NCBI GenBank assembly: GCA_009929735.1
Contig: RZZU01000013.1
Coordinates: 1 to 64,000 of the forward strand
Source: Clostridia bacterium
GTDB taxonomy: Bacteria; Bacillota; Clostridia; Lachnospirales; Anaerotignaceae
Reading direction: 5' to 3'
Length of the DNA stretch: 64,000 nucleotides
Shown here in pieces: positions 1 to 64,000 of this stretch. Numbering within the stretch: the stretch's first letter is position 1; every line of letters begins with the position of its first letter. The position numbers were made by a program, and so were the translations under genes. Under the pieces are notes generated by a model. It made no database searches. It saw only the letters and a list, made by a program, of their open reading frames with translations, and had not been told where the DNA came from.

Positions 1-178
1 CACAAGGATTTCAGGTCAGCACTTTGCTTCGCAAAGCTCCCCTTCGGGCAGATGGCACTTCTTTGCCATTGCATCCTTGACCCTTTAGAAAACCTTTTCT
101 ATGGGGGTATCAATAAAAGTTTTTGGTCTTGCTTTTTTCAAAAAGCAAGTGGGTTTGGGCAACGCCCAAGGTTTTAAC
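1..178 (+). repeat. Structured interspersed repeat, long form, cut by window start
   Basis: This stretch is a copy of a repeat family also seen near 5.7, 10.8 and 27.0 kb. It contains short hairpins in series: CTTTGC-TTC-GCAAAG, a GGGCAG/ATGGCA region, and CTTGC...GCAAG, and it ends with the shared CCCAAGGTTT. It has the extra hairpins (about 65 bases between TTTCA and CCTTGACCC) also found in the copy at 5705, so it belongs to the long form. The left end lies outside the window. No coding sequence is supported here. Confidence 0.75.
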
Positions 179-197
179 TAGTTAATCTATTTTTTTC

Positions 198-226
198 TTG
201 GCGAACCCTCTATGTTCTGCTATAAT
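198..226 (+). promoter_or_regulatory. Sigma-A-type promoter of the MBL hydrolase gene
   Basis: TTGGCG at 198-203 and a perfect TATAAT at 221-226 are separated by 17 bases. The site lies just after the repeat and about 50 bases before the start codon of the next gene. Confidence 0.55.
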
Positions 227-279
227 TTATAGAAGTATACTCTGAATAATTCAAACCGATTGATTAAGGAGGCTATTCT

Positions 280-888
280 ATGAAAATCAAAGCCCTTGCA
301 ATGGGCTCCATTGGGACAAACTGCTATGTCATTTCTGACGATGCAGGCACCGCAGCAATCATTGATTGCGACGGAGATCCTAGACCATTGTTTTTTTATA
401 TCTCTGAAAACAAGCTGAACCCAACCCATATTTTGCTTACCCATGGGCATTATGACCATATCGGTGCCGTGGAAGCGGTGAAAGAACAATACGGTTGTAA
501 GGTTGTTGCTGGGAAAGATGAACTTCGGGTTTTAACCGATCCCGAGGTCAACTGCTCGCTGTTTGGCGGCACCGCAATCGCTGTAATGCCAGACGAGTTT
601 GTGTCCGACGGCGACACTGTAACCGTGGGTGAAATGAATTTCCAGGTGTTGTTTACCCCCGGGCATACAGAAGGAAGCCTTTGCTATCTGATTGAAGATA
701 TTATTTTTTCAGGTGATACACTGTTTCAAGGCTCTTGCGGCAGAACAGATTTGCCTACCGGAGATTGGTCTACTATTTTGCGCTCTTTAAAGCTATTGAG
801 AGATCTCCCCGGAGATTATACGGTATACTCGGGTCATGGACCCTCAACTACCTTAGAAATTGAAAGATGCTCCAATCCCTATATGTAA
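280..888 (+). CDS. MBL-fold metallo-hydrolase (glyoxalase II-like)
   Basis: This 202-residue protein is a small cytoplasmic metallo-beta-lactamase-fold hydrolase. The binuclear metal site is complete: THGHYDH at residues 54-60 (H55, H57, D59, H60), H129 in TPGHTEG, D146 in FSGDTLF and H186 in SGHGP. The length fits the short glyoxalase II-like group found in nearly all Firmicutes (about 200-210 residues), which lacks the C-terminal domain of true glyoxalase II. The substrate is not known; thioester or lactoyl-type hydrolysis is an inference from the family. The start is set by AAGGAGG about 8 bases upstream. glpK follows after 66 bases. Confidence 0.9.
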   Translation: MKIKALAMGSIGTNCYVISDDAGTAAIIDCDGDPRPLFFYISENKLNPTHILLTHGHYDHIGAVEAVKEQYGCKVVAGKDELRVLTDPEVNCSLFGGTAIAVMPDEFVSDGDTVTVGEMNFQVLFTPGHTEGSLCYLIEDIIFSGDTLFQGSCGRTDLPTGDWSTILRSLKLLRDLPGDYTVYSGHGPSTTLEIERCSNPYM

Positions 889-891
889 TGA

Positions 892-935
892 AAAACAACC
901 CTGTGCCTTTTTTTTGAGGAGCGGGGTTGTTCTGT
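892..935 (+). terminator. Weak hairpin between the MBL gene and glpK
   Basis: AACAACCCTG and CGGGGTTGTT can pair around a T-rich loop. There is no clear U tract after the stem, so this may be an attenuator or processing hairpin rather than a full terminator. Confidence 0.35.
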
Positions 936-954
936 CAAAAAGGAGGCTTGCCAA

Positions 955-2442
955 ATGAACTATATCCTTTCTCTGGATCAAGGCACCACCAGCTCCCGTT
1001 CCATTTTATTTAATCAGCAGGGGCAGGCAGTGTGTACTGCGCAAAAAGAATTTACCCAATTCTACCCCCATCAGGGCTGGGTAGAGCATGACCCCATGGA
1101 AATCTGGCAGACACAGCTGGAAACCGCCAGAGAGGTGATCGAAAAAGCGGGCATTTCTGCCGAAAACATCAGTGCAATTGGTATTACAAACCAAAGAGAA
1201 ACCACAATTTTGTGGGATAAGCGAAACGGACGCCCGCTTTGCAACGCAATTGTTTGGCAATGCCGCAGAACCGCCCCTTTTTGCGACGAATTAAAAGAAC
1301 AAGGCTATACAGATTTTTTTGGTAAAAAAACAGGCTTGCCCATTGATGCTTATTTTTCGGCAACAAAGATCAAATGGATTCTGGAAAACGTTTCAGGCGC
1401 AAAGGAATTGGCGTCAAAAGGGAATTTGCTCTTTGGTACCATAGACACTTGGCTGATTTGGAACTTAACGTGCGGACAGGTTCATGCTACGGATTATTCC
1501 AACGCCTCCCGCACCATGCTGTATAATATTCACACCCTCACTTGGGATAAGGAAATCTTGGATTTACTGGAAATACCCCGGGGAATTTTACCGAACGTTG
1601 TTCCCTCCTCGGGAATTTTGGGATATACCCTCCCTTCTCTCTTGGGTAGTCCCATTCCCATTGCAGGCGTTGCGGGTGACCAACAGGCGGCATTGTTCGG
1701 ACAGGCTTGCTACTCCCCCGGTGCCGCAAAAAACACCTACGGAACTGGCTGTTTTTTGCTGATGAATACAGGGGATACCCCCGTTACGTCGCAAAACGGC
1801 TTGCTTACCACCATCGCTTGGGGCTTGGACAATAAAATAACCTATGCACTGGAAGGCTCCGTTTTTGTTGCAGGTGCGGCAATTCAATGGCTGAGGGATG
1901 AATTGAAACTAATTTCCTCGGCGGCGGAAACAGAAGGTCTTTGCCATTCGGTGAAGGACACCTGCGGTGTATTTTTAGTTCCTGCCTTTACAGGCTTGGG
2001 TGCGCCCTATTGGGATCCTTACGCAAGAGGTATTTTGACAGGCTTAACCAGAGGTGCCAACCGTGCCCATATTGTGCGTGCCGCTGTAGAATCCATGGCG
2101 TACCAAACCTATGATGTGCTTCATGCCATGGAGCAGGATGCAGGAATCCCCTTGGCAGAGCTTCGGGTAGACGGCGGTGCCGCCGCCAATGCCTTTTTGC
2201 TGCAATTTCAATCAGATATTACAGGCGTGCCTGTTTTGCGACCCTCCACCTTGGAAACAACTGCTTTGGGTGCCGCTTATTTGGCAGGTCTTGCTGTAGG
2301 CTATTGGAAAAACCTCACGGAAATCAGAAGAAATTGGCAGGTTTCCAGTGCTTTTTCCCCCCGCATCACAAAAGAAGCGGCCGAGGCCACCTATCAGGGC
2401 TGGAAAAATGCCGTCATGCAAGCCCTTAGCAAAAATGGTTAA
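955..2442 (+). CDS. glpK: Glycerol kinase
   Basis: This 495-residue protein is a FGGY-family kinase that phosphorylates glycerol to sn-glycerol 3-phosphate in the cytoplasm with ATP. The N-terminus [11 protein letters not shown] is the phosphate-binding loop, [14 protein letters not shown] is the conserved glycerol kinase motif, and [12 protein letters not shown] and the late DGGAAANAF segments fit the second FGGY domain. The length equals the family norm of about 500. AAAAAGGAGG lies 9 bases before the ATG. No glpF or glpD neighbour is visible, so glycerol uptake genes must lie elsewhere. Confidence 0.96.
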
Positions 2443-2638
2443 ATAAATATTTTGTATTTCTACCTAATTAATGCTCCATTATTCCAAGCTGTTTGGTCTT
2501 ACGGTGTTTACACCGCTAAATGAGGCGGAGGACTTCCGAGGGTCTGTTAAGTAATATATTTGAAAGCTATCGTCAACGACAATAAAGGGATTGTCCCTTA
2601 CTATATATTTTTTTGTCTGAAAAGGAGGAAATAAGCGA
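2443..2638 (+). promoter_or_regulatory. Structured leader region upstream of nrdD
   Basis: The 196-base gap before nrdD contains a perfect small hairpin CGGTG-TTTA-CACCG (about 2511-2524), a second stem CGGA/TCCG in GCGGAGGACTTCCG, and a third AAGGGA-TTG-TCCCTT near 2585-2599 followed some bases later by a T run. I do not recognise a named riboswitch. NrdR-type control is common for nrdD, but I could not identify a convincing pair of NrdR boxes. Confidence 0.35.
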
Positions 2639-4756
2639 ATGTATGTAATGAAAAAAGATAATACCCACGAGCCGTGGAATATCCAAAAGGTAGTGGTTGC
2701 GGTAAATAAATCCGCTTATCGTGCCTTGGTAAAATTTACTGCCGAGGAGTTGGACTTTTTGTGCAGCTATGTAGAAGAAAAAGCGCATTCCTTGGGAAAG
2801 GAAGGCATACCCATCGCCGAGATGCATAATATCGTGGAAGCCGCTTTGGAGCAAGTGAAGCCCGAGGTTGCCAAAAGCTATCGTGACTACCGCAACTATA
2901 AGCAGGACTTCGTAAAAATGCTGGATGAGGTTTATAAAAAAAGCCAATCCATCATGTATATTGGAGATAAGGAAAACAGCAATACGGACAGTGCGTTGGT
3001 TTCCACAAAGCGCAGCTTGGTTTTCAATCAGCTGAATAAGGAATTGTATCAGAAATTTTTTATGACCACAGAGGAATTGCAGGCGTGCCGTGACGGCTAT
3101 ATTTATGTACACGATATGTCTGCCCGCAGAGATACCATGAATTGCTGCCTTTTTGATGTACAGACCGTGCTGTCAAACGGCTTTGAAATGGGCAATCTTT
3201 GGTATAATGAGCCAAAAACCCTCAATGTTGCTTTCGACGTCATCGGTGACATCGTGCTTTCCGCAGCCAGTCAGCAGTACGGCGGTTTTACCGTACCCTC
3301 CGTTGACCTTTTACTTGAGCCTTATGCCAAAAAAAGCTATGAGAAGTTTTATCGCCGTTATATTGATATGGGACTTACCCCAAAAGCCGCCGATCAGGAA
3401 GCCATGGCAGATATCCTCAACGACTTTGAGCAAGGCTTTCAGGGCTGGGAATATAAGTTCAATACCGTTGCCTCCAGCCGTGGGGATTACCCCTTTATTA
3501 CAATGACCTTTGGCACAGGTACTGGAAAATTCGCAAAGCTTGGTTCAATTACCATGCTGAATGTACGCAGAAATGGACAGGGTAAGAAAAACTGCAAAAA
3601 GCCTGTTCTTTTCCCCAAGCTGGTATTTCTCTATGATGAGAACCTTCATGGAAAGGGTAAGGAATCGGAGGAGGTTTTTGAAGCAGGTATTCTTTGCTCC
3701 TCAAAAAGTATGTACCCCGATTGGTTAAGCTTGACAGGCGATGGCTATATTGCGGATATGTATAAAAAATACGGCAGAATTATCAGTCCCATGGGCTGCC
3801 GTGCCTTTCTATCCCCATGGTTTGAGCGTGGGGGCATGAACCCTGCCGATGAACAGGACAAGCCTGTTTTTGTAGGACGGTTCAATGTCGGGGCAGTCAG
3901 TCTGCATCTGCCCATGATTTATGCCAAAGCAACGCAGGAAAGCAAGCCTTTTTATCAGGTTTTAGACTATTATTTAGAATTAATCCGCAATCTCCATATC
4001 CGTACCTATGCGTATTTGGGTGAAATGCGTGCCTCCACGAACCCCTTAGCATACTGCGAGGGCGGTTTTTACGGCGGTCATTTAAACCTGCACGATAAAC
4101 TCAAGCCCCTTTTGAAAGCCGCAACCGCCTCCTTTGGCATTACCGCTTTAAATGAGCTGCAAGAGCTGCATAACGGCAAATCCTTAGTGGAGGATGGTCA
4201 GTTTGCCATCGATACACTGGCGCATATTAATGACAAAATTGCTCAGTATAAAGTGGAGGACGGAAACCTTTACGCCATTTATGGCACCCCTGCGGAAAGT
4301 CTTTGCGGCTTGCAGGTAACACAGTTCCGCAAAAAATACGGCGTAGTTGAGCACGTTTCCGACAGAGCCTATGTCAGCAACAGCTTTCACTGCCATGTTA
4401 CGGAGGAACTCACACCGATTGAAAAGCAAAATTTAGAAAATCGTTTTTGGGAATTATTTAACGGTGGAAAAATTCAGTATGTCAAATATCCCATTGATTA
4501 TAATTTAGATGCCATTCGCTCCCTCATTCGCCGTGCCATGAAAATGGGGTTTTATGAAGGTGTTAATCTTTCTCTTTCCTACTGCGACGATTGCGGTCAT
4601 CAGGAATTGGAAATGGAGGTTTGCCCAAAGTGCGGCAGTCATAACCTTACAAAAATCGACCGCATGAACGGCTATCTTTCCTATTCCAGAGTGAAGGGTG
4701 ATACCCGGTTAAATGAAGCAAAAATGGCAGAGATTGCAGAAAGGAAGAGTATGTAA
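2639..4756 (+). CDS. nrdD: Anaerobic ribonucleoside-triphosphate reductase
   Basis: This 705-residue class III reductase makes dNTPs from NTPs without oxygen. The first roughly 95 residues form an ATP-cone (allosteric ATP/dATP switch). The C-terminal zinc site is visible as CDDC and CPKC, followed by RMNGYLS, where Gly678 is the expected glycyl-radical residue. The RBS AAAAGGAGG is 10 bases before the first ATG; a second ATG three codons later (2648) is a possible alternative start. It is the first gene of an operon with nrdG (3 bases downstream) and dut. Confidence 0.95.
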   Translation: MYVMKKDNTHEPWNIQKVVVAVNKSAYRALVKFTAEELDFLCSYVEEKAHSLGKEGIPIAEMHNIVEAALEQVKPEVAKSYRDYRNYKQDFVKMLDEVYKKSQSIMYIGDKENSNTDSALVSTKRSLVFNQLNKELYQKFFMTTEELQACRDGYIYVHDMSARRDTMNCCLFDVQTVLSNGFEMGNLWYNEPKTLNVAFDVIGDIVLSAASQQYGGFTVPSVDLLLEPYAKKSYEKFYRRYIDMGLTPKAADQEAMADILNDFEQGFQGWEYKFNTVASSRGDYPFITMTFGTGTGKFAKLGSITMLNVRRNGQGKKNCKKPVLFPKLVFLYDENLHGKGKESEEVFEAGILCSSKSMYPDWLSLTGDGYIADMYKKYGRIISPMGCRAFLSPWFERGGMNPADEQDKPVFVGRFNVGAVSLHLPMIYAKATQESKPFYQVLDYYLELIRNLHIRTYAYLGEMRASTNPLAYCEGGFYGGHLNLHDKLKPLLKAATASFGITALNELQELHNGKSLVEDGQFAIDTLAHINDKIAQYKVEDGNLYAIYGTPAESLCGLQVTQFRKKYGVVEHVSDRAYVSNSFHCHVTEELTPIEKQNLENRFWELFNGGKIQYVKYPIDYNLDAIRSLIRRAMKMGFYEGVNLSLSYCDDCGHQELEMEVCPKCGSHNLTKIDRMNGYLSYSRVKGDTRLNEAKMAEIAERKSM

Positions 4757-4759
4757 CCT

Positions 4760-5254
4760 ATGCGTTATCATAATATTACAAAGGATGATATGCTAAACGG
4801 CGAAGGGCTTCGTGTTGTACTTTGGGTTTCGGGCTGCGACCATGCCTGCAAGGGCTGCCATAACCCCATTACATGGGACCCAAACGGAGGTATCCCCTTT
4901 GATGCGACAGCACAAAGCGAGCTTTTTGAAGCCTTAGGGCAGGATTATATTAGCGGCATTACCTTCAGCGGTGGTGACCCACTTTATATGGGGAATCGGG
5001 AAGATATAACCGAATTGGCAAGGCTAATTAAGGAGCGTTTCCCCGAAAAAAGCACTTGGCTGTATACTGGCTACCGCTGGGAGGAAATCAGTGCCTTGCC
5101 CATGATGCAATATATAGATGTGTTGGTTGACGGGCGTTTTGTAGCGGATTTGAAGGATACAAAGCTACACTGGAAGGGCAGCTTCAACCAAAGAATCATT
5201 GATGTACAAAAATCAATCAAAAACAGTTCTCTTTATCTTTACCACGCCGAGTAA
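4760..5254 (+). CDS. nrdG: Anaerobic ribonucleotide reductase activating protein
   Basis: This 164-residue radical-SAM protein installs the glycyl radical on NrdD. The cluster motif is GCDHACKGCHNP (C-x3-C-x2-C), followed by a GGDPL motif for SAM binding. Length and order next to nrdD match the family. Only 3 bases separate it from nrdD, so the two are almost certainly co-transcribed and translationally linked. Confidence 0.95.
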   Translation: MRYHNITKDDMLNGEGLRVVLWVSGCDHACKGCHNPITWDPNGGIPFDATAQSELFEALGQDYISGITFSGGDPLYMGNREDITELARLIKERFPEKSTWLYTGYRWEEISALPMMQYIDVLVDGRFVADLKDTKLHWKGSFNQRIIDVQKSIKNSSLYLYHAE

Positions 5255-5269
5255 CAGAAAGGAAAATTT

Positions 5270-5704
5270 ATGGAAACCATCAGAATTAAATATCTCAGTG
5301 ACAACATTGAAAAACTGCGCTATATCGACGGTAAGTCCGACTGGATTGACCTACGTGCTTCGGAAAAAATAGAACTAAAGCAAGGGGAATTCCGTCTGAT
5401 TCCCTTGGGCATTGCCATGGAGCTACCCAAGGGCTTTGAAGCGCATATTGTCCCCAGAAGCTCCACCTTCAAAAATTTCGGCGTTATCCAGACAAATCAC
5501 TGTGGCATTGTGGATGAAAGCTATTGCGGGAATAACGACCAATGGCTTTTTCCAGCCTTGGCAATGCGGGACACCGTAATTGAGGTAAACGACCGTATTT
5601 GCCAGTTCCGTATTTTTGAGCATCAGCCTGCAATCCTTTTTGAGGAAACAGATGATTTAGACAATGCCGACAGAGGCGGCATCGGCTCCACAGGAAAGCA
5701 ATAA
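5270..5704 (+). CDS. dut: dUTP diphosphatase
   Basis: This 144-residue protein hydrolyses dUTP to dUMP and keeps uracil out of DNA. The five family motifs are visible: IDLRAS, PRSS (substrate phosphate contact), [19 protein letters not shown] and the C-terminal flexible arm RGGIGSTGK. Its place 15 bases after nrdG completes a dNTP-supply operon. GAAAGGAAAATTT precedes the ATG. A GGGCAA hexamer repeated three times begins right at the stop codon and leads into the repeat block. Confidence 0.93.
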
Positions 5705-5841
5705 GGGCAAGGGCAAGGGCAAGACCTTGGGGGCTTTGCCCCCAAACCTCCACAAGGGTTTCACCTCAGCACTTTGCTACGCAAAGCTGTCCTTCGGACA
5801 GATGGCACTTCTTTGCCATTGCACCTTGACCCTTTATTGTG
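5705..5841 (+). repeat. Structured interspersed repeat, long form
   Basis: It starts with (AAGGGC)3, then GGGGGCTTTGCCCCC, AAGGGTTTCA, and an extra module of hairpins (CTTTGC-TAC-GCAAAG, CTGTCC-TTC-GGACAG, ATGGCA...TGCCAT) before CCTTGACCCTTT. The extra module splits the AAGGG/CCCTT hairpin that is intact in the short copies at 10.8 and 27.0 kb. It is closely similar to the copy at 1-178. Confidence 0.75.
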
Positions 5842-6197
5842 GGTCTTGCTTTCTTGCCCTTGTATTCCCGCCCTCGTAAAACCGCATAAATATGCAGTTT
5901 GTATAAAAGTTTTTGCTCTTGCTTTTTCCAAAAAGCAAGCAGGTTTGGGCGGTGCCCAAGGTCTTGCTTTCTTGCCCTTGTGTTGCCGCCCTCGTAAAAC
6001 CGCATAGATATGCGGTTTTGTATAAAAGTTTTTGCTCTTGCTTTTTCCAAAAAGCAAGCAGGTTTGGGCGGTGCCCAAGGTCTTGCTTTCTTGCCATTGT
6101 ATTCCCGCCCTCATAAAGTCACATAAATATGCGGTTTTGTATAAAATTTTTTACTCTTGCTTTTTCCAAAAAGCAAGCAGGTTTGGGCGGCGCCCAA
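5842..6197 (+). repeat. Three tandem copies of a 118-119 bp unit
   Basis: Units begin with GGTCTTGCTTTCTTGCC at 5842, 5960 and 6079 and are 118, 119 and 119 bases long. Each contains ACCGCATA...TATGCGGT-like and GCTTGC...GCAAGC hairpins and ends in GGGC-GGY-GCCCAAG. A partial fourth unit runs on to about 6265. The unit is the right half of the interspersed repeat, so this is a local expansion. There are no spacers of the CRISPR kind. Long open frames on both strands here are by-products of the 3n or 3n+1 unit length. Confidence 0.85.
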
Positions 6198-6271
6198 GGT
6201 CTTGCCCCTTTTCTTCGCCGTGTGCCCTGTCTTGTGCAGTAAGTGGCGGCACCCAAGGTCTTTTGGCATTT

Positions 6272-6311
6272 AAAAAGGCTTTCCGTTTCATAAAACGGAA
6301 AGCCTTTTTTC
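6272..6311. terminator. Bidirectional terminator after metQ
   Basis: AAAAAGGCTTTCCGTTT and its exact complement flank a short CAT loop, with A and T runs on each side. It sits 35 bases past the metQ stop and closes the met operon on the minus strand. Confidence 0.9.
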
Positions 6312-6346
6312 TTTTCAATCCTAATCTTTAGAAAGCCTTATCTCTC

Positions 6347-7195
6347 TTAGAACGTAGGCGCAACCGCACCACCATAAGTATTGTTGATGTAATCCGCTAC
6401 TGTCTGGCTGTTTAATACCTCCATCAAAGTAACCAATTCGGGTCTTGTTTCATCCCCTTCTCTTACTGCAACAATGTTTGCATAGGTTGTGGCTGCCACG
6501 GAATCGGCCGCTTCAATCGCCAAAGCATCTTCTGTTTTCAAGCCGTTCTGCATTGCATAATTGCCGTTGATTACCGCCAAGCCCAAATCCCCGATAGACA
6601 AAGGTAGCTGAGCCGCTTCCATCTCGATGATTTCAATATTCTTAGGGTTTTCCTTAATATCAAGCTTTGTTGCGGAAATACCAGCAGCAGGATCCAGTTT
6701 AATTAAACCGTTTGCTTCGAGTAATAACAGCGCACGACCACCGTTGGTGCCATCTGCAGGGATACCAACCTTTGCGCCGTCGGGCACATCAGCCAAATCT
6801 GTTACGCTTGTGCTGTAAATACCCATGGGTTCATAATGAACAGTCCCTAAGCTCACAAGCTTTGTGCCATGCTCCTCGTTAAAGGAATCCAGATAAGGCA
6901 GGTGCTGGAAGTAGTTTGCATCCAAATCTCCGCCATCCACAGCCAAGTTGGGCTGAACATAGTCTGTAAACTCAATAATTTCCAGATTAATGCCCTTAGC
7001 TGCCAATTCTTCCTTTGCTGCATTTAAAATTTCTGCGTGAGGTGTGGGAGAAGCCCCAATCTTTAGTGTAACTGCCTCAGCCTTTGTTTCTGCGCCCTCC
7101 GCTTTATTTGCGTCTGCCGCTTCATCTTTACTGCCACAACCAGCAGCACCCAGTGCCAAAGCACCTGTTAGTAATAATGCAAAAAATTTCTTCAT
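6347..7195 (-). CDS. metQ: Methionine ABC transporter substrate-binding lipoprotein
   Basis: This 282-residue NlpA/MetQ-family lipoprotein binds methionine outside the membrane and delivers it to MetI. It has an N-terminal signal peptide MKKFFALLLTGALALG with the lipobox AAGC, then a linker and the MetQ core (LKIGASPTPHAEIL, FTDYVQPNLAVDGGDLDANYFQHLPY). I chose the ATG at 7195 because AGGAGG lies 8 bases before it; an in-frame ATG at 7222 would place that RBS inside the gene. It is the last gene of metN-metI-metQ. Confidence 0.93.
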   Translation of the reverse strand: MKKFFALLLTGALALGAAGCGSKDEAADANKAEGAETKAEAVTLKIGASPTPHAEILNAAKEELAAKGINLEIIEFTDYVQPNLAVDGGDLDANYFQHLPYLDSFNEEHGTKLVSLGTVHYEPMGIYSTSVTDLADVPDGAKVGIPADGTNGGRALLLLEANGLIKLDPAAGISATKLDIKENPKNIEIIEMEAAQLPLSIGDLGLAVINGNYAMQNGLKTEDALAIEAADSVAATTYANIVAVREGDETRPELVTLMEVLNSQTVADYINNTYGGAVAPTF

Positions 7196-7252
7196 AATAC
7201 ACTTCCTCCTCATTTTTTTCACTCTTTTATATTTTGAAACCTATAAATAGGC

Positions 7253-7912
7253 CTACAAACGTTTGTCTGTTCTCTTTGCAATCTGCATTCCAACTTCCTG
7301 CAAAACCTGTACAATAATAACAAGCAAAACGACCATGACATACATAATATCTTCTTGTCCACGGTAATACCCATAGTTGATTGCAATCGCACCTAACCCG
7401 TTGCCGCCGACAAACCCAGCCATAGCGGAATAACCTAAAATGGTTGTCACTGCAATGGCACTGCCCACAAACAGGGAGGGCTTTGCTTCGGGCAAAAGCA
7501 CCTTCACTAAAATTTGAATGGGCGAGGCACCCATAGACTGCGCTGCTTCAACAACGCCTTTTTCCACTTCTTTTAAGGATGACTCCACCAACCTTGCAAT
7601 AAAAGGTGCACCTGCCACCAAAAGCCCTACAATCGCCGCCTTAGAGCCGATTGTGGTGCCAATAACTAATTTTGTAAAAGGCATAATCGTCACAAACAAA
7701 ATTAAAAACGGTACAGAACGAACAATATTAATCACTATCCCTAAGATTCGGTGAACGTTCGGCATAGGACGTACGCCTTCCTTATCCGTCATAACTAAAA
7801 TCAACCCCAAGGGCAATCCGATTATGTATGCAAAAAAAGTTGAGACCATCGTCATATAAATACTTTCCCAAAAAGCGATACCAACTACTGTCATCATTCC
7901 CTCTTTAAACAT
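7253..7912 (-). CDS. metI: Methionine ABC transporter permease
   Basis: This 219-residue protein is the membrane channel of the methionine importer. Five or so hydrophobic segments and the EAA loop (EVEKGVVEAAQSMGASPIQILVKV) that docks on MetN are visible. The ATG at 7912 has GGAGG 6 bases upstream and overlaps the end of metN by 8 bases; a TTG two codons earlier is less likely. Overlap with metN implies coupled translation. Confidence 0.93.
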   Translation of the reverse strand: MFKEGMMTVVGIAFWESIYMTMVSTFFAYIIGLPLGLILVMTDKEGVRPMPNVHRILGIVINIVRSVPFLILFVTIMPFTKLVIGTTIGSKAAIVGLLVAGAPFIARLVESSLKEVEKGVVEAAQSMGASPIQILVKVLLPEAKPSLFVGSAIAVTTILGYSAMAGFVGGNGLGAIAINYGYYRGQEDIMYVMVVLLVIIVQVLQEVGMQIAKRTDKRL

Positions 7913-8924
7913 ACGCAACCTCCTCTACCTCAACTTCTTTTTCTTTTAAATACGCCAGCATCTTTTCTCTGGTTTCCTTATCTTCGGGCAGCTGAATCAT
8001 CATTTGCCCATACACCCTTCCTTCAATCATACGGGTGTTTGCGGAAAGAATATTGGCAACGCCATTACATTTGAGCATCATTCCGCCTAAAATTGGCTCA
8101 CCCGAAATTCCGCCTCGAAATACAACACGATAGCAGTGTTCCATAGGCCCTTCGATTGCCTCTCTATTTGCGCCCTCGTGATATACCAGCTCTCTGCCTG
8201 CTTGGGTTTTTGGCGCACGGAAAATTTCCTCCACCCCGCCCATTTCTGCAATCTCACCAGCATCAATAATGGCAACCCGATGGCAAATTTGCTGTATTAC
8301 ACTCATTTCGTGGGTAATCACCACAATGGTAATCCCCAAACGTTCATTAATGTCCTTCAAAAGCCGCAAAACCCCAGACGTTGTATTGGGGTCAAGGGCA
8401 CTGGTTGCCTCGTCGCATAAAAGCACCTTCGGCTCTGTTGCCAATGCTCTGGCAATCGCAACCCTTTGCATCTGTCCACCTGAAAGCTGAGAAGGATATG
8501 CGCCTATTTTTTCCCCCAAGCCAACCAATTCCAATAATTCCTTGGCTCTTGTCTTTGCTTTTTCCTTGGGTACCCCTGAAATTTCCAAGGGGAAACAAAC
8601 ATTTTCTAAAGCTGTCCTTTGCATAAGCAAATGAAACTGCTGAAATATCATTCCCATCGAATGCCGCTGCTGTCTTAATTCCTTTTCCGTCAAGCAGGTC
8701 AGCTCCGTTTGGTCAAGGTAAACACGGCCGCTTGTCGGCCTTTCCAATAAATTGATACAACGCACCAGTGTACTCTTGCCTGCCCCACTCATACCGATAA
8801 TTCCGAAAATTTCGCCCTTTTCAATTCTCAAATCAATATTTTTCAAAACCTCCAAAGAACCTCTTTTTTGGGGAAAGCTTTTTGAGACCCCCTCCAAATA
8901 AATCATTGTTTCCTTCTTTTCCAT
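7905..8924 (-). CDS. metN: Methionine ABC transporter ATP-binding protein
   Basis: This 339-residue ATPase powers methionine import. Walker A GMSGAGKST, the LSGGQMQRV signature and Walker B VLLCDEAT are present in the first 240 residues. The last roughly 90 residues form the NIL domain typical of MetN, which binds methionine and inhibits transport when the cell has enough. It is the first gene after the Met T-box leader. An internal ATG at codon 7, also preceded by AAGGA, is a possible start. Confidence 0.94.
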   Translation of the reverse strand: MEKKETMIYLEGVSKSFPQKRGSLEVLKNIDLRIEKGEIFGIIGMSGAGKSTLVRCINLLERPTSGRVYLDQTELTCLTEKELRQQRHSMGMIFQQFHLLMQRTALENVCFPLEISGVPKEKAKTRAKELLELVGLGEKIGAYPSQLSGGQMQRVAIARALATEPKVLLCDEATSALDPNTTSGVLRLLKDINERLGITIVVITHEMSVIQQICHRVAIIDAGEIAEMGGVEEIFRAPKTQAGRELVYHEGANREAIEGPMEHCYRVVFRGGISGEPILGGMMLKCNGVANILSANTRMIEGRVYGQMMIQLPEDKETREKMLAYLKEKEVEVEEVAYV

Positions 8925-9065
8925 ACCCTTACCACCTTTTCTTTTTGCATATGATCAGAAAAAATTCCGTACAACAGCCTCTGGCAGGCTGTTTTTATTT
9001 TATTTGATTTTACTTGGAACAGGCTCTTGCCTTCTGCTCCTTTGAGGAAGCACCTTTTTTTGCAA

Positions 9066-9360
9066 TAAAAAAGCTCTCCCCCTAAGACATTTCTGTCAAA
9101 GGGACGAGAGCATAAGCTTCGTGATACCACCCCAATTTACCATAGCCTCACAGCTACAGCCTCTTTTAGTACGGGCAAAAACACTTTGCCGATACTCCGA
9201 CGCTATCACGGGCGCTCCCGTCGCAGCCTAAAGGAAAAACCTCTCGGTGCGCAGCTCCAAGACCATCTTCCATCTTTTCCGAATTTCCACCCTCTCAGCC
9301 AAATAGGTGGTTCTCTGTAAAATCATCCAATATGTACTCTTCTTTTCGCAGCCTTTTTCG
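9066..9360 (-). promoter_or_regulatory. T-box leader, probable methionine specificity
   Basis: On the minus strand the T-box core GGGGTGGTATCACG (about 9118-9135) pairs with tRNA acceptor ends. Stem I lies at about 9240-9350, with GGAAG-ATG-GTCTTGGAG giving a probable ATG (Met) specifier. The terminator is GCTCTCGTCCCT ... AGGGGGAGAGC followed by TTTTTT at 9066-9111. Uncharged tRNA-Met would favour the antiterminator and turn on metNIQ. The Met assignment rests on the specifier position read by eye and on the downstream genes. Confidence 0.9.
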
Positions 9361-9379
9361 ATTTAGTTAAGTTAACCTC

Positions 9380-9407
9380 ATTATACAAATTTCTTTTTGT
9401 TTGTCAA
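9380..9407 (-). promoter_or_regulatory. Sigma-A promoter of the met T-box operon
   Basis: On the minus strand, TTGACA (9407-9402) and TATAAT (9385-9380) are both perfect, with a 16-base spacer. Transcription would start just before the T-box leader. Confidence 0.8.
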
Positions 9408-9592
9408 TCATTATTTTTTTGATTTACAAAATACATCGTTTCTTCAAGCAACAATTTGCACAAAAAAGCTTACTCTTTTTGTATGTCTATCCAAATTTCC
9501 AAACGATTTTGAGCCTTTTAAAACTTCAAATCGTTTTTTGTTGTTTTTTTCAAAGTTTTTTCTGCATGATATTCATAAATTATTCACAATTT

Positions 9593-10579
9593 TCATTCTT
9601 CTGCCGTTTCTGCCACCTCAGTGTCCTTTCCATACTGATCGAAAGGAATATCGTGGTATATAAAACTTTCTATCATATCCGCTGCCTGTTCAATATCATA
9701 AACAAAATACCATACCCCGCCGATGGTTTTACCACCCGATTCAATATTATCATTTGGCAAGCCTGCCTGCTCTAAGGAAAGACCACTTTTCATGCCCACC
9801 TGAGCAATTTTCAGAATTTCATCATTGCTCAAGGACGTCTCCACCATGGGTGCAAATTTCTTTACATAGGAAGGATACAATAATGGATTAATGTCCAGAA
9901 CCTTTTGGAACAAGCATTCCAAAACCTTTCTCTGCCGCTCTCCACGCATAATATCACTGTCAATTTTTCGGATACGGGAATAGCTGACAGCCTGCGGTCC
10001 AGTTAAGTGTACCAAGCCAGTTTCCTGTAATTTTTCGCCTTTTAAAAGATATTTGTTAATCTGCTGGCGTTCTGCCTCCGAAACGTCTAGCTCAATGCCC
10101 CCCATTTCATCAATGACATCCGCCAAAGAGTCAAAGTTTACCGAAACATAATCCTTGATATTCATATCAAAATTTTGATTGATCGTTTGAATTGCCAACT
10201 CAGGGCCGCCGTAAGCATAGGCATGGTTGATTTTTGTTTTTCCATGCTCAGGCACATCCACATAGGTATCTCTGGCAATGGAAATCAGCTTAATTTTGCC
10301 TGTTTTTGCATTGATTGAAGCAATCAAAATCGCATCAGAACGTCCTTTGTTTTCCTCATCTTGAGAATCAATCCCGTAGAATGCAATGTTCATAATGCCT
10401 TGGCTTCCATACATACTAAGTTCCTCATTTACTGAAAGCGCATCTTCGTCTAAGGTTTGCCGATTCAGCCCGCCCACCATATATACAAAAACGCCATACA
10501 ATATTGCAAGCACACCGCATAGTCCAAGCAAAGTGAGCAGCAATGTTTTAAAATACAGCTTCCATAATTTCTTATCCAT
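9593..10579 (-). CDS. LytR-CpsA-Psr (LCP) family cell-wall ligase
   Basis: This 328-residue membrane protein belongs to the LCP family, which attaches wall teichoic acids, capsule or other glycopolymers to peptidoglycan outside the membrane. One transmembrane segment (LLLTLLGLCGVLAILYGVFV) follows a short cytoplasmic tail. The LCP core is seen from NIAFYGIDSQ through GRSDAILIASI, ISIARDTYVDVP, KINHAYAYGG and the conserved arginines of SYSRIRKIDSD and RGERQRKVL. The ATG at 10579 is preferred; AAAGGA lies 12 bases upstream, and an upstream TTG is an alternative. Confidence 0.88.
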   Translation of the reverse strand: MDKKLWKLYFKTLLLTLLGLCGVLAILYGVFVYMVGGLNRQTLDEDALSVNEELSMYGSQGIMNIAFYGIDSQDEENKGRSDAILIASINAKTGKIKLISIARDTYVDVPEHGKTKINHAYAYGGPELAIQTINQNFDMNIKDYVSVNFDSLADVIDEMGGIELDVSEAERQQINKYLLKGEKLQETGLVHLTGPQAVSYSRIRKIDSDIMRGERQRKVLECLFQKVLDINPLLYPSYVKKFAPMVETSLSNDEILKIAQVGMKSGLSLEQAGLPNDNIESGGKTIGGVWYFVYDIEQAADMIESFIYHDIPFDQYGKDTEVAETAEE

Positions 10580-10624
10580 AAAGGAAATACGTCCTTTCAA
10601 CAAAATTCGTCAGAGTCGCTTTTT

Positions 10625-10653
10625 ATTATATTACGCTATCCTGAAAAATACAA
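10625..10653 (-). promoter_or_regulatory. Promoter of the LCP gene
   Basis: On the minus strand, TTGTAT (10653-10648) and TATAAT (10630-10625) are separated by 17 bases, about 45 bases before the start codon. Confidence 0.55.
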
Positions 10654-10714
10654 TGAAAATTCCCTTAAGACAAGATTTAATCAAAAAACGTCCCTTTGAT
10701 ACAAGCAAAGTCAA

Positions 10715-10892
10715 ATTTCAGCGTGTAGACAAAGTCAAAACCTCGAGGGCTTTGCCCTCAAACACCTACAAGGGTTTCACCCTTGACCCACTACAAACCG
10801 CATGACCATGGGGTTTGTACATAAGTTTTTGGTCTTGCTTTTTTCAAAAAGCAAGCGAGTTTGGACGGCGCCCAAGGTTTGTCTTCAGTCTG
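10715..10892 (+). repeat. Structured interspersed repeat, short form
   Basis: This is a copy of about 178 bases bounded by TCAGCGTGTAGACAAA on the left and GTTTGTCTTCAGTCT on the right, which are imperfect inverted ends (shared TGWAGACAAA). Internal hairpins are GAGGGC-TTT-GCCCTC, AAGGG-TTTCA-CCCTT, a weak AAACC/GGTTT and CTTGC...GCAAG. AAGCAAAGTCAA is directly repeated at 10703-10714 and 10893-10904 on each side, like a target duplication, although part of that word also occurs inside the element. Confidence 0.8.
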
Positions 10893-10945
10893 AAGCAAAG
10901 TCAATTTTTTTGTGCTTCTGCCCTCCAAGCTTTAACACAGCAAAA

Positions 10946-10990
10946 TAAAAAAAGCGGCAAACACCTTTAATGCTTGCTTACCGCTTTTCA
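10946..10990 (-). terminator. Terminator after thiD
   Basis: AAAAGCGG and CCGCTTTT form the base of a hairpin, with an inner GCAAAC/GCTTGC segment. On the minus strand it is followed by a T-rich run and lies about 20 bases past the thiD stop. Confidence 0.7.
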
Positions 10991-11008
10991 ATCTTTTCTA
11001 AAATATGC

Positions 11009-11824
11009 TCAGTCCTTGATTTCTTCCCAAATTCCCGCCTTATTGTACAGCTCATAGAAATGGTTTGTAGGACCTACGCCCTTGCCGATCTCCAAGCTGT
11101 GCTCAATTGCGACAGTAATATATGCTTTAGCAATACGCACCGCTTCTTCCACCGATTTCCCCTTTGCCAAATTTGCCGCAATGGCAGAGGATAGGGTACA
11201 GCCAGTTCCATGGGTATTTTTTGTTTCAATGCGGTCGGAATGCAGCAACGTGATTTTTTCGCCATCAAACAATAAATCCGTTGCATCGTCCTCCAAATGA
11301 CCGCCTTTGATCAAAACATTCTTTGCACCCATATTATAAATTATTCTTGCCGCCTGCTCCATGGAAGGCAAATCCTTGATTGTTAACCCCGTAATGACCT
11401 CCGCCTCGGGTAGGTTGGGTGTTACAACGTAAGCAAGGGGAATCAACCGCTGAATCAGTGTATCCTTTGCATCGGGCTGCATCAAATCGAAGCCGCTTTT
11501 GGAAATCATAACAGGGTCGACCACAATATTTGCCGCATGGTGCTCCTTCAGCTTATCCGCAATGGCATGAATGGTTTCAATTTGAGAAACCATGCCGATT
11601 TTTACCGCACTCACTGCAATGTCAGCATAAATGGCATCAATCTGCCCACGGATGATTTCGGGCAAAATATCCTGACAGCCAAAAACGCCTTGGGTATTTT
11701 GCACCGTTACCGCCGTAATTACGCTCATACCGTAGGTACCTTGCGCCGAAAAGGTTTTTAAATCCGCCTGTATACCTGCGCCGCCACAGGTATCAGAACC
11801 CGCTATGGTTAAAACGTGCTTCAT
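11009..11824 (-). CDS. thiD: Hydroxymethylpyrimidine / phosphomethylpyrimidine kinase
   Basis: This 271-residue ribokinase-fold kinase phosphorylates HMP and HMP-P for thiamine synthesis. AGSDTCGGAGIQADLKTF at the N-terminus is the substrate-binding segment and NTHGTGCTLSSAIAA near the C-terminus is the anion hole with the catalytic aspartate region replaced by the HGTGC motif typical of this family. Some Firmicutes homologues also act on pyridoxal, so a PdxK role is possible. It lies 20 bases after thiW, behind the TPP riboswitch, which supports the thiamine assignment. Confidence 0.92.
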   Translation of the reverse strand: MKHVLTIAGSDTCGGAGIQADLKTFSAQGTYGMSVITAVTVQNTQGVFGCQDILPEIIRGQIDAIYADIAVSAVKIGMVSQIETIHAIADKLKEHHAANIVVDPVMISKSGFDLMQPDAKDTLIQRLIPLAYVVTPNLPEAEVITGLTIKDLPSMEQAARIIYNMGAKNVLIKGGHLEDDATDLLFDGEKITLLHSDRIETKNTHGTGCTLSSAIAANLAKGKSVEEAVRIAKAYITVAIEHSLEIGKGVGPTNHFYELYNKAGIWEEIKD

Positions 11825-11844
11825 TCTATCAGCCTCCCAGATGA

Positions 11845-12333
11845 TTAAGATGTTTTTGTTACTGTTTTCACAAAATAAGTAGATTGCAGCAGCAAAACAG
11901 CTACGATACTGCCGCCAAACGAGCTAAGTAAAAATGCGGGAACATAAGCCAGTGCACCCACTGCTTTTCCCATTGCCAAAACGGAAATAGGTACTGCCAG
12001 AAGTCCGCCCAAAACACCTGTTCCAAATACCTCTGCCACCGCCGTCAAATAATTATTTTTCGTGAATTTGTAGATGTACCCAGCCAGTAGCGCACCCACC
12101 ATGCTTCCGGGGAATGCCAGCAAGGAGCCTGTCCCCATGAAATTTCTGAGCAGGGAAATACAAAAGGCATTGACCACACCATAAGCAGGGCCCAAAAGCA
12201 CCGCCGCCAAAATATTTAGTGTCTGCTGAATGGGGAAGCATTTTGACGCACCCACAGGGATATAAATCAAATTCCCTGCCAATACACCAATGGCAATAAA
12301 CATTGCTGAAATTGTTAACTTTCTTGTTTTCAT
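11845..12333 (-). CDS. thiW: ThiW-type ECF transporter S component
   Basis: This 162-residue membrane protein is predicted to capture a thiamine precursor (probably the thiazole moiety) for an energy-coupling-factor transporter. About five hydrophobic segments are visible, with the ThiW-like segments NLIYIPVGASKCFPIQQ and NAFCISLLRNFMGTGS. The ATG at 12333 has AAAGGAG about 10 bases upstream; the longer reading frame to 12402 has no such support. ECF A and T subunits are not in the window, so it would use a shared module. Confidence 0.88.
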   Translation of the reverse strand: MKTRKLTISAMFIAIGVLAGNLIYIPVGASKCFPIQQTLNILAAVLLGPAYGVVNAFCISLLRNFMGTGSLLAFPGSMVGALLAGYIYKFTKNNYLTAVAEVFGTGVLGGLLAVPISVLAMGKAVGALAYVPAFLLSSFGGSIVAVLLLQSTYFVKTVTKTS

Positions 12334-12412
12334 GATAGCTTCTCTCCTTTTTAAGTATAGCCAAGGGCTTCTCCTTATCAGAAAGCGTACCCGAAAAAAC
12401 AAGGTGTTACAT

Positions 12413-12447
12413 AAAAAAGCACAGCAACGATCTCTCGTTTGCTGCGC
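12413..12447 (-). terminator. Terminator of the TPP riboswitch expression platform
   Basis: On the minus strand GCGCAGCAAACGA and TCGTTGCTGTGC pair and are followed by TTTTTTAT. It sits directly after the TPP aptamer and before thiW, as expected for ligand-controlled termination. Confidence 0.85.
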
Positions 12448-12465
12448 CTGATTTTGAAGTAATAC

Positions 12466-12550
12466 GCTTCCCTACGCTGGTATAATCCAGATCAGGTAGA
12501 AAGGGTAACAAGCTGTTGCTTGATTCTCAGCCAAAGATGGCACCCCCAGC
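12466..12550 (-). ncRNA. TPP riboswitch (THI element)
   Basis: On the minus strand the sequence runs GCTGGGGGTGCC ... GGCTGAGA ... ACCCTTT ... ACCTGATCTGGATTATACC followed by AGCGTAGGGAAGC. CUGAGA and ACCUGAUCUGGRU-AUACCAGCGUAGGGA are the defining conserved segments of the TPP aptamer. It controls thiW-thiD. Confidence 0.96.
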
Positions 12551-12574
12551 AAAAATATGATTCGATTCCTTTAC

Positions 12575-12603
12575 ACCGTAGCACGTTTTTTTTCCCTTGT
12601 CAA
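12575..12603 (-). promoter_or_regulatory. Promoter of the thi operon
   Basis: On the minus strand TTGACA (12603-12598) is perfect and TACGGT (12580-12575) is a weak -10, 17 bases apart. The start would lie about 20 bases before the TPP aptamer. Confidence 0.5.
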
Positions 12604-12612
12604 GAGAATCAT

Positions 12613-13806
12613 TTATTCGCCAAAGCCCAAAAGTGCGGTCATCTGACTTAAGGATACAAAAATCTCTCCATCCACCAAAACAGGATGAATTTTTGTTTCC
12701 TTTGCATTATATAATAAGCGCAAATCGGCCTTTTTCATAATCAATTTACCGCTATCGTTCATCAGCAGCTCATTTCCCAAGCACGTAAACTGCTTTCCGG
12801 GCACTAAATTCAAGGTCTTGTTCAGCGCATCATATTGTGCAAAAAAGCCTTTCCCGACCTTTGCGAACTGGCGCAGCGGAACATAATCTTCATTGAAAAT
12901 TGGAAGTGTGCAAAATGTAACTTCCGTGTTTCCCAAGCTCACCGTTTTCTGCTCCGTCTTGCGGCTGTCCGAAAGCCCCACCCACTTCAATTCATAGGGC
13001 TTGATGCGGTCTGTATAAATGCCATCCAACCCTAAAGCCAATAAGTCCTCAAACTGCTTATAGCGATTAATGGTGTGGGCATAAACCTTGATTCCCTTTG
13101 CATGAAGCGTATTCAGCACTTCCTTTGTCACCCGTGCATATTCAATGGTAACTGTCCCAATTCCTTTTTCCACACAAAAATCTGCTATTTCTGGATAATT
13201 GGGATAATAGTTTAAATACAGAGTGTAAATCCATTCTTGGAAAGGATAAATTTCCTTCACCCAATCATACATTTCCTCGTTGTATATCTGTGGTACAATA
13301 CGCTCCAATACTTGAGGTTGCTCCATCGCCTCGGCAATTTTTTTCAAATCACTGAATTGCTTTTGCACCGTTGCCTGATCCGTATCCTTCGTATCCGTAA
13401 TCAGATATACATCAGGGTATTCCGCCATTAACGCCAAAATATCCACTGCCGTTAGCGGAGTTTGATCATAAACAATTTTGCTGTTTTGATATGTTTTGCT
13501 ATCCATCACCAAGGGGGCATTTGCCTCCTGCTCCAAGCGGTAATATGTCCCGTCTGCTTCAAAATCGTGGCGGGCAACCAAAACACCGTCAGAGGTATAA
13601 GTAAAATCGATCTCCATCGCCCGAAAACCGTTCCCCCATGAAGCCAAAAAAGCCTCTTTTGAATTGGTTTCAATTTTTCCGTCAGCCTCCCCCAACGCAT
13701 GGGCAACCAAAGGATTATTCTCCTGCCATCCGGCAAAAGCCGTCAGTGGCAAGGCGAGCCCCAGCACGACTGTCAGCATGACTGCCGTTATTTTTTTAGC
13801 AAACAT
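12613..13806 (-). CDS. Exported glycerophosphodiester phosphodiesterase with C-terminal stalk domain
   Basis: This 397-residue protein has a signal peptide (MFAKKITAVMLTVVLGLALPLTAFA) and a GDPD catalytic domain: VAHALGEADGKIETNSKEAF, AMEIDFTYTSDGVLVARHD and the terminal LGLDGIYTDR. The usual HRG at the start is HALG here, so one catalytic histidine is kept but the arginine is not obvious. The last roughly 110 residues resemble a copper-amine-oxidase-like stalk domain (VPLRQFAKVGKGFFAQYDALNKTLNL). The ATG at 13806 has AGGAGG 7 bases upstream. It probably cleaves lipid-derived glycerophosphodiesters outside the cell. Confidence 0.85.
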   Translation of the reverse strand: MFAKKITAVMLTVVLGLALPLTAFAGWQENNPLVAHALGEADGKIETNSKEAFLASWGNGFRAMEIDFTYTSDGVLVARHDFEADGTYYRLEQEANAPLVMDSKTYQNSKIVYDQTPLTAVDILALMAEYPDVYLITDTKDTDQATVQKQFSDLKKIAEAMEQPQVLERIVPQIYNEEMYDWVKEIYPFQEWIYTLYLNYYPNYPEIADFCVEKGIGTVTIEYARVTKEVLNTLHAKGIKVYAHTINRYKQFEDLLALGLDGIYTDRIKPYELKWVGLSDSRKTEQKTVSLGNTEVTFCTLPIFNEDYVPLRQFAKVGKGFFAQYDALNKTLNLVPGKQFTCLGNELLMNDSGKLIMKKADLRLLYNAKETKIHPVLVDGEIFVSLSQMTALLGFGE

Positions 13807-13823
13807 CCCTTTTCCTCCTATAT

Positions 13824-13852
13824 AAAAAACGGGGATATTCTCCCCGTTTTTA
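13824..13852. terminator. Terminator between the DUF1292 and GDPD genes
   Basis: AAAAACGGGGA-TATTC-TCCCCGTTTTT is a perfect hairpin flanked by A and T runs. It directly follows the stop codon of the DUF1292 gene on the minus strand. Confidence 0.9.
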
Positions 13853-14167
13853 TTATTCCTCTTCTTCTTCCTCAAACAATTCATTAAATGCGGCGGATAC
13901 CTTGTCAAACAATTCATCCTCTTCAATCACATTCAGTTCAATTTCCTCATCAATTTCCTTGTATTCATACAGTAATACTGTTTCATCTTCTAAGGGCATC
14001 AATGCGATAAATTCCTTACCTTCAACACCTTCAACCTCAAATACGCCAAGAATTCCGCATTCCAGTTCCGTATCATCATCCAGTGTTAAAAACATTGTTT
14101 CTAATCCTGCTTCTTCTTGGTCATTCTCGTGGTCATGACCACATCCGCATCCGCAATTTTCACTCAT
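13853..14167 (-). CDS. DUF1292 family acidic protein
   Basis: This 104-residue protein matches the DUF1292 pattern found across Firmicutes: an acidic, mostly beta protein with the core FLTLDDDTELECGILGVFEVEG and EFIALMPLEDETVLLYEYKE. The N-terminus CGCGCGHDHEND is rich in Cys and His and could bind metal, and the C-terminus ends in a run of glutamates. The function is unknown. The ATG at 14167 has AAAGGAGG 9 bases upstream. It lies 66 bases after the helicase gene. Confidence 0.85.
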   Translation of the reverse strand: MSENCGCGCGHDHENDQEEAGLETMFLTLDDDTELECGILGVFEVEGVEGKEFIALMPLEDETVLLYEYKEIDEEIELNVIEEDELFDKVSAAFNELFEEEEEE

Positions 14168-14233
14168 ATTCAGTACCTCCTTTAGGTAATCTAATTTCCT
14201 ATCTATCATACCCCATTCTGCGCATTAGGACAA

Positions 14234-15628
14234 TTATTTTTTTTGATTTTGCAGCTTATTTTTCTCTTTTTCTGCCAGCTTTTTTGCCTTTGCCGCAAAA
14301 AAACCCAATTCTTCTTTTTTATCTTCTTTTTTATTTTCTTTTTTGCCCTTCTGACTGCTTGTTTCCTTCTTCCGCTGAGGGGGTGCCTTTTTCACATTTT
14401 CTTCATGATAAATAGAATTTTCTTCTATCCCGTCCATTTGTAAGGGTTTATTTTTTTTCAGCTTATCCAAATCCTTCTTGGTTTTTGTACTGTCGACAAG
14501 CTTGCCAAAGGACATTTCCTTTTGCACAAACTGAATCCCCCACACCTTTTCGTACTTATGCACCCACCGTCTTTCATAGGGTGTAACCAAGGTAATTGCA
14601 GTGCCTTCCTCGCCTTTTCTGCCGCAGCGTCCTGCTCTGTGCAGATAATGGCTGGGTTCCTCGGGTACGTCCATATTGATAATATGGGTTACCCCTTCAA
14701 TATCTAGGCCTCTCGCCCCAATATCCGAAGCCACCAGGACAGTTGCTCTGCCTTCTCGAAAATCCTCCATGGCATTTTTTCGATCCAGCTTCTTCGCCTT
14801 GCCGTAAATCCCTGCCGCCTTTATGCCATGAAAGCAAAGCTTATCTACTGTTACCTCGATGTTTTCGGGATTATTCAAAAACACAATCGCTCTTTCGGGC
14901 TTTTCGGCAGCCAAAATTTTTCTCAGCTGAACAAACTTCTCGCGCTGGGTTGTTAAAATATAATAATGGGAAATGCCTTGGGGAACAGGACTGCCTGTCT
15001 TTGCCTCAATAAACACAGCATCCTCCTTCATAAAGCGTTTTCCACGCAGTATGGTTTCCTCGTCCACCGAGGCGGAAAGCATAACAATCTGCCGCTCCCG
15101 CAGGGTCGACTTAATCACGCCTGTTACGTCCTCCAGATTGCCTTCCTCCACAAGACGGTCGCCCTCGTCCAAAACAATTGTTTTCACCAAATGGGCAGGA
15201 ACTTTTTTACGCTTTATGAGGTCTAAAATTCTCCCTGTTGAGCCAATGATAATGCGTGGTTTTTCCTTCAGCCGCTCCATCTGTCTTTTCGCCCCTGCTG
15301 AACCAATCATCAGCATACAGCCAATGTCCAAGCCGCTGTTTTCTTCCAACAGCTCCGCCTGATGAAACACCTGTGCCGCCAGCTCATGTGTGGGTGTCAA
15401 AACAATTGCCTGCACGCCCCTGATGCTCAAATCCAAGCGTTCAAAAATAGGCAAAAGATAGGCTAACGTTTTCCCCGAACCGGTTTCGGAGCGTCCGATG
15501 ACATCCTTGCCTGATAAAATCAACGGTATCATATTCTGCTGTATCTCTGTCGGTGTTTCTATGCCCTGTTTTGCCAGTGCAGCAATGAAAACCGAAGTCA
15601 ACCCTAATTTTTCAAATTCATTTTCCAT
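14234..15628 (-). CDS. Divergent DEAD-box RNA helicase (DEGD variant)
   Basis: This 464-residue superfamily 2 helicase has two RecA-like domains and a lysine-rich C-terminal tail (about residues 400-464). The Q motif (TPTEIQ), motif I SETGSGKT at 47-54 and motif VI HRAGRCGR are clear. Motif II reads DEGD (154-157), motif Ia PTHELAAQ, Ib STGR and III SAS, where DEAD, PTRELxxQ, TPGR and SAT are usual. The residues needed for ATP hydrolysis (Lys53, Asp154, Glu155) remain. The basic tail probably binds RNA. AAGGAAGG precedes the ATG. Confidence 0.87.
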   Translation of the reverse strand: MENEFEKLGLTSVFIAALAKQGIETPTEIQQNMIPLILSGKDVIGRSETGSGKTLAYLLPIFERLDLSIRGVQAIVLTPTHELAAQVFHQAELLEENSGLDIGCMLMIGSAGAKRQMERLKEKPRIIIGSTGRILDLIKRKKVPAHLVKTIVLDEGDRLVEEGNLEDVTGVIKSTLRERQIVMLSASVDEETILRGKRFMKEDAVFIEAKTGSPVPQGISHYYILTTQREKFVQLRKILAAEKPERAIVFLNNPENIEVTVDKLCFHGIKAAGIYGKAKKLDRKNAMEDFREGRATVLVASDIGARGLDIEGVTHIINMDVPEEPSHYLHRAGRCGRKGEEGTAITLVTPYERRWVHKYEKVWGIQFVQKEMSFGKLVDSTKTKKDLDKLKKNKPLQMDGIEENSIYHEENVKKAPPQRKKETSSQKGKKENKKEDKKEELGFFAAKAKKLAEKEKNKLQNQKK

Positions 15629-15715
15629 GTTCTGTTCCTTCCTTATTTTAAGAACAAGCTTTTTCGTCTATTATTTCAATTATAGCCTTTTTTTATCAGT
15701 GTGTAAACAAAATCA

Positions 15716-16414
15716 TCAGACACGTTCTTCCTCTGAAAAATAATCAACAATTCCCAAATAGATCGACCACGCAAGCTTTTCTTGATAAGTGTCATCGTTT
15801 AAGCGGGCCTCCTCTGTTGGGTTGGAAAGAAATCCACCCTCAACAATAACTGCAGGGATTTCCGTAGTGCGTAATATGTAATAATCGCTGTTTTGCTTCG
15901 CCATGCGTTTATTTTCGCTGTCTAAATTGGTTTTTAGCCTTTCCTGAACCAATTCAGCCAGCCTTTTTCCTTGTTCGCTTGATTTGTGATAAAAAACCTG
16001 TGCACCCTTTGCGCCTGAAGACGGAAATGCATTTTGATGGATGCTCACCAAAATATCTCCCGTGCTTTCATTGGCAATTTTTTTTCGCTCCGCCATATCG
16101 GCCCGTTTTCCTGCACCCAATGCCTCATCCGTGGCACGGGTAATCATTACCGTTGCACCGCCCTGCTCCAAAAATATCTGCAATTTCTCCATCACTGCTA
16201 AATTGATATTTTTTTCATCAGCTCCGCCTGTACCCGTCTTGCCCGGATCCCATCCGCCATGCCCAGCGTCCAGAATAACCACCTTTTGGTCAACGGGAAG
16301 CATGACACTTTCACTTTTATTGCTGCTTGCGGCGGCGATACAAAAACACAGCCCAATCACAACACATAAAAAAAGCAAGTTACATCTTTCTTTGACGGAA
16401 AATTTTTCTTTCAT
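15716..16414 (-). CDS. cwlD: N-acetylmuramoyl-L-alanine amidase, CwlD-like
   Basis: This 232-residue Amidase_3 enzyme has one N-terminal membrane/signal segment and then the zinc-dependent domain: VILDAGHGGWDPG (first zinc His), ISIHQNAF-type SIHQN (second His) and VIVEGGFLSN (catalytic Glu). The domain layout and length match CwlD, which makes muramic-delta-lactam in the spore cortex and allows germination; this fits a spore former. Other small Amidase_3 proteins look alike. The start at 16414 is preferred because of GAAAGGGGG upstream. Confidence 0.82.
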   Translation of the reverse strand: MKEKFSVKERCNLLFLCVVIGLCFCIAAASSNKSESVMLPVDQKVVILDAGHGGWDPGKTGTGGADEKNINLAVMEKLQIFLEQGGATVMITRATDEALGAGKRADMAERKKIANESTGDILVSIHQNAFPSSGAKGAQVFYHKSSEQGKRLAELVQERLKTNLDSENKRMAKQNSDYYILRTTEIPAVIVEGGFLSNPTEEARLNDDTYQEKLAWSIYLGIVDYFSEEERV

Positions 16415-16802
16415 TTGTCCGCCCCCTTTCTTAATCACCTTATGAACAAACCGTTGAAAACTTTCTACTAATCTTTTCAAATCACACAATATTAAATGAA
16501 ATGCCTCTTCCTTTTCCTTTTTGCGTCTGGTAAAAAACAAATTTCCGACTAAAATTTACAAAAATTTCTACGCAGGAAAAAATGTAAGCTTATGGCAGAT
16601 GATTTCAAATGAAAATAGTAGCTTTTGATAGAAATCCTGTTATTACGATAATGTCCTTTGTCAACTTTTCCAAACAGAGATTATCCTTCTCGCCTTTTCC
16701 ATAAACTGCTGTACATTTTGCCAAAGATTTCACAAATACCCTCTTGCTTTTTGCCCGTTCTTCCAAAAAAAAATTAGTATGCAAGAAAATCCCTTATTTT
16801 TG
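16415..16802. other. Gene-free stretch between cwlD and serC
   Basis: About 390 AT-rich bases lie between the divergent cwlD and serC genes. I see no supported gene or stable hairpin here apart from the serC promoter listed next. Confidence 0.6.
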
Positions 16803-16830
16803 TTGACGGTTTCTGTCAAGGTGTTATAAT
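16803..16830 (+). promoter_or_regulatory. Sigma-A promoter of the serC operon
   Basis: TTGACG at 16803-16808 and a perfect TATAAT at 16825-16830 are 16 bases apart. The expected start leaves an 80-base leader before serC. Confidence 0.75.
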
Positions 16831-16918
16831 TCTTCTAAGACTTAATTCGTACATTTGACCACCCTATAAAGACAAGATGGCAAATGGCAAATATCAAATT
16901 TTTTAGGAGGCTTATTTT

Positions 16919-18004
16919 ATGGAAAAAAGAGTATTCAATTTCTCAGCAGGACCATCTATGCTGCCCTTAGAAGTATTGGAACAAGCACAGCGTGAGCTTG
17001 TTTGTTATCCTTCCTGTGGCATGTCAGTCATGGAGATGAGCCATCGATCTAAAATGTTTGAGTCCATCTTGGCAAAAGCAAAGGCTGATTTAAAGGATTT
17101 GATGCACATTCCTGACAACTACAAAATTCTGTTTCTGCAAGGCGGCGGTTCCACCCAGTTTGCTATGATTCCCATGAATTTGATGAAGAAAAACAAAAAG
17201 GCTGATTATGTAGTCACCGGTCAATGGGCAAAAAAAGCAGCGGAAGAGGCAAAAAAATACGGTCAGGTAAATATCGTGGCAAGCTCTGCCGATACCACCT
17301 TCAACCGCATTCCAGAGCTTGATTCTTCAAAGTTCGACCCTGATGCAGATTATTTTTATATTACCTTGAATAATACTGTTTACGGCTCCCGTTGGACAGA
17401 GCTGCCCGATACAGGAAATGTACCCCTGGTTGGTGATATGTCCTCCTCCATTCTTTCAGAGGAAATAGACATCACAAAATTCGGCCTTCTCTATGCAGGT
17501 GCGCAGAAAAACCTAGGACCTGCCGGCGTAACTGTTGTTATCATTCGTGAAGATTTATTGGGCAACGCCATGGATTTCACACCAACCATGCTGCGTTACG
17601 ATATTCATGCAGAAAATGACTCCTTATATAATACCCCTCCAACCTATGGCATTTATTTCATGGGGCTTGTATTTGACTGGGTAAAACGCCAAGGCGGTGT
17701 TGGGGCACTACAAAAAATAAATGAGCATAAGGCTGCTTTGCTTTATGATTATCTGGACTCCTCCTCTTTATTTAGAGGAACCGTTGTACCCAAAGACCGT
17801 TCCTTGATGAATGCACCCTTTGTTCTGCCCACCGATGACTTAAATGCAAAATTCATTAAGGAAGCAGAAGCACTTGGCTTTGTAAACCTGAAGGGACACC
17901 GTACCGTAGGCGGTATGCGTGCAAGTATGTACAATGCCATGCCCGTTGAAGGCGTAGAGCAGCTGGTAGCTTTGATGAAAAAATTTGAGATGGAAAATAA
18001 ATAA
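16919..18004 (+). CDS. serC: Phosphoserine aminotransferase
   Basis: This 361-residue PLP enzyme makes 3-phosphoserine from 3-phosphohydroxypyruvate and glutamate. FNFSAGPSMLP at the N-terminus and GAQKNLGPAG, with the PLP lysine at 197, are the family signatures, and the length is standard. TTTAGGAGG lies about 10 bases before the ATG. serA follows after 10 bases, so both steps of serine synthesis are made together. Confidence 0.96.
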   Translation: MEKRVFNFSAGPSMLPLEVLEQAQRELVCYPSCGMSVMEMSHRSKMFESILAKAKADLKDLMHIPDNYKILFLQGGGSTQFAMIPMNLMKKNKKADYVVTGQWAKKAAEEAKKYGQVNIVASSADTTFNRIPELDSSKFDPDADYFYITLNNTVYGSRWTELPDTGNVPLVGDMSSSILSEEIDITKFGLLYAGAQKNLGPAGVTVVIIREDLLGNAMDFTPTMLRYDIHAENDSLYNTPPTYGIYFMGLVFDWVKRQGGVGALQKINEHKAALLYDYLDSSSLFRGTVVPKDRSLMNAPFVLPTDDLNAKFIKEAEALGFVNLKGHRTVGGMRASMYNAMPVEGVEQLVALMKKFEMENK

Positions 18005-18014
18005 GGAGAATACT

Positions 18015-19184
18015 ATGTTTACAATTCGTACATTAAATAATATATCCCCAACAGGGCTGGCAAAACTGCCGGGAAAGCATTTTCATATTGACAATGCCGC
18101 TGAAAATCCCGAAGGTATTATTTTGCGCAGTTTTGAAATGAAGAATATGGAGCTGGGCGACAGTCTGCTGGCAGTTGCCCGTGCAGGCGCAGGAACAAAC
18201 AACGTTCCGGTTGAACAGTGTTCAAAGAGGGGCATCCCTGTATTCAATGCCCCAGGCGGAAATGCCAACGCCGTAAAAGAATTGGTTTTAACAGGTCTTT
18301 TGATTTCCTCCCGCCGTATTGTTGCGGGTTCCAAATGGGTGCAATCCATTGCACAAAGCGAAACCTTGGAAAAAGAAATCGAAGCAGGAAAGAAAAACTT
18401 TACAGGCCCTGAAATTTTAGGGAAAACCCTTGGCGTCATCGGCTTGGGAGCCATTGGTGTTTTGGTTGCCAATGCCGCTTTGGATTTGGGCATGGATGTC
18501 GTGGGCTACGATCCTTATCTTTCTTTGGAATCTGCATGGCATCTTTCTCCCTCTGTGGAAAAATCCGATTCCATTGAGGATGTTGTGGCAAAAAGCGATT
18601 ATATTACCTTACATATCCCTTTAATGGATAAAACCAGAAATACCTTTAATGCAGACTTGTTTGCAAAAACAAAAAAGGATGCTCGTTTGCTGAACTTTGC
18701 AAGAGGCGGTTTGGTGGACAATGCCGCATTGCTGAATGCTCTGGAAAACGGCACTATTTCACGCTATATTACGGATTTCCCCGAAAAGGAACTCTTGGGG
18801 CATGAAAATATTATCGTAACGCCCCACCTTGGTGCCTCCACGCCGGAGTCTGAGGAAAACTGCGCCATTATGGTTGCGGAGGAGCTTCGGGATTATTTGT
18901 ACTTCGGAAATGTCAAAAATTCCGTAAACTTTCCAAACTGTTCCGTTCCATATAACGGAAAACCTCGCATCGCTGTTTCCCACAGAAATATTGTAAATAT
19001 GATTGGGCAGTTAGCCGCTGTTTTTACAAAATATAGTATCAATATTGATAAATTGGTAAATAACTCTAAGGGTGAATTGGCTTACAACCTTATTGTTTGC
19101 GATAGCCTGCCCGAAAATGAGGACGACTTCATTCGAGATTTGTATGCAATCAACAGTGTCATTAAAGTACGCTTGTTAAAATAA
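18015..19184 (+). CDS. serA: D-3-phosphoglycerate dehydrogenase
   Basis: This 389-residue NAD-dependent dehydrogenase starts serine synthesis by oxidising 3-phosphoglycerate. The NAD motif GLGAIG is at 143-148, Arg230 lies in NFARGGLVD and the catalytic His271 in TPHLGAST. The C-terminal roughly 70 residues resemble a single ACT-like domain, giving the short form common in Clostridia. The ATG at 18015 has AAGGAG 7 bases upstream; the longer frame from 17985 overlaps serC and lacks an RBS. Confidence 0.93.
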   Translation: MFTIRTLNNISPTGLAKLPGKHFHIDNAAENPEGIILRSFEMKNMELGDSLLAVARAGAGTNNVPVEQCSKRGIPVFNAPGGNANAVKELVLTGLLISSRRIVAGSKWVQSIAQSETLEKEIEAGKKNFTGPEILGKTLGVIGLGAIGVLVANAALDLGMDVVGYDPYLSLESAWHLSPSVEKSDSIEDVVAKSDYITLHIPLMDKTRNTFNADLFAKTKKDARLLNFARGGLVDNAALLNALENGTISRYITDFPEKELLGHENIIVTPHLGASTPESEENCAIMVAEELRDYLYFGNVKNSVNFPNCSVPYNGKPRIAVSHRNIVNMIGQLAAVFTKYSINIDKLVNNSKGELAYNLIVCDSLPENEDDFIRDLYAINSVIKVRLLK

Positions 19185-19197
19185 GGAGGACATCATT

Positions 19198-20448
19198 ATG
19201 GCTACCATCAGACCCTTTATGGGAATACGACCCCAGGCGGAATATGCCGAGGCTGTGGCCGCTCTGCCCTACGACGTAATGAACAGCGAAGAAGCAAGAG
19301 AAATGGTAAAACACAAGCCTTATTCTTTTTTGCATATCGATAAAGCTGAGGTTGATTTGCCCCAAGGCATTGATCCTTACAGCGATGCTGTTTATGCGAA
19401 GGCAAAAGAAAATCTAGAGGACATGATAGCAAATGGCATTTTTATGCAGGATTTGCTTCCAAATTTATATATTTACCGTTTAACCATGAACGGAAGGAGT
19501 CAGACAGGGCTGGTTGCCTGTACCTCCATTGATGAGTACCTAAACGGCACAATTAAAAAGCACGAGCTTACTCGTGCGGATAAAGAAGCCGATAGAATTC
19601 ATCATGTAGATACGCTGAATGCAAACACAGGGCCGATTTTTTTGGCATACAAAAATAACGAAATGGCGAAAGTCCTCATGGAAGGCTGGAAAACCGCTAA
19701 TCCTCCCATCTATGATTTTGTTTCCGAGGATGGCATTGGGCATACCGTTTGGGTCATTGACAGCGATACAGAAATTGGCATTCTAGTGGATTCCTTCCGC
19801 AAGGTGGAAAATCTATACATTGCCGACGGTCATCACCGAAATGCTTCTGCGGTAAAAGTTGGTTTGCAAAGAAGAGAGCGAAATGAATTGTATTCAGGAG
19901 AGGAAGAGTATAACTTTTATCTTTCCGTACTTTTTTCTGCCGACGAGCTGAAAATTATGGACTACAACCGTGTTGTAAAAGACTTAAACGGTCACACTTC
20001 CGAAGAATTTCTGGCACTTTTGACCGAAAAATTCGACGTTACACCGTATTTAGGCGAAGGACAGCTGCATCCCGAAAAGCCGCATCAATTTGGTCTGTAT
20101 CTGGAGGGCAAGTGGTTTTCCTTATCTGCCAAAAACGAACTGGTTTCTGACGACCCCGTTTTGAGTCTGGATGTTTCTATTTTGCAAAAAGAAGTTTTGG
20201 AGCCAATTCTTGCCATCGGCGATCCCCGTACTGATAAACGGATTGACTTTGTTGGCGGTATCCGTGGTTTAGGTGAGCTGGAAAAACGAGTAGACAGCGG
20301 CGAAATGAAGGTTGCTTTCTCCCTTTATCCCACCTCGATGGAGGAACTAATGAGCGTAGCCGATGCAGACCTCATTATGCCCCCAAAATCCACATGGTTT
20401 GAACCAAAATTAAGAAGTGGTCTTTTCCTGCACGATTTAGGCGAATAA
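19198..20448 (+). CDS. DUF1015 family protein linked to serine synthesis
   Basis: This 416-residue protein is a DUF1015 member: IRPFMGIRPQ at the N-terminus, ALPYDVMNSEEAR, LYIADGHHRNASAV and a C-terminal PPKSTWFEPKLRSGL. It has no signal peptide. It follows serA by 13 bases, a gene order seen repeatedly in Clostridia, which suggests a role tied to serine or phosphoserine; the ADGHHR motif resembles a nucleotide- or phosphate-handling site. The reaction is not assigned from the sequence alone. Confidence 0.88.
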   Translation: MATIRPFMGIRPQAEYAEAVAALPYDVMNSEEAREMVKHKPYSFLHIDKAEVDLPQGIDPYSDAVYAKAKENLEDMIANGIFMQDLLPNLYIYRLTMNGRSQTGLVACTSIDEYLNGTIKKHELTRADKEADRIHHVDTLNANTGPIFLAYKNNEMAKVLMEGWKTANPPIYDFVSEDGIGHTVWVIDSDTEIGILVDSFRKVENLYIADGHHRNASAVKVGLQRRERNELYSGEEEYNFYLSVLFSADELKIMDYNRVVKDLNGHTSEEFLALLTEKFDVTPYLGEGQLHPEKPHQFGLYLEGKWFSLSAKNELVSDDPVLSLDVSILQKEVLEPILAIGDPRTDKRIDFVGGIRGLGELEKRVDSGEMKVAFSLYPTSMEELMSVADADLIMPPKSTWFEPKLRSGLFLHDLGE

Positions 20449-20453
20449 ATTTT

Positions 20454-20491
20454 AACCGGATATTGATTTTTTTCAAGTATCCGGTTTTTTT
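20454..20491 (+). terminator. Terminator of the serC-serA-DUF1015 operon
   Basis: TAACCGGATA and TATCCGGTT pair around a T-rich loop and are followed by TTTTTTT. It starts six bases after the stop codon. Confidence 0.88.
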
Positions 20492-20568
20492 ATTTCCTTA
20501 ATTTGAACATTTTTCATCGCATAAAAATCTCTCTTTCTCGCATACTAAAACAAAAAGGAGGGATTATT

Positions 20569-20742
20569 ATGAATAGATTTACGACAGGCATTGTCCTTGG
20601 CGGTGTTGCAACAGTTGCTGGCATTGCATATTTAATGCAGGATCAAAGAACCTACCACAAAGTGATGAAAAAAGGCAAAAAAATGGCAGTAAAAGCAGAA
20701 GAAGTCATTGATGATATGATGGATGATTTAATCGAAAGATAA
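20569..20742 (+). CDS. Small membrane-anchored protein (57 residues)
   Basis: This protein begins with one hydrophobic segment (FTTGIVLGGVATVAGIAYLM) and continues with a charged tail (KVMKKGKKMAVKAEEVIDDMMDDLIER) that can form an amphipathic helix. This layout is like small YtxH-type proteins. The function is unknown. AAAAAGGAGG lies 7 bases before the ATG at 20569, which decides the start over the longer frame from 20503. Confidence 0.75.
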   Translation: MNRFTTGIVLGGVATVAGIAYLMQDQRTYHKVMKKGKKMAVKAEEVIDDMMDDLIER

Positions 20743-20823
20743 TCACAGCCTAATCGAGTTTTGTTCCTCGTATCCGTCAATAAACAGTCTTGGTAACATC
20801 TGTTTCTTAGCACCGACAATCTA

Positions 20824-20886
20824 AAAAAAGCCCGGTTGTTTCCTGTAGAATCTGACTTGCAAATTCTTGCAAATCGGGCTTTTCTG
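20824..20886 (+). terminator. Terminator after the small membrane protein gene
   Basis: AAAAGCCCGGTT and AATCGGGCTTTT form a long hairpin followed by CTGTTTTTT. Confidence 0.65.
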
Positions 20887-20917
20887 TTTTTTCAAAATGA
20901 ATGATGCTTTCGGCAAT

Positions 20918-20957
20918 AAAAAAACGATAATCACTGATTCAATGATTATCGTTTTTC
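20918..20957. terminator. Bidirectional terminator between converging genes
   Basis: AAAAACGATAATCA and TGATTATCGTTTTT are exact complements around an 9-base loop. It serves the epimerase gene ending at 20993 on the minus strand. Confidence 0.88.
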
Positions 20958-20992
20958 TTATGCAAATTTTTTTATTCTATAAACATTTCCTG

Positions 20993-21682
20993 TTATTTCA
21001 TTTCTTCTTCTTTTTTTGTCTGGCTCTCTTCGGGAGAGGTTTCTTCCTTTGGTGCTTCTGTCAATGCTTCGGCGGTCTGCACAACCTCTTGGTTTTCTTC
21101 ATCTTCCCATTCTTCAGGGTCAAGGTCCCCAAAGGTTGACTTTAAAAAGCTTTCTGCATCATCAATTTGACTCATCTGCTTCTGCAAAGAGCCTAAAACC
21201 GACTCAACATTTTTTGTATATTCTTCCTCATCCAAAGAAAGCGAATCATCTGTAGGTTTTTTCTCCTGCTCTTCCATTTCCTGGTCATCCGCATCGGTCC
21301 AATCCTCAGCCTGATCTCTTTCTTTTTTTTCCTTCATTTTATCCCGATAATTCAATACTTCCGCCTTTAAGCCGTCCATCATTTCTGCCATACGAAATGC
21401 CGCACTTCTTACTGTCGGTTCAAAATCCTCAGCTTTCTCGGAAACCTTGCTGGCAATATCCTTTACAACAGGCTGAATTTTTTCCGCCTGTTCTCCAACT
21501 GCCTTGGCTGCAATATTAAATGCCTCACCCGCTTTGCCCCATGCATCCTCTACCGTTTTGCTGAAGCCTTCCTTATCAAAGCCATTGCTGCTTTGCAGTA
21601 TAATCAATAAACGTTCTGCCTCTTCGGCATTGATAATTCCCTTTTCCAACATATTTAAAATTGCAATGCGTTCTTCCTTCAT
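20993..21682 (-). CDS. Possible separate SHOCT-like protein from an internal start
   Basis: This is the C-terminal 229 residues of the previous reading frame, listed apart because AAAAAAGGAGG lies 8 bases before its ATG. The N-terminus MKEERIAILNMLEKGIINAEEAERLL matches the start of SHOCT-like domains that often begin proteins of this size in Clostridia. A helical middle with predicted amphipathic repeats and a Glu/Asp-rich tail follow. Whether it is made as an independent protein, a fusion, or both cannot be told from the sequence. Confidence 0.55.
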   Translation of the reverse strand: MKEERIAILNMLEKGIINAEEAERLLIILQSSNGFDKEGFSKTVEDAWGKAGEAFNIAAKAVGEQAEKIQPVVKDIASKVSEKAEDFEPTVRSAAFRMAEMMDGLKAEVLNYRDKMKEKKERDQAEDWTDADDQEMEEQEKKPTDDSLSLDEEEYTKNVESVLGSLQKQMSQIDDAESFLKSTFGDLDPEEWEDEENQEVVQTAEALTEAPKEETSPEESQTKKEEEMK

Positions 21683-22864
21683 TGACCTTTCCTCCTTTTT
21701 TGGGGACTTAATACTGATATTATATTCTTCGGGTTTCTTTTCTGTTTTACCAAAAGCAAACAAAATGCTTTCCACAATGCGTCTGGAGGCATGGCCATCC
21801 CCAAAAGGATTTTTTGCCTGCGCCATTTTCAAATAAGCCGCTTCATTCTCCAAAAGCTCCTTCGCCGCCAAATAAATTTCCTCTTCATCGGTACCAACAA
21901 GCTTTAACGTACCTGCTTCTACACCCTCAGGACGCTCTGTCACATTGCGAAGCACCAAAACAGGCTTGCCCATAGAGGGCACTTCTTCTTGCAATCCGCC
22001 GCTGTCAGTCAAAACAAGATAGGAACGGCACATCAAGTTGTGCATATCCTTTAAATCCAAAGGCTCCGTTAAGTGTATTCTGTCCGTTTGCCCAAGGATT
22101 CTATTCACTGGATCCATCACCGCAGGGTTTTTATGCACCGCATAAACAACCTCTACATCAGGAAACGCTTCTACCAAACGCTTTACGCTGCGGCAAATAT
22201 GCTCCAAAGGCTCCCCCAGATTTTCCCTTCTGTGGGCAGTCATGGCAATGACACGCTTGTTTTGAAAATCAATGTGGTTCAGTTCCTCCACCGAAAAGGT
22301 GTACTCCTCTTCAATCGTATGCGCCAACGCATCAATTACCGTATTTCCTGTAATAAAAATGCTTTTTTCATCTACATTTTCTTTTAAAAGATGTTCCTTT
22401 GCCAAGGGTGTGGGCGCAAAATGCAAATCCGTCAAAGCACCTGTCAGCCGTCGGTTCATTTCCTCAGGAAAGGGCTGATATTTGTCATAGGTGCGCAGTC
22501 CGGCTTCCACGTGTCCCACCTTTGTTTGATTATAGTATGCAGCTAAGGCACCTGCAAAGGTGGTGGAGGTATCGCCGTGTACCAAAACAATATCGGGCTT
22601 TTCCTTTGCGATAACCGCCTCCAGGCCCGATAATGCCCGTGTGGTAATACCTGCCAAGGTTTGGCGTGTCTGCATAATATCCAAATCATAAACAGGCTTC
22701 AGCTCAAAAATTTCCAGAACCTGATCCAGCATCTCTCTGTGCTGCGCCGTTACACAAACAAGGCTCTCGATTTGTTCATTTTTTTCCAATTCCTTCACAA
22801 GTGGAGCCATTTTAATTGCCTCGGGTCTTGTGCCGAAAACACTCATTACTTTAATTTTATTCAT
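20993..22864 (-). CDS. wecB: UDP-GlcNAc 2-epimerase joined in frame to a SHOCT-like acidic domain
   Basis: Residues 1 to about 380 are a non-hydrolysing UDP-N-acetylglucosamine 2-epimerase, which makes UDP-ManNAc for wall polymers: VFGTRPEAIKMAPL, HGDTSTTFAGALAAYY, HVEAGLRT, MTAHRRENLG and TDSGGLQEEVPSMGKPVLV are all present. The remaining 229 residues start with KEERIAILNMLEKGIINAEEAERLL, a SHOCT-like short helical module, and end in a very acidic tail. A strong internal RBS (AAAAAAGGAGG) sits 8 bases before an ATG at 21682, so the second half could also be made alone. Epimerases normally stop near 380 residues, so the lack of a stop codon is odd. Confidence 0.85.
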   Translation of the reverse strand: MNKIKVMSVFGTRPEAIKMAPLVKELEKNEQIESLVCVTAQHREMLDQVLEIFELKPVYDLDIMQTRQTLAGITTRALSGLEAVIAKEKPDIVLVHGDTSTTFAGALAAYYNQTKVGHVEAGLRTYDKYQPFPEEMNRRLTGALTDLHFAPTPLAKEHLLKENVDEKSIFITGNTVIDALAHTIEEEYTFSVEELNHIDFQNKRVIAMTAHRRENLGEPLEHICRSVKRLVEAFPDVEVVYAVHKNPAVMDPVNRILGQTDRIHLTEPLDLKDMHNLMCRSYLVLTDSGGLQEEVPSMGKPVLVLRNVTERPEGVEAGTLKLVGTDEEEIYLAAKELLENEAAYLKMAQAKNPFGDGHASRRIVESILFAFGKTEKKPEEYNISIKSPKKEERSMKEERIAILNMLEKGIINAEEAERLLIILQSSNGFDKEGFSKTVEDAWGKAGEAFNIAAKAVGEQAEKIQPVVKDIASKVSEKAEDFEPTVRSAAFRMAEMMDGLKAEVLNYRDKMKEKKERDQAEDWTDADDQEMEEQEKKPTDDSLSLDEEEYTKNVESVLGSLQKQMSQIDDAESFLKSTFGDLDPEEWEDEENQEVVQTAEALTEAPKEETSPEESQTKKEEEMK

Positions 22865-22982
22865 CGTACGAGCCGCGCTCCTTTTATATCTATATTAAAC
22901 AATAATTTCCTTAATATAATTCTAGAACGTAAAAAACCATGGGTAAAGCCCTCTAGGTTTTGAATTTATCTAAAGTCTGTAT

Positions 22983-23861
22983 TTACTTTATAAAATTGGT
23001 AATTGCCCCAATGCCGTCAATCTCACATTTCACAACATCGCCTTTTTGCAGGAATTTCGGGGGATCAAAGCCCATGCCTACCCCCGCAGGTGTGCCCATG
23101 GCAATGATTGTGCCTGTTTTCAGGGTCATGCCCCGTGAGAGCTGGCTGATTACCTCAGCAATGCCTGTAATCATCATTGAGGTGTTGCTATCCTGTCTTA
23201 ATTCATCATTGATATAACAGCGAATCCCCAGTGCAGGAGGGTTCTCAAACTCGTTTTTTGTAACAATCCAAGGGCCAATGGAAGTAAAATCATCTAAGCT
23301 CTTGCCAAAATACCACTGCTTGTGGGCAGTCTGTAAATTTCTTGCACTAATATCATTAATAATGGTATACCCAAAAACATAATCAAAGGCATCCTTTTCG
23401 GAAACATTTTTTGCATCCTTGCCGATAATAACACCCAATTCAACCTCATAATCCAACCCATCCACAATATCCCAATGACCATCAATCATCTCTTGATCGG
23501 CAACAGCAAGGTTCACTCTCTTGGAAAAGTAAATGGGAACGGGTCTTTCACCACCAAATGCCTCATCGTGAAACTTCGCGGCTTCCTCCGCATGGGCATA
23601 GTAATTTATCCCCAAACAGATCAAATCCTGCTTAGGTACGGGAATGGGAGAAATCACCTTGATGTCTCTCATGGGGATACCACGCATCAATTCCTTATTT
23701 TTCTCCAATTTTTTTTCTTTTTCCGGTGTCATCAAATCTAAAAATTCATTCATATTATGTGCAGTACAACCTAAATAATTAACTGGCACTACTTCCGAAC
23801 CATCATTCTTCAGCACACCAACTTCTACCCTTCCTCCACGTTTAAATGTTAAAACCTTCAT
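22983..23861 (-). CDS. Fumarylacetoacetate hydrolase family protein
   Basis: This 292-residue protein belongs to the FAH superfamily of hydrolases, decarboxylases and isomerases acting on 2-oxo acids. The metal ligands are in LDYEVELGVIIG (Glu-x-Glu pattern) and the GYTIINDISARN and GTIIAMGTPAGVG motifs follow. The substrate is not fixed by sequence; acylpyruvate or oxaloacetate-type compounds are common. The ATG at 23861 has AAGGAGG 9 bases upstream, while a GTG at 23870 would leave no spacing. It stands alone on the minus strand. Confidence 0.87.
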   Translation of the reverse strand: MKVLTFKRGGRVEVGVLKNDGSEVVPVNYLGCTAHNMNEFLDLMTPEKEKKLEKNKELMRGIPMRDIKVISPIPVPKQDLICLGINYYAHAEEAAKFHDEAFGGERPVPIYFSKRVNLAVADQEMIDGHWDIVDGLDYEVELGVIIGKDAKNVSEKDAFDYVFGYTIINDISARNLQTAHKQWYFGKSLDDFTSIGPWIVTKNEFENPPALGIRCYINDELRQDSNTSMMITGIAEVISQLSRGMTLKTGTIIAMGTPAGVGMGFDPPKFLQKGDVVKCEIDGIGAITNFIK

Positions 23862-24136
23862 ATCAAACACCCTCCTTTTTTCGGTCTTCTTTTGTAATTA
23901 CAATAATCTCTAGCATACATCATACCATAAAAAATACATGAAGCAAAGACAATCCTACGAATTTGTTAAAGTATACACATTCTCATGAAAGAGCCTTCTT
24001 CTTCTTGTTTTTGCATAAATATACCGATTTCATTCATCCAACCAATGAAAAGTGGACAAAAGCGCAGCATGGGTTATAAGCATTTTAATCGTAATATACA
24101 AAAATACCTAATTCACTTTATTTTTGCTCTTTTCTA
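23862..24136. other. Gene-free stretch upstream of argG
   Basis: About 275 AT-rich bases separate the divergent FAH-family and argG genes. No gene or stable hairpin was seen. Confidence 0.55.
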
Positions 24137-24165
24137 TTGCAATTCTATCGCTAATTATGTATAAT
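24137..24165 (+). promoter_or_regulatory. argG promoter, possible ArgR site
   Basis: TTGCAA at 24137-24142 and TATAAT at 24160-24165 are 17 bases apart. The -10 region lies inside ATGTATAATTCAT, which loosely resembles an ARG box (TGAATnnnnATTCA); ArgR binding is only a suggestion. Confidence 0.5.
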
Positions 24166-24219
24166 TCATTTATATTATTCATTTGAAATCAGTTTTCATA
24201 CAAGGAGGATACAGTTATC

Positions 24220-25437
24220 ATGAAAGAAAAAATAGTTTTAGCATATTCCGGTGGTCTTGACACTTCCGTTATTATTCCCTGGCTTAAGGAAAATTATGAC
24301 GCCGAGGTCATTGCAGTTTGCGGTGACGTAGGACAGGGCAAGGAAACGGACGGCTTAGAAGAAAAAGCATTGCGCACCGGCGCAAGCAAGCTTTATATAG
24401 AGGATTTAACCGAAGAATTCATCACAGATGCTATTTACCCTTGCATTAAGGCAAATGCCGTTTATGAAGGAAAATACCTTTTGGGTACTTCCATGGCAAG
24501 ACCAATTATTGCAAAAAAATTGGTTGAGATTGCAAAAAAAGAAGGCGCAACAGCAATTTGCCACGGCGCAACAGGCAAAGGCAACGATCAGGTTCGTTTT
24601 GAGCTGACCATCAAGGCATTGGCACCCGAGCTGAACATCATCGCTCCTTGGCGATTGGATACATGGGGCATGGAAAGCCGTGAGGATGAAATGGCTTACT
24701 TGGAAGCAAGAGGCATTCCCTTCCCCGCAAAGAAGGATGATTCCTATAGCCGTGACCGCAATATCTGGCACTTAAGCCACGAAGGCTTGGAATTGGAAGA
24801 TCCCGCAAACGAACCTAACTACAAGCATTTACTCCAGATGGGCGTTTCCCCTGAAAATGCACCTGATGTACCCGAATATGTAACCGTTGATTTTGAAGCA
24901 GGCGTTCCCGTTTCTGTAAACGGCGAAAAATTAGGCCCTGTTGCATTATTGACAAAGCTCAACGAAATCGGCGGAAAAAACGGTATCGGTATCATCGATA
25001 TTTGCGAAAACCGTGTCGTTGGCATGAAATCCCGTGGTGTATATGAAACACCCGGCGGTGCAATATTATACTATGCACACCGTGAATTGGAATACCTTTG
25101 CTTGGATAAGAAAACACTGGCGTTCAACGAGGTTGCAAGCAATAAGCTGACCGAGCTGGTATACAGCGGCGAATGGTTTACACCTTTGAGAGAGGCACTT
25201 TGCGCTTATTTCGACCACACAAACGCTACTGTAACAGGCTCCGTAAAAATGAAGCTCTACAAGGGCAATATCATTTCCGCAGGTGCAACATCACCTTACA
25301 GCCTGTATAATGAATCCATCGCAAGCTTCACAACAGGCGAGCTGTATAACCACAAGGATGCAGACGGCTTTATCAACCTGTTCGGTCTGACCATGAAGGT
25401 TCGTGCAATGATGCTGCAAAATAACCAGAATAAATAA
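24220..25437 (+). CDS. argG: Argininosuccinate synthase
   Basis: This 405-residue enzyme joins citrulline and aspartate with ATP. The PP-loop motif [12 protein letters not shown], the [16 protein letters not shown] segment and [12 protein letters not shown] region are diagnostic. CAAGGAGG precedes the ATG by about 11 bases. argH follows after 115 bases, giving the last two steps of arginine synthesis in one direction. Confidence 0.97.
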
Positions 25438-25439
25438 AA

Positions 25440-25520
25440 ATCAGTAAACCTTCTTTGGGGCTTTGCCCCATACCCAAATGCCTAAAAAAGGCTGATCGGG
25501 TTTGGGACAAGGCCCTTCGG
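25440..25520 (+). repeat. Possible degenerate copy of the interspersed repeat
   Basis: The argG-argH gap holds GGGGC-TTT-GCCCC and a GGGTTTGGGACAAGGCCC segment that resemble two modules of the repeat family. The match is partial and lacks the other hairpins, so this could be unrelated. Confidence 0.35.
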
Positions 25521-25552
25521 TTTTCTTGATGAATTAGAAAGGATGCATAATT

Positions 25553-26932
25553 ATGAAACTTTGGGGCGGTCGCTTCACAAAATCCACCGATAGCTTCACC
25601 GACCATTTCCATTCCTCCATCTCCTTTGACAGCCGTATGTATCAGGAGGATATTACAGGCAGTATGGCTCACGCCGCAATGCTGGGCAAGCAGGGAATTA
25701 TCCCCAAAGAGGATGCCGATTTGATTATAAAAACCTTGCAAGAAATCCTTACGGATATTGAAAAAGGCGATGTAAGTTTTGATGAAAAGGCAGAGGATAT
25801 TCATATGAATGTGGAATCCATCCTCATTAGCCGCATCGGCGACGTCGGCAAGCGTCTGCATACCGGAAGAAGCCGAAACGATCAAGTGGCTTTGGATACC
25901 CGTATGTATACCAAAAAAGAAATCAAGATCATTCAGTCCTTAATAAAGGAGCTGATGGTGGTTTTAAATACCTTGGCAAAAAAGCATACGGAAACCATTA
26001 TGCCCGGCTATACCCATCTGCAAAGAGCACAGCCTGTAACCTTGGCACACCACCTTTTGGCTTATATCGAAATGTTCAAGCGGGATTATGACCGCTTGGC
26101 AGACTGCTATCAGCGTACCGATGTACTGCCCTTGGGAAGTGGTGCCTTGGCAACCACAACCTACCCCTTGGATAGGGAATTTGTTGCCCAACAGCTTGGG
26201 TTTGCCTCAATTACACAAAACAGCATGGATGGCGTTTCCGACCGTGATTTTTGTATCGAATTGGTTTCCGATTTATCCATTCTTATGATGCACCTAAGCC
26301 GCTTTTCCGAAGAAATCATTCTTTGGAGCAGCCACGAATTCCGTTTTATTGAATTGGATGATGCTTATTCCACAGGCTCAAGCATTATGCCCCAGAAAAA
26401 GAACCCCGATATGGCTGAATTAATCCGTGGAAAAACAGGTAGAGTGTATGGTCACCTGATGGGACTTTTGACCACCATGAAGGGCTTGCCTTTGGCATAT
26501 AACAAGGATATGCAGGAGGATAAGGAAGCATTATTCGGCGCCATAGACACCATAAAAATGTGCGTGCCAGTCTTTACAAATATGCTTGCAACCGTTACTG
26601 TTCGGGAACAAAATATGCTGGAGGCGGCAAAGGGCGGCTTTACCAATGCCACAGATGCGGCAGACTGGTTGGTAAAGCAAGGGGTTCCCTTCCGGGATGC
26701 CCACGAAATCATTGGAAAACTGGTTTTATATTGCATCCAAAACAACACCAATCTGGATGACCTTTCCCTTTCGGAATACAAGGCGATTTCCCCTGTTTTT
26801 GATGAAAGCGTGTACGCCGCAATCTCCGTAAAGCAGTGCGTGGAAGCACGAAACGTGATTGGCGGCCCTGCAAAGGCAATGACCACGAACGCAATCGAAG
26901 CAAACACGAAATATTTCAGCTCTTTGGCATAA
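25553..26932 (+). CDS. argH: Argininosuccinate lyase
   Basis: This 459-residue enzyme of the fumarase/aspartase superfamily releases arginine and fumarate. [11 protein letters not shown] at the N-terminus, [29 protein letters not shown] and the signature [12 protein letters not shown] are all present. TAGAAAGGATGCATAATT precedes the ATG. Length is standard. Confidence 0.97.
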
Positions 26933-26938
26933 AAAATT

Positions 26939-26965
26939 ACAACCACCTGCTAAGCGGGTGGTTGT
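26939..26965 (+). terminator. argH terminator hairpin, first copy
   Basis: ACAACCACC-TGCTAAGCG-GGTGGTTGT begins seven bases after the argH stop. A near-identical hairpin occurs at 27144-27170 on the other side of the repeat element. Confidence 0.8.
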
Positions 26966-26966
26966 T

Positions 26967-27140
26967 TCAGCTTGTAGACAAAGTCAAAACCTTGAGGGCT
27001 TTGCCCTCAAACACCTATAAGGGTTTCACCCTTAACCCTTATAAACCCGCATATCTATGCGGGTTTAATGAAAGTTTTTGGTCTCGCTTTTTTCAAAAAG
27101 CGAGTGGGTTTGGGCAACGCCCAAGGTTTGTCTTCAGTCT
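26967..27140 (+). repeat. Structured interspersed repeat, short form, between duplicated hairpins
   Basis: This copy of about 174 bases runs from TCAGCTTGTAGACAAA to GTTTGTCTTCAGTCT. Hairpins are GAGGGC-TTT-GCCCTC, AAGGG-TTTCA-CCCTT, AACCCGCAT...ATGCGGGTT and CTCGC...GCGAG. The last stem reads CTTGC...GCAAG in other copies, a paired change. A 31-base sequence containing the argH terminator hairpin is present on both sides (26936-26966 and 27141-27171) with one difference. Confidence 0.85.
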
Positions 27141-27143
27141 ATT

Positions 27144-27170
27144 ACAACCACCCGCTAAGCGGGTGGTTGT
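27144..27170 (+). terminator. argH-type terminator hairpin, second copy
   Basis: ACAACCACC-CGCTAAGCG-GGTGGTTGT matches the hairpin at 26939-26965 except for one base. It is either the displaced original terminator or a duplicate made when the repeat arrived. Confidence 0.75.
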
Positions 27171-27231
27171 TCATTTATATGCCCATTTTCTTATGTATGT
27201 GAAAAAACAGGACAAAACATTTCCTCAAAGT

Positions 27232-27864
27232 TTATTGTTGCTCCCATTTGGAACCATCCGCAAACATAACATCCACAACAACTAATTCATAAAGCTCAGT
27301 ACCTTTAAAACCGCCTAATGAAATACACATTTCATCGCTCACATTTCCGTGAATCAATGTACTTTGCTCGCCAAAAACATGAATATTATTTTTACTAGTT
27401 TTGTCAATTACAGGGACGATATCCTTGTCGTAACAGTACACACACAAAGTATAAGCTGTAATATCCTTACCACTCAGATTGTTTATCGTGTAATTAAGCT
27501 CAGGTGTTCCATCCACTCTATATATCAAATCAGACGATACGGATATAGGAGGCAAAAGTTCAGCACCCGCCTGATCCGTAATATTAGCAGTTCCCTCAAC
27601 GTACTCCACATCCTTATTCAGCAGTTCCGCAACCTTTCTCATGGGTAAATAAGTAGTACCTGCATAGCTAATGCTGTAAGGAACCTTTGAGCCGTTGCTT
27701 AAAGTATAGCTTTCACCTGATTTCGCAATTTGTTTCCCATTCACAGAAATATTAATGGAATTTAATATCGCATCAATTTTTTGTGAATTAGAAGCATAAA
27801 CCGTAGTAAATAATAACAACATCACTGCAACACTTACGACAAAACCCTTTGCTATTTTTTTCAT
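27232..27864 (-). CDS. Exported stalk-domain (copper amine oxidase N-like) protein
   Basis: This 210-residue protein has a signal peptide (MKKIAKGFVVSVAVMLLLFTTVYA) followed by a stalk domain: INISVNGKQIAKSGESYTL, SISYAGTTYLPMRKVAELL and KDVEYVEGTANI. The C-terminal 110 residues look like a beta-sandwich (LNYTINNLSGKDITAYTLCVYCYDKDG-like). No catalytic motif is visible. It is probably a cell-surface or secreted protein. The start is uncertain among closely spaced GTG and ATG codons; I use the ATG after GTGAGG. Confidence 0.75.
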   Translation of the reverse strand: MKKIAKGFVVSVAVMLLLFTTVYASNSQKIDAILNSINISVNGKQIAKSGESYTLSNGSKVPYSISYAGTTYLPMRKVAELLNKDVEYVEGTANITDQAGAELLPPISVSSDLIYRVDGTPELNYTINNLSGKDITAYTLCVYCYDKDIVPVIDKTSKNNIHVFGEQSTLIHGNVSDEMCISLGGFKGTELYELVVVDVMFADGSKWEQQ

Positions 27865-27960
27865 TCTCTTCATCCTCACTTAAATCGTATTATTCTGCAA
27901 ATATCTACCAGAATATACCATAATTAATTAATTATGTCAATATCGCTTTTTTTGTGATTC

Positions 27961-28010
27961 AAAAAAAACGGCTTCTGCAAAATAAACATTTATTTATAAA
28001 GCAAAAGCCA
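27961..28010 (-). terminator. Terminator of the HAD phosphatase gene
   Basis: On the minus strand GGCTTTTGC and GCAGAAGCC pair around an AT-rich loop and are followed by GTTTTTTTT. Confidence 0.65.
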
Positions 28011-28052
28011 TGATAAAAATTAAATTGTCCTTAACATCCCCATGATTGTTCG

Positions 28053-28703
28053 TTAAAACATATCTGCCACAGTTTTTGGCACTGCCCCAATGTAATCGGC
28101 TCCACTGGCATCAAATTCCGCTTTGTCACCATAGCCATATTCCACAGCAATGCAGGGTATCCCTACCAAATGGGCGCCCTCAACGTCAAATTTCCGATCC
28201 CCCACCATAATAGCATCCTCTTTTTTCGCTTTCATGGTCTGCAATACATAGTCAATGACTTTTGCCTTTGTATCCCGACCAATCTCCCGATGATCCCCGC
28301 CGATTACCTCAAAATACCCATCTATTTGATAGTGCTTCAAAATACGCACCGCCGTTTCCTCTTTTTTGGAGGTAGCGACCGCAAGGCGTTTGCCCTTCTT
28401 CCTCAATTCCACCAACATTTCGGGAATCCCTGCATATACCTTGTTTTCAAATAAGCCTACGGTGGCATATCGTTCTCTAAAAAATTCCAATGCCCTATGG
28501 GCATCCTCCTTGTTCATGTTAAAATCCTCAGTAAAGGTTTTAATCAAAGGTGGTCCAACGATAAACTTCAAATCCTCATCCGCCCATTTGGGAATTCCCA
28601 TTTTCTCCTGCATATGCTGTGCAGAGCGAATCACGCCCTCTGCGGAATCCGTCAGTGTCCCATCCAAGTCAAATATAATAATGCTTTGCTGTAATTTTTT
28701 CAT
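28053..28703 (-). CDS. HAD family hydrolase, phosphoglycolate phosphatase-like
   Basis: This 216-residue phosphatase has the four HAD motifs: IIFDLDGTLTDS (catalytic Asp pair), VATSKKEE (motif II), Lys in DTKAKVIDYVL region (motif III) and MVGDRKFDVEGAHLVGIPCIAVEYGYGD (motif IV). The helical cap between them matches the Gph/PpaX type. The substrate is not fixed. GGAGG lies 14 bases before the ATG at 28703, longer than usual, and no other start fits better. Confidence 0.87.
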   Translation of the reverse strand: MKKLQQSIIIFDLDGTLTDSAEGVIRSAQHMQEKMGIPKWADEDLKFIVGPPLIKTFTEDFNMNKEDAHRALEFFRERYATVGLFENKVYAGIPEMLVELRKKGKRLAVATSKKEETAVRILKHYQIDGYFEVIGGDHREIGRDTKAKVIDYVLQTMKAKKEDAIMVGDRKFDVEGAHLVGIPCIAVEYGYGDKAEFDASGADYIGAVPKTVADMF

Positions 28704-28822
28704 ATCTACGCTTCTATCCTCCAAATTTTTCGATCTCTCAGGCAAACTATGTTAACTCAAAAATCAGTTCTTTTCTTCCATAATGTTTCGTATATTTTAC
28801 CGCAAAAACCTTATCTCCGCAA

Positions 28823-28858
28823 ACAAAAAAACCCCCAAAAGATTCTCTTTAAGGGGTA
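28823..28858 (-). terminator. Terminator overlapping the end of spoIIP
   Basis: On the minus strand ACCCCTT and the T-proximal GGGGG arm pair and are followed by TTTTTTTG. The 5' arm overlaps the last codons of spoIIP. Confidence 0.65.
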
Positions 28859-29919
28859 TCCTCCAATAGCACTTCTGCCAAAACTTTTGCCAATGGCTCC
28901 ATTGCATTTAATGCCTCTTGCTTGGTATTGGTCTGCGCACCCACCTCAATGAGCGCAGAACGGGGCATATAATGCAAAATAAATCGGTATGGGTTCAAAT
29001 AAATTTTCCGCATAAACCCGGGATAATTTTGTCCTGCCAATGTGTTCATTTGCAGGCTAAAGGCCAAATTTTCTTTTATGTATTTATTCTCCAGCCAAGT
29101 AACGGGTTCTGCCTGACCATCTTTATTCAAGCGGCAAATTCCGTTTACAAACATAACCTTTGCACAGGTTTTACCGTCAACCTCTGTAATCAGCTTTGTA
29201 TCCTCCGCAATTCCATCTCTGTGCATATCAATACAAACCTCAATAGAGGGATATTGCTTCAATATTTCTTCCACCGCAGGGCCGCTGCGTTCATATGCGC
29301 CTTCACGCTGCCCAACACCATCTACAACATCATACACACCCATATGGTGCAATACGCCAATGCCGTAGTCTTCCTCTAAAATACGTTTCAATTCTTCGCC
29401 TACACCGCAAATGCCCTCTTCAAGTCCTTTTGACATATCGCTGTCTGCATAAGCCTCATTGGTATGGGTATGAAAAATCAGCACCTTAGGCTCTTCCAGC
29501 GTTGGTTCTATGGAAAAATCCATGGACAACGCCTCATCCACATTAATATCACCTTCCAAAAGAGCCGTCCTCGCATCCACAGTATAAAAATTGCTTTTTA
29601 AGTATGAAAAGTCCTTCATTTTATCAAGGACTTCCTGTGTAACCTTCAAACTCTCTGCATTTCTGTGAATGGCATTCTTTTGCTGAAACTCAACATCTTC
29701 AATGCCCCAAACAGCAGCAGCAGCACTTTTTTCGTCATCCTTCGGTTCCGTGCGCAAGCTTTGTATGGCCAATGAGCCGTGGGGTACTTGTCCCGGCAGG
29801 ACTTCTGCCAAAAGCCATCGCCCACCACCCATCTGCAAAAAAAACGGCATGGCTACCAGAAAAAGGAAAAGCCCAAAAAGGCTTAGGGCGTGTTGTCCTC
29901 CGCCACCTTTTTGCTCCAC
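28849..29919 (-). CDS. spoIIP: Stage II sporulation protein P
   Basis: This protein of about 356 residues is the amidase/endopeptidase that works with SpoIID and SpoIIM to thin septal peptidoglycan during engulfment. One N-terminal membrane segment (LSLFGLFLFLVAMPFFLQM) is followed by the amidase domain with VLIFHTHTNEAY, CIDMHRDG and ALIEVGAQTNTKQEAL. GGGAGG lies 8 bases before a GTG at 29919, which I prefer to the ATG two codons earlier because that leaves only 2 bases of spacing. It marks the organism as a spore former. Confidence 0.9.
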   Translation of the reverse strand: MEQKGGGGQHALSLFGLFLFLVAMPFFLQMGGGRWLLAEVLPGQVPHGSLAIQSLRTEPKDDEKSAAAAVWGIEDVEFQQKNAIHRNAESLKVTQEVLDKMKDFSYLKSNFYTVDARTALLEGDINVDEALSMDFSIEPTLEEPKVLIFHTHTNEAYADSDMSKGLEEGICGVGEELKRILEEDYGIGVLHHMGVYDVVDGVGQREGAYERSGPAVEEILKQYPSIEVCIDMHRDGIAEDTKLITEVDGKTCAKVMFVNGICRLNKDGQAEPVTWLENKYIKENLAFSLQMNTLAGQNYPGFMRKIYLNPYRFILHYMPRSALIEVGAQTNTKQEALNAMEPLAKVLAEVLLEDTP

Positions 29920-30318
29920 TGACATCGCCTCCCTTCATACAAAGTTTATGCCCTAATAAATGGGCATAGAACAATAATATATAACCGGCTTTATCATGGA
30001 AAACGTCCTGACAAAAAGCGAATTCTCTACTTAAAAAAACTCTTAGACTGCCCTCCTGCTTTGTGTTTTTTTGCCTCAATCACGCTCTTGGTTTGATGCA
30101 AGCAATGTTAGATACACTTAGAAAAATAGTCCCCTGAACGAAAATCGCCCTACTCACGCATTCCAAATAAGCTCTTTCCAACCAAAAAAACCCTCGTTAC
30201 TTTCAACGAAGGTCTTGTTCTCTTTTCCTTTTTCCCCATACCATAAAACCCCCGCAGAGGTTATCCACGAGGGTTTCACGCATATGGAGTTATGGATTGT
30301 ATGGTCAAAGAAACAAGA
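29920..30318 (-). other. Gap between spoIIP and aminotransferase 1 with two terminator-like hairpins
   Basis: No gene is supported here. On the minus strand CCTTCGTT-GAAAGT-AACGAGGG followed by TTTTTTT (about 30184-30213) and a second AAACCCTCG...CGGGGGTTT hairpin (about 30243-30275) lie downstream of aminotransferase 1 and probably end its transcript. The spoIIP promoter must also lie here but was not identified. Confidence 0.55.
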
Positions 30319-31503
30319 TTATCTCAAGTTTGCTTTGATTACTTCTGCAATACGCTTGATGCCTTCCTCGATTTTTTCCTCAGGCATACAAGAGTAGTTC
30401 ATACGGAAGGTATTATCATGTCCGCCGTTGGGGAAGAAGCCACCACCGGGAACATATGCAACCTTCTTTGCCAAGCACTGCTGTGCCATTTCTTTTGCAT
30501 TTATGTATTCAGGCAATACGACCCATGTAAACAATCCGCCGTCGGGATGTGTCCATGTACATTCCTTCGGGAAATTCTCTTCCATGGTTTTCAGCATACA
30601 GTCACGTCTTTTGCGGTATACCGCCTTGATTTTTTCAACGTGTTCGTCCAAATCGTTCATTTCTAAGAAAGTATTTGTTTCCATCTGGGCAACTGTGGAT
30701 GCCTGAAGATCGGAAGCTTGCTTCATGAAATTGAATTTTCCCAAAATTTCACTTTCTGCACAAACCCAGCCCAATCTGTATCCGGGAGCTAAAATTTTAG
30801 AGAAGGTTCCCAAGAAAACAACAAGGCCTTTTGTATCCAAAGACTTCAAAGAAGGCATATTTTCGTTTTCAAAACGCAATTCGCCGTAAGGGTTATCCTC
30901 AATAACGGGAATTTCATATTTGCTGATGATTTCCATAAATTTATGACGTCTTTCCAGATTCCATGTTCTGCCCGAAGGGTTCTGGAAATCAGGAATTACA
31001 TAAATCATCTTTACATTTTCTGTGGAAGCCAATGTTTTTTCCAATTCTTCCATAATCATACCGTTGTTATCGGTAGGAATTTCAATAAAATTAGGCTCAC
31101 AAGCCTTAAACGCATTCACTGCGCCCAAGTAGGAAGGGCTTTCCAATAAAATAACGTCGCCTTTATTCACAAAAACACGAGCGGCAAAATCCAACCCTTG
31201 CTGAGAACCACTTGTAACCAAAACATGGTCAATATCCGTTTCGATATTATTTTTTGCTTTCATTCTATCGACAATTTTCTGTCTAAGTGCAGGATAGCCT
31301 TCTGTAGAAGTATACTGCAAAGCAACACGACCCTGTTCATCCAATGTTTTTACAGATGCAGCTTTCATGCCTTCCACAGGGAATAATTCCGGCGCAGGCA
31401 TACCTCCTGCAAAAGAAATAATATCAGGCTGAGAAGTGAGCTTAAGCAATTCTCTGATTTCGGAGCCTGTTAAAAGATTCATTCTGTCTGCAAAACGTAC
31501 CAT
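30319..31503 (-). CDS. PLP-dependent aminotransferase, class I/II (copy 1)
   Basis: This 394-residue fold-type I aminotransferase resembles the 2-aminoadipate/MocR-related group. The PLP lysine is K236 in LGTFSKILAPGYRLGW; GSQQGLDFAARVF, VIPDFQNPSGRTW and EDNPYGELRF are the other cofactor-binding motifs, and the final FRMNYSCM contains the carboxylate-binding arginine. The amino acid substrate is not fixed. AAGGAGGAAAAACCCT precedes the ATG. A close paralogue of the same length lies 441 bases upstream on the same strand. Confidence 0.88.
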   Translation of the reverse strand: MVRFADRMNLLTGSEIRELLKLTSQPDIISFAGGMPAPELFPVEGMKAASVKTLDEQGRVALQYTSTEGYPALRQKIVDRMKAKNNIETDIDHVLVTSGSQQGLDFAARVFVNKGDVILLESPSYLGAVNAFKACEPNFIEIPTDNNGMIMEELEKTLASTENVKMIYVIPDFQNPSGRTWNLERRHKFMEIISKYEIPVIEDNPYGELRFENENMPSLKSLDTKGLVVFLGTFSKILAPGYRLGWVCAESEILGKFNFMKQASDLQASTVAQMETNTFLEMNDLDEHVEKIKAVYRKRRDCMLKTMEENFPKECTWTHPDGGLFTWVVLPEYINAKEMAQQCLAKKVAYVPGGGFFPNGGHDNTFRMNYSCMPEEKIEEGIKRIAEVIKANLR

Positions 31504-31944
31504 AGGGTTTTTCCTCCTTAAATTCTTAAAAATAATCCGATGTCTTACAAGAAACGTATTTTTTCTTGTACATTGACAAATTAATTAAAATTTACCTTTT
31601 CAAACTAATTAAAACACAAACATTTAACAAAGTCAATGCAATTTCACAAAAAAGTTCGTTAAATAATGACAGAAACCAACTTCAAGCAATCCTATTTTTT
31701 GTACAAAAAACAAAACAATTTGGAAAATACATCTTTATTCGCCGATAAATTGTTTTTAATTGAAAACATTTCAAACAAAAAACCTATGTTCCAACAAGAT
31801 ATTTTTTGTTTGTATTTTTGTACAATCCTCTTTTCTTCTGTTTCCACATAGAAAAACCCTCGTAACATATCCATCCTTGGATTGTTTGCGGGGGTCCTTC
31901 GGTTTACCTTAAGGGCAAAAGCTGTCTGCGTTTTCAGCCAAACC
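31504..31944. other. AT-rich gap between the two aminotransferase genes
   Basis: No gene is supported. The stretch is strongly AT-rich and holds several TTTTGTACAA-like palindromes (near 31562, 31692 and 31815). A CGTAACA...GGGGGTCC region near 31860-31910 lies downstream of copy 2 but shows no clean terminator. Confidence 0.5.
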
Positions 31945-33129
31945 TTATTTCAAGTTCGCCTTGATTACATCAGCCAAAGCCTTTACACCCTCTATAATTT
32001 TTTCATCACTCATGCAGGAATAGTTCATACGGAAGCAGTTATTTTTTCCGCCGTTAGGGAAAAAGCTTCCGCCGGGAACGTATGCAACCTTCTTTTCCAG
32101 ACACTGCAACGCCATTTCTTTTGTATTAATGTAGGAAGGCAGCTCTACCCATGTGAACAAACCACCGTCAGGATATGTGAATTTTGCTTCCGCAGGGAAG
32201 TATTCTTCCATTGCCTTGATCATAACATCACGTCTGTGTTTATAAACTTCTCTAATCTTTGCCACGTGTGCGTCCAAATCATACAAATCCATATACTTGT
32301 TGGCTTGCAGCTGTGTCAGGGTCGAGGTCTGTAAATCCGCACCCTGTTTCATGGTATTAAACTTCGAAAGGAGTTCATCCTCTGCACAAACCCAACCGAT
32401 ACGGAACCCAGGAACCATAACCTTGGATAATGTGCCAAGGTAAACAACAAGTCCCTTTGTATCCAAGGACTTTAATGCAGGCATATCCTCATTTTCAAAA
32501 CGCAGTTCGCCATAAGGGTTGTCCTCAATCACGGGAATTTCATATTTATTAATGAGTTCCATAAATTTCTTTCTTCTCTCCAAAGACCATGTACGGCCTG
32601 TTGGATTTTGAAAATCAGGAATCACATAAATCATTTTTACATTTTCTGTGGTAGCAAGAATTTTGTCCAATTCTTCCATAATCATGCCGCCGTCGTCTGT
32701 GGGCACTTCAATAAAAGTAGGCTCACAAGCCTTAAATGCGTTGATTGCACCTAAATAGGAAGGGCTTTCCACCAAAATAACATCGCCCTTATCTACAAAT
32801 ACCCGTGCGGCAAAATCAAGACCTTGCTGAGAGCCGCTGGTAATCAAAATCTGATCTGGGGAAGTATGAATATTATTTTTTTCTGCCATTCTTTCCGCAA
32901 GCTTTTGTCTTAACTGGGGCAGACCTTCAGTAGAGGAATATTGACACGCAACGGTGCCCATTTCTTCCATGACTGCAATACCGGCCTGTTTTAACTCTTC
33001 TACAGGAAACAACTCCGGCGCGGGCAAGCCGCCTGCAAAAGAAATAATGTCGGGTCTGGCAATGAGTCTTAAAAGATCTCCAATATCCGAACTATCCAAA
33101 AGGTCAAGTCTTTTTGCAAAACGTACCAT
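31945..33129 (-). CDS. PLP-dependent aminotransferase, class I/II (copy 2)
   Basis: This 394-residue protein is a close paralogue of copy 1, sharing long identical runs (for example PSYLGA-NAFKACEP, YGELRFEN, PALKSLDTKGLVV-like) and the PLP lysine K236 in LGTLSKVMVPGFRIGW. Equal length and orientation point to tandem duplication. Differences are concentrated in the N-terminal substrate-side segment and the C-terminal domain, so substrate range may differ. AAAGGGG precedes the ATG. Confidence 0.88.
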   Translation of the reverse strand: MVRFAKRLDLLDSSDIGDLLRLIARPDIISFAGGLPAPELFPVEELKQAGIAVMEEMGTVACQYSSTEGLPQLRQKLAERMAEKNNIHTSPDQILITSGSQQGLDFAARVFVDKGDVILVESPSYLGAINAFKACEPTFIEVPTDDGGMIMEELDKILATTENVKMIYVIPDFQNPTGRTWSLERRKKFMELINKYEIPVIEDNPYGELRFENEDMPALKSLDTKGLVVYLGTLSKVMVPGFRIGWVCAEDELLSKFNTMKQGADLQTSTLTQLQANKYMDLYDLDAHVAKIREVYKHRRDVMIKAMEEYFPAEAKFTYPDGGLFTWVELPSYINTKEMALQCLEKKVAYVPGGSFFPNGGKNNCFRMNYSCMSDEKIIEGVKALADVIKANLK

Positions 33130-33632
33130 AAAATTTATTCCCCTTTCATTTGTTTTTCAACCTTAATTCATTGTATTATTATAAAGACATGTTCCTATTA
33201 AGCCACAAAACGCACTGTCTGTCAATGATTTTGCAGAAAAATTGTATCCTTTTAAATACAGTTAAAATAGTGATTTTTCAAGCATTTTGCATTCATAACC
33301 TGTATGTTTTTATTGTAAAATTTCGCTCTTTTCACTGCCACTTATCCGCTTCTGGTCAAAACAACAATGAGAAACCTTAATTTCAGGCAAAAATTCATCA
33401 TTTTTTTCTCAAATGCGCTGCAATCGTCAATTTCATCCTGTTTTCTTTCACCTGTTTATAAAATGCCGTTTAAAAGTTTGGCAATATTAAACACACTTCC
33501 TTGTATGCAAATTGCAACACTTCATTTTTCCTTAGATATAAGCGAACAAACTAAAAAACCGCAGAAAAAAAGTAGCATTTTGATACATTATGTCAAAAAG
33601 TTTTATATATCGAATTTTTTGTTTCATTTGTA
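33130..33632. other. AT-rich gap between aminotransferase 2 and the XRE regulator
   Basis: About 500 AT-rich bases between divergent genes. Open frames here have no RBS and an odd composition, so I call no gene. Confidence 0.5.
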
Positions 33633-33660
33633 TTGCATTCCCATGTATTTGCTGTATAAT
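33633..33660 (+). promoter_or_regulatory. Promoter of the XRE-pot operon
   Basis: TTGCAT at 33633-33638 and TATAAT at 33655-33660 are 16 bases apart, about 65 bases before the regulator gene. Confidence 0.55.
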
Positions 33661-33724
33661 TATTGGGGTTTCATAAGAATACCTGAATGGTTACGTTATG
33701 CTAAGTGAAAAGGAGTTGTTGAGG

Positions 33725-34258
33725 ATGGATATCGGGCATAAAATCAAGCAGCTTCGTGTGCAAAAGGGTCTGACCCTAGAGGAATTGGCAAGCCGCAGCG
33801 AACTGACAAAGGGTTTCCTGTCTCAGATGGAAAGAAACCTGACGTCTCCTTCCATTTCTACGTTAAACGATATTCTGGAGGCATTAGGCACCACGCTTTC
33901 CGAATTTTTTAAAGAAGAAAAACAAGAACAGCTGGTTTTTCGCAAAAAGGATTTTTTTGTCGATGAAAGAGGGCATTATACCGTTCATTGGATTGTGCCA
34001 AACACACAAAAAAATGAAATGGAACCCATTCTAATCGAATTGCCGCAAGGAGGTTCGTCCTTTCAAATGGACCCCCACAGCGGCGAAGAATTTGGGTATA
34101 TCCTTGAGGGAAGCATTACGCTGGATTGCGGTGAAGAAAGCTATGCTGTCCACAAGGGAGAAACCTTCTACCTTTCGGGCAAAACAAGCCATATTTTAAA
34201 AAATGATAAAAAAACGAAGGCAAAGGTCCTTTGGATCTCAACGCCGCCGTTATTCTGA
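33725..34258 (+). CDS. XRE-cupin transcription regulator of polyamine transport
   Basis: This 177-residue protein has an N-terminal helix-turn-helix ([36 protein letters not shown]) and a C-terminal cupin fold ([29 protein letters not shown]) that binds a small effector. The same two-domain type (PuuR-like) often sits next to potABCD and senses polyamines. AAAAGGAG lies 9 bases before the ATG at 33725. It precedes potA by 17 bases and is probably co-transcribed. Confidence 0.9.
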
Positions 34259-34275
34259 TAAGATGGGAGGCAGAC

Positions 34276-35844
34276 ATGAAAAAGCTGATTCAATTCAAAA
34301 ACATCGTCAAAGACTTTGACGGCAAATTGGTTTTAAAGGGTATCAATCTGGATATCTATGAAAACGAATTCGTTACCCTGCTTGGGCCCAGCGGCTGTGG
34401 AAAAACAACACTTCTGCGTATTTTAGGCGGATTCTTAACGCAAACGGAAGGACAAGTTCTTTTTGATGGAGCAGAAATCAGTAATGTGCCTCCATACAAA
34501 AGGGAAATCAACACCGTATTTCAAAAATACGCTTTGTTTCCTCATATGAACGTGTATAACAATATCGCTTTCGGCTTGAAAATCAAAAAGGAGCCGAAGG
34601 ATATTATCGAGCAAAAGGTAAAGCGTATGCTGAAGCTGGTAAATTTAGAAGAATATGCAGACCGCAACGTAACCGAAATGAGTGGTGGTCAGCAGCAGCG
34701 TGTTGCCATTGCCCGTGCATTGGTCAATGAGCCGAGCGTTCTGCTTTTGGACGAACCCTTGGGTGCGTTGGACTTAAAGCTGAGAAAAGAAATGCAGCAG
34801 GAGCTGAAAAAAATTCAGCAGGAGGTAGGCATTACCTTCATTTATGTAACGCATGATCAAGAAGAGGCACTCACCATGTCCGATAAAATTGTGGTTATGA
34901 AAGACGGAGAAATTCAGCAAATTGGCTCACCAACGGATATTTATAACGAGCCGATCAACCAATATGTTGCCAATTTTATCGGTGAAAGCAACATCATGGA
35001 CGGCGTGATGCTGGAGGACTACCTCGTTATGTTTGAGGATAAAAAATACAAATGTGTAGACTTTGGCTTTTCACCCAATGAAAAGGTTGATGTTGTCATT
35101 CGTCCCGAGGATTTGGATATTGTCCCAAGGGCAGAGGGCAAGCTGAAGGGCATCGTAAAATCCGTGCTGTTTAAAGGCGTGCATTACGAAACCCTGGTGG
35201 AAACCAAGGTGGGCACCTCCATCACTGTAAAAATGATGGTTTCCGACGACCGCCCTGTGTTCAATGAAAATGCAAACGAAAAAATTTCCGCCAATGACTT
35301 CTACCTTGACATGGCTGACGTCGAGGCATTGGATGAAGGCACCATTGTTGCCCGTGCCGATGCGCAGGCTTGGGATCCGGAAACGGATGCGTTTATTTCA
35401 ATCAAAGAAATCAGCTATTCCATCAAAAAAGAAAACGGCAGCTATCCTGTCACCTTCTCCACCGCCGCAGGCACCTCTGTTACGGTAAATATGATTGTAA
35501 AGGATGAAAACCGTATTGCAAATAAAGAATATCAGGAAGAAATATTTGCGGTGAATTTCTTTAAAAAAGCCGATGAAATCCATGAATCCATTGCTTTGGA
35601 AACGGATTTGAAAACTTGGGCAAATGCCTCCGCATGGAGCCTCGAGGACGGCTTGTCCGTTGAAATTACCAACGTCAAGTATGACTTTGACCCTGAAACC
35701 ATTACCCCCGGTGTCTATGCGGTGACCTTTGCCACCGAGGGCTACGAATATAAAGTAGATACGACTGACCGCTATGAAATTGGCAACGAGGTCGGTCTTA
35801 CCTTCCAGCCGGAGGATATTCATATCATGACAAAAGAAAACTGA
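34276..35844 (+). CDS. potA: Spermidine/putrescine ABC transporter ATPase with duplicated insert
   Basis: This 522-residue ATPase powers polyamine import. Walker A GPSGCGKT is at 37-44, the signature SGGQQ at 136-140, Walker B LLLDE at 156-160 and the switch His193. The C-terminal TOBE region starts normally ([18 protein letters not shown], about 293-310) and ends normally ([21 protein letters not shown]), but about 175 residues are inserted between. The insert is two related repeats (about 313-396 and 399-488), each ending in G-Y/S-Y-P/A-VTF-T. Usual PotA proteins have about 350 residues. GGGAGG lies before the ATG at 34276. Confidence 0.93.
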
Positions 35845-35858
35845 AGGGGGGGTATTCG

Positions 35859-36701
35859 GTGAAACAATTTCGAAATATGGCTCTGCCCTATATTGTTTGG
35901 ATGGTGGCAATCATTGTTGTCCCCATGCTGTTGATTATCCTTTATGCCTTTACCGATAAGGGAAATGATGTGGCTACCATACGCTTTACATTCGAAAACT
36001 TTGCACGCTTTTTCAGCGACACAGTCTTTATGAGTGTATTAAAACGCTCCCTGTACATTGCAGTGATTACAACCGTGATTTGTATCCTGTTGGGCTACCC
36101 CGTTGCCTATGTGATTGCAAACCGTAGTGAACGAAGCAAGATTTTCTGGATTTTGCTGATTACACTGCCCACTTGGATTAATATGCTGGTGCGCACCTAT
36201 GCCTGGATGGGTATTTTGCAGGATGAAGGGGTAATCAATCACTTCTTGGGGTTTTTGGGCATTGGCCCGATTACCATGATACATACCAGCTTTGCCGTTG
36301 TTTTGGGTATGGTTTATAATTTTATCCCATTTATGATTTTGCAAATTTACACCGCCCTTACAAAAATGGATAAAAGCTATCTGGAGGCGGCAAGCGACCT
36401 TGGTGCAAACCGCATTCAGTCTTTTTTAAGAATCACACTCCCCCTTTCCATTCCAGGGGTCATTAGCGGCATTACGCTGGTATTTCTGCCTGCGGTATCC
36501 AGCTTCTTTATTCCAAAGCTTTTGGGCGGCGGACAGTATGTTTTAATCGGCAATGTCATCGAAACAGAATTTTTGACCTCAGGAGATTGGAATTTCGGTA
36601 GTGCCATTTCCTTGGCAATGGCAGTCATTATTATGATTTCGTTATACATTACCAAAAAAGTGGATACTGACCCTGCGGCGAATGGAAGGGAGGATAAATA
36701 A
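35859..36701 (+). CDS. potB: Spermidine/putrescine ABC transporter permease
   Basis: This 280-residue permease has about six membrane segments and the EAA loop YLEAASDLGANRIQSFLRITLPLSIPG that contacts PotA. The start is GTG at 35859, preceded by GAAGGGGGGG. It overlaps potC by one base (TAATG). Confidence 0.93.
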   Translation: MKQFRNMALPYIVWMVAIIVVPMLLIILYAFTDKGNDVATIRFTFENFARFFSDTVFMSVLKRSLYIAVITTVICILLGYPVAYVIANRSERSKIFWILLITLPTWINMLVRTYAWMGILQDEGVINHFLGFLGIGPITMIHTSFAVVLGMVYNFIPFMILQIYTALTKMDKSYLEAASDLGANRIQSFLRITLPLSIPGVISGITLVFLPAVSSFFIPKLLGGGQYVLIGNVIETEFLTSGDWNFGSAISLAMAVIIMISLYITKKVDTDPAANGREDK

Positions 36702-37498
36702 TGGAAAAGAAAAAAATTCGTCTGTTTTCCAAGGGTTTATTAGGGTTGACAGCCATTTTCTTTTATGTGCCTATTTTGTACATCATTCTGTTTTCCTTTA
36801 ACAGCTCTCGCTCGCTGACAAAATTTGAAGGCTTCTCCCTGCGCTGGTATGAGAAGATGTTCGCCGATTCCACCATGATGGAGGCTGTGGCATATACCGT
36901 AATCATCGCCCTCCTTGCCACCCTTATCTCCACCATTATTGGTACATTAACAGCAATCGGGCTTTCAAAATCCCGAAAGCTGATGCGTGGCATTGTGGAA
37001 CAGGTAAATAACCTGCCGATTATGAATCCTGAAATCGTTACGGGCATTGGGCTTTTAATGTTTTTCAGTGCTTTGGGCATAAAAAAAGGGTTTTTAACGT
37101 TGCTGCTTGCCCATATCATGTTCTGTATTCCATATGTAATATTAAGCGTTACACCGAAACTGCGCTCCTTAGACCCAAATCTGGCGGATGCCGCCTTAGA
37201 CCTTGGTGCAACGCCCATGCAGGCTCTCTGGAAGGTTATTGTTCCGCAAATCAGACCAGGAATTGTTTCCGGCGCATTGATTGCCTTCACCATGTCCTTT
37301 GATGACTTCGTGATTTCCTATTTTGTAACCGGCAATGGCGTGAATAATATTTCCATTTTGGTTTATACCATGAGCAAACGAGTAAATCCGTCGATCAATG
37401 CTTTAAGCACCTTGGTTATTTTGTTGATTACCTTGGTTTTACTCATCGTAAATTTTATCCCTATTATGAAAGAAAAGAAAGGAAGAAAAACGACATGA
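36701..37498 (+). CDS. potC: Spermidine/putrescine ABC transporter permease
   Basis: This 265-residue permease has six hydrophobic segments and the EAA loop LADAALDLGATPMQALWKVIVPQIRPG. It overlaps potB by one base and potD by four (ATGA), which implies tight translational coupling. Confidence 0.93.
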   Translation: MEKKKIRLFSKGLLGLTAIFFYVPILYIILFSFNSSRSLTKFEGFSLRWYEKMFADSTMMEAVAYTVIIALLATLISTIIGTLTAIGLSKSRKLMRGIVEQVNNLPIMNPEIVTGIGLLMFFSALGIKKGFLTLLLAHIMFCIPYVILSVTPKLRSLDPNLADAALDLGATPMQALWKVIVPQIRPGIVSGALIAFTMSFDDFVISYFVTGNGVNNISILVYTMSKRVNPSINALSTLVILLITLVLLIVNFIPIMKEKKGRKTT

Positions 37499-38571
37499 AA
37501 AAAATGATTGCATTGGCTCTTGGTGCAGCTTTATTGCTCTCTGGCTGCGGCGGCGGCTCTACAACCTCTGATGCGGAAGAAAAATATGGCTCATCCACAT
37601 TAAAGCTCTATAACTGGGGGGAATATATGGGTGAAAACCTGATTTCCAATTTTGAAGAGGAATTTGGCGTAAATGTCATTGTGGAATACTTTGACTCCAA
37701 TGAAATGATGTATACAAAATTGCAGGCAGGCGACGCTTACGATGTTCTGGTACCCTCTGACTATATGATTGAGCGATTGCTTTCCGAGAATATGCTCCAA
37801 AAACTGGATTTGTCCTTGATTCCCAACATTTCCCATCTGGCGGAGGGTGTGAAAAATCTCCCCTATGACACCGACAACAGCTACTCCGTTCCTTATTTCT
37901 GGGGCAATGTAGGCATCGTTTATAATCATAATAACGTAAATGCCGCCGATGTTGAACGATTGGGCTATAATATCCTTCATGATACAACCTATAAGGGACG
38001 CATCTATGTATACGACTCCGAACGGGATTCCTTCATGATGGCATTAAAAGCTTTGGGTTACTCCATGAATACAGAAAACGAATCTGAAATTGATGAGGCC
38101 TACAACTGGCTGCTTCAAATGAACAACACAATGGAGCCCGCCTATGTTACCGATGAGGTTATTGACGGAATGGTTAACGGAAACAAGGATATTGCGGTGG
38201 TTTACAGTGGTGACGCCACAACCATTTTAGCAGAAAACGAAGATATGAGCTTCTTCCTGCCAACGGAGGGTACAAACCTGTGGAGTGATTCCATGGTAAT
38301 CCCTGCAAACGCAGAGAATCCCCTTTTGGCGCATGAATTCATCAATTATGTTTTAACGCATGATGCTTCCTATGATAACTCTGAAACCGTAGGCTATCCT
38401 TCCTCCAATCAAGAGGTTTTGGATGAAATGTCTGGACCCGATGGTATTTATGCGGAAAACGAAGCATATTTGCCCAGAACGGACTATGCAAAGGATGAAG
38501 TTTTTGAGGATAATCCTGTTTTAAAACAAAAGCTTGCTGAGCTTTGGATTAAGGTAAAGGCTTCTCACTAA
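37495..38571 (+). CDS. potD: Spermidine/putrescine-binding lipoprotein
   Basis: This 358-residue substrate-binding protein has a lipoprotein signal (MKKMIALALGAALLLSGC) and the PotD core: LKLYNWGEYMGENLISNFEEEFG, YDVLVPSDYMIERLLSENML, PYFWGNVGIVYN and the C-terminal AEELW-like LAELWIKVKA. It would capture polyamines outside the membrane. Confidence 0.94.
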   Translation: MKKMIALALGAALLLSGCGGGSTTSDAEEKYGSSTLKLYNWGEYMGENLISNFEEEFGVNVIVEYFDSNEMMYTKLQAGDAYDVLVPSDYMIERLLSENMLQKLDLSLIPNISHLAEGVKNLPYDTDNSYSVPYFWGNVGIVYNHNNVNAADVERLGYNILHDTTYKGRIYVYDSERDSFMMALKALGYSMNTENESEIDEAYNWLLQMNNTMEPAYVTDEVIDGMVNGNKDIAVVYSGDATTILAENEDMSFFLPTEGTNLWSDSMVIPANAENPLLAHEFINYVLTHDASYDNSETVGYPSSNQEVLDEMSGPDGIYAENEAYLPRTDYAKDEVFEDNPVLKQKLAELWIKVKASH

Positions 38572-38586
38572 ACTAAGCCTTTTTCA

Positions 38587-38613
38587 CAGGGTGTCGACTT
38601 CGTCGACACCCTG
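38587..38613 (+). terminator. Hairpin at the end of the pot operon
   Basis: CAGGGTGTCGAC-TTC-GTCGACACCCTG is a perfect 12-base-pair stem. The T run after it is weak (AATCATTTGTTTT). Confidence 0.7.
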
Positions 38614-38791
38614 AATCATTTGTTTTACAGATGGTATTGCTTTCACGATATGAATTTTTTTATTTACCCCAAGTTATGAAAAGCTATGCCCATTTTGCAG
38701 CCTTTCTCTCAACCTGTCATAAAACATAATTTGGGGCATCCCTGTTAATATACAAAAACGCCCCGTCTTTGTGCCAATCCTAATTGGAATG

Positions 38792-40681
38792 CTATTTCAC
38801 CAACAGCTCATGAAAAATATTATAATTTTCCTTCACTTTATAATGCGCCGAATCGGGTATTTTTTCATAAGTCACATCTGCCTCAGGCACAGGATAGGTG
38901 GTAACCACCCCTAAACCGCCAATGTAGGTGCCATAGCTCCACCCAATTCCATATTCTTCAAATGTACTGATCATATCCGTAAAGAACTTTTCTCTTGTTT
39001 CATTTGAATATGCAAAAGGAAATAATGTTCCCCCTTCGCCATTATAAAAGCATCCCCACTCACCAATCATAAAGCCCACATTGTTTTGCTCGGCAATGTT
39101 CTTTAACTCTAACGGTGCAACCAACAGTTGGGATTGCTTCAAACATTCCCCAGCATCCCACACTTTACCGTTGTTGTCGGTAAACGGCCAATCGTAAGCC
39201 TCAAAAGCACTGGGATTTTCCCCATAAAGAAACATATCAGGAACACAGAATTCCCTTGGCTCGTAAAGATGATAGCTCAGCGCAACACCTTGCTTTGCCA
39301 TCTCTTCCCCCGTAATATTCATGGCATGAACATCCGCTACCATAACTCTGTCAGCAGATTCTTTTCTGATTGCTTCAATGGAAGGCAGATATGCTGTAAC
39401 ATATGCCTCATCATTGGGCGGGTTAGGCTCATTCATCAGGTTAAAGCTCAAATAGTTGTTGGGAATATCCGCATACCTTCTGGCTAGGACACCCCATATT
39501 TCGGCAACATCCTTTTGAAGCTGTGCATCTGTAAAAATGCTGTCATTTAGGGCAAACATACTATCTTGGTTTTTCACATCTCCGTTTGCACCCGGCACCT
39601 CAAACATAACAAGTTGGATATGCACGCCATATTGCATCCCCCACGAAAGAATTTGGTCTATGTATTCAATTTCCCGCAAATTCAGCCTACCGTCTTGAGG
39701 GTAAACCGTTCCCGTTAATGTATTTGCTGATTGCAGTCTGCTAAAACTTATCCCAACTCTTGCAAAATTAAAGCCGCACTCCGCTAACGTTTTAATGTCA
39801 TTTTCCATGACTATATCATCCACATCACAGCCGTTTGCGCCATCAATCGTCCATGTTTCGTGACAAAGCAGCATTCCTTTCCATTGGGGAAGCTGCTGAT
39901 TGGATGCGTCAGGCAAGGTTATGCTTCCTGTATAAAGCGCTTTGTCAATAGAATGCCCCCCGATTTCCTCGGGCAAAACAAACTCCGCCTCCGGAAGCTT
40001 TGAACCATAATAGCGTGTCAATGTAAGTATCGCTTCTTTGATGGAAACATTGCTTTCGGGATTAAATTTCTGGTTCTCATCCAAGGTTATTATTTTTTCT
40101 CCGGTGCTTAAATCACACTGCTTCAAAAAAAATTCAACATGACTTCCCGCTCTGCCCGGCAAGATCAATCCCGACTGCTGCATTCCATCTATTTGGGAAA
40201 GATCTGTACAACAATCCTGTATGCCGCATTCTCCATAAGTACCATCCTGCCTTTTTTCAACGAAAGAAAACCTTTCATTGATAATCGGTACACCGTAGCT
40301 TTCTATTAATTCCTGAATTTTTTCGTATCCATAAACCCGCTCTGTTTCGGCCAAATATAGCAGCTCAACCATATCATATCTTTTGGCCAGATCATCATTG
40401 TACATTGATTTTGCTTCGCTAAGAACTTTTAGCTCGCCAATATCATACATCTGGCTTAGTGTGGTTTGAATTAAATCTGATAATTGACCAACCGTAATGT
40501 TTTCCTGAACATTTTTGAAAAGCGAATCACTTGCAATGTGTAATGCATATGCCTTTTTTAGGTCTTCCGGCAGTGTGTCTTGATTGATGCCACTTGAAGC
40601 AGAATCAGCATTTGTATTGCAGCCTGCCATGCCGAATAGCATCACAATTACCAATAAAAAAGTCCAAATTTTATTTTTCAT
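38792..40681 (-). CDS. Glycoside hydrolase family 5 lipoprotein with SLH-like N-terminal region
   Basis: This 629-residue protein begins with a lipobox (MLFGMAGC), so it is anchored outside the membrane. The first 220 residues contain SLH-like segments (DSLFKNVQENITVGQL, NPESNVSIKEAILTLTRYYG). From about 260 on there is a GH5 cellulase-like TIM barrel: NFARVGISFSRL, LMNEPNPPND with the acid/base Glu and MIGEWGCF with the nucleophile Glu. It should cut beta-linked glucans or mannans; the exact substrate is not known. AGGGGTG precedes the ATG. Confidence 0.85.
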   Translation of the reverse strand: MKNKIWTFLLVIVMLFGMAGCNTNADSASSGINQDTLPEDLKKAYALHIASDSLFKNVQENITVGQLSDLIQTTLSQMYDIGELKVLSEAKSMYNDDLAKRYDMVELLYLAETERVYGYEKIQELIESYGVPIINERFSFVEKRQDGTYGECGIQDCCTDLSQIDGMQQSGLILPGRAGSHVEFFLKQCDLSTGEKIITLDENQKFNPESNVSIKEAILTLTRYYGSKLPEAEFVLPEEIGGHSIDKALYTGSITLPDASNQQLPQWKGMLLCHETWTIDGANGCDVDDIVMENDIKTLAECGFNFARVGISFSRLQSANTLTGTVYPQDGRLNLREIEYIDQILSWGMQYGVHIQLVMFEVPGANGDVKNQDSMFALNDSIFTDAQLQKDVAEIWGVLARRYADIPNNYLSFNLMNEPNPPNDEAYVTAYLPSIEAIRKESADRVMVADVHAMNITGEEMAKQGVALSYHLYEPREFCVPDMFLYGENPSAFEAYDWPFTDNNGKVWDAGECLKQSQLLVAPLELKNIAEQNNVGFMIGEWGCFYNGEGGTLFPFAYSNETREKFFTDMISTFEEYGIGWSYGTYIGGLGVVTTYPVPEADVTYEKIPDSAHYKVKENYNIFHELLVK

Positions 40682-40919
40682 ATTTCACCCCTATTTGCAA
40701 AATATTCATAATTTTTCCATTATTATAGCATATGGAAATGGCAGCAACAACAGTCTGCCACCGCAATTACCTCTCTTGCGGGAAATTTTTTCAGCAGACT
40801 TACCAACGTACGGCCACAAAAGAGATACTCCAAAAGGCTTGCTTTTTCCCTATCCTTGGCAGTTATCAAAATATACTTATCCTTTCCTGTCATATTTCAT
40901 TGTAATCCATGTGATTTTT

Positions 40920-40948
40920 TTGACACAGTCTATGAGAAGAAGTATAAT
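40920..40948 (+). promoter_or_regulatory. Consensus sigma-A promoter of the LRR-VWA-MoxR operon
   Basis: TTGACA at 40920-40925 and TATAAT at 40943-40948 both match the consensus exactly and are 17 bases apart. This is one of the best housekeeping promoters in the window and implies strong basal expression. Confidence 0.85.
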
Positions 40949-40982
40949 GAAGCAATAAATTAAATTTAAAAAGGATACTGCT

Positions 40983-42164
40983 ATGAAACCAATAAAAAAG
41001 GTTATTTTATATTATAAAGCTTCTGCCGAGGGTATTATCATTTTGGGTGCTAAGGGCAGAGCAAGCCAACTGCATATTCCCAATGCCATAGATGGCAAGC
41101 CTGTTGTTGCCATTGGCGATTATGCCTTTGCCATCGAAACGGAGCAGCCCATGGCAGAAGAGGAAAGCATGGGAGAAATTACGCTTTGCCCCGCCACGGA
41201 GGAGCGCACCGCCGTTCCCCGAGAAGAGGAAGGGGATGCCCTCCTTCGTATTATTCTGCCTGATACTATCCGCCGCATTGGTGCCTATGCCTTTTATGGC
41301 TGTAACGCCTTGCGCAATGTTCTTTTGCCTGAAGGGCTGGAGGAAATTGCTCCCTATACCTTTTCGGGCTGTTCTGCCTTGGAAACATTGACCCTGCCCA
41401 AAAAAATACAAAAAATCGGCGGCTATGCCTTTTATGACTGCCACGCAATCAAAACGCTTCAAGTTCCCGAAGGCGTTACTTCCATCGGACAGTACGCTTT
41501 TTATAATTGCAGATCGCTGACAAAAATAAATATCCCAAAAAACACAGAGCATCTGGAAACGGGATTGTTTTTGAACTGTGATTCTTTATATGAAATTCAT
41601 TTTGGGCAATGCAATCATGTTTCCGATTTGATTGCCGTTTTAAACCACGAGCTGTTACTTACCATTGACTTTCCGGATGCCCGTGTAAAGCTTTTGATTC
41701 CAGATTTTCAATACGAATATATTGAGGACACCCCTGCAAGAATGTTTCATCAAATCAATTATGGCTCAGGTCATCTGTTCCGCCAGTGTATCCGCAATGC
41801 TGATGTTGATTTCCGCAGATACGACGAATTGTTTTATCTGACCAAACGGGAGGATGCGGCTGTTTTGGTACTGCTTTTGGCCGTGTATCGCCTTTCCTAC
41901 CCCTATCGTCTGCCCGAAAACCGCCGTGAAACCTATCTTTCCTATGTAAGAGAGCATTTGCTTTTTGCGGCGCAATATTATATTGAGCAAAATGATTTGG
42001 AAACCCTTCGTCAGTTTGCCTTATGGGGACTTTTCACCTCCCAAACCTTACCTCAAATCCTTGATTTGGCGCAGAAAAAACGGAAAACTGAAATACTCAG
42101 CTTTCTTATGGATTATCAGCACAAAAATGCTGTCCAAGCAACGAAAAAAAACTTTGATTTGTAA
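40983..42164 (+). CDS. Cytoplasmic leucine-rich repeat (LRR_5/BspA-like) protein
   Basis: This 393-residue protein has no signal peptide. BspA-type repeats of about 23 residues (pattern LPxxIxxIGxYAFxxCxxLxx) run from about residue 28 to 205, interrupted by an acidic insert at about 51-86. The C-terminal half (about 215-393) is helical without repeats (FYLTKREDAAVLVLLLAVYRLSYPYRLP). BspA-like repeats are usually on surface proteins, so a cytoplasmic one tied to a MoxR/VWA pair is unusual. AAAAGGATACTGCT precedes the ATG. The next gene starts 11 bases later. Confidence 0.85.
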   Translation: MKPIKKVILYYKASAEGIIILGAKGRASQLHIPNAIDGKPVVAIGDYAFAIETEQPMAEEESMGEITLCPATEERTAVPREEEGDALLRIILPDTIRRIGAYAFYGCNALRNVLLPEGLEEIAPYTFSGCSALETLTLPKKIQKIGGYAFYDCHAIKTLQVPEGVTSIGQYAFYNCRSLTKINIPKNTEHLETGLFLNCDSLYEIHFGQCNHVSDLIAVLNHELLLTIDFPDARVKLLIPDFQYEYIEDTPARMFHQINYGSGHLFRQCIRNADVDFRRYDELFYLTKREDAAVLVLLLAVYRLSYPYRLPENRRETYLSYVREHLLFAAQYYIEQNDLETLRQFALWGLFTSQTLPQILDLAQKKRKTEILSFLMDYQHKNAVQATKKNFDL

Positions 42165-42175
42165 AGGAGGACATT

Positions 42176-43567
42176 ATGAACGAAACCCATCAGCGTCTGA
42201 TACAAATCGGCAATGCAATTTTGAATGCCTCCCGCAATGAATTATATTTGTCCCTGCGGTTTTTAGATATTGCATTAAGCGGTCTGCGGTATGAAATGAA
42301 TCTGTCCTCCCTTTATGTGGGAACGGACGGCGAAAAAGTTTTGTTTAATCCACGCTATCTGATCGAGCGGTATCAGTGCGACCCCGTTTTGGTGAACCGC
42401 CTTTACCTGCATATGCTTTTGCATTGTATTTTCCGCCATCCTTTTCATACAGGAGAACGGGAGAATGCCCTTTGGGGCCTAGCCTGCGATGTTGCCGTAG
42501 AATCCATGATTGATGCCCTGCCGCTAAAAGCGACGCATCTGGTGGTTTCCGACCGCAGAAACGAACTTTATGACGAGCTGAAAAAGGATTTAAAGGTGCT
42601 TTCCGCCGAGGGCATTTACCGCAAGCTTTCGGAGAAAAAATTTACCGATCAGGAATTTGGAAAGCTTCAGCTTGAATTTTGGGTGGACGACCATGTTTTT
42701 TGGGAACAAAAAAAAGAGGATAACAAAAATCAGGATAATGAAAATCAAGATCATGAAAATCAAGATAATGAAAATCAAGACGAATCCGAGCAAAAGAACC
42801 GAGAAAAGCAAAAGCAGCTGGAGGAAAAATGGCAGCAAATCGGTGAAAAAATGGAAACCAATTTGGAAACCTTCTCAAAGGAGATGGGTGAAAATGCGGG
42901 GGATTTATTACAGCTTTTGAAAATAGAAAATCGGGAAAAATATGACTACCGCCGCTTTCTGGAAAAATTTGTTACTTTAAAAGAGGATTTGCGAGTGGAC
43001 GACGACTCCTACGATTATATCTTTTATACCTACGGGCTGTCCCTCTACGGAAATCTGCCTTTGATTGAATCCTTGGAATATAAGGAAGTAAAAAAAATAG
43101 AGGAGCTGGTCATTGCCATCGATACCTCCGAATCGTGTGAAGGTGAAACGGTACGTCGTTTTTTGGAACAAACCTATGCAATTCTTAACAGCAGTGAAAC
43201 CTTCTTCCATAAAATCAATATTCACCTCCTGCAATGTGACGCAAAAATACAGCAGGATACCATCATCACCTCCAAGGAGGAGCTGGAGAACTACATGGAC
43301 AACTTCCGCCTGATGGGCAGCGGCGGTACAGATTTCCGCCCCGTGTTTGAATATGTTGACAACCTGATTGTAGAAAAGGCTTTTCAAAATCTAAAGGGAC
43401 TGATTTATTTTACAGACGGCTATGGCAGCTTTCCCCGCCGTCGTCCCTCCTACGATACAGCTTTTGTGTTTTTCCACGAAGAATATTTAGACCTGAATGT
43501 GCCACCTTGGGCGATGAAGGTTGTGCTTGGCACACAAGACCTTGCAATCTATGATAAGGAGAACTGA
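42176..43567 (+). CDS. VWA-like / DUF2201-type protein with degenerate metallopeptidase motif
   Basis: This 463-residue protein has two parts. The N-terminal part resembles the DUF2201 metallopeptidase-like domain, but where HExxH is expected it reads HMLLHCIFRH (residues 79-88), lacking the catalytic Glu. A spacer with the repeat QDNEN (185-203) and a charged helix follows. The C-terminal VWA-like domain has the MIDAS residues DTSES (316-320), Thr385 in GGTDF and Asp414 in YFTDGYG. Such proteins are substrate adaptors for MoxR ATPases, encoded here three bases downstream. AAAGGAGG precedes the ATG. Confidence 0.85.
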   Translation: MNETHQRLIQIGNAILNASRNELYLSLRFLDIALSGLRYEMNLSSLYVGTDGEKVLFNPRYLIERYQCDPVLVNRLYLHMLLHCIFRHPFHTGERENALWGLACDVAVESMIDALPLKATHLVVSDRRNELYDELKKDLKVLSAEGIYRKLSEKKFTDQEFGKLQLEFWVDDHVFWEQKKEDNKNQDNENQDHENQDNENQDESEQKNREKQKQLEEKWQQIGEKMETNLETFSKEMGENAGDLLQLLKIENREKYDYRRFLEKFVTLKEDLRVDDDSYDYIFYTYGLSLYGNLPLIESLEYKEVKKIEELVIAIDTSESCEGETVRRFLEQTYAILNSSETFFHKINIHLLQCDAKIQQDTIITSKEELENYMDNFRLMGSGGTDFRPVFEYVDNLIVEKAFQNLKGLIYFTDGYGSFPRRRPSYDTAFVFFHEEYLDLNVPPWAMKVVLGTQDLAIYDKEN

Positions 43568-43569
43568 TT

Positions 43570-45108
43570 ATGAATATAAAACAGGCAAAGGAAGAAATCG
43601 AAAAATCCATACAGGCTTATTTATTGAAAAACGAATTCGGTGAATACCTCATTCCCCGTGTGCGTCAGCGTCCCATTTTGCTCATGGGTGCGCCCGGCAT
43701 CGGCAAAACCGCCATTATGGAGCAGGTGGCAAGAGAATGTGGCGTCGCTTTGGTTTCCTACAGTATTACGCACCATACACGTCAAAGCGCCATCGGTCTG
43801 CCCTTTATCAGCCATAAAACTTATGGTGGCAAGGAGTATGCCGTTACAGAGTATACCATGAGCGAAATCATTGCCTCTGTTTATAACAAAATAGAAGAAA
43901 CAGGGCTTGCGGAGGGCATTCTTTTTATCGATGAAATTAATTGCGCCTCGGAAACACTTGCCCCTGCCATGCTGCAATTTTTGCAGGCAAAGACCTTCGG
44001 TGCCCATAGCGTACCCGACGGTTGGCTGATTGCGGCGGCAGGGAATCCCCCCGAATATAACAAAAGTGTGCGAGAGTTTGACGTTGTAACCCTTGATCGT
44101 GTGAAAAAAATCGATGTTGAGCCTGATTTTCAGGTTTGGAAGGAATATGCCTATCAGCAGTCTGTCCATGGGGCAATTCTTTCCTATTTGGAAATCAAGA
44201 AAAATAATTTTTATGCCATGGAAACCACCGTTGACGGAAAGCGTTTTGTAACCGCCAGAGGCTGGGAGGATCTTTCTACCATTTTAAAGGTTTATGAAGC
44301 GATGAACCTTGCGGCGGATGCAGGCATGATTGTGCAATATTTGCAGCACCAAAAAATCGCCAGAGATTTCGCCAACTATCTGGATTTATACAACAAATAC
44401 AAAACCGATTATCATGTGGAGGATATTTTAAACGGCACCTTTACGGAGCAGTCTGTATCAAAGCTCTCCGCCGCCGCCTTTGATGAAAAGCTGAGCGTCC
44501 TTGGGTTGCTGCTCAGTCGCCTTTCCGTTGATTTTCGGTTGGCGTATGAACGGGATTTGTTCACCACCGAGCTGCACCAAAGTCTGCTGGAATTAAAGGA
44601 ACGCTTCCAAAGCTCCTATTGCAAGGAAACCCCTTGGGATAAGCTGATGGAGGGCTTGTTGGAAGAAAAGGAAACTGCCTTCACGCAAGCGCAAAAGGCG
44701 AACCTTTTAGACCAAAGCACAAAGAGAAGCCGCCGTATGACCATAGAACGGCTCATTGCCTACGAAAATGACATCAAAGGCTTGGGAATTCATGAAAAAG
44801 ATGAGGTTTTTGTGCAAATGAAAACCGCCTTTGCCAAGGAGGTTGCGCTTCGTGAAAATTCCATTGATACAGCGGCAAAGGAATTGAATAACACATTCCT
44901 GTTTTTAGAGGAAGCGTTTGGCGCAGGGCAGGAAATGGTTATCTTCATCACTGAATTAACCACGAATTTTTACAGCGTAAAATTCATCAGCGAAAACGGC
45001 AGTGAAAAGTATTATCAGTATAATAAGGAATTATTGTTTGATGAAAAACAAAAAAGCATTTTAAAGGATATTGAATCCGCAAAAGCAGAGGGAACCTTGC
45101 TGTTTTAA
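43570..45108 (+). CDS. MoxR-type AAA+ ATPase
   Basis: This 512-residue ATPase has an N-terminal AAA+ core: Walker A GAPGIGKT (40-47), Walker B ILFIDE (117-122), sensor-1 Asn159 in AAAGNPPE and an arginine at 177 in LDRVKK. From about residue 230 to the end it is a long helical region with no recognised domain. MoxR ATPases remodel or load metal into partner proteins with a VWA adaptor; the adaptor is encoded just upstream. The partner acted on here may be the LRR protein, which is an inference from gene order. Confidence 0.87.
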   Translation: MNIKQAKEEIEKSIQAYLLKNEFGEYLIPRVRQRPILLMGAPGIGKTAIMEQVARECGVALVSYSITHHTRQSAIGLPFISHKTYGGKEYAVTEYTMSEIIASVYNKIEETGLAEGILFIDEINCASETLAPAMLQFLQAKTFGAHSVPDGWLIAAAGNPPEYNKSVREFDVVTLDRVKKIDVEPDFQVWKEYAYQQSVHGAILSYLEIKKNNFYAMETTVDGKRFVTARGWEDLSTILKVYEAMNLAADAGMIVQYLQHQKIARDFANYLDLYNKYKTDYHVEDILNGTFTEQSVSKLSAAAFDEKLSVLGLLLSRLSVDFRLAYERDLFTTELHQSLLELKERFQSSYCKETPWDKLMEGLLEEKETAFTQAQKANLLDQSTKRSRRMTIERLIAYENDIKGLGIHEKDEVFVQMKTAFAKEVALRENSIDTAAKELNNTFLFLEEAFGAGQEMVIFITELTTNFYSVKFISENGSEKYYQYNKELLFDEKQKSILKDIESAKAEGTLLF

Positions 45109-45117
45109 GCCGATCAA

Positions 45118-45165
45118 AGCGGAAGCCTTGTATGTCCTAAACCCTACAAGTCTTCCGTTTTTTTT
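45118..45165 (+). terminator. Terminator of the LRR-VWA-MoxR operon
   Basis: GCGGAAGCCTTGTA and TACAAGTCTTCCGT pair around a short loop and are followed by nine Ts. Confidence 0.85.
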
Positions 45166-45228
45166 TTGCATTTTCTCTATTGTGTTCCTCCATAAATCAG
45201 TATATCATCACCTTAGGAGGTGTATATC

Positions 45229-45723
45229 ATGAATATTGTTTTTGAAAAACTGGGAATGGAGCACCAAAAATCGGTCATGGAAATTTTTAATTACTACATC
45301 AGCACAAGCACTGCGGCTTTTCCGTCAACACCCCTGCCGGAGCAGTTTTATCCCATGCTGATAAAAAGGTCCGAGGGATTGTGCGCCTATGCCATATTAG
45401 AAGAAGAAACCAATAAAACCATAGGTTTTTGCTCGCTGAATCCTTATAACCCTTTTCCAACCTTTCAGTCTACCGCCACCGTTTCCTATTTTATTGCCCA
45501 CGAATATACGGCAAAGGGAATCGGTGCAAAATGTCTGGATTTATTGGAAAAAGAAGGTAAATCACTTGGCATTCGCCAATTCATTGCGGAAATTTCCTCA
45601 GAAAATGAGTCTAGCATCCGTTTCCATAAAGCCCATGGGTTTGAGCAGACAGGTGAGCTGAAAAACATCGGCGAAAAATTCGGCCACAGCTTTGGTGTTG
45701 TACTGATGCAAAAAACGGTATAA
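45229..45723 (+). CDS. GNAT family N-acetyltransferase
   Basis: This 164-residue acetyltransferase resembles the phosphinothricin acetyltransferase-like group. FNYYISTSTAAFPS is the N-terminal substrate segment, YFIAHEYTAKGIGAKCLDLLE carries the acetyl-CoA loop and ENESSIRFHKAHGFEQTGEL is the last conserved motif. TTAGGAGG lies 8 bases before the ATG at 45229. The substrate is not known. Confidence 0.88.
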   Translation: MNIVFEKLGMEHQKSVMEIFNYYISTSTAAFPSTPLPEQFYPMLIKRSEGLCAYAILEEETNKTIGFCSLNPYNPFPTFQSTATVSYFIAHEYTAKGIGAKCLDLLEKEGKSLGIRQFIAEISSENESSIRFHKAHGFEQTGELKNIGEKFGHSFGVVLMQKTV

Positions 45724-45731
45724 ATGGAACT

Positions 45732-45775
45732 GAAAAAGGACGTCAACTTTTATACAGTGTTGACGTCCTTTTATA
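45732..45775. terminator. Bidirectional terminator between GNAT and TSUP genes
   Basis: AAAAGGACGTCAAC and GTTGACGTCCTTTT are exact complements around an 11-base loop, between converging genes. Confidence 0.92.
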
Positions 45776-46567
45776 TTACAATAAAAAGTCTGCACCCATT
45801 TTAATAAATAATAACACAATGACTACCATTAGCATGAATTTAATGGCCTTTGCTCCCTTTTTTATGGCAAAACCTGCACCAAGGAAATTCCCTGCAACGC
45901 CAAACACTGCCGCTGGAATTGCAATTTTAAAGTATACCGTTCCTTCCAACAAAAATACCGCTAAAGCCGCATAGTTGGAGGCCAAATTCAAGCACTTTGC
46001 ATTTCCGGAAGCAGTACGCAAATCATATTTCATGATGAAACAAAAAGCCATCAGGGCGAATGTTCCCGTTCCAGGGCCAACCAAGCCGTCGTAGAACCCA
46101 ATTAGTCCGCCAATCAGCAAAGCCAGAGCAACCTTCTTTTTCGTAGAATAAGAATCTGAATGATTCTCTTCGCCCATATTTTTATTCAGAACCGTGACCA
46201 CCCCCGCAATGGGTAAAATAATAAACATGATCGTTTTTAAGGTGCTGTCACTTAAGTAAAGTACAACCTTCGCCGCCAAAGCCGATGCAGCAAAAGCCCC
46301 AATTGCCGCTAATATACCCACTTGTATGTCTAACATTTTATGTTTCCAAAACCGCAGTGTGGCTATCGTGGTTCCGCAGGCAGCGGAAAACTTGTTACAT
46401 CCATAAACAAAATGCATCGGGATTCCCGTCAATGTATAGGCCGGCAAAGAAATTAATCCCCCACCGCCTGCAATGGAATCTAAAAAACCTGCCATAAAAC
46501 TGGCTCCCATTAACATGATAAAATTTGGAACAGTGATGATAAAATCCGTACCTATGAGCTCTCGCAT
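45776..46567 (-). CDS. TSUP (TauE/SafE) family anion permease
   Basis: This 263-residue membrane protein has about eight hydrophobic segments in two halves. Each half begins with a glycine-rich motif: AGFLDSIAGGGGLISLPA and GFYDGLVGPGTGTFALMA, which are typical of the TSUP family that moves sulfite, sulfoacetate or related anions. The substrate is not known. It may be co-transcribed with the decarboxylase gene 63 bases upstream. Confidence 0.88.
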   Translation of the reverse strand: MRELIGTDFIITVPNFIMLMGASFMAGFLDSIAGGGGLISLPAYTLTGIPMHFVYGCNKFSAACGTTIATLRFWKHKMLDIQVGILAAIGAFAASALAAKVVLYLSDSTLKTIMFIILPIAGVVTVLNKNMGEENHSDSYSTKKKVALALLIGGLIGFYDGLVGPGTGTFALMAFCFIMKYDLRTASGNAKCLNLASNYAALAVFLLEGTVYFKIAIPAAVFGVAGNFLGAGFAIKKGAKAIKFMLMVVIVLLFIKMGADFLL

Positions 46568-46630
46568 CTTCTACTTTTTCTCCCTTTATTAAAAATCCAG
46601 CGTACACCAACGCCACGCCCAATTTTTTTC

Positions 46631-47977
46631 TTACGCTTCCTCCACCACATCAATTTCCTCTATCCCATACAGCAGAAAAAGCGCTATCATTTCTTGCGTA
46701 ATGCGCTCACCACTAATGGCAATGGGGATGGCCGGGGGGCAAGAAACCGCAGGTGCCGCACAAATCTGCCCCAAGGCTTGCTCTGCCCAAACGGTACGCC
46801 GCTTTGCAAACATTGCTTCTCGGATAGACATGGCTTGCTCTGACTCAACAAGCAGTACGGTTTTTCGCGCCTCCCAACTCCTTGCAATCACAGGCGGAAA
46901 AGCCGCCTCGATTTTCTCAAAATCAATATCCTTCGTTTCGGGCGTAAACATCAAAACAAGATGATCCTCATCGGCAAATTCCGCCTCAATCCCCTTTTCA
47001 CGCAAAAATTCCGCCAACGCATATCCTGTAATGCCAATTTTTGCGCCCTCCATCACCAATTTCAGCGGCTCAAAATGCTGTAAAGAATATCCCAGCTTCG
47101 TTAATCTCAAGGCAAGCTGATTTATTTTTTTGGTACACACAGCGATTTTCTCCCCGTAACCTTCCGCAACAATGCGGTTGCATAAGTCCAAGGATTGCAG
47201 TGTCAAATAGGAAGGGCTTGTGGAACCAAACAACGCCAAAGCATTTTTACCGTCGTTCTCAAACGGTGCAATGGCATCCTTTGCAATATGCAGATAGGCC
47301 CCTCCCGTTAAAACAGGCAGTGTTTTATGGGCGGAATCACAGCACATATCCGCCCCTAAATCCAACGGATGCAAGGATTCAGGCAAAAAGCGCAAATATG
47401 CCCCATGCGCATTATCCACCAATAGCGGTACGCCAAACTTTTTGCAAACCGCAGAAATTCCCCGTATATCCGCCATTCCCCCCAAATAATCGGGTGAGGT
47501 AATATAAAGCGCAAAAGGCAAAGCCTCCATTGATTTCAAAATTCTATCCAGCTGTTGTGGCGAAATGGGACAAGCGCAAAGCGTTGCCTCCTCCTCAGGA
47601 TAAATCCACTGCACCTCTAAATCCAACAAAGCACAGCTATGTAAAAACGCCTTGTGGGCATTTCTTGCCGCCAAAATCACAGGCTTCCCCTGTCCTTTTT
47701 TGCAATGAAGCATGGCTGTATAAACCATTGCCCCAATACACTGTGAGGAACCTCCCGTGGCATAAAACGTTCTTCTTGCCCCGAATAGCTGGGTTGCATT
47801 CTCCTCGCTTTGTCGAATAATCCCCTGCGGATGATAAAGGTCATCCGCCCCGTTCACCTCGGTAATATCCATCGGCTCACAGCCCAAAAAGGAGCTGCCC
47901 TTGTGCCCAGGCATATGCAGGCGAACAATCCCCTTTTTTTGATATTCTTTCACAAAGTCGTAAATCGGTGTATCCAT
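46631..47977 (-). CDS. Orn/Lys/Arg decarboxylase family protein (YaaO-like)
   Basis: This 448-residue fold-type I PLP enzyme has HMPGHKGS at the N-terminus and the PLP lysine K218 in DSAHKTLP, the signatures of the Orn/Lys/Arg decarboxylase group III family. The length matches the short Firmicutes YaaO/SpeA form. It could make cadaverine, agmatine or putrescine; SpeA-like arginine decarboxylase activity is common but unproven here. GAGGAGTAAAAGCG precedes the ATG. A polyamine importer is encoded 8 kb away. Confidence 0.88.
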   Translation of the reverse strand: MDTPIYDFVKEYQKKGIVRLHMPGHKGSSFLGCEPMDITEVNGADDLYHPQGIIRQSEENATQLFGARRTFYATGGSSQCIGAMVYTAMLHCKKGQGKPVILAARNAHKAFLHSCALLDLEVQWIYPEEEATLCACPISPQQLDRILKSMEALPFALYITSPDYLGGMADIRGISAVCKKFGVPLLVDNAHGAYLRFLPESLHPLDLGADMCCDSAHKTLPVLTGGAYLHIAKDAIAPFENDGKNALALFGSTSPSYLTLQSLDLCNRIVAEGYGEKIAVCTKKINQLALRLTKLGYSLQHFEPLKLVMEGAKIGITGYALAEFLREKGIEAEFADEDHLVLMFTPETKDIDFEKIEAAFPPVIARSWEARKTVLLVESEQAMSIREAMFAKRRTVWAEQALGQICAAPAVSCPPAIPIAISGERITQEMIALFLLYGIEEIDVVEEA

Positions 47978-48188
47978 CGCTTTTACTCCTCTTCGTTTTT
48001 TTCAGCCTTCCTCATAACGGCAGACATCGTGGTCTTTTTCACAGCTTTCAGCCATATTCATAAACGCCAAAAGCACCTCTTTTGGGGATAACCTGAACGA
48101 AACCCCATAAGCCCAATGCTTGTCAGCGAAAACCTTCCTATTGTAATCATGATGTTTTATGAGATACTCAATTCGTATTATCGTTAAC
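47978..48188 (-). other. Leader of the decarboxylase gene with a hairpin
   Basis: The predicted transcript has a leader of about 200 bases. It contains CCAAAAG-AGGTG-CTTTTGG near 48072-48090 on the minus strand. A short frame ending at 48002 (MNMAESCEKDHDVCRYEEG) is possible but has a poorly spaced RBS. No known riboswitch was recognised. Confidence 0.4.
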
Positions 48189-48217
48189 ATTATAACAAGA
48201 AAATCCATTTCTTACAA
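48189..48217 (-). promoter_or_regulatory. Promoter of the decarboxylase gene
   Basis: On the minus strand TTGTAA (48217-48212) and TATAAT (48194-48189) are 17 bases apart. Confidence 0.6.
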
Positions 48218-48252
48218 GGTTATCTGTTCAAAATGACGCTCCCTCAGGAAGC

Positions 48253-48296
48253 GCTGCATTCCTAGAGGGTGCCACGGAATGAAGCAGCGTTTTCCT
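48253..48296. repeat. Imperfect inverted repeat
   Basis: CGCTGCATTCC and GGAATGAAGCAGCG form a stem with a three-base bulge. No T run follows on either strand, so the role is unclear. Confidence 0.45.
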
Positions 48297-48319
48297 AAGA
48301 AGGATTTCCCCTGCAAAAA

Positions 48320-48351
48320 AGGACAGAACCCGAAAAATCAGGCTCTGTCCC
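48320..48351 (-). terminator. Terminator of the scfA-scfB operon
   Basis: On the minus strand GGGACAGAGCC and GGTTCTGTCC pair and are followed by TTTTTT. It lies about 20 bases after the scfB stop. Confidence 0.85.
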
Positions 48352-48368
48352 AAAGATAGCTTTCGTTC

Positions 48369-49754
48369 TTAATCCTCTTGGCATTGCGCCGCCTTCATCA
48401 TAATGGCGCATTCGATACGCTTTTTAAACAGCTTACAGCCGTATTCATAAACACCCCGAATACTGCCTGTGGCATGGTAAGAATTTGCGGCACAACCGCC
48501 CGAACAGTACATTTTCGCCCAGCAATCCCTGCATTCCTCTCTTGCGTAGGCATTGCAATGACGAAATTCCTCCTGAACAGCCGTATTTTTCACGCCGTCC
48601 CAAATATCCCCTAAGCTATACTTTGAATCCCCAACAAACTGATGACAGGGGTATAATTCTCCCCAAGGGGTTACCGCCATATACTCCGTTCCCGAGCCAC
48701 AGCCCGAAATTCTTTTATAAACACAGGGGCCGTTTTCCAAATCCAAAATATAATGATAGAATTCAAAACCATTCCCTGCTTTTTTGCGTCGTACCATTTC
48801 CTTTGCAAGGATTTCATACTGCTCAAACAGCTTTGGCAAATCCTCCTCTGTCAATGCATATGGGTCCGAAGGGTCGCAAACAACAGGCTCCATGCTCAAT
48901 TCTGTAAAGCCCATATCCGCCATATGGAACAGATCATTTGTAAAATCTACATTGTTATGGGTAAAGGTACCACGCATATAGTAGTCCTTTCCCCCTCTTT
49001 TTTCCACAAGCTTCTTGAATTTAGGCAAAATAATATCGTAACTGCCTTCTCCCGAAATAGTTTTGCGCAAATGGTCATGGATTTCTTTTCTGCCATCCAA
49101 CGACAACACCACATTATGCATTTCCTTATTCGCAAAATCAATCACATCATCATCAATGAGCATTCCATTTGTTGTTAAGGTAAAACGGAATTTTTTATTG
49201 CAAATGGGCTCTTGCTCTCTTGCATACACAACCAGCTTTTTCACAACATCCCAAACCATCAAAGGCTCGCCGCCAAAAAAATCCACCTCCAGATTCACTC
49301 TGTTCCCGGAATGGGCAATCAAAAAGTCCAATGCCTGCTTGCCAACCTCAAAGGACATCAACGCACGCTCCCCTTGATATTTTCCTTGGCTTGCAAAGCA
49401 ATAACTGCAATTTAAGTTACAGGTATGGGCAACATGAAGGCAAAGTGCTTTTATCACCTTGCTGTTGTTTTTAAACTCTACGGCAAGACCCTCGTATTCG
49501 TCCTTCGTAAACAGCTTCCCAAGCATAACCAAGGCTTGTATGTCCTCAAGACACAGACAAATTTCTTCCTCTGTCACATCAGGTCTGTCTGCAAACCTCG
49601 CCAATATTTCCCTGACAATCTCAGGTTTTTCCTTCGTTTCATACATTTGGATAATATCATACGCAACCTCGTCCACCACATGGACAGAGCCGCTGCAAGT
49701 ATCCAGTACTATGTTATATCCGTTTAATTTATACTGATGTACCAACCTATTCAA
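48369..49754 (-). CDS. scfB: SCIFF peptide radical-SAM maturase
   Basis: This 461-residue radical-SAM/SPASM protein makes thioether cross-links in the SCIFF peptide. An N-terminal peptide-recognition region (about 1-95) is followed by TCNLNCSYC with cysteines 112, 116 and 119 for the SAM cluster, and by a C-terminal SPASM domain with many cysteines (CGSG, YPCHQF, CRDCWAKMYCSGGC, GCKLF) for two auxiliary clusters. Its substrate gene lies about 100 bases upstream. Length and gene order match the pair found across Clostridia. Confidence 0.94.
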   Translation of the reverse strand: MNRLVHQYKLNGYNIVLDTCSGSVHVVDEVAYDIIQMYETKEKPEIVREILARFADRPDVTEEEICLCLEDIQALVMLGKLFTKDEYEGLAVEFKNNSKVIKALCLHVAHTCNLNCSYCFASQGKYQGERALMSFEVGKQALDFLIAHSGNRVNLEVDFFGGEPLMVWDVVKKLVVYAREQEPICNKKFRFTLTTNGMLIDDDVIDFANKEMHNVVLSLDGRKEIHDHLRKTISGEGSYDIILPKFKKLVEKRGGKDYYMRGTFTHNNVDFTNDLFHMADMGFTELSMEPVVCDPSDPYALTEEDLPKLFEQYEILAKEMVRRKKAGNGFEFYHYILDLENGPCVYKRISGCGSGTEYMAVTPWGELYPCHQFVGDSKYSLGDIWDGVKNTAVQEEFRHCNAYAREECRDCWAKMYCSGGCAANSYHATGSIRGVYEYGCKLFKKRIECAIMMKAAQCQED

Positions 49755-49795
49755 TCCTTTCTACTTCAAAAGGCAAAAAAAAGCCTTTTGCGGCA

Positions 49796-49834
49796 ACCCA
49801 CAATACGAAAAATGCCGCCCTACTGAAAGCAGGC
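49796..49834 (-). terminator. Attenuating hairpin between scfA and scfB
   Basis: On the minus strand CCGCC-TGCTTTCAGTAG-GGCGG forms a stem 25-55 bases after the scfA stop, followed by CATTTTTCG. It may limit scfB expression relative to its peptide substrate. Confidence 0.55.
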
Positions 49835-49856
49835 GGCGGATTCGCTCCTTCTGAGC

Positions 49857-50003
49857 TTACTTCTGTTTGTTCTCGCAGGGCTGGTTTGCAACGCCACAGG
49901 AGGTTTTGCAAGCAGACTGGCAAGATGTCTGGCATTCGCCACAGCCGCCAAAAGCTACGCTCTTTTTCAGGTCACGTGTTTTAATTGTTTTAATTCTCTC
50001 CAC
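49857..50003 (-). CDS. scfA: SCIFF ranthipeptide precursor (six cysteines in forty-five)
   Basis: This gene codes for a 48-residue peptide. The core GGCGECQTSCQSACKTSCGV plus a later NQPCEN contains six cysteines at 21, 24, 28, 32, 36 and 43, matching the SCIFF family almost exactly, after a basic leader (ERIKTIKTRDLKKSVAF). The start is GTG at 50003: GGAG lies 8 bases upstream and an in-frame stop six codons upstream rules out a longer form. Gene finders often miss it because of the size and start codon. ScfB converts Cys residues to thioether links; the role of the product is not settled, with quorum-type signalling proposed. Confidence 0.94.
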   Translation of the reverse strand: MERIKTIKTRDLKKSVAFGGCGECQTSCQSACKTSCGVANQPCENKQK

Positions 50004-50099
50004 GGTTTCATCTCCATTCTAAATAGGAAAATTCTATGCGTTTTCTTATGCCGGCAAGAGAAAAACTCTTCCGCTGAAAATCGCATGATACACTGAAAA

Positions 50100-50128
50100 A
50101 GTATATATCAACACACCTAAAATGTCAA
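50100..50128 (-). promoter_or_regulatory. Sigma-A promoter of the SCIFF operon
   Basis: On the minus strand a perfect TTGACA (50128-50123) and TATACT (50105-50100) are 17 bases apart, leaving a leader of about 90 bases before scfA. Confidence 0.8.
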
Positions 50129-50336
50129 GGCGTATCCTTAAGAATGCAAGGTTTTCACCCTTTATAAAGAAGCGGCTTTCATGATGCTATTTGTAAAAAG
50201 GAATGCGCCAAAACCCCCATTTTTTTGTATTTTTCGATATGCTTCCTGTGATAAAAGAGCTTCTTTTCGTTTTGCGAATATTTCTTTGGTTTCATGTCAA
50301 TTTTATAAGAAGGTGCAGGGGTTTTTTCCTCACGAA
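50129..50336. other. Gene-free stretch between scfA and the GntR gene
   Basis: About 200 AT-rich bases without a supported gene or hairpin. Confidence 0.5.
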
Positions 50337-50452
50337 TTGAACTAGACTTTCCATGTAAACTATGATAGAATTCATCTTGGTTATATGGGAAATAGGAAAT
50401 AAAATAAACTCAATGATCGTGTTCAGCGTCCCTAGTCTTTCGCTGAATTTTT
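50337..50452 (+). promoter_or_regulatory. Promoter and early terminator upstream of the GntR gene
   Basis: TTGAAC (50337-50342) and TATGAT (50361-50366) are 18 bases apart. About 55 bases on, TTCAGCG (50422) and CGCTGAA (50441) form a hairpin followed by TTTTTC. The arrangement could give an attenuated leader or an 80-base small RNA ahead of the regulator gene. Confidence 0.45.
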
Positions 50453-50534
50453 CAGTTTATGCAGGCAAGCATCCCATTGAAATGGAAGTATATTGGAGCA
50501 ATCAACGAAAACTTAAAACGAAATGGTGTTCATT

Positions 50535-51173
50535 ATGAAAGAAAAAATCAGTCCTCCCGTCTATTCGCAGATAGCCCTTGATATAGCACTGCGGATTTCA
50601 AGAGAAGAGCTTAAGGAAAATACAAAAATTTATGGACGTTCTGTCATGTCGTCGGAGTATGGTGTATCTCCCGAAACAATTCGCAGAGCGTTAAAATTAC
50701 TGGAAGATATGCAAATTGTGGAGGTGCGCCGAAACAGCGGCGTAGTTGTTCTTTCTGTTGAAAAGGCGCAGGAGTATGCACAGCGTTTCGGTGAGCAAAA
50801 TGATACACGCCGTATTGAGCTTAATTTGAAAAAGCTTTTAGCACAACAGCTCAGTCTAAACGAGCAAATTGGTGAAATGGTATCTCATTTGGTACGCACC
50901 AATGATAAGTTTTCCAAAAGCAATCCCTTTCAAAATTATGAAATCGACATTCCTGCTGACTCCCCCCTGCTGGGTAAAAGCTTAATGGAGCTTATGTTCT
51001 GGCATAAAACTGGTGCTACCATCATTGCCATTCGCAGGAAGGATAAGTTGATTTTGTCACCTGGGCCCTATGCTGTTTTATTGGAAGATGACACACTGAT
51101 TTTTGTCGGCGATATATCAACCATAGAAACAGTCAGCAACTATATTACACAACCACAACCAGGCGTGGAATAG
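50535..51173 (+). CDS. GntR-family regulator with C-terminal TrkA_C domain
   Basis: This 212-residue protein has an N-terminal GntR winged helix (YSQIALDIALRISREELKENTKI, SSEYGVSPETIRRALKLLEDMQIV), a coiled-coil-like middle (RIELNLKKLLAQQLSLNEQIGEM) and a C-terminal RCK_C/TrkA_C ligand-binding fold (IPADSPLLGKSLMELMFWHKTGATIIAIRR). The same type, often found next to Opu-family transporters, may sense a cytoplasmic nucleotide or ion. It precedes the opu operon and probably binds the inverted repeat there. The start is uncertain between 50523 and 50535. Confidence 0.85.
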   Translation: MKEKISPPVYSQIALDIALRISREELKENTKIYGRSVMSSEYGVSPETIRRALKLLEDMQIVEVRRNSGVVVLSVEKAQEYAQRFGEQNDTRRIELNLKKLLAQQLSLNEQIGEMVSHLVRTNDKFSKSNPFQNYEIDIPADSPLLGKSLMELMFWHKTGATIIAIRRKDKLILSPGPYAVLLEDDTLIFVGDISTIETVSNYITQPQPGVE

Positions 51174-51208
51174 CTTATTCCTCCCTATTTGTGTCTACAA
51201 TTCGACTC

Positions 51209-51241
51209 CACCTTGATTAAAAAAGGCGGAGCTTTTTTTAT
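51209..51241 (+). terminator. Terminator of the GntR gene
   Basis: CTCCACCTT and AAGGCGGAG pair with one mismatch and are followed by CTTTTTTT. Confidence 0.8.
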
Positions 51242-51258
51242 GCAAAAATAAGGCTTCC

Positions 51259-51304
51259 TTGACAACTGCCAACTTAGTCTGTATAATGTAAGTTGTCAGT
51301 TGTC
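51259..51304 (+). promoter_or_regulatory. opu promoter inside a long inverted-repeat operator
   Basis: TTGACA (51259-51264) and TATAAT (51282-51287) match the consensus with a 17-base spacer. Two 16-base arms flank the -10: GACAACTGCCAACTTA (51261-51276) and TAAGTTGTCAGTTGTC (51289-51304), complementary at 15 of 16 positions. Each arm holds two copies of a CAACT-type half site. A repressor bound here would cover the whole promoter. Confidence 0.85.
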
Positions 51305-51329
51305 GAAAAAAGAAAGGAGCTTATATCAA

Positions 51330-52457
51330 ATGATTCAATTTCGCAATGTAAATAAAAGTTACGGAAAGAAAACCATTTTGGATAATCTTACTCTGGATAT
51401 AAAAGCAGGTGAATTTGTCATTCTCATCGGGCCAAGCGGTTGTGGAAAAACCACTACGTTAAAAACCATCAACCGTTTGATTGAACCCGATTCCGGCGAA
51501 ATTTTTATTGATGGTAAAGATATTACTAAGATGGACCCCGTGAAGCTGCGCCGTACAATCGGCTATGTCATTCAGCAGATTGGGCTATTTCCAAATATGA
51601 CAGTGGAGCAAAACATTGCCCTTGTGCCAAAACTGCTTAAGTATACAAATGAGGAAATCGACGAAATCGTACACCGTTTGTTGGACTTAGTCAATATGCC
51701 CTATGAAGAAAATGCAAAAAAATATCCCTCGGAGCTTTCCGGTGGACAGCAACAGCGTATTGGCGTATTACGTGCCCTTGCGGCATCCCCTCCTATTGTA
51801 CTGATGGACGAGCCTTTTGGTGCGCTCGATCCGCTTACAAGAGATACACTTCAAGAAGAAATCAAGAAAATTCAGAAAAAGCTTGGCAAAACTATTGTTT
51901 TTGTTACCCATGATATGGACGAGGCCTTACGCCTTGCGGATACCATTGTTTTCATGAACGAGGGCAAGGTATTGCAGATGGCATCTCCCGAGGAAATGCT
52001 GCAAAATCCTGCTGATCCCATCATCAAAAGCTTCCTAGGCAAGCATATGAATAACGGAAACAACGCCGCCAATATGGTGGCATCTGATTTTATGCGAGCA
52101 AAGGTGCTGACGGTACCAAAAACAAAGAAAACGCTGGAATGTATTGCGCTGATGAGCCGACGGGATGTATCCTCCCTGATTGTTGTGGAGGATGACGATA
52201 CCTATTTGGGGACAGTTTCCGTTGATAAAATTAAGGCGGAGGGAAAGGCGGGCAAGGAAATATCCGAGCTTGTCACCTTGGAATCTATGACGGTAAACCG
52301 CAATTCCAACGCACAGGAGGCATTTGAGCTACTGATTGCTTCTCCTACGGGATATGTCTTGGTGCTCAATGATGATAATACCGTCGCAGGTCTTATTACA
52401 AAAACCAGCATGGCAAAAGCAATGGGCGAAGCGCTATGGGGGGAGATGACGCAATGA
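51330..52457 (+). CDS. opuCA: Osmoprotectant ABC transporter ATPase with CBS domains
   Basis: This 375-residue ATPase has the ProV/OpuCA layout: Walker [10 protein letters not shown], signature LSGGQQQRIG, Walker B VLMDEPFGALD, then two CBS domains (about 250-370) that sense ionic strength or bind nucleotides. AAAGGAG lies before the ATG at 51330. It overlaps the next permease gene by four bases. Substrate is expected to be glycine betaine, carnitine or choline. Confidence 0.92.
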   Translation: MIQFRNVNKSYGKKTILDNLTLDIKAGEFVILIGPSGCGKTTTLKTINRLIEPDSGEIFIDGKDITKMDPVKLRRTIGYVIQQIGLFPNMTVEQNIALVPKLLKYTNEEIDEIVHRLLDLVNMPYEENAKKYPSELSGGQQQRIGVLRALAASPPIVLMDEPFGALDPLTRDTLQEEIKKIQKKLGKTIVFVTHDMDEALRLADTIVFMNEGKVLQMASPEEMLQNPADPIIKSFLGKHMNNGNNAANMVASDFMRAKVLTVPKTKKTLECIALMSRRDVSSLIVVEDDDTYLGTVSVDKIKAEGKAGKEISELVTLESMTVNRNSNAQEAFELLIASPTGYVLVLNDDNTVAGLITKTSMAKAMGEALWGEMTQ

Positions 52458-53095
52458 GTTATTCTGATTTTCTATCAAAATATTCTGGAGAAATCATCAA
52501 AGCCTTCTTTACGCATATTGAGCTTGTGCTTCTCTCTGTCGGCATCGGTGTTGTGATTGCCGTGCCTCTTGGAATTATGCTGACACGCCATCAGGCGGCG
52601 GCGAAATATGTTCTGTCGATTGTCGGTGTCATTCAGACAATTCCAGGGCTTGTACTTTTAGGCGTCATGCTGATTTTTTTTGGGATTGGTAAGCCGCCTG
52701 CCATTGCGGCACTATCTCTGTATGCTGTTTTACCAATTCTGCGTAATACCTTTACCGGCATTATGGAGGTGGACAGTCATTACATCGAAGCCGCAAAAGG
52801 CATAGGCATGAACGGAAAGCAAATTTTATTTCAAGTTGAACTGCCTTTGGCTATGCCTACAATCATCGGGGGCTTACGTCTGTCTACGGTTTACATCATC
52901 AGTTGGGCAACGCTTGCCGGAATGATTGGTGCAGGCGGTCTTGGCGATATGATTTGGACAGGGCTTTCCACCTATGAAACAAAATTTATTCTTGCGGGGG
53001 CAATTCCCGCTGCAATTTTGGCTCTTGTTGCGAATACACTGATTGGGTTTATCCAGCGTGCGCTTACACCAAGAGGCATAAGACTAGGGAGGTGA
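52454..53095 (+). CDS. opuCB: Osmoprotectant ABC transporter permease
   Basis: This 213-residue permease has five to six membrane segments and the EAA-like loop HYIEAAKGIGMNGKQILFQVELPLAMP. GGGGGAG precedes the ATG, which overlaps the opuCA stop as ATGA. The TWATLAGMIGAGGLGDMI stretch is typical of the OpuCB/ProW group. Confidence 0.9.
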   Translation: MSYSDFLSKYSGEIIKAFFTHIELVLLSVGIGVVIAVPLGIMLTRHQAAAKYVLSIVGVIQTIPGLVLLGVMLIFFGIGKPPAIAALSLYAVLPILRNTFTGIMEVDSHYIEAAKGIGMNGKQILFQVELPLAMPTIIGGLRLSTVYIISWATLAGMIGAGGLGDMIWTGLSTYETKFILAGAIPAAILALVANTLIGFIQRALTPRGIRLGR

Positions 53096-53099
53096 AAAA

Positions 53100-53699
53100 A
53101 TGGGTGATTTATTTCCCCTGATTGTGGAACATATCCTGCTTGTTTTGATTGCCATTGCAATTGCATCGGCTTTGGGCGTACTGCTTGGAATGATTTCCTA
53201 TTGGGTACCCTATCTGGATAAAATAATTCTCTGGATTGTGGATTCTCTGCAAACCATTCCTTCCTTGGCACTTCTCGCCATTTTGATGATATTTTTCGGT
53301 CTGGGCAATACCACGCTGATTGTTGGTCTGGTATTGTATTCCCTCCTGCCTATTGTGCGTAACACCTATATTGGGCTGACAGGCGTATCACCGCATTTGA
53401 AGGATGCGGCAAGGGGTATGGGGATGTCCAGGTTACAGCGAATGCTCAAGGTAGAGCTTCCGCTTTCATTTCCGCTGATTTTTTCGGGCATCAAAATTGC
53501 AACCGTCACTGCATTGTCTATTGCAGTCATGGGCGTTTTGATTGGCTCGGGCGGACTTGGCTATCCAATTTTTAGAGGCATTCAAACAATGAATTTTCAT
53601 GCAATTATGACTGGGACAATTCCCGTTGTAATTATGGCACTGGTTTTCGACTTTTTTATGTCAAAAATGGAACAAAAGCTCGTTAAGCGGGCAAAATAA
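53100..53699 (+). CDS. opuCD: Osmoprotectant ABC transporter permease
   Basis: This 199-residue permease is a paralogue of the previous one, with LKDAARGMGMSRLQRMLKVELPLSFP as the coupling loop. AGGGAGG lies 5 bases before the ATG. Gene order is ATPase-permease-permease-binding protein, unlike the A-B-C-D order of Bacillus opuC. Confidence 0.9.
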   Translation: MGDLFPLIVEHILLVLIAIAIASALGVLLGMISYWVPYLDKIILWIVDSLQTIPSLALLAILMIFFGLGNTTLIVGLVLYSLLPIVRNTYIGLTGVSPHLKDAARGMGMSRLQRMLKVELPLSFPLIFSGIKIATVTALSIAVMGVLIGSGGLGYPIFRGIQTMNFHAIMTGTIPVVIMALVFDFFMSKMEQKLVKRAK

Positions 53700-53720
53700 A
53701 ATCCAAAGGAGGATGAAAAA

Positions 53721-54614
53721 ATGAAAAAAAAATTACTTTCCCTTACGATTGGTGCGACAGCACTCTTGTCCATGGCAATGACAGGCTGTGGCAGTAAGGA
53801 CACCATTGTAGTCGGCTCGAAGGACTTCAGCGAGAATATTATTCTCGGAGAAATTCTTTCACAGCTGATTGAAAACAAAACCGATTTGCAGGTGGAACGC
53901 AAGCTCAATATGGGCGGAACCTTTATTAATTTTGAGGCACTCAAAAAGGGCGATATTGACCTTTATACTGAGTATACTGGTACAGGCTTAACTGCACAGT
54001 TAAAAATGGGCGTTTTAAGCGACCCTGATGAAACATATAAAATTGTTTCCGAGGAATTTGATAAGCAATTTGACATTAAGTGGTTGGAGCCTATGGGATT
54101 TAACAATACCTATGCAATTGCGGTTACACGAGAAGCCGCCGAAGAATACGGGTTGGAAACCTGCTCAGATCTGATCGGTGTATCCCAAAACCTTGTATAT
54201 GGGGGTGAAAACGAATTTTTCAACCGTGAGGATGGGTTTGAAGGCTTCTGCAAGTTATACGGCATTTCCTTCAAGGGTGATCCGAAAATGATGAATGTAT
54301 CACTGAAATATCAGGCAATTGGCAATGGTGATATGGATGTCACCGATGCGTTTGCCACTGATGCGGAAATCAAGAAGTATGATTTGCAGGTATTAGAGGA
54401 TGATTTGAACTTCTTCCCACCCTATTATGCGGCTCCCATCGTTCGTAACGAAACCTTGAAAGCACATCCTGAGCTGGAAGAGGTGCTGAATATGCTCGCA
54501 GGACAAATTTCTGACGAGGAAATGACAGAATTGAATTATCAGGTAAATGTGGAGCAGAAAAAAGTAGATGCGGTTGCAACAGAATTCCTGAAAAGCAAAA
54601 GCCTATTGGATTAA
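53721..54614 (+). CDS. opuCC: Osmoprotectant-binding lipoprotein
   Basis: This 297-residue lipoprotein (lipobox MAMTGC) has the OpuAC/OpuCC-type binding fold: IVVGSKDFSENIILGEILSQLIE at the start, GGTFINFEALKKGDIDLYTEYTGTGL, and FPPYYAAPIVRNETLKAHPELEEVLN. It captures the quaternary amine or a similar compound for OpuCA-B-D. AAAGGAGG precedes the ATG. It ends the operon. Confidence 0.9.
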   Translation: MKKKLLSLTIGATALLSMAMTGCGSKDTIVVGSKDFSENIILGEILSQLIENKTDLQVERKLNMGGTFINFEALKKGDIDLYTEYTGTGLTAQLKMGVLSDPDETYKIVSEEFDKQFDIKWLEPMGFNNTYAIAVTREAAEEYGLETCSDLIGVSQNLVYGGENEFFNREDGFEGFCKLYGISFKGDPKMMNVSLKYQAIGNGDMDVTDAFATDAEIKKYDLQVLEDDLNFFPPYYAAPIVRNETLKAHPELEEVLNMLAGQISDEEMTELNYQVNVEQKKVDAVATEFLKSKSLLD

Positions 54615-54676
54615 AAATTCGTTCCTACCTATTTTTTGCAACACATACAAATTTCATTGCATATAACCGCACAAAC

Positions 54677-54726
54677 GCAAATCGTCCGTATTGTAAAGAA
54701 TTCCTTTGCAATACGGACGATTTTTT
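54677..54726. terminator. Terminator of the opu operon
   Basis: AAATCGTCCGTATTG and CAATACGGACGATTT pair around a 16-base loop and are followed by TTTTGTTTT. It also fits the converging ZIP gene. Confidence 0.9.
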
Positions 54727-54755
54727 GTTTTCAAATATTTTTATGTATTTCGCCA

Positions 54756-55532
54756 TTACCCAAGGGTTACATCAAGCACCATCATCAGTGCAAAGCCAAC
54801 TGCGGCACCGATTGTGCCAATATTGGAATGCTCCCCGGCTTGGCACTCGGGAATCAATTCCTCAATGACCACATAAATCATTGCCCCTGCGGCAAAGGCA
54901 AGAAAATAAGGTAAAATCGGCACCACCTGTTTCGCCAGCAAAATGGTGATGACTGCGCCGATGGGCTCCACAACGCCCGAGGCCACCCCGTATAAAAAAG
55001 CTTTTTTCTTGCTCTGCCCTTCATTGCACAAGGGCATGGAAATAATGGCGCCCTCAGGAAAATTCTGTAATGCAATGCCCAACGCCAGTGCAAAGGCAGA
55101 CATCATGGTTATACTGCCGTTTCCAAGCATTGCCCCTGCAAAGGTCACACCCACCGCCATACCTTCAGGAAAATTATGCAGCGTAACCGCCAGCACAAGC
55201 ATGGTCGTTTTTGACAATCTGCTTGGCATTCCCTCAGGCTTTTCGCTGCTCATATGCAAATGTGGAATCAGACTATCCAAAAGCAGTAAAAAACCAACCC
55301 CCAGCAAAAACCCCAGCAACGCAGGCAGCCATGTAATGCCGCCTTGCGCCTCTGACAAATCAAGAGCCGGAATCAACAGTGACCATACCGATGCCGCAAT
55401 CATCACCCCTGCGGCAAACCCCAAAAGCAGTTTTTTCAATTGAACATTCATTTCCTCTTTCATCAAAAAAACCATTGCGGAACCCAACGTCGTTCCGAGA
55501 AACGGAATCAATAAAATCATACTTTCTTGCAT
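54756..55532 (-). CDS. ZIP family divalent metal transporter
   Basis: This 258-residue membrane protein has eight hydrophobic segments and the paired ZIP metal-site motifs HNFPEGMAVG and QNFPEGAIIS, plus EELIPE. It imports zinc or a related metal. AAGGAGAAGCATAT precedes the ATG. It lies 30 bases after the methyltransferase gene and may be part of the TetR operon. Confidence 0.9.
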   Translation of the reverse strand: MQESMILLIPFLGTTLGSAMVFLMKEEMNVQLKKLLLGFAAGVMIAASVWSLLIPALDLSEAQGGITWLPALLGFLLGVGFLLLLDSLIPHLHMSSEKPEGMPSRLSKTTMLVLAVTLHNFPEGMAVGVTFAGAMLGNGSITMMSAFALALGIALQNFPEGAIISMPLCNEGQSKKKAFLYGVASGVVEPIGAVITILLAKQVVPILPYFLAFAAGAMIYVVIEELIPECQAGEHSNIGTIGAAVGFALMMVLDVTLG

Positions 55533-55562
55533 ATATGCTTCTCCTTACTTTTCTAATCAGCT

Positions 55563-56177
55563 TCAAAAAGGCTTTCTTGCAACCAAATAGCAGATTGGAG
55601 CTATTTCACTGCCCACCACTGCATATTCCCTCACCAAAAAGCCTTTCTTTTCTACAAAATGCACAAAGCCAATTTGGCTCCACTTATGAAATACCGTAAG
55701 GCCAAGCTTCATAAGCAGCCATGCCCGCATGTCAAATGCCGCATGATTTTTCCAAATGAAAGTAGGTGCAAAGAGCAATCCCCCTGCCTTAAGCACACGA
55801 AATATTTCCGCTAAAGCCTGATCTGGCCGTGGCATGATGTGTAGCGCATTGGCAATCACCACTGTATCATAGCTGTCATCGTCATAAGGCAAAGCAGTTG
55901 CATCCTGTACGCTAAAGCAAACGTTTTTGAATGTGTTTCGTTTTTTTGCTTCCGCTATCATCGCTGGGGAAAAATCGGTTGCGTCCCATTTCTTTACATA
56001 ATCCGCCAAACGAAAGGTCATCTGCCCGCTTCCGCAAGCCAATTCAAGAACCTTCATGTCTTTGTTCAGGCGTTCTATGATTTTGTCGCTGATATTGTCA
56101 TATGCCAAACCATTTCTTTTCATGAATACCGCATAAAAGGCGGCAGTCTTTTCCCAAAATTTTTTGTTCTGATCCAT
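55563..56177 (-). CDS. Class I SAM-dependent methyltransferase
   Basis: This 204-residue protein has the Rossmann methyltransferase motifs: VLELACGSGQMTFRLA (motif I), DATDFSPAMIAEAKKR, VQDATALPYDDDSYDTVVIANALHIM and FRVLKAGGLLFAPTF. It is of the UbiE/Methyltransf_11 type. The acceptor is not known. The ATG at 56177 has GAGAGG 8 bases upstream. It follows the tetR gene and is probably under its control. Confidence 0.87.
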   Translation of the reverse strand: MDQNKKFWEKTAAFYAVFMKRNGLAYDNISDKIIERLNKDMKVLELACGSGQMTFRLADYVKKWDATDFSPAMIAEAKKRNTFKNVCFSVQDATALPYDDDSYDTVVIANALHIMPRPDQALAEIFRVLKAGGLLFAPTFIWKNHAAFDMRAWLLMKLGLTVFHKWSQIGFVHFVEKKGFLVREYAVVGSEIAPICYLVARKPF

Positions 56178-56252
56178 ATGAAAAACCTCTCCCCTAAGCA
56201 AATGAGCTGCAAAGAAATTCATACAAGCTCTTTTTAAAATCCGTCAAAAACT

Positions 56253-56867
56253 TTATTCTTGAAACAGCTGATACCAACAGGCAACCAAGCCTTTCATCAT
56301 TGCCTCCAAATGCTTCATTGCCGTTTCTTCCGCCCGTTCGTGGGTTATCATATGCACAAAAAGATTCATTTGCGTATGCGCAAACCAATGCAGCATATAA
56401 TCCTCTAATGCAGGTGCCCTGTTTTGCAAAGAAATATGATCCGCCATAACACGGTATTTCTTTTCTAGCCTTTCCACAAATTGGTCATCTATTTGTGCAA
56501 AGCCTGAGCCTTGCGCTTTTGTCAGCAAAAGCTGAAATTCATCATAGTAATGATAGATACAATGCACTGCCTGTTTTGCGATTTCAAAGTGCTCCAAGTA
56601 AGTTTCAACCTCGTCAGCCTGGGCGTTTAATGGATTCCATTCCCTCTCATGGTGCTGATTAATGATTTCGTATAATTCATTCAGCGGCTTTTCCACAAGG
56701 CAAGCAAATAAATCCTCTTTGTTTTGAAAGAAAAAATATAAGGCCCCTGTCGTCACCTCAGCATTTTTACATATATTCCGAAGAGATGCCTGCATATATC
56801 CCTTTTCCAAAAATTCTTTTTTTGCGCTTAATAAGAGCCGCTCTTTTGTTTCCTTATCATCTTTCAA
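56253..56867 (-). CDS. TetR family transcription regulator
   Basis: This 204-residue protein has an N-terminal TetR helix-turn-helix (RLLLSAKKEFLEKGYMQASLRNICKNAEVTTGALYFFFQNKEDLF) and a helical ligand-binding domain. The start is TTG at 56867, with GGAGAAGG just upstream; no ATG in this frame fits. It shares a transcript with the methyltransferase gene, separated by 75 bases. Confidence 0.85.
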   Translation of the reverse strand: MKDDKETKERLLLSAKKEFLEKGYMQASLRNICKNAEVTTGALYFFFQNKEDLFACLVEKPLNELYEIINQHHEREWNPLNAQADEVETYLEHFEIAKQAVHCIYHYYDEFQLLLTKAQGSGFAQIDDQFVERLEKKYRVMADHISLQNRAPALEDYMLHWFAHTQMNLFVHMITHERAEETAMKHLEAMMKGLVACWYQLFQE

Positions 56868-56890
56868 TTTACACCTTCTCCGCACCCAAC

Positions 56891-56947
56891 ATAACAATGT
56901 TATCTAAATGTTAAAATAATGTTATTCCGTTTTTCTGCCTTTGTCAA
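56891..56947 (-). promoter_or_regulatory. TetR promoter and operator
   Basis: On the minus strand TTGACA (56947-56942) and TAACAT (56924-56919) are 17 bases apart. The palindrome ATAACAATGTTAT (56891-56903) lies just downstream and AATAATGTTATT overlaps the -10, as expected for an autoregulated TetR gene. Confidence 0.7.
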
Positions 56948-57019
56948 GGGACATCTGTAAAAGATAGGTAGAATAAAAAAGCTGTGCTTCTATTTTGGGT
57001 GTATCAATAAAAGCATAGC

Positions 57020-57121
57020 TTTTACAGCCTAAAGACAACCCTTGGGTGTTGCCCACTCACTGCCCAAGATGGGGCAGACGACGAAGCAAAAGTAATAACA
57101 CAAATTCACTTGCTTTTTGAA
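57020..57121 (-). repeat. Degenerate copy of the interspersed repeat, inverted
   Basis: Read on the minus strand it has CAAAAAGCAAGTG, GGGCAACACCCAAGG and TTGTCTTTAGGCTG, matching the right half of the copies at 10.8 and 27.0 kb in order. An 'AGATGGGGCAGACGACGAAGCAAAAG' segment interrupts it, so the copy is decayed. Confidence 0.55.
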
Positions 57122-57125
57122 TGCC

Positions 57126-58484
57126 TCATACCGCTCTTGCCAAAATAATCTTCTCTTCCTTTTTATTTTTTCCCGCAAGAAAAACCACCAAAAGCAACGA
57201 AAGAATATCCGCTGTCGGCTGCGCCAGAATCAACCCGTTCAGTCCCCATATTTTTGTAAAAAGATAGATGAACGGGAGAAAGAAAAACCCCTGCCGTCCA
57301 AGGCTTACCAGACTGCCCTCCATGCCTTTCCCAAGACCCATGAATTTTGTGGTGTAAACATATTGAAACCCTGCCGTTAGAAAGGTGAATGCTTGAAACA
57401 CCAAAGCCTTTGTGCCAATGGTCAAAACCATTGGGTCGTTCTTGTTAAATGCCAGTATCAGTGGAACACGGAACAACAGCATCGCCCCGCAGGAAACCGC
57501 ACAAAAAATCGTTGTCCAGAGAATCGCCGTCTGCGTTGCACTGCGCACACGGGCATAATTGCCTGCGCCGTAGTTGAACCCCACAAAGGTTTGATAACCC
57601 TTTAAGAATCCCATAATTGTCATAAACCCAAGCGTGATGATGCGGCTGACAATGCCCACAGCCGCGATCGCCGCATCACCGTAGGGCAAGGCAAGGTTGT
57701 TCATAACGGACAATGCCACACTGCATAAAAGCTGATAAACACAAGTCGGAATGCCGATTTTTGCAATTTCTGTCAGCAGTTTTTTGTTCGGGCTGATATT
57801 TTTTACAGAAAAATGAATACTACTCTTTTTCTGAAAAATGTAGAGCAAATAGGCGGAAAACGAAATCAGCCGAGAAATCAATGTGGCAATGGCCGCACCG
57901 AAAACACCCATATGAAACGTCGTAATCAGCAGTGGGTCAAGGATAATATTAGACACGCCGCCTAGAAGCATAGAGCGCATGGAATACATGGGCGCACCCT
58001 CACCCGTCGCCAAATTACTCATCGTTGCATTAAACACATTCACAACAAGACCAAGGATAAAGGGTATCCCATACTCCCTTGCATAGGGCAGCATCGTTTC
58101 CGTGCAGCCTAACAAGCGCAGCAGCGGATTCATTGCCGCAAGCATGATGCCCACAATGACGATTGCGCTGATCACTGCAAGGGCGATTGCCGTGGATGCG
58201 CACTCGTCGGCCTTTTGCCGCTGTCCGTCCCCCAAAAGCCTGCTGAGATAACTGCCCGCACCACTGCCAAACAGCAACCCAACCCCCAGCATCACAAGCC
58301 CCAGGGGGAAAACCGCCGCTACCGCCGCCTGTTGAGAGGTTCCCAGTGTGCCGACAAAATAAGCGTCAACCAGATTATATAAAGCGGAAACCATCATGCC
58401 AATCATTGTCGGAATGCCCAGCTTGAAAAGAGCCTTTGATGTGGATGCCTCCGAAAGCAATTTCAAATTTTTGTTTGTGTCCAT
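57126..58484 (-). CDS. MATE family efflux transporter
   Basis: This 452-residue protein has twelve membrane segments in two related halves, with MATE features GIPTMIGMMVSALYNLVDAYFVG at the start and GIPTCVYQLLCSVALSVMNNLAL in the second half. It exports drugs or metabolites using a sodium or proton gradient. GGGGG lies 8 bases before the ATG at 58484. The MarR gene upstream shares its operator sequence. Confidence 0.9.
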   Translation of the reverse strand: MDTNKNLKLLSEASTSKALFKLGIPTMIGMMVSALYNLVDAYFVGTLGTSQQAAVAAVFPLGLVMLGVGLLFGSGAGSYLSRLLGDGQRQKADECASTAIALAVISAIVIVGIMLAAMNPLLRLLGCTETMLPYAREYGIPFILGLVVNVFNATMSNLATGEGAPMYSMRSMLLGGVSNIILDPLLITTFHMGVFGAAIATLISRLISFSAYLLYIFQKKSSIHFSVKNISPNKKLLTEIAKIGIPTCVYQLLCSVALSVMNNLALPYGDAAIAAVGIVSRIITLGFMTIMGFLKGYQTFVGFNYGAGNYARVRSATQTAILWTTIFCAVSCGAMLLFRVPLILAFNKNDPMVLTIGTKALVFQAFTFLTAGFQYVYTTKFMGLGKGMEGSLVSLGRQGFFFLPFIYLFTKIWGLNGLILAQPTADILSLLLVVFLAGKNKKEEKIILARAV

Positions 58485-58511
58485 ATTCATGCCCCCAATT
58501 GTTTAGAAATG

Positions 58512-58520
58512 ATACTGTAT
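58512..58520 (-). promoter_or_regulatory. Putative MarR operator upstream of the MATE gene
   Basis: The palindrome ATAC-T-GTAT lies in a segment (TTGTTTAGAAATGATACTGTAT) that is closely similar to the one upstream of marR. It is about 30 bases before the MATE start codon. Confidence 0.6.
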
Positions 58521-58560
58521 AGAACCTATACTTTTAACCCAAAAAGAAAAGCTGATCCTC

Positions 58561-59028
58561 TCAGCCCTTCCTTTCCTTTTTCTCAAGCTTTTCATCCATA
58601 ATTTTTTCAAACGCAGCAAGAAACTGTATCGTGTAATCCTGATATTCCTGAGGCATTTGGCTCATTATTCTCGCAAATTCGGAGCCGGATTCTTCATGAT
58701 ATTTTTGATGTGCCAGAAAAACAATTCTTCCATTCTCCGTTAGATTTAAGCAAACCTCTGTATCCGAATTGGGGGACACGTGCTTTGAAAGAAACCCCTT
58801 ATCCACAAGCTTGTATACCATCTGGGATACGGCACCCTTAGTAACCCCTCGAAGCTTGGCAAGCTCGGTAACATTAATGCCATGCCGCTCCCCAACAATG
58901 GCAATGGTATGAATTTCCGCCTGCGTTATGGGTGTTTCGGTACCGTAGCACCGTGATCTTTTCTCAAACTGCATATATTTATGCATTACCCGCTCACTTA
59001 ACCGTGACACCTCACGATAATCATGCAT
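58561..59028 (-). CDS. MarR family transcription regulator
   Basis: This 155-residue protein has a MarR winged helix: TPITQAEIHTIAIVGERHGINVTELAKL, RGVTKGAVSQMVYKLVDKGFLSKHV and the wing DTEVCLNLTENGR. AGGAGG lies 8 bases before the ATG. Its own promoter and the MATE promoter carry the same palindrome, so it is likely a repressor of both. Confidence 0.9.
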   Translation of the reverse strand: MHDYREVSRLSERVMHKYMQFEKRSRCYGTETPITQAEIHTIAIVGERHGINVTELAKLRGVTKGAVSQMVYKLVDKGFLSKHVSPNSDTEVCLNLTENGRIVFLAHQKYHEESGSEFARIMSQMPQEYQDYTIQFLAAFEKIMDEKLEKKERKG

Positions 59029-59055
59029 AGCTCCACCTCCTGTTGTTTAGCAACT

Positions 59056-59091
59056 ATACTGTATTATAGATATACACATTTCAATTGTCAA
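59056..59091 (-). promoter_or_regulatory. marR promoter with operator
   Basis: On the minus strand TTGACA (59091-59086) and TATAAT (59068-59063) are perfect and 17 bases apart. ATACTGTAT (59056-59064) overlaps the -10. Confidence 0.8.
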
Positions 59092-59427
59092 GGGCTCCTT
59101 GCAGTGAAATCGTTGAATATCTCAGCCTGCTGCCTTTGCAGGCTGTACAAAAACCGAAAAAGGTATGGTACGCCTGCTTTGTAACCCGTTCACTTCCACT
59201 TTGTATTATTATTGATTCATTTCTCCCAAAATATCGAATCAATTTTAACTCATACGGCCTGCCGCAAAGAACTTTCGAGTTGTTTTTGCTTCAATCCCTT
59301 TGCTGTTAAAGTTCTTATTATTTTGACTTTTACACGCAGTTTTAGTAAATATGTACCATCAATCTTCTTTTTTGCAACAGCAAAGTCCGTTTTTTTGTAC
59401 AAAATTTACGCACAGCTTTGAAATATT
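59092..59427. other. Gene-free stretch upstream of the sigma-54 promoter
   Basis: No gene is supported in this stretch. It includes the AT-rich palindrome TTTTGTACAAAA at 59395-59404, about 25 bases before the sigma-54 site, and could hold the enhancer site of an activator. Confidence 0.45.
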
Positions 59428-59445
59428 TTGGCACACTTCTTGCTG
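59428..59445 (+). promoter_or_regulatory. Sigma-54 (-24/-12) promoter of the CoA-transferase operon
   Basis: TTGGCAC-ACTTC-TTGCT matches the sigma-54 consensus TGGCACnnnnnTTGCW exactly. GG (59430-59431) and GC (59442-59443) are 10 bases apart, as required. It lies 60 bases before the first CoA-transferase gene and no sigma-A promoter of comparable quality is seen. Confidence 0.85.
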
Positions 59446-59504
59446 ATATAATCGTTGTGCACAAAAAAATACTTTATCAAAGTGATTAAGAAAGGAGTCA
59501 TAAA

Positions 59505-60698
59505 ATGAAACCACTAGAGGGAATTAAGGTTGTAGACTTTACACAAGCCCATGCAGGCAGCTTGGCAACCATGCTGCTCGCTGACTTCGGTGCGGAGGTC
59601 ATAAAAATTGAACGTGCCGGAGTAGGTGATATGGCAAGATACTGGGTGCCTATGAAAGGCGACGATAGCGCTTACTATACTTACTTAAACCGTGGCAAAA
59701 AAAGCATCGGGCTGAATGCTTCCACCGATGAGGGCAGAGAAATTATTTTTAAATTAATAGAGGATGCTGATGTCCTTTGCGAAAACTTTAAGTATGGCAG
59801 TATGGAAAGAATGGGTTTAAGCTATGAGGAAATCAAAAAAATAAACCCTAATATTATTTTTGCCTCCCTAAACGGGTTCGGCCAGACAGGCCCCATGAAA
59901 AATGTAATCGGTCTGGATTTGCAAATGCAGGCAATGAGCGGTTTTATGGACAGAACAGGCTTCCCTGACGGCCCTCCCACAAAAGCAGGCCCTGCCATGG
60001 GCGATCAGCTGAGCGGTACTTATATGGCAACAGCCATTATGTTAGCTTTGATCAGCAAAAAGAAAACAGGTGAAGGTCAAAGAATTGATATTGCTATCTT
60101 AGACAGCTTGTTCTCTATTTTAGAAGCGGCACCAATGACCTATTGCTTAAAGGGCGAAGTACCTTTGCGTGTTGGCAACTCCTACCCTTCCATTTCTCCT
60201 TATGATACCTTGAAAGCCAACGATGGTTATGTTTCCGTAGGCATTTCCACCGATCGTCAATGGGAAAAATTCTGTGATGCTTTGGGCATGGATGACTTAA
60301 AAGCAGATGAACGCTATAAAACAAATGAATCCAGAGGGGATTATTACGAAACAGGCTTAAAGGATGCGCTTGAAGCAGTAACTTCAAAAATATCCAAGTT
60401 TGAAATCGAAAGAATCTTGAGAGAAGCAAGATTGGCTTGCGGCGCTGTATACACTGTTTCCGAAGCCATGGAAAGTGATCAAATCAAGGCCCGTAATATG
60501 TTGGTAACTGTTGAGGATAAGGCTTTAGGAGAAGTTACCATTCCCGGTACAGCAATTAAAATGTCCGAAACTCCCGGCGGTTTCAATGAAGGTGCTCCTT
60601 TGTTGGGTGAACATACACAACATTACCTGAAGGAGTTAGGCTACACCGATGCGCAGTTAAAAACATTGGTTGAAAATAAGATCATTGAAATGGCATAA
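59505..60698 (+). CDS. Type III CoA-transferase (CaiB/BaiF family), first copy
   Basis: This 397-residue enzyme moves CoA between carboxylic acids. The N-terminus GIKVVDFTQAHAGSLATMLLADFGAEVIKIE, the GFGQTGP loop and the catalytic aspartate Asp167 in GPAMGDQLSGT are visible. Length fits the family (about 400). AAAGGAG precedes the ATG. It is the first gene after the sigma-54 promoter and lies next to a BCCT carrier, so a carnitine or betaine-type acid is a reasonable substrate guess. Confidence 0.9.
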   Translation: MKPLEGIKVVDFTQAHAGSLATMLLADFGAEVIKIERAGVGDMARYWVPMKGDDSAYYTYLNRGKKSIGLNASTDEGREIIFKLIEDADVLCENFKYGSMERMGLSYEEIKKINPNIIFASLNGFGQTGPMKNVIGLDLQMQAMSGFMDRTGFPDGPPTKAGPAMGDQLSGTYMATAIMLALISKKKTGEGQRIDIAILDSLFSILEAAPMTYCLKGEVPLRVGNSYPSISPYDTLKANDGYVSVGISTDRQWEKFCDALGMDDLKADERYKTNESRGDYYETGLKDALEAVTSKISKFEIERILREARLACGAVYTVSEAMESDQIKARNMLVTVEDKALGEVTIPGTAIKMSETPGGFNEGAPLLGEHTQHYLKELGYTDAQLKTLVENKIIEMA

Positions 60699-60717
60699 TA
60701 GAGAGGAGAGGAACAAC

Positions 60718-61899
60718 ATGAAAGTATTGGAAGGTGTAACCGTAATTGACTTTACACAGGCATACAGCGGTCCATTCTGTACGATGCAGTTAGCCGATTT
60801 TGGCGCAAGGGTCATTAAAATCGAAAGAAGAGGTCTTGGCGATCAGTCCAGAGAATGGACACCCTTCAAAGATGGACAGAGCGGCTACTATGCAGCAATT
60901 AACAGAAATAAAGAAGGTGTATCCCTTGACATTAATACCGAAGAGGGAAAAGAAATCATTAAGCGCATGGTAAAGGATGCCGATATCGTTGTCGAAAACT
61001 TCAAGGTAGGCACCTTGGATAAAATGGGTCTTGGCTACGAAGAATTAAAAAAAGTAAACCCTGAAATTATTTTTGCCTCCATTTCCGGTTTTGGGCAAAA
61101 TGGACCGTTAAAAGATTTGGCGGCTTATGACAACGTCGTTCAGGCTATGAGCGGTCTTATGGAAATGACAGGCTTCCCTGATGACGTTCCCACCAAAGTT
61201 GGCCCTGCCATCGGTGACAACTTTACTGGCTTAAATATGTGTTTTGCAATTCTCATGGCTTATTTCAATAAATTAAATACAGGAAAAGGTCAAAGGTTAG
61301 ATGTTGCGATGATGGATGCGATTTTTGGTATTTTGGAAAGCCCTATCCTCTTCAAAACATTATTAAACGAGGACTCAAGCCGTGTTGGCAACAGCGACGT
61401 AACCTTGGTTCCTTATGATGTATATCCATGTAAGGATGGATATTTTTCCGCAGGCTTACCTGGCGAAGCCGGATGGGACAGATTCTGTGCCGCCATTGAA
61501 ATGCCCGAGTTAATTGAAGATCCAAGGCTTATTACTAACGACTTGCGCTGTCAGCATTACGCTGTTGTAACGCCTATTATTACTGAATTTTTCTTAAAGA
61601 AAACAAAGGCGGAATTGGCTGAAATTTTTACTTCCTATAAAATTCCAAATGCCCCCGTTTCTACCATTCCCGAACTGATACACCATCCTCAAATTGCCGC
61701 AAGAGAAATGCTTGTTGAAATGGTTGATCCGGGTGTTGGCAAGTATCTTGCAATCAACAACCCTATGAAATTAGATAAAACCCCTGCCGTAATGGCTTTT
61801 GGTGCTCCTCTTTTAGGGCAGGATACCGAAAAAGTATTAAAGGCTTTTGGCTATACAGATGAACAAATCAAAGCATTCGCTGAAAAAGAAGTAATCTAA
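60718..61899 (+). CDS. Type III CoA-transferase (CaiB/BaiF family), second copy
   Basis: This 393-residue protein is a paralogue of the previous gene with the same motifs: GVTVIDFTQAYSGPFCTMQLADFGARVIKIE, GFGQNGP and the catalytic aspartate in GPAIGDNFTGL. The two might form a heteromer or act on substrate and product of one pathway. GAGAGGAGAGGAACAAC precedes the ATG at 60718; the longer frame from 60670 overlaps the first gene. Confidence 0.9.
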   Translation: MKVLEGVTVIDFTQAYSGPFCTMQLADFGARVIKIERRGLGDQSREWTPFKDGQSGYYAAINRNKEGVSLDINTEEGKEIIKRMVKDADIVVENFKVGTLDKMGLGYEELKKVNPEIIFASISGFGQNGPLKDLAAYDNVVQAMSGLMEMTGFPDDVPTKVGPAIGDNFTGLNMCFAILMAYFNKLNTGKGQRLDVAMMDAIFGILESPILFKTLLNEDSSRVGNSDVTLVPYDVYPCKDGYFSAGLPGEAGWDRFCAAIEMPELIEDPRLITNDLRCQHYAVVTPIITEFFLKKTKAELAEIFTSYKIPNAPVSTIPELIHHPQIAAREMLVEMVDPGVGKYLAINNPMKLDKTPAVMAFGAPLLGQDTEKVLKAFGYTDEQIKAFAEKEVI

Positions 61900-61916
61900 T
61901 CGGTTTGTTATGGGTT

Positions 61917-61940
61917 GCTTAGGTAAATTTTTACCTAAGC
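61917..61940 (+). terminator. Perfect hairpin between CoA-transferase 2 and the BCCT gene
   Basis: GCTTAGGTAAA-TT-TTTACCTAAGC is an 11-base-pair stem without a following T run. It may be a processing site that sets different transcript levels. Confidence 0.5.
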
Positions 61941-61965
61941 TGCCCAATTTGAGAGGAGGCTAATT

Positions 61966-63552
61966 ATGAGTAATCCGAATAATAAAGGAAAGCTTTCGGA
62001 AAAATATGAAATAGGCTTAATGGTAGTCAGTGTTGCAATTATTGTCGCTGTCGTTGTCGGCTTAACAGCTTTCCCTGAACAAGGTGTCGCTGTTGCTAAC
62101 TCTATCATGAAGCTGATTACAAAAACGTTCGGTTCAGCCATTCAGGTATTTTCTTTAGCAATTATTATTTTCTTGGTAGGGCTGTGTTTTACAAAGTATG
62201 GGGATATTCGTTTTGGCAATAAAAAGCCAAAATACTCAACCATAAGCTGGGTTGCCATGATGTTCTTCTGCGGCAACGGCGCAGGCACCGTTTATTGGGC
62301 GTTCTTGGAGTGGGGCTATTATTACAATGCACCCCCTTTACTCAATGGTGTACCTGTAAGTGATGCAATGGCTTATGAATTATCAACGGCGTACAATTTC
62401 TTCCATTGGGGCCCTACCGCTTGGGCATTGCTGTGTATTTTCACATTGCCTTTTGCTTACCATTACTATATTAAAAAAGATGAAGAGCTTAAGTTCAGCG
62501 CATTGTGCAAATATAGCGTAGGCGAAAAAAGGGCAAAGGGCCTATTTGGCAAGGTAATTGACTTTTTGTTTATTTTCGCAGCAGTAGGTTCGATCAGTAT
62601 CACAGCAGGCACCTCAGCTTCGACCATTGCGGCAGGTATTGCAGATTTAATGGGCATTCCTTATTCCTTCGCATTATCCGTAATTGTTTTGCTTGGTGTT
62701 GCAGTTCTTTACTCTATTTCTTCCATGATTGGTATTGAAAAGGGTATGAGAAAAATTAGCGATTTCAACGTATATTTCTGTTTGATATTGCTGTTATTTA
62801 TCCTTATCGTAGGCCCAACAGGCAAAATGATTAATTCCATTATTAATGCGGTTGGCTTAATGGGTTCTGAATATATCCGTATGAGTCTTTGGACAGATCC
62901 TATTGCGCAAACCGGCTTCCCGCAGGACTGGACAGCATTCTATTGGATTTACTGGTTTGTATTCGGACCATTTACCGGTCTGTTTGTAGCAAAAATTTCC
63001 GAAGGCAGAAAAATGAAGGAAATTATCATGAATATGTTAGTCAGCGGCTCTGCAGGTCTGTTCCTTTTCTTCGGTATCGTAGGTACATATCAGCAGCAAA
63101 TGCGGCTGGAAGGTGTTTTAGATATTCCCGGTATGTTGGCTAGCGGTCGTGGCGCAGAAATTGCAACCGCAACCATTAATACATTACCTTTCCCCAAAAT
63201 TGTAATGATTTTGTATTTGATTGTTATCATTCTTTTCCTTGCAACAACGCTTGATGCTTGCTCCTTTACATTATCCTCAACAGTTTCCAAAAAACTGAAG
63301 GGTGATGAAGAACCCAATAAGCTTTTGAAGTTTGCATGGTGCATTATTCTGGTTGGTATCCCAATTGGCGTATCTTATATCGGCACAGACATCAATACCA
63401 TTAAATCTATTGTATTAACAACAGGATTGCCTCTTGTGGTCATTCTATTTGTGGTTTACTATGGATTTATGCGAGAAATGTTTAAAGATTTTGGGAAGAA
63501 ATCAAAAGAACAAATTATCGAAGAAAGCAGAATTGAGGAAACGGAAGCATAA
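61966..63552 (+). CDS. BCCT family betaine/carnitine/choline transporter
   Basis: This 528-residue membrane protein has about twelve hydrophobic segments. Family motifs are GNGAGTVYWAFLEW (103-116), FFHWGPTAWALLCIFTLPFAYHYYIKK and DWTAFYWIYWFVFGPFTGLF near residue 320, followed by ISEGRKMKEI. Tryptophans in these segments form the quaternary ammonium box. GAGAGGAGG precedes the ATG. Next to two CoA-transferases it resembles CaiT with CaiB, although carnitine is not proven. Confidence 0.92.
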   Translation: MSNPNNKGKLSEKYEIGLMVVSVAIIVAVVVGLTAFPEQGVAVANSIMKLITKTFGSAIQVFSLAIIIFLVGLCFTKYGDIRFGNKKPKYSTISWVAMMFFCGNGAGTVYWAFLEWGYYYNAPPLLNGVPVSDAMAYELSTAYNFFHWGPTAWALLCIFTLPFAYHYYIKKDEELKFSALCKYSVGEKRAKGLFGKVIDFLFIFAAVGSISITAGTSASTIAAGIADLMGIPYSFALSVIVLLGVAVLYSISSMIGIEKGMRKISDFNVYFCLILLLFILIVGPTGKMINSIINAVGLMGSEYIRMSLWTDPIAQTGFPQDWTAFYWIYWFVFGPFTGLFVAKISEGRKMKEIIMNMLVSGSAGLFLFFGIVGTYQQQMRLEGVLDIPGMLASGRGAEIATATINTLPFPKIVMILYLIVIILFLATTLDACSFTLSSTVSKKLKGDEEPNKLLKFAWCIILVGIPIGVSYIGTDINTIKSIVLTTGLPLVVILFVVYYGFMREMFKDFGKKSKEQIIEESRIEETEA

Positions 63553-63603
63553 TTTTGTTTTTTCTATTGGTAAAGGTTGGGGGTTCAGAGAGGAGATTCT
63601 AAA

Positions 63604-64000
63604 TTGATTCTGGAAAATTCTTTACGTTTCAAGGAATTTATTGCATTAATTGACAATGTATATGATGAAATATTTATTTGGGACAATGAAAGAAGAGTTG
63701 TATATGCAAATAAGGCGTGCTACAGGCATTATGGTCTTATGCCCAATGATATCATCGGAAAAACATTAGACGAATTAAGCAGCAGAGAACGTCTTTGGTG
63801 GCCCTCCTGTGTCCCTGCCACTATGGAAACAAAGGAGCCTTATATACAAAAGCAAAGAACCTTCCTCGGTGTGAATATTGTTACCATTTCTGTGCCTATT
63901 TTTGATGAGTATAACAATGTGAAATATGTTGTACAAAGCGTTCGGGATGATAACGAGGCACTCTTAAAATCCTTGTCCGTACTCATGGGCATTGAGGCAG
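63604..64000 (+). CDS. PAS-domain transcription regulator, truncated by window end
   Basis: An open frame of 132 codons starts with TTG at 63604, preceded by AGAGGAG, and continues past the window end. Residues 10-110 form a PAS domain (FIALIDNVYDEIFIWDNERRVVYANKACYRHYGLMPNDIIGKTLDEL and ISVPIFDEYNNVKYVVQSVRD). Such a PAS domain usually leads sigma-54-interacting activators of the RocR/PrdR type. That fits the sigma-54 promoter at 59428 but the ATPase and DNA-binding parts lie outside the window. Confidence 0.8.
   Translation, partial: MILENSLRFKEFIALIDNVYDEIFIWDNERRVVYANKACYRHYGLMPNDIIGKTLDELSSRERLWWPSCVPATMETKEPYIQKQRTFLGVNIVTISVPIFDEYNNVKYVVQSVRDDNEALLKSLSVLMGIEA

Follow-up and report, generated by a model that had tools for sequence, protein, structure and literature searches.

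MoxR-type AAA+ ATPases whose gene lies beside that of a VWA/MIDAS partner are known from NorQ/NorD, CbbQ/CbbO and RavA/ViaA. In NorQD, a finger of the VWA protein enters the pore of the hexamer, mutations of the MIDAS abolish client maturation while sparing the NorQ-NorD contact, and ATP cycles have been proposed to twist the VWA domain (PMC13036017, PMC9976466). MoxR-vWA ternary conflict systems join a MoxR and vWA core to a constant third protein, which is VMAP, iSTAND, FtsH, a beta-propeller protein, iSTAND2 or TERNS3 (PMC7159879, PMC8195603). In Midasin/Rea1, an AAA+ protein grips its partner with a MIDAS domain.

Here we describe a trio of genes in a window of 64,000 nucleotides from a Clostridia bacterium (the whole of the stretch analysed, contig RZZU01000013.1). 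It encodes an LRR protein (L, P0001), a VWA-like protein (V, P0002) and a MoxR-type ATPase (M, P0003). The pairing of V with M is that of NorQ/NorD, CbbQ/CbbO and RavA/ViaA. Compared with NorQ/NorD, however, the trio has no linked client enzyme, V has a DUF2201_N domain in place of the NorD N-terminal domain, and a third gene, L, is retained. A gripping MIDAS is proposed here as in Midasin/Rea1, but the trio is bacterial, consists of separate subunits and has no ribosome-assembly context. The original prediction knew no described function for such a trio, and our literature searches, from which subscription journals were largely outside, agreed in finding nothing on the function of DUF2201 or on a MoxR-VWA-LRR trio. 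The features of the locus are as follows.

40920..40948, + strand: sigma-A promoter TTGACA-17-TATAAT, 12/12 consensus match
40983..42164, + strand: L gene, 393 aa, BspA-type LRR protein without signal peptide
41244..41597, + strand: LRR repeats of L (aa about 88-205), repeat number most variable between relatives, from column occupancy
41688..42161, + strand: C-terminal domain of L (aa 236-393), conserved, with beta strands followed by ankyrin-like helices, from the alignment
42176..43567, + strand: V gene, 463 aa, DUF2201_N and VWA-like domains
42410..42424, + strand: degenerate metallopeptidase motif H-M-L-L-H of V (aa 79-83), with both His residues invariant and the catalytic Glu lost
43004..43087, + strand: conserved aromatic-rich segment before the VWA core of V (aa 277-304), from conservation, with low model confidence
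43121..43135, + strand: first MIDAS motif of V, D-T-S-E-S (aa 316-320), completed by T385 and D414
43570..45108, + strand: M gene, 512 aa, MoxR-type AAA+ ATPase with C-terminal extension
44746..45105, + strand: C-terminal extension of M (aa about 393-512) with the motif GQEMVIF.TELT.N, from alignment and conservation
about 45116..45168, + strand: intrinsic terminator, hairpin and T run, fold -19.9 kcal/mol, z = -4.7

The three genes have the layout of an operon. The L-V gap is 11 bases, as originally predicted, and the V-M gap, given there as 3 bases, was counted as 2. An AAGGA-type ribosome site precedes each gene. The promoter is the sole 12/12 match within 7 kb, and both of its hexamers are invariant in five Anaerotignum loci in which the spacer and the upstream DNA have changed, which bears out the prediction of a perfect promoter. 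The strong terminator was also recovered by folding; conservation of its hairpin was looked for in relatives, and it was not kept. Rfam gave no match to an RNA element. A single LRR_5 protein and a single DUF2201 protein are encoded in the genome of the window, by adjoining genes of this operon. This, together with the recurrence of the association in nearly all independent loci, suggested that the trio is more than a chance arrangement.

Further loci were collected by searches seeded with M alone and thus blind to L. They came from Lachnospiraceae, Oscillospiraceae and other Clostridia, and since the window's M was the seed of the initial scan, its own clade matched best. Clustering of M at 80% identity left 78 loci with full-length M, and 57 of them had sufficient flank. 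An L-family gene was found inside the cluster, mostly adjacent, in 53 of these 57 independent loci, with flank genes called as the longest ORF. The C-terminal domain of L was recognisable in 50 of the 53 and diverged or absent in three. Each of the four exceptions (loci L047, L075, L083 and L118) was traced, and all have L elsewhere in the genome; in the genome of L075, L and V stand together on another contig. The genomes of L118 and of L117, the latter left out of the count for too little flank, carry unlinked, diverged L genes that resemble the linked L of their relative L116. Among the genomes followed up, none with full-length M was without L. The original prediction would have been contradicted by MoxR/VWA pairs without any LRR gene in nearly all relatives, and the loci gave the opposite picture. 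Other genes lie between the cluster members in a few loci (G028, G080 and L078); in G080 and G028, two large co-directional genes (1110 and about 540 aa) stand between V and L (L111:8133-13109, L112:8700-14639).

The co-occurrence was also counted in genome samples, with one genome per species and many metagenome assemblies among them. In the order sample (146 genomes), the L C-terminal domain was present in 27/30 genomes with full-length M and 0/116 without; in the class sample (392 genomes), the counts were 21/24 and 0/368. The p-values of these tests are nominal because related genomes are not independent. Three misses (G146, G049 and G115) have diverged L genes. All 35 domain matches of the order sample lie no more than 7.5 kb from M, 33 of them within 3 kb, and in the class sample extra L copies away from M occurred exclusively in M-bearing genomes.

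In a tree of 81 M proteins, the orders L-V-M, V-M-L and V-L-M have switched several times while L was kept. The loci without an adjacent L are scattered tips, plus two long-branch outgroups. Pairwise distances were correlated between the L domain and M (r 0.56), between the L domain and V (r 0.56) and between M and V (0.82), against a permutation maximum of 0.24, and these values partly reflect shared species history. As read from the sequences, our comparison showed co-retention of L with V and M, an operon, intact ATPase and MIDAS motifs and a conserved L domain. Wherever a followed-up clostridial genome had the pair, it also had L, which suggested that L is a dedicated third part, and we consider a partnership of L, V and M very probable. 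The original prediction combined a MoxR ATPase, its VWA adaptor and an LRR partner in the cytoplasm; the partnership was upheld, and the recognition or scaffold role of the LRR protein is kept as a possible function.

Some loci show signs of change. In Anaerotignum neopropionicum DSM 3847 (NZ_LRVM01000001.1; L033 and L041), the locus occurs in two copies that are separated by about 154 kb and identical over 17,536 bases, which is either a recent duplication or an assembly artefact. V is split into two ORFs at L117:6027-7382 (G115), where L is unlinked in the same genome, and this split suggests that V may be decaying there. M is broken into two ORFs at L127:6828-8358, in one of the copies of genome G019.

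A constant third protein beside MoxR and vWA raises the question of conflict or defence, in which L would sense an invader or damage and V-M would set the threshold, as in the ternary systems. The patchy distribution (30/146 genomes of the order sample and 24/392 of the class sample) is consistent with this, and so are paralogues inside genomes, variable LRR proteins, and tandem and unlinked L copies. However, the ternary systems described so far use different third components and are a hallmark of multicellular bacteria, whereas the trio is found in Clostridia and its third protein consists of LRRs and a C-terminal domain without a known family. By Pfam, no VMAP, iSTAND, FtsH, beta-propeller or TERNS3 component was seen at the trio. 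No linked effectors or effector-associated domains (EADs) were seen either, the neighbours show no recurrent extra gene, and Pfam and the alignment found no effector domain on V, which ends with its VWA domain. PADLOC returned nothing beyond weak AAA similarity for the window proteins. In addition, the trio sits among ordinary metabolic genes and is virtually absent from viral contigs and plasmids. With a different third component and no effectors or EADs seen, the trio falls outside the MoxR-vWA conflict systems that have been described, and we regard a role in conflict as quite improbable.

A mobile origin was considered and rejected: no plasmid record covers 80% of M, and viral contigs gave one weak relative. 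Seven 'Bacteriophage sp.' records are faecal metagenome scaffolds. Two of them, marked UNVERIFIED, L152:9611-13449 (MT835935) and L153:934-4850 (MT837836), each contain a whole L-V-M trio and look like bacterial scaffolds.

Pfam assigned L to LRR_5 with an E-value of 2.9e-35. LRR_5 was found in 29/29 L-family members scanned, and LRR families alone were above the Pfam cut-off. L thus shares its repeats with BspA-type surface proteins, but the hydropathy test found no export signal in P0001, in line with the prediction of a BspA-type protein without signal peptide. Among 73 other L-family members, the same test gave a hydrophobic start in two. L137, a secreted LRR protein unrelated to the family, was selected by its score at a locus truncated by the contig end, and the start of L135 is an atypical signal, with no preceding positive charge. 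An exported L, which would have spoken against the original prediction, was not found in the window.

The AF2 model of L (mean pLDDT 92.7) begins with a beta strand in its first residues and runs from an N-terminal beta region through the BspA-type repeats to beta strands and then helices from about residue 236. The LRR part aligned structurally with TpLRR (6mlx) with Z 23.6 and an rmsd of 2.6 over 201 residues; the LRR part dominated this PDB comparison, which barely covered the C-terminal domain. The C-terminal domain has no Pfam family in common, and its profile weakly matched PDB chains with ankyrin repeats. The two parts of L differ in conservation. Among six Anaerotignum orthologues the identity was 86% in the C-terminal part versus 74% in the repeats, and column occupancy fell to 0.3-0.5 over part of the repeat region in a 58-member alignment. 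The length of L varies between 264 and 1177 aa. Copy number varies too, with two or three L genes at some loci, a tandem arrangement at L133, and additional unlinked copies in G508 and G444. The latter (L161:4635-6602 in G508, L162:4684-5505 in G444) are L-family genes apart from V and M in genomes that also have the trio. These variations in length and copy number suggested a variable recognition part served by a constant engine. The usual C-terminal domain is absent in L144, and in L116 and L154 it is strongly diverged and only few repeats are present. A surface for recognition could thus be very small in some branches, which counts against the adaptor role. A further reading is intracellular surveillance, in which interchangeable LRR adaptors, including the extra tandem and unlinked copies, would feed clients to a shared MoxR-VWA engine. 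Its logic would be analogous to that of animal and plant LRR sensors, coupled here to ATP-driven remodelling, and we hold it to be distinctly improbable.

In V, both DUF2201 and DUF2201_N passed the Pfam cut-offs, which supports the prediction of a DUF2201/VWA-like protein. In the AF2 model (pLDDT 78.8), the VWA domain had the VWA domains of NorD and Mdn1 among its structural matches, in a PDB comparison that barely covered the N-terminal domain. The MIDAS is complete (DxSxS-T-D), with D316, S318, S320, T385 and D414 invariant in the alignment. The aromatic-rich segment before the VWA core lies, relative to the MIDAS strand, as the finger of NorD does (PMC9976466, PMC13036017), and by this analogy it may occupy the position of the pore-inserting finger. 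Together with the NorQD precedent, it suggests that V could plug the M ring.

The N-terminal domain of V has H79, H83, D105 and E109 invariant in 28 sequences. The HExxH catalytic motif is degenerate in the family: HxxxH is kept, and the Glu is replaced in all but one aligned member. This loss indicates that the domain is probably a binding platform and no protease. The retained two His, Asp and Glu could bind metal, and the closest functional precedents are of the metal-insertion kind, so that the trio might be a chaperone that inserts a metal cofactor into one enzyme, with L as scaffold, like NorQD or CbbQO. A conserved metalloenzyme neighbour is absent, however, and the hosts span many clostridial families, and we consider this function very unlikely.

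M passed the Pfam cut-offs for AAA and AAA_5. No MoxR-specific model passed (bpMoxR reached 20.6 bits against 27), and M was assigned to the MoxR class, as originally predicted, by its motifs and its VWA/DUF2201 partner. Among PDB sequences, Midasin was the top match, in the P-loop region only. In 17 diverse members, G40, G43, G45, K46, T47, D121/E122, N159, R177 and R230 are invariant. These include most positions of Walker A (G40-T47) and Walker B (D121/E122); the sensors and the Arg finger were assigned by position. A conserved extra segment, HHTRQS...EYTMSE, is present at the place expected for an insert of AAA+ clade 7, whose members carry a helix-2 insert and a pre-sensor-2 insert, as judged by alignment alone.

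The C-terminal extension of M, about 120 residues long, is missing from LRR-less MoxR-DUF2201 pairs (aligned: L142, L143, L147, L148 and L151). Four such generic pairs (L143, L147, L148 and L151) have the same two domain families in the same pairing, but their M is shorter (about 360-375 aa) and HExxH is intact in most of them. The catalytic Glu is kept in most of the LRR-less DUF2201 proteins compared (L143, L147 and L151), and no LRR gene was seen beside the four pairs. DUF2201 is also present in Thermotoga maritima. The short-M loci L141 and L142 are the long-branch outgroups without L; M lacks the extension in L142 and is cut in L141, and their number is too small for proof of a coupling between extension and L. 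At L143:3318-9034 and L147:3546-9401, the LRR-less pair is preceded by a large gene that is conserved between the two loci (1130 and 1143 aa, 60% identity) and might encode the third partner in another module of this kind.

The neighbourhood was searched for a hint at the client. Clustering of 759 neighbouring ORFs gave ordinary scattered genes and no conserved neighbour of this kind, with crude longest-ORF gene calls that may miss small genes or those masked by antisense ORFs. An Orn/Lys/Arg decarboxylase-like gene downstream (46631-47977) recalls RavA-LdcI of E. coli. It was rejected as a partner, since the linkage occurs in three close relatives only and is ordinary synteny.

L itself might be the client, with the MoxR/VWA pair maturing, assembling or disassembling the LRR protein as NorQD does for nitric oxide reductase and Midasin for assembly factors. 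LRR proteins with this fold usually need no help in folding, and Pfam showed no enzymatic or cofactor-binding domain in L for which maturation would be required. A client would also need a downstream function of its own, and none is linked. In favour of L as client, its constant domain could be the part that the MIDAS grasps, additional unlinked L copies exist, and MoxR/VWA genes are often linked to the gene of their client (norCBQDEF, PMC9976466). On balance, we regard L as an unlikely client.

We consider it fairly probable that the trio is a MoxR/VWA remodelling ATPase with L as its client-recognition adaptor. In such a machine, L, V and M would act together in the cytosol, with M forming an ATP-driven AAA+ ring. 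The VWA domain of V would bind the ring, most likely with a finger inserted into the pore, and the MIDAS metal site of V would hold an acidic residue of a partner. The conserved C-terminal domain of L may dock on V (at the MIDAS), on the C-terminal extension of M, or on both, and the variable LRR surface would select the client. Cycles of ATP hydrolysis would then twist or pull the bound client, so that a complex is remodelled or dismantled.

BspA-type LRR proteins are mostly known from the cell surface, to which they are exported. The one described here is cytosolic and, in many gut and anaerobic Clostridia, is locked to an ATP-driven remodelling pair. If L is the adaptor, the trio would give a direct handle on how MoxR/VWA machines choose their clients, and it would represent a hitherto undescribed system for protein quality or assembly in the gut microbiota.

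Follow-up and report, generated by a model that had tools for sequence, protein, structure and literature searches.

A predicted BusR operator at an opu promoter in a Clostridia bacterium, and variable half-site spacing of such operators in related genomes

What binds the inverted repeat that covers the opu promoter of this Clostridia bacterium, and which signal would it pass on to osmolyte uptake? An earlier note on the window, by which we mean the whole 64,000-nucleotide stretch of DNA analysed, pointed to the GntR-TrkA_C protein encoded next door, acting as a repressor in response to a cyclic dinucleotide or an ion. The core of that reading, a repressor operator that ties a cyclic dinucleotide to osmolyte uptake, is right, and the system is already known. 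We consider it very likely that the repeat serves opu as its BusR operator (Table 1).

The 16-base arms pair at 15 of 16 positions, as first noticed, with one mismatch and a loop of 12 bases. The opu promoter (51259-51287) matches the sigma-70-type consensus at 12 of 12 positions, with a spacer of 17 nt. Its -10 box is indeed enclosed by the arms; the -35 box, which had been placed inside the left arm, overlaps that arm and begins 2 bases 5′ of it. Of 60 dinucleotide shuffles of the 64-kb window, 2 contained inverted repeats of this quality (at least 15/16 paired, loop of at most 20; mean 0.03), compared with four places in the real one (near 6273, 20920, 51261, and 54683). The repeat at 51261-51304 is real and well above chance, and repeats of this kind are not rare in this DNA, given the four places. 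The other three, all near-perfect 16-base repeats with short loops (~6273, ~20920, and ~54683), are possibly terminators.

The site lies in the promoter of an operon for a glycine-betaine-type transporter and overlaps its -35 and -10 boxes, as the published BusR operator does. Downstream of busR, on the same strand, are the four genes of a betaine-type ABC importer, the first of which starts with an ATG preceded by AAAGGAG. A hairpin with a T run between busR and opu suggests that the two are on separate transcripts; this terminator was read by eye and is absent from the terminator scan, whose loop limit was 8. Elsewhere in the window, 48369-49754 encodes a radical-SAM-type protein with a Cys-rich C-terminus, and a short Cys-rich peptide (GGCGECQTSCQSACKTSC) is encoded alongside it in relatives, a pair that we take to resemble SCIFF peptides and their maturase.

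Table 1. Features of the busR-opu locus (window positions) and of operators before ablB in relatives
Feature	Position	Strand	Basis or remark
busR homologue, GntR wHTH - coiled coil - TrkA_C/RCK_C, 212 aa	50535-51173	+	Pfam, PDB matches, model
Probable intrinsic terminator between busR and opu	51206-51239	+	imperfect stem CTCCACC/GGCGGAG, loop 12, T run
-35 box TTGACA, opu promoter	51259-51264	+	promoter scan
Left arm of 16-bp inverted repeat, GACAACTGCCAACTTA	51261-51276	+	sequence
Left BusR half site (predicted), AACTGCCAACTT, GCC for GAC	51264-51275	+	base counts over 99 sites
-10 box TATAAT, opu promoter, in the repeat's loop	51282-51287	+	promoter scan
Right arm of 16-bp inverted repeat	51289-51304	-	TAAGTTGTCAGTTGTC on plus, GACAACTGACAACTTA on minus strand
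Right BusR half site (predicted), AACTGACAACTT on minus strand	51290-51301	-	GCC-N24-GTC with left half
opu/proV-type ATPase with CBS domains	51330-52457	+	NCBIfam TIGR01186, 379 bits (cut-off 326.6)
Opu permease 1	52454-53095	+	BPD_transp_1
Opu permease 2	53100-53699	+	BPD_transp_1
Opu substrate-binding protein	53721-54614	+	OpuAC 9.1e-71
Predicted BusR-type operator before ablB	L311 2999-3038; L312 1277-1316		relatives

Judged by its sequence, the GntR-TrkA_C protein is homologous over its full length to BusR, which is known as a c-di-AMP-dependent repressor of betaine uptake. Pfam finds a GntR (5.5e-9) and a TrkA_C (1.6e-17) domain, and BusR of Streptococcus mutans (PDB 7wjg, 5.6e-37) and of S. 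agalactiae (7b5t, 1e-35) match it over nearly the full length, both printed alignments being ungapped, linker included. An AlphaFold2 model (pLDDT 81, pTM 0.41) has a wHTH, one helix (75-125), and an RCK_C fold, the predicted helix corresponding to the long coiled-coil linker, or ruler, of the BusR subfamily. The best 13 PDB fold matches of the model are BusR chains. Superposition of the whole chain on BusR is loose (TM 0.34-0.41, rmsd 11-15), with the domains placed differently; the RCK_C domain superposes closely on c-di-AMP-bound 7b5u. Among the matches listed, the closest named relatives are from Anaerotignum and a Tyzzerella-labelled MAG; the BusR of Anaerotignum neopropionicum is 87% identical.

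Most residues of the c-di-AMP switch are present. The autoinhibition patch reported for S. agalactiae BusR (W159, P181, F182 or Y, and Y13; PMC8517857) is retained as W156, P178, Y179 (similar; F in S. agalactiae), and Y10. In the c-di-AMP pocket, described there as I153, G154, N157, V158, H160, A164, T165, I166, and P181 (PMC8517857), the identities are H157, A161, T162, I163, and P178, and the first four positions (I153, G154, N157, and V158) are replaced by L, M, M, and F. Among the DNA-contact positions, R35, R50, and G69 are identical and R51 is similar or conservative; K36 and G70 are replaced by Y33 and N67. The genome carries one gene with a DAC domain above the cut-off, a diadenylate cyclase predicted to make c-di-AMP. 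The neighbour singled out in the earlier note is identified, through PDB and fold matches, as a BusR homologue, and c-di-AMP is the cyclic dinucleotide to be expected from the BusR literature (PMC8517857, PMC6108528).

The proposal had been staked on the repeat being present in front of homologous opu operons that keep the regulator, and it is. BusR occurs in 9 of 58 family genomes (E 1e-20). Six genomes of the genus, the window's included, have an orthologous regulator beside opu (the other five 84-88% identical), and in 6/6 the element and the promoter are kept, as a conserved island within a diverged intergenic region. The spacing from GAC to GTC is 24 in the window, L047, and L048 and 23 in L044, L045, and L046. 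Genome G020 carries the busR-opu locus twice (L044 and L099; G020 C1, 367613 and 521386), with the same scores and the same printed flanks ~154 kb apart on one contig; this may be a real duplication or an assembly artefact, and the second copy was excluded from later counts. The suggested search for the motif elsewhere in the window's own genome yielded nothing above control. No second place matched both arms. With at most 3 mismatches allowed, matches to a single arm did not exceed the reversed control (18 vs 35 forward), and a looser bipartite pattern hit 10 places, compared with 8 for its control, with no further operator above that level.

The wider footprint was sought at busR loci from 56 of 392 order genomes and 90 of 398 phylum genomes with BusR, together with the best 80 of 456 named loci. 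From the phylum set, 80 of the 92 places outside the own genome were taken, the remainder being similar or second copies and fragments; removal of near copies (95% identity) reduced 216 loci to 189. These were scanned for TGACAACTT opposite its own reverse complement (15/18 or better), a consensus built from the genus under study, so that distant degenerate sites are under-counted. The 189 non-redundant loci contained 34 N22, 59 N23, and 6 N24 sites, compared with 3, 0, and 3 when the sequence was reversed. One or more N22-24 sites were present at 88 loci, and 101 had none at this threshold. Apart from N30/31 (28 sites) and N37-39 (25 sites), all other spacings stayed close to background. On our reading, one half of many N30/31 matches is the -35 TTGACA or the outer repeat. 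Ten of the N37-39 matches come from Oscillibacter-type loci (L140, L142, L150, L154, L155, L156, L164, L165, L167, and L177), in which the left half is degenerate (AACTG[A/C]CAT-like) and an ACA-containing half-like sequence ~15 bp upstream of it gives the N38 pairing. At the 81 loci with an Opu ATPase adjacent to busR, scores of at least 15/18 were reached in 54 at N22-24, in 1 at N16-18, and in 0 at N26-28; 27 scored below 15, 18 of them below 14.

The site is co-conserved with BusR. A strict operator pattern, ACAACTTN{12,14}AAGTTGT, occurs in 27 of 56 BusR-positive but only 19 of 336 BusR-negative order genomes (p=1.7e-14, relatedness not corrected), compared with 10/56 and 40/336 for the reversed pattern (p=0.28). 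Thirteen strict sites from the 19 BusR-negative genomes were available as loci, and 11 of these lie within ORFs of at least 100 aa and are therefore probably due to chance. The window's own site escapes the strict pattern because its left half has GCC.

Base counts over 99 sites define one conserved 12-bp half site per arm, AA(C/G)TGACAACTT. GCC takes the place of GAC in 12 of 198 half sites, and the window is one such case: its site reads GCC-N24-GTC, not the published 5′-GAC-N22-GTC-3′. Since loss of one GAC motif is reported to abolish or heavily reduce binding of S. agalactiae BusR (PMC8517857), the left half counts against the operator reading, as do the departure from a spacing of 22, the replaced pocket and contact residues, the 27 low-scoring opu-adjacent loci, the strict pattern's failure to match the window's own site, and the loose whole-chain superposition.

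By analogy with the homologous BusR proteins of S. agalactiae and Lactococcus lactis, we expect binding, c-di-AMP dependence, and repression at this locus as well. We propose that when c-di-AMP is high and there is no osmotic need, one c-di-AMP-bound BusR tetramer would occupy 51264-51275 and 51290-51301, where it would cover the -10 box, overlap the -35 box, and block RNA polymerase at the opu promoter, so that osmolyte uptake would stop. Under osmotic stress, c-di-AMP would fall, BusR would be released, and opu would be transcribed. With half sites 24 bp apart (from the GAC to the GTC triplet), the ruler would have to accommodate distances of about 22 to 24 bp.

The earlier note had seen two half sites in each arm and hence room for two dimers. 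In favour of GACAACT repeated every 7 bp, filled by two dimers or two tetramers, the minus strand of the right arm is GACAACTGACAACT, and the secondary spacing peaks at N30, N31, and N37-39 and the eleven loci with two operator matches (ten without L074) could be taken the same way. This arrangement is nonetheless very unlikely. Over the 99 sites, positions -4 to -10 beyond the single 12-bp half site have little conservation; the outer GACAACT on the left is the -35 box and is not shared on the right, where the window's outer repeat is not common to its genus relatives. Each double operator consists of two complete sites separated by 34-36 bp rather than of nested arms, and BusR is reported to be one tetramer that holds both half sites (PMC8517857).

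We regard it as very improbable that BusR acts elsewhere and that the repeat serves a different regulator or belongs solely to the promoter. The left half does overlap promoter sequence, but the right half is conserved even though it is downstream of the -10 box, and the site tracks the presence of BusR across genomes. In Oscillibacter-type loci, moreover, the bipartite site precedes busR, and a TATAAT-like box follows closely on its right half instead of lying between the halves, so the site is independent of one promoter geometry. An inverted repeat near a transcript start could also form an RNA hairpin, as an attenuator or riboswitch-like leader. Judging from the promoter, transcription would start ~7 nt past the -10 box, within the right arm, which would leave the left arm untranscribed, and Rfam found no family at threshold in 50000-55000; an RNA element was rejected on the latter ground, and we give the idea next to no credence.

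The BusR operator remains the preferred reading, and the more general question is how strictly BusR measures the distance between half sites. In S. agalactiae, GAC-N22-GTC is reported at all four known sites, binding is lost at +5 and -10 bp, and the spacing rule is attributed to the coiled-coil ruler (PMC8517857). In Clostridia, spacings of 22, 23 (the commonest), and 24 all occur. Counting one best site per locus, N24 is found at 5 of 88 loci, of which one (L074) is probably due to chance, its site lying within the busR coding region; five of the six N24 sites overall are credible.

Linker length varies but does not decide the spacing. The linker, measured from S74 to E136 (window numbering) in the 88 BusRs with a site, has 63 residues in 66, and these span N22 (24), N23 (37), and N24 (5); it has 64 residues in 12 (all N23), 62 in 8, 73 at L098, and 43 at L192. 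Spacing set by linker length was therefore rejected. On a tree of the 88 proteins (46 of 85 inner branches starred; one label per locus, from the best site), the spacing labels need 18 changes, compared with a shuffled mean of 28.5; for the N23 label, 13 changes are required by the starred branches alone. The labels are clustered yet change often, and spacing as a clade marker was rejected as well.

Differently spaced operators can even stand side by side, as at L111 (22/23), L113 (22/24), and L095 (22/23). Genomes with a single BusR match (E 1e-20) mix spacings as well: G024 and G025 combine an N24 site at opu with an N23 site at ablB, and G026 combines N23 at ablB/busR with N22 before a ProV-like ATPase. 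Mixed spacings within single-BusR genomes and within promoters, with equal linkers, make tolerance by one protein a simpler explanation than coevolution of coil and site. On balance, we lean toward the view that BusR is not a fixed 22-bp ruler, that the Clostridia operator is AA(C/G)TGACAACTT plus its mirror at 22, 23, or 24, with one BusR serving several spacings in a cell, and that recognition reaches the inner AACTT. That inner stretch had been taken to be contacted without sequence preference, and in the S. agalactiae work the region of the inner wHTH is called not very conserved (PMC8517857). Within the open-licence main-text literature searched, no BusR spacing other than 22 was found.

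In relatives, predicted operators outside opu suggest that BusR has a wider osmolyte regulon. BusR-positive genomes have 15 strict sites away from busR; 12 were inspected as loci, and the other three lie inside ORFs. At L311, L312, and L316, the predicted operator precedes the gene for AblB, beta-lysine N-acetyltransferase (TIGR03827, 345-352 bits; cut-off 205), and further BusR-type operators stand before ablB or an operon ending in ablA-ablB at L057, L085, L325, and L371. Strict sites also precede a ProV-like ATPase (L313 and L317), binding-protein operons (L314 and L315, the latter amino-acid-type), a betaine-type binding protein (L319), and an APC-type permease (L320); those at L318, L321, and L322 have no evident link.

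AblB scores above the cut-off in 28 of 392 order genomes, 25 of them BusR-positive, against 31 BusR-positive genomes among the 364 others (p=7e-21, relatedness not corrected), and is absent at that cut-off from the window's own genome. In 6 of the 28 (G020, G024, G025, G026, G057, and G114), the best ablB copy is immediately preceded by the operator, which in G144 and, by coordinates, G231 stands before an operon ending in ablA-ablB. The other 20, three of them BusR-negative, have no N22-24 site before the best copy at a threshold of 14/18 (raised to 15/18 for G163 and G063 at distances above 500 bp). In four of these 20 (G092, G156, G170, and G238), a second ablB lies just behind busR, and a weaker N22 site (14/18) precedes busR. 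In Dehalobacter, ablA is known to be preceded by a tandem riboswitch for c-di-AMP and sodium (PMC9337991), so this signal has already been tied to an osmolyte by other means; no c-di-AMP riboswitch was found at threshold before ablA in the 20 stretches where the operator is missing. One BusR-negative genome has a T-box leader upstream of ablA/ablB (L356:1905-2135).

A wider BusR regulon is not new as such, since arsC, hom, and thrB have already been predicted in print as targets in L. lactis (PMC6108528, PMC10243994, PMC7051946). BusR action on ablB was not found in the open-licence main-text literature searched. Within the literature searched, both the variation in spacing and the predicted AblB operators appear to be new. 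The natural set of 22-, 23-, and 24-bp operators makes the stiffness of the BusR ruler directly testable, and it supplies a motif with which genes under c-di-AMP control can be sought in Clostridia.

The locus is closest in kind to BusR-busAB (OpuA) of S. agalactiae (PMC8517857, PMC5919688), with a GntR-RCK_C regulator homologous over nearly its whole length and, as reported there, a bipartite inverted site over the -35 and -10 boxes of a betaine transporter operon. It differs in spacing (24 here, 22 there), in its left triplet (GCC here, GAC there), and in having one operator where S. agalactiae has two (pAB1 and pAB2); in addition, the inner AACTT beside GAC is strongly conserved in Clostridia, unlike the inner-wHTH region as described in the S. 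agalactiae paper. Ten loci with paired operators 34-36 bp apart (L111, L113, L095, L087, L093, L083, L088, L098, L166, and L199) are reminiscent of pAB1/pAB2. In L. lactis, BusR represses the busAA-AB betaine transporter operon, and c-di-AMP bound by its TrkA_C domain is reported to strengthen repression (PMC6108528, PMC10243994, PMC7051946); busAA-AB contrasts with the four-gene Opu system here, with its separate ATPase, two permeases, and binding protein. Two Enterococcus plasmids (NC_013317 and NZ_CP142821) have sites of the form AAAGTGAC-N22-GTCACTTT, with a spacing of 22 rather than 24; one was found by the scan, and that of NC_013317, in which the inner AACTT is missing, by eye. On both plasmids, busR is followed by opu, and the bipartite site lies directly before opu, as it does here.
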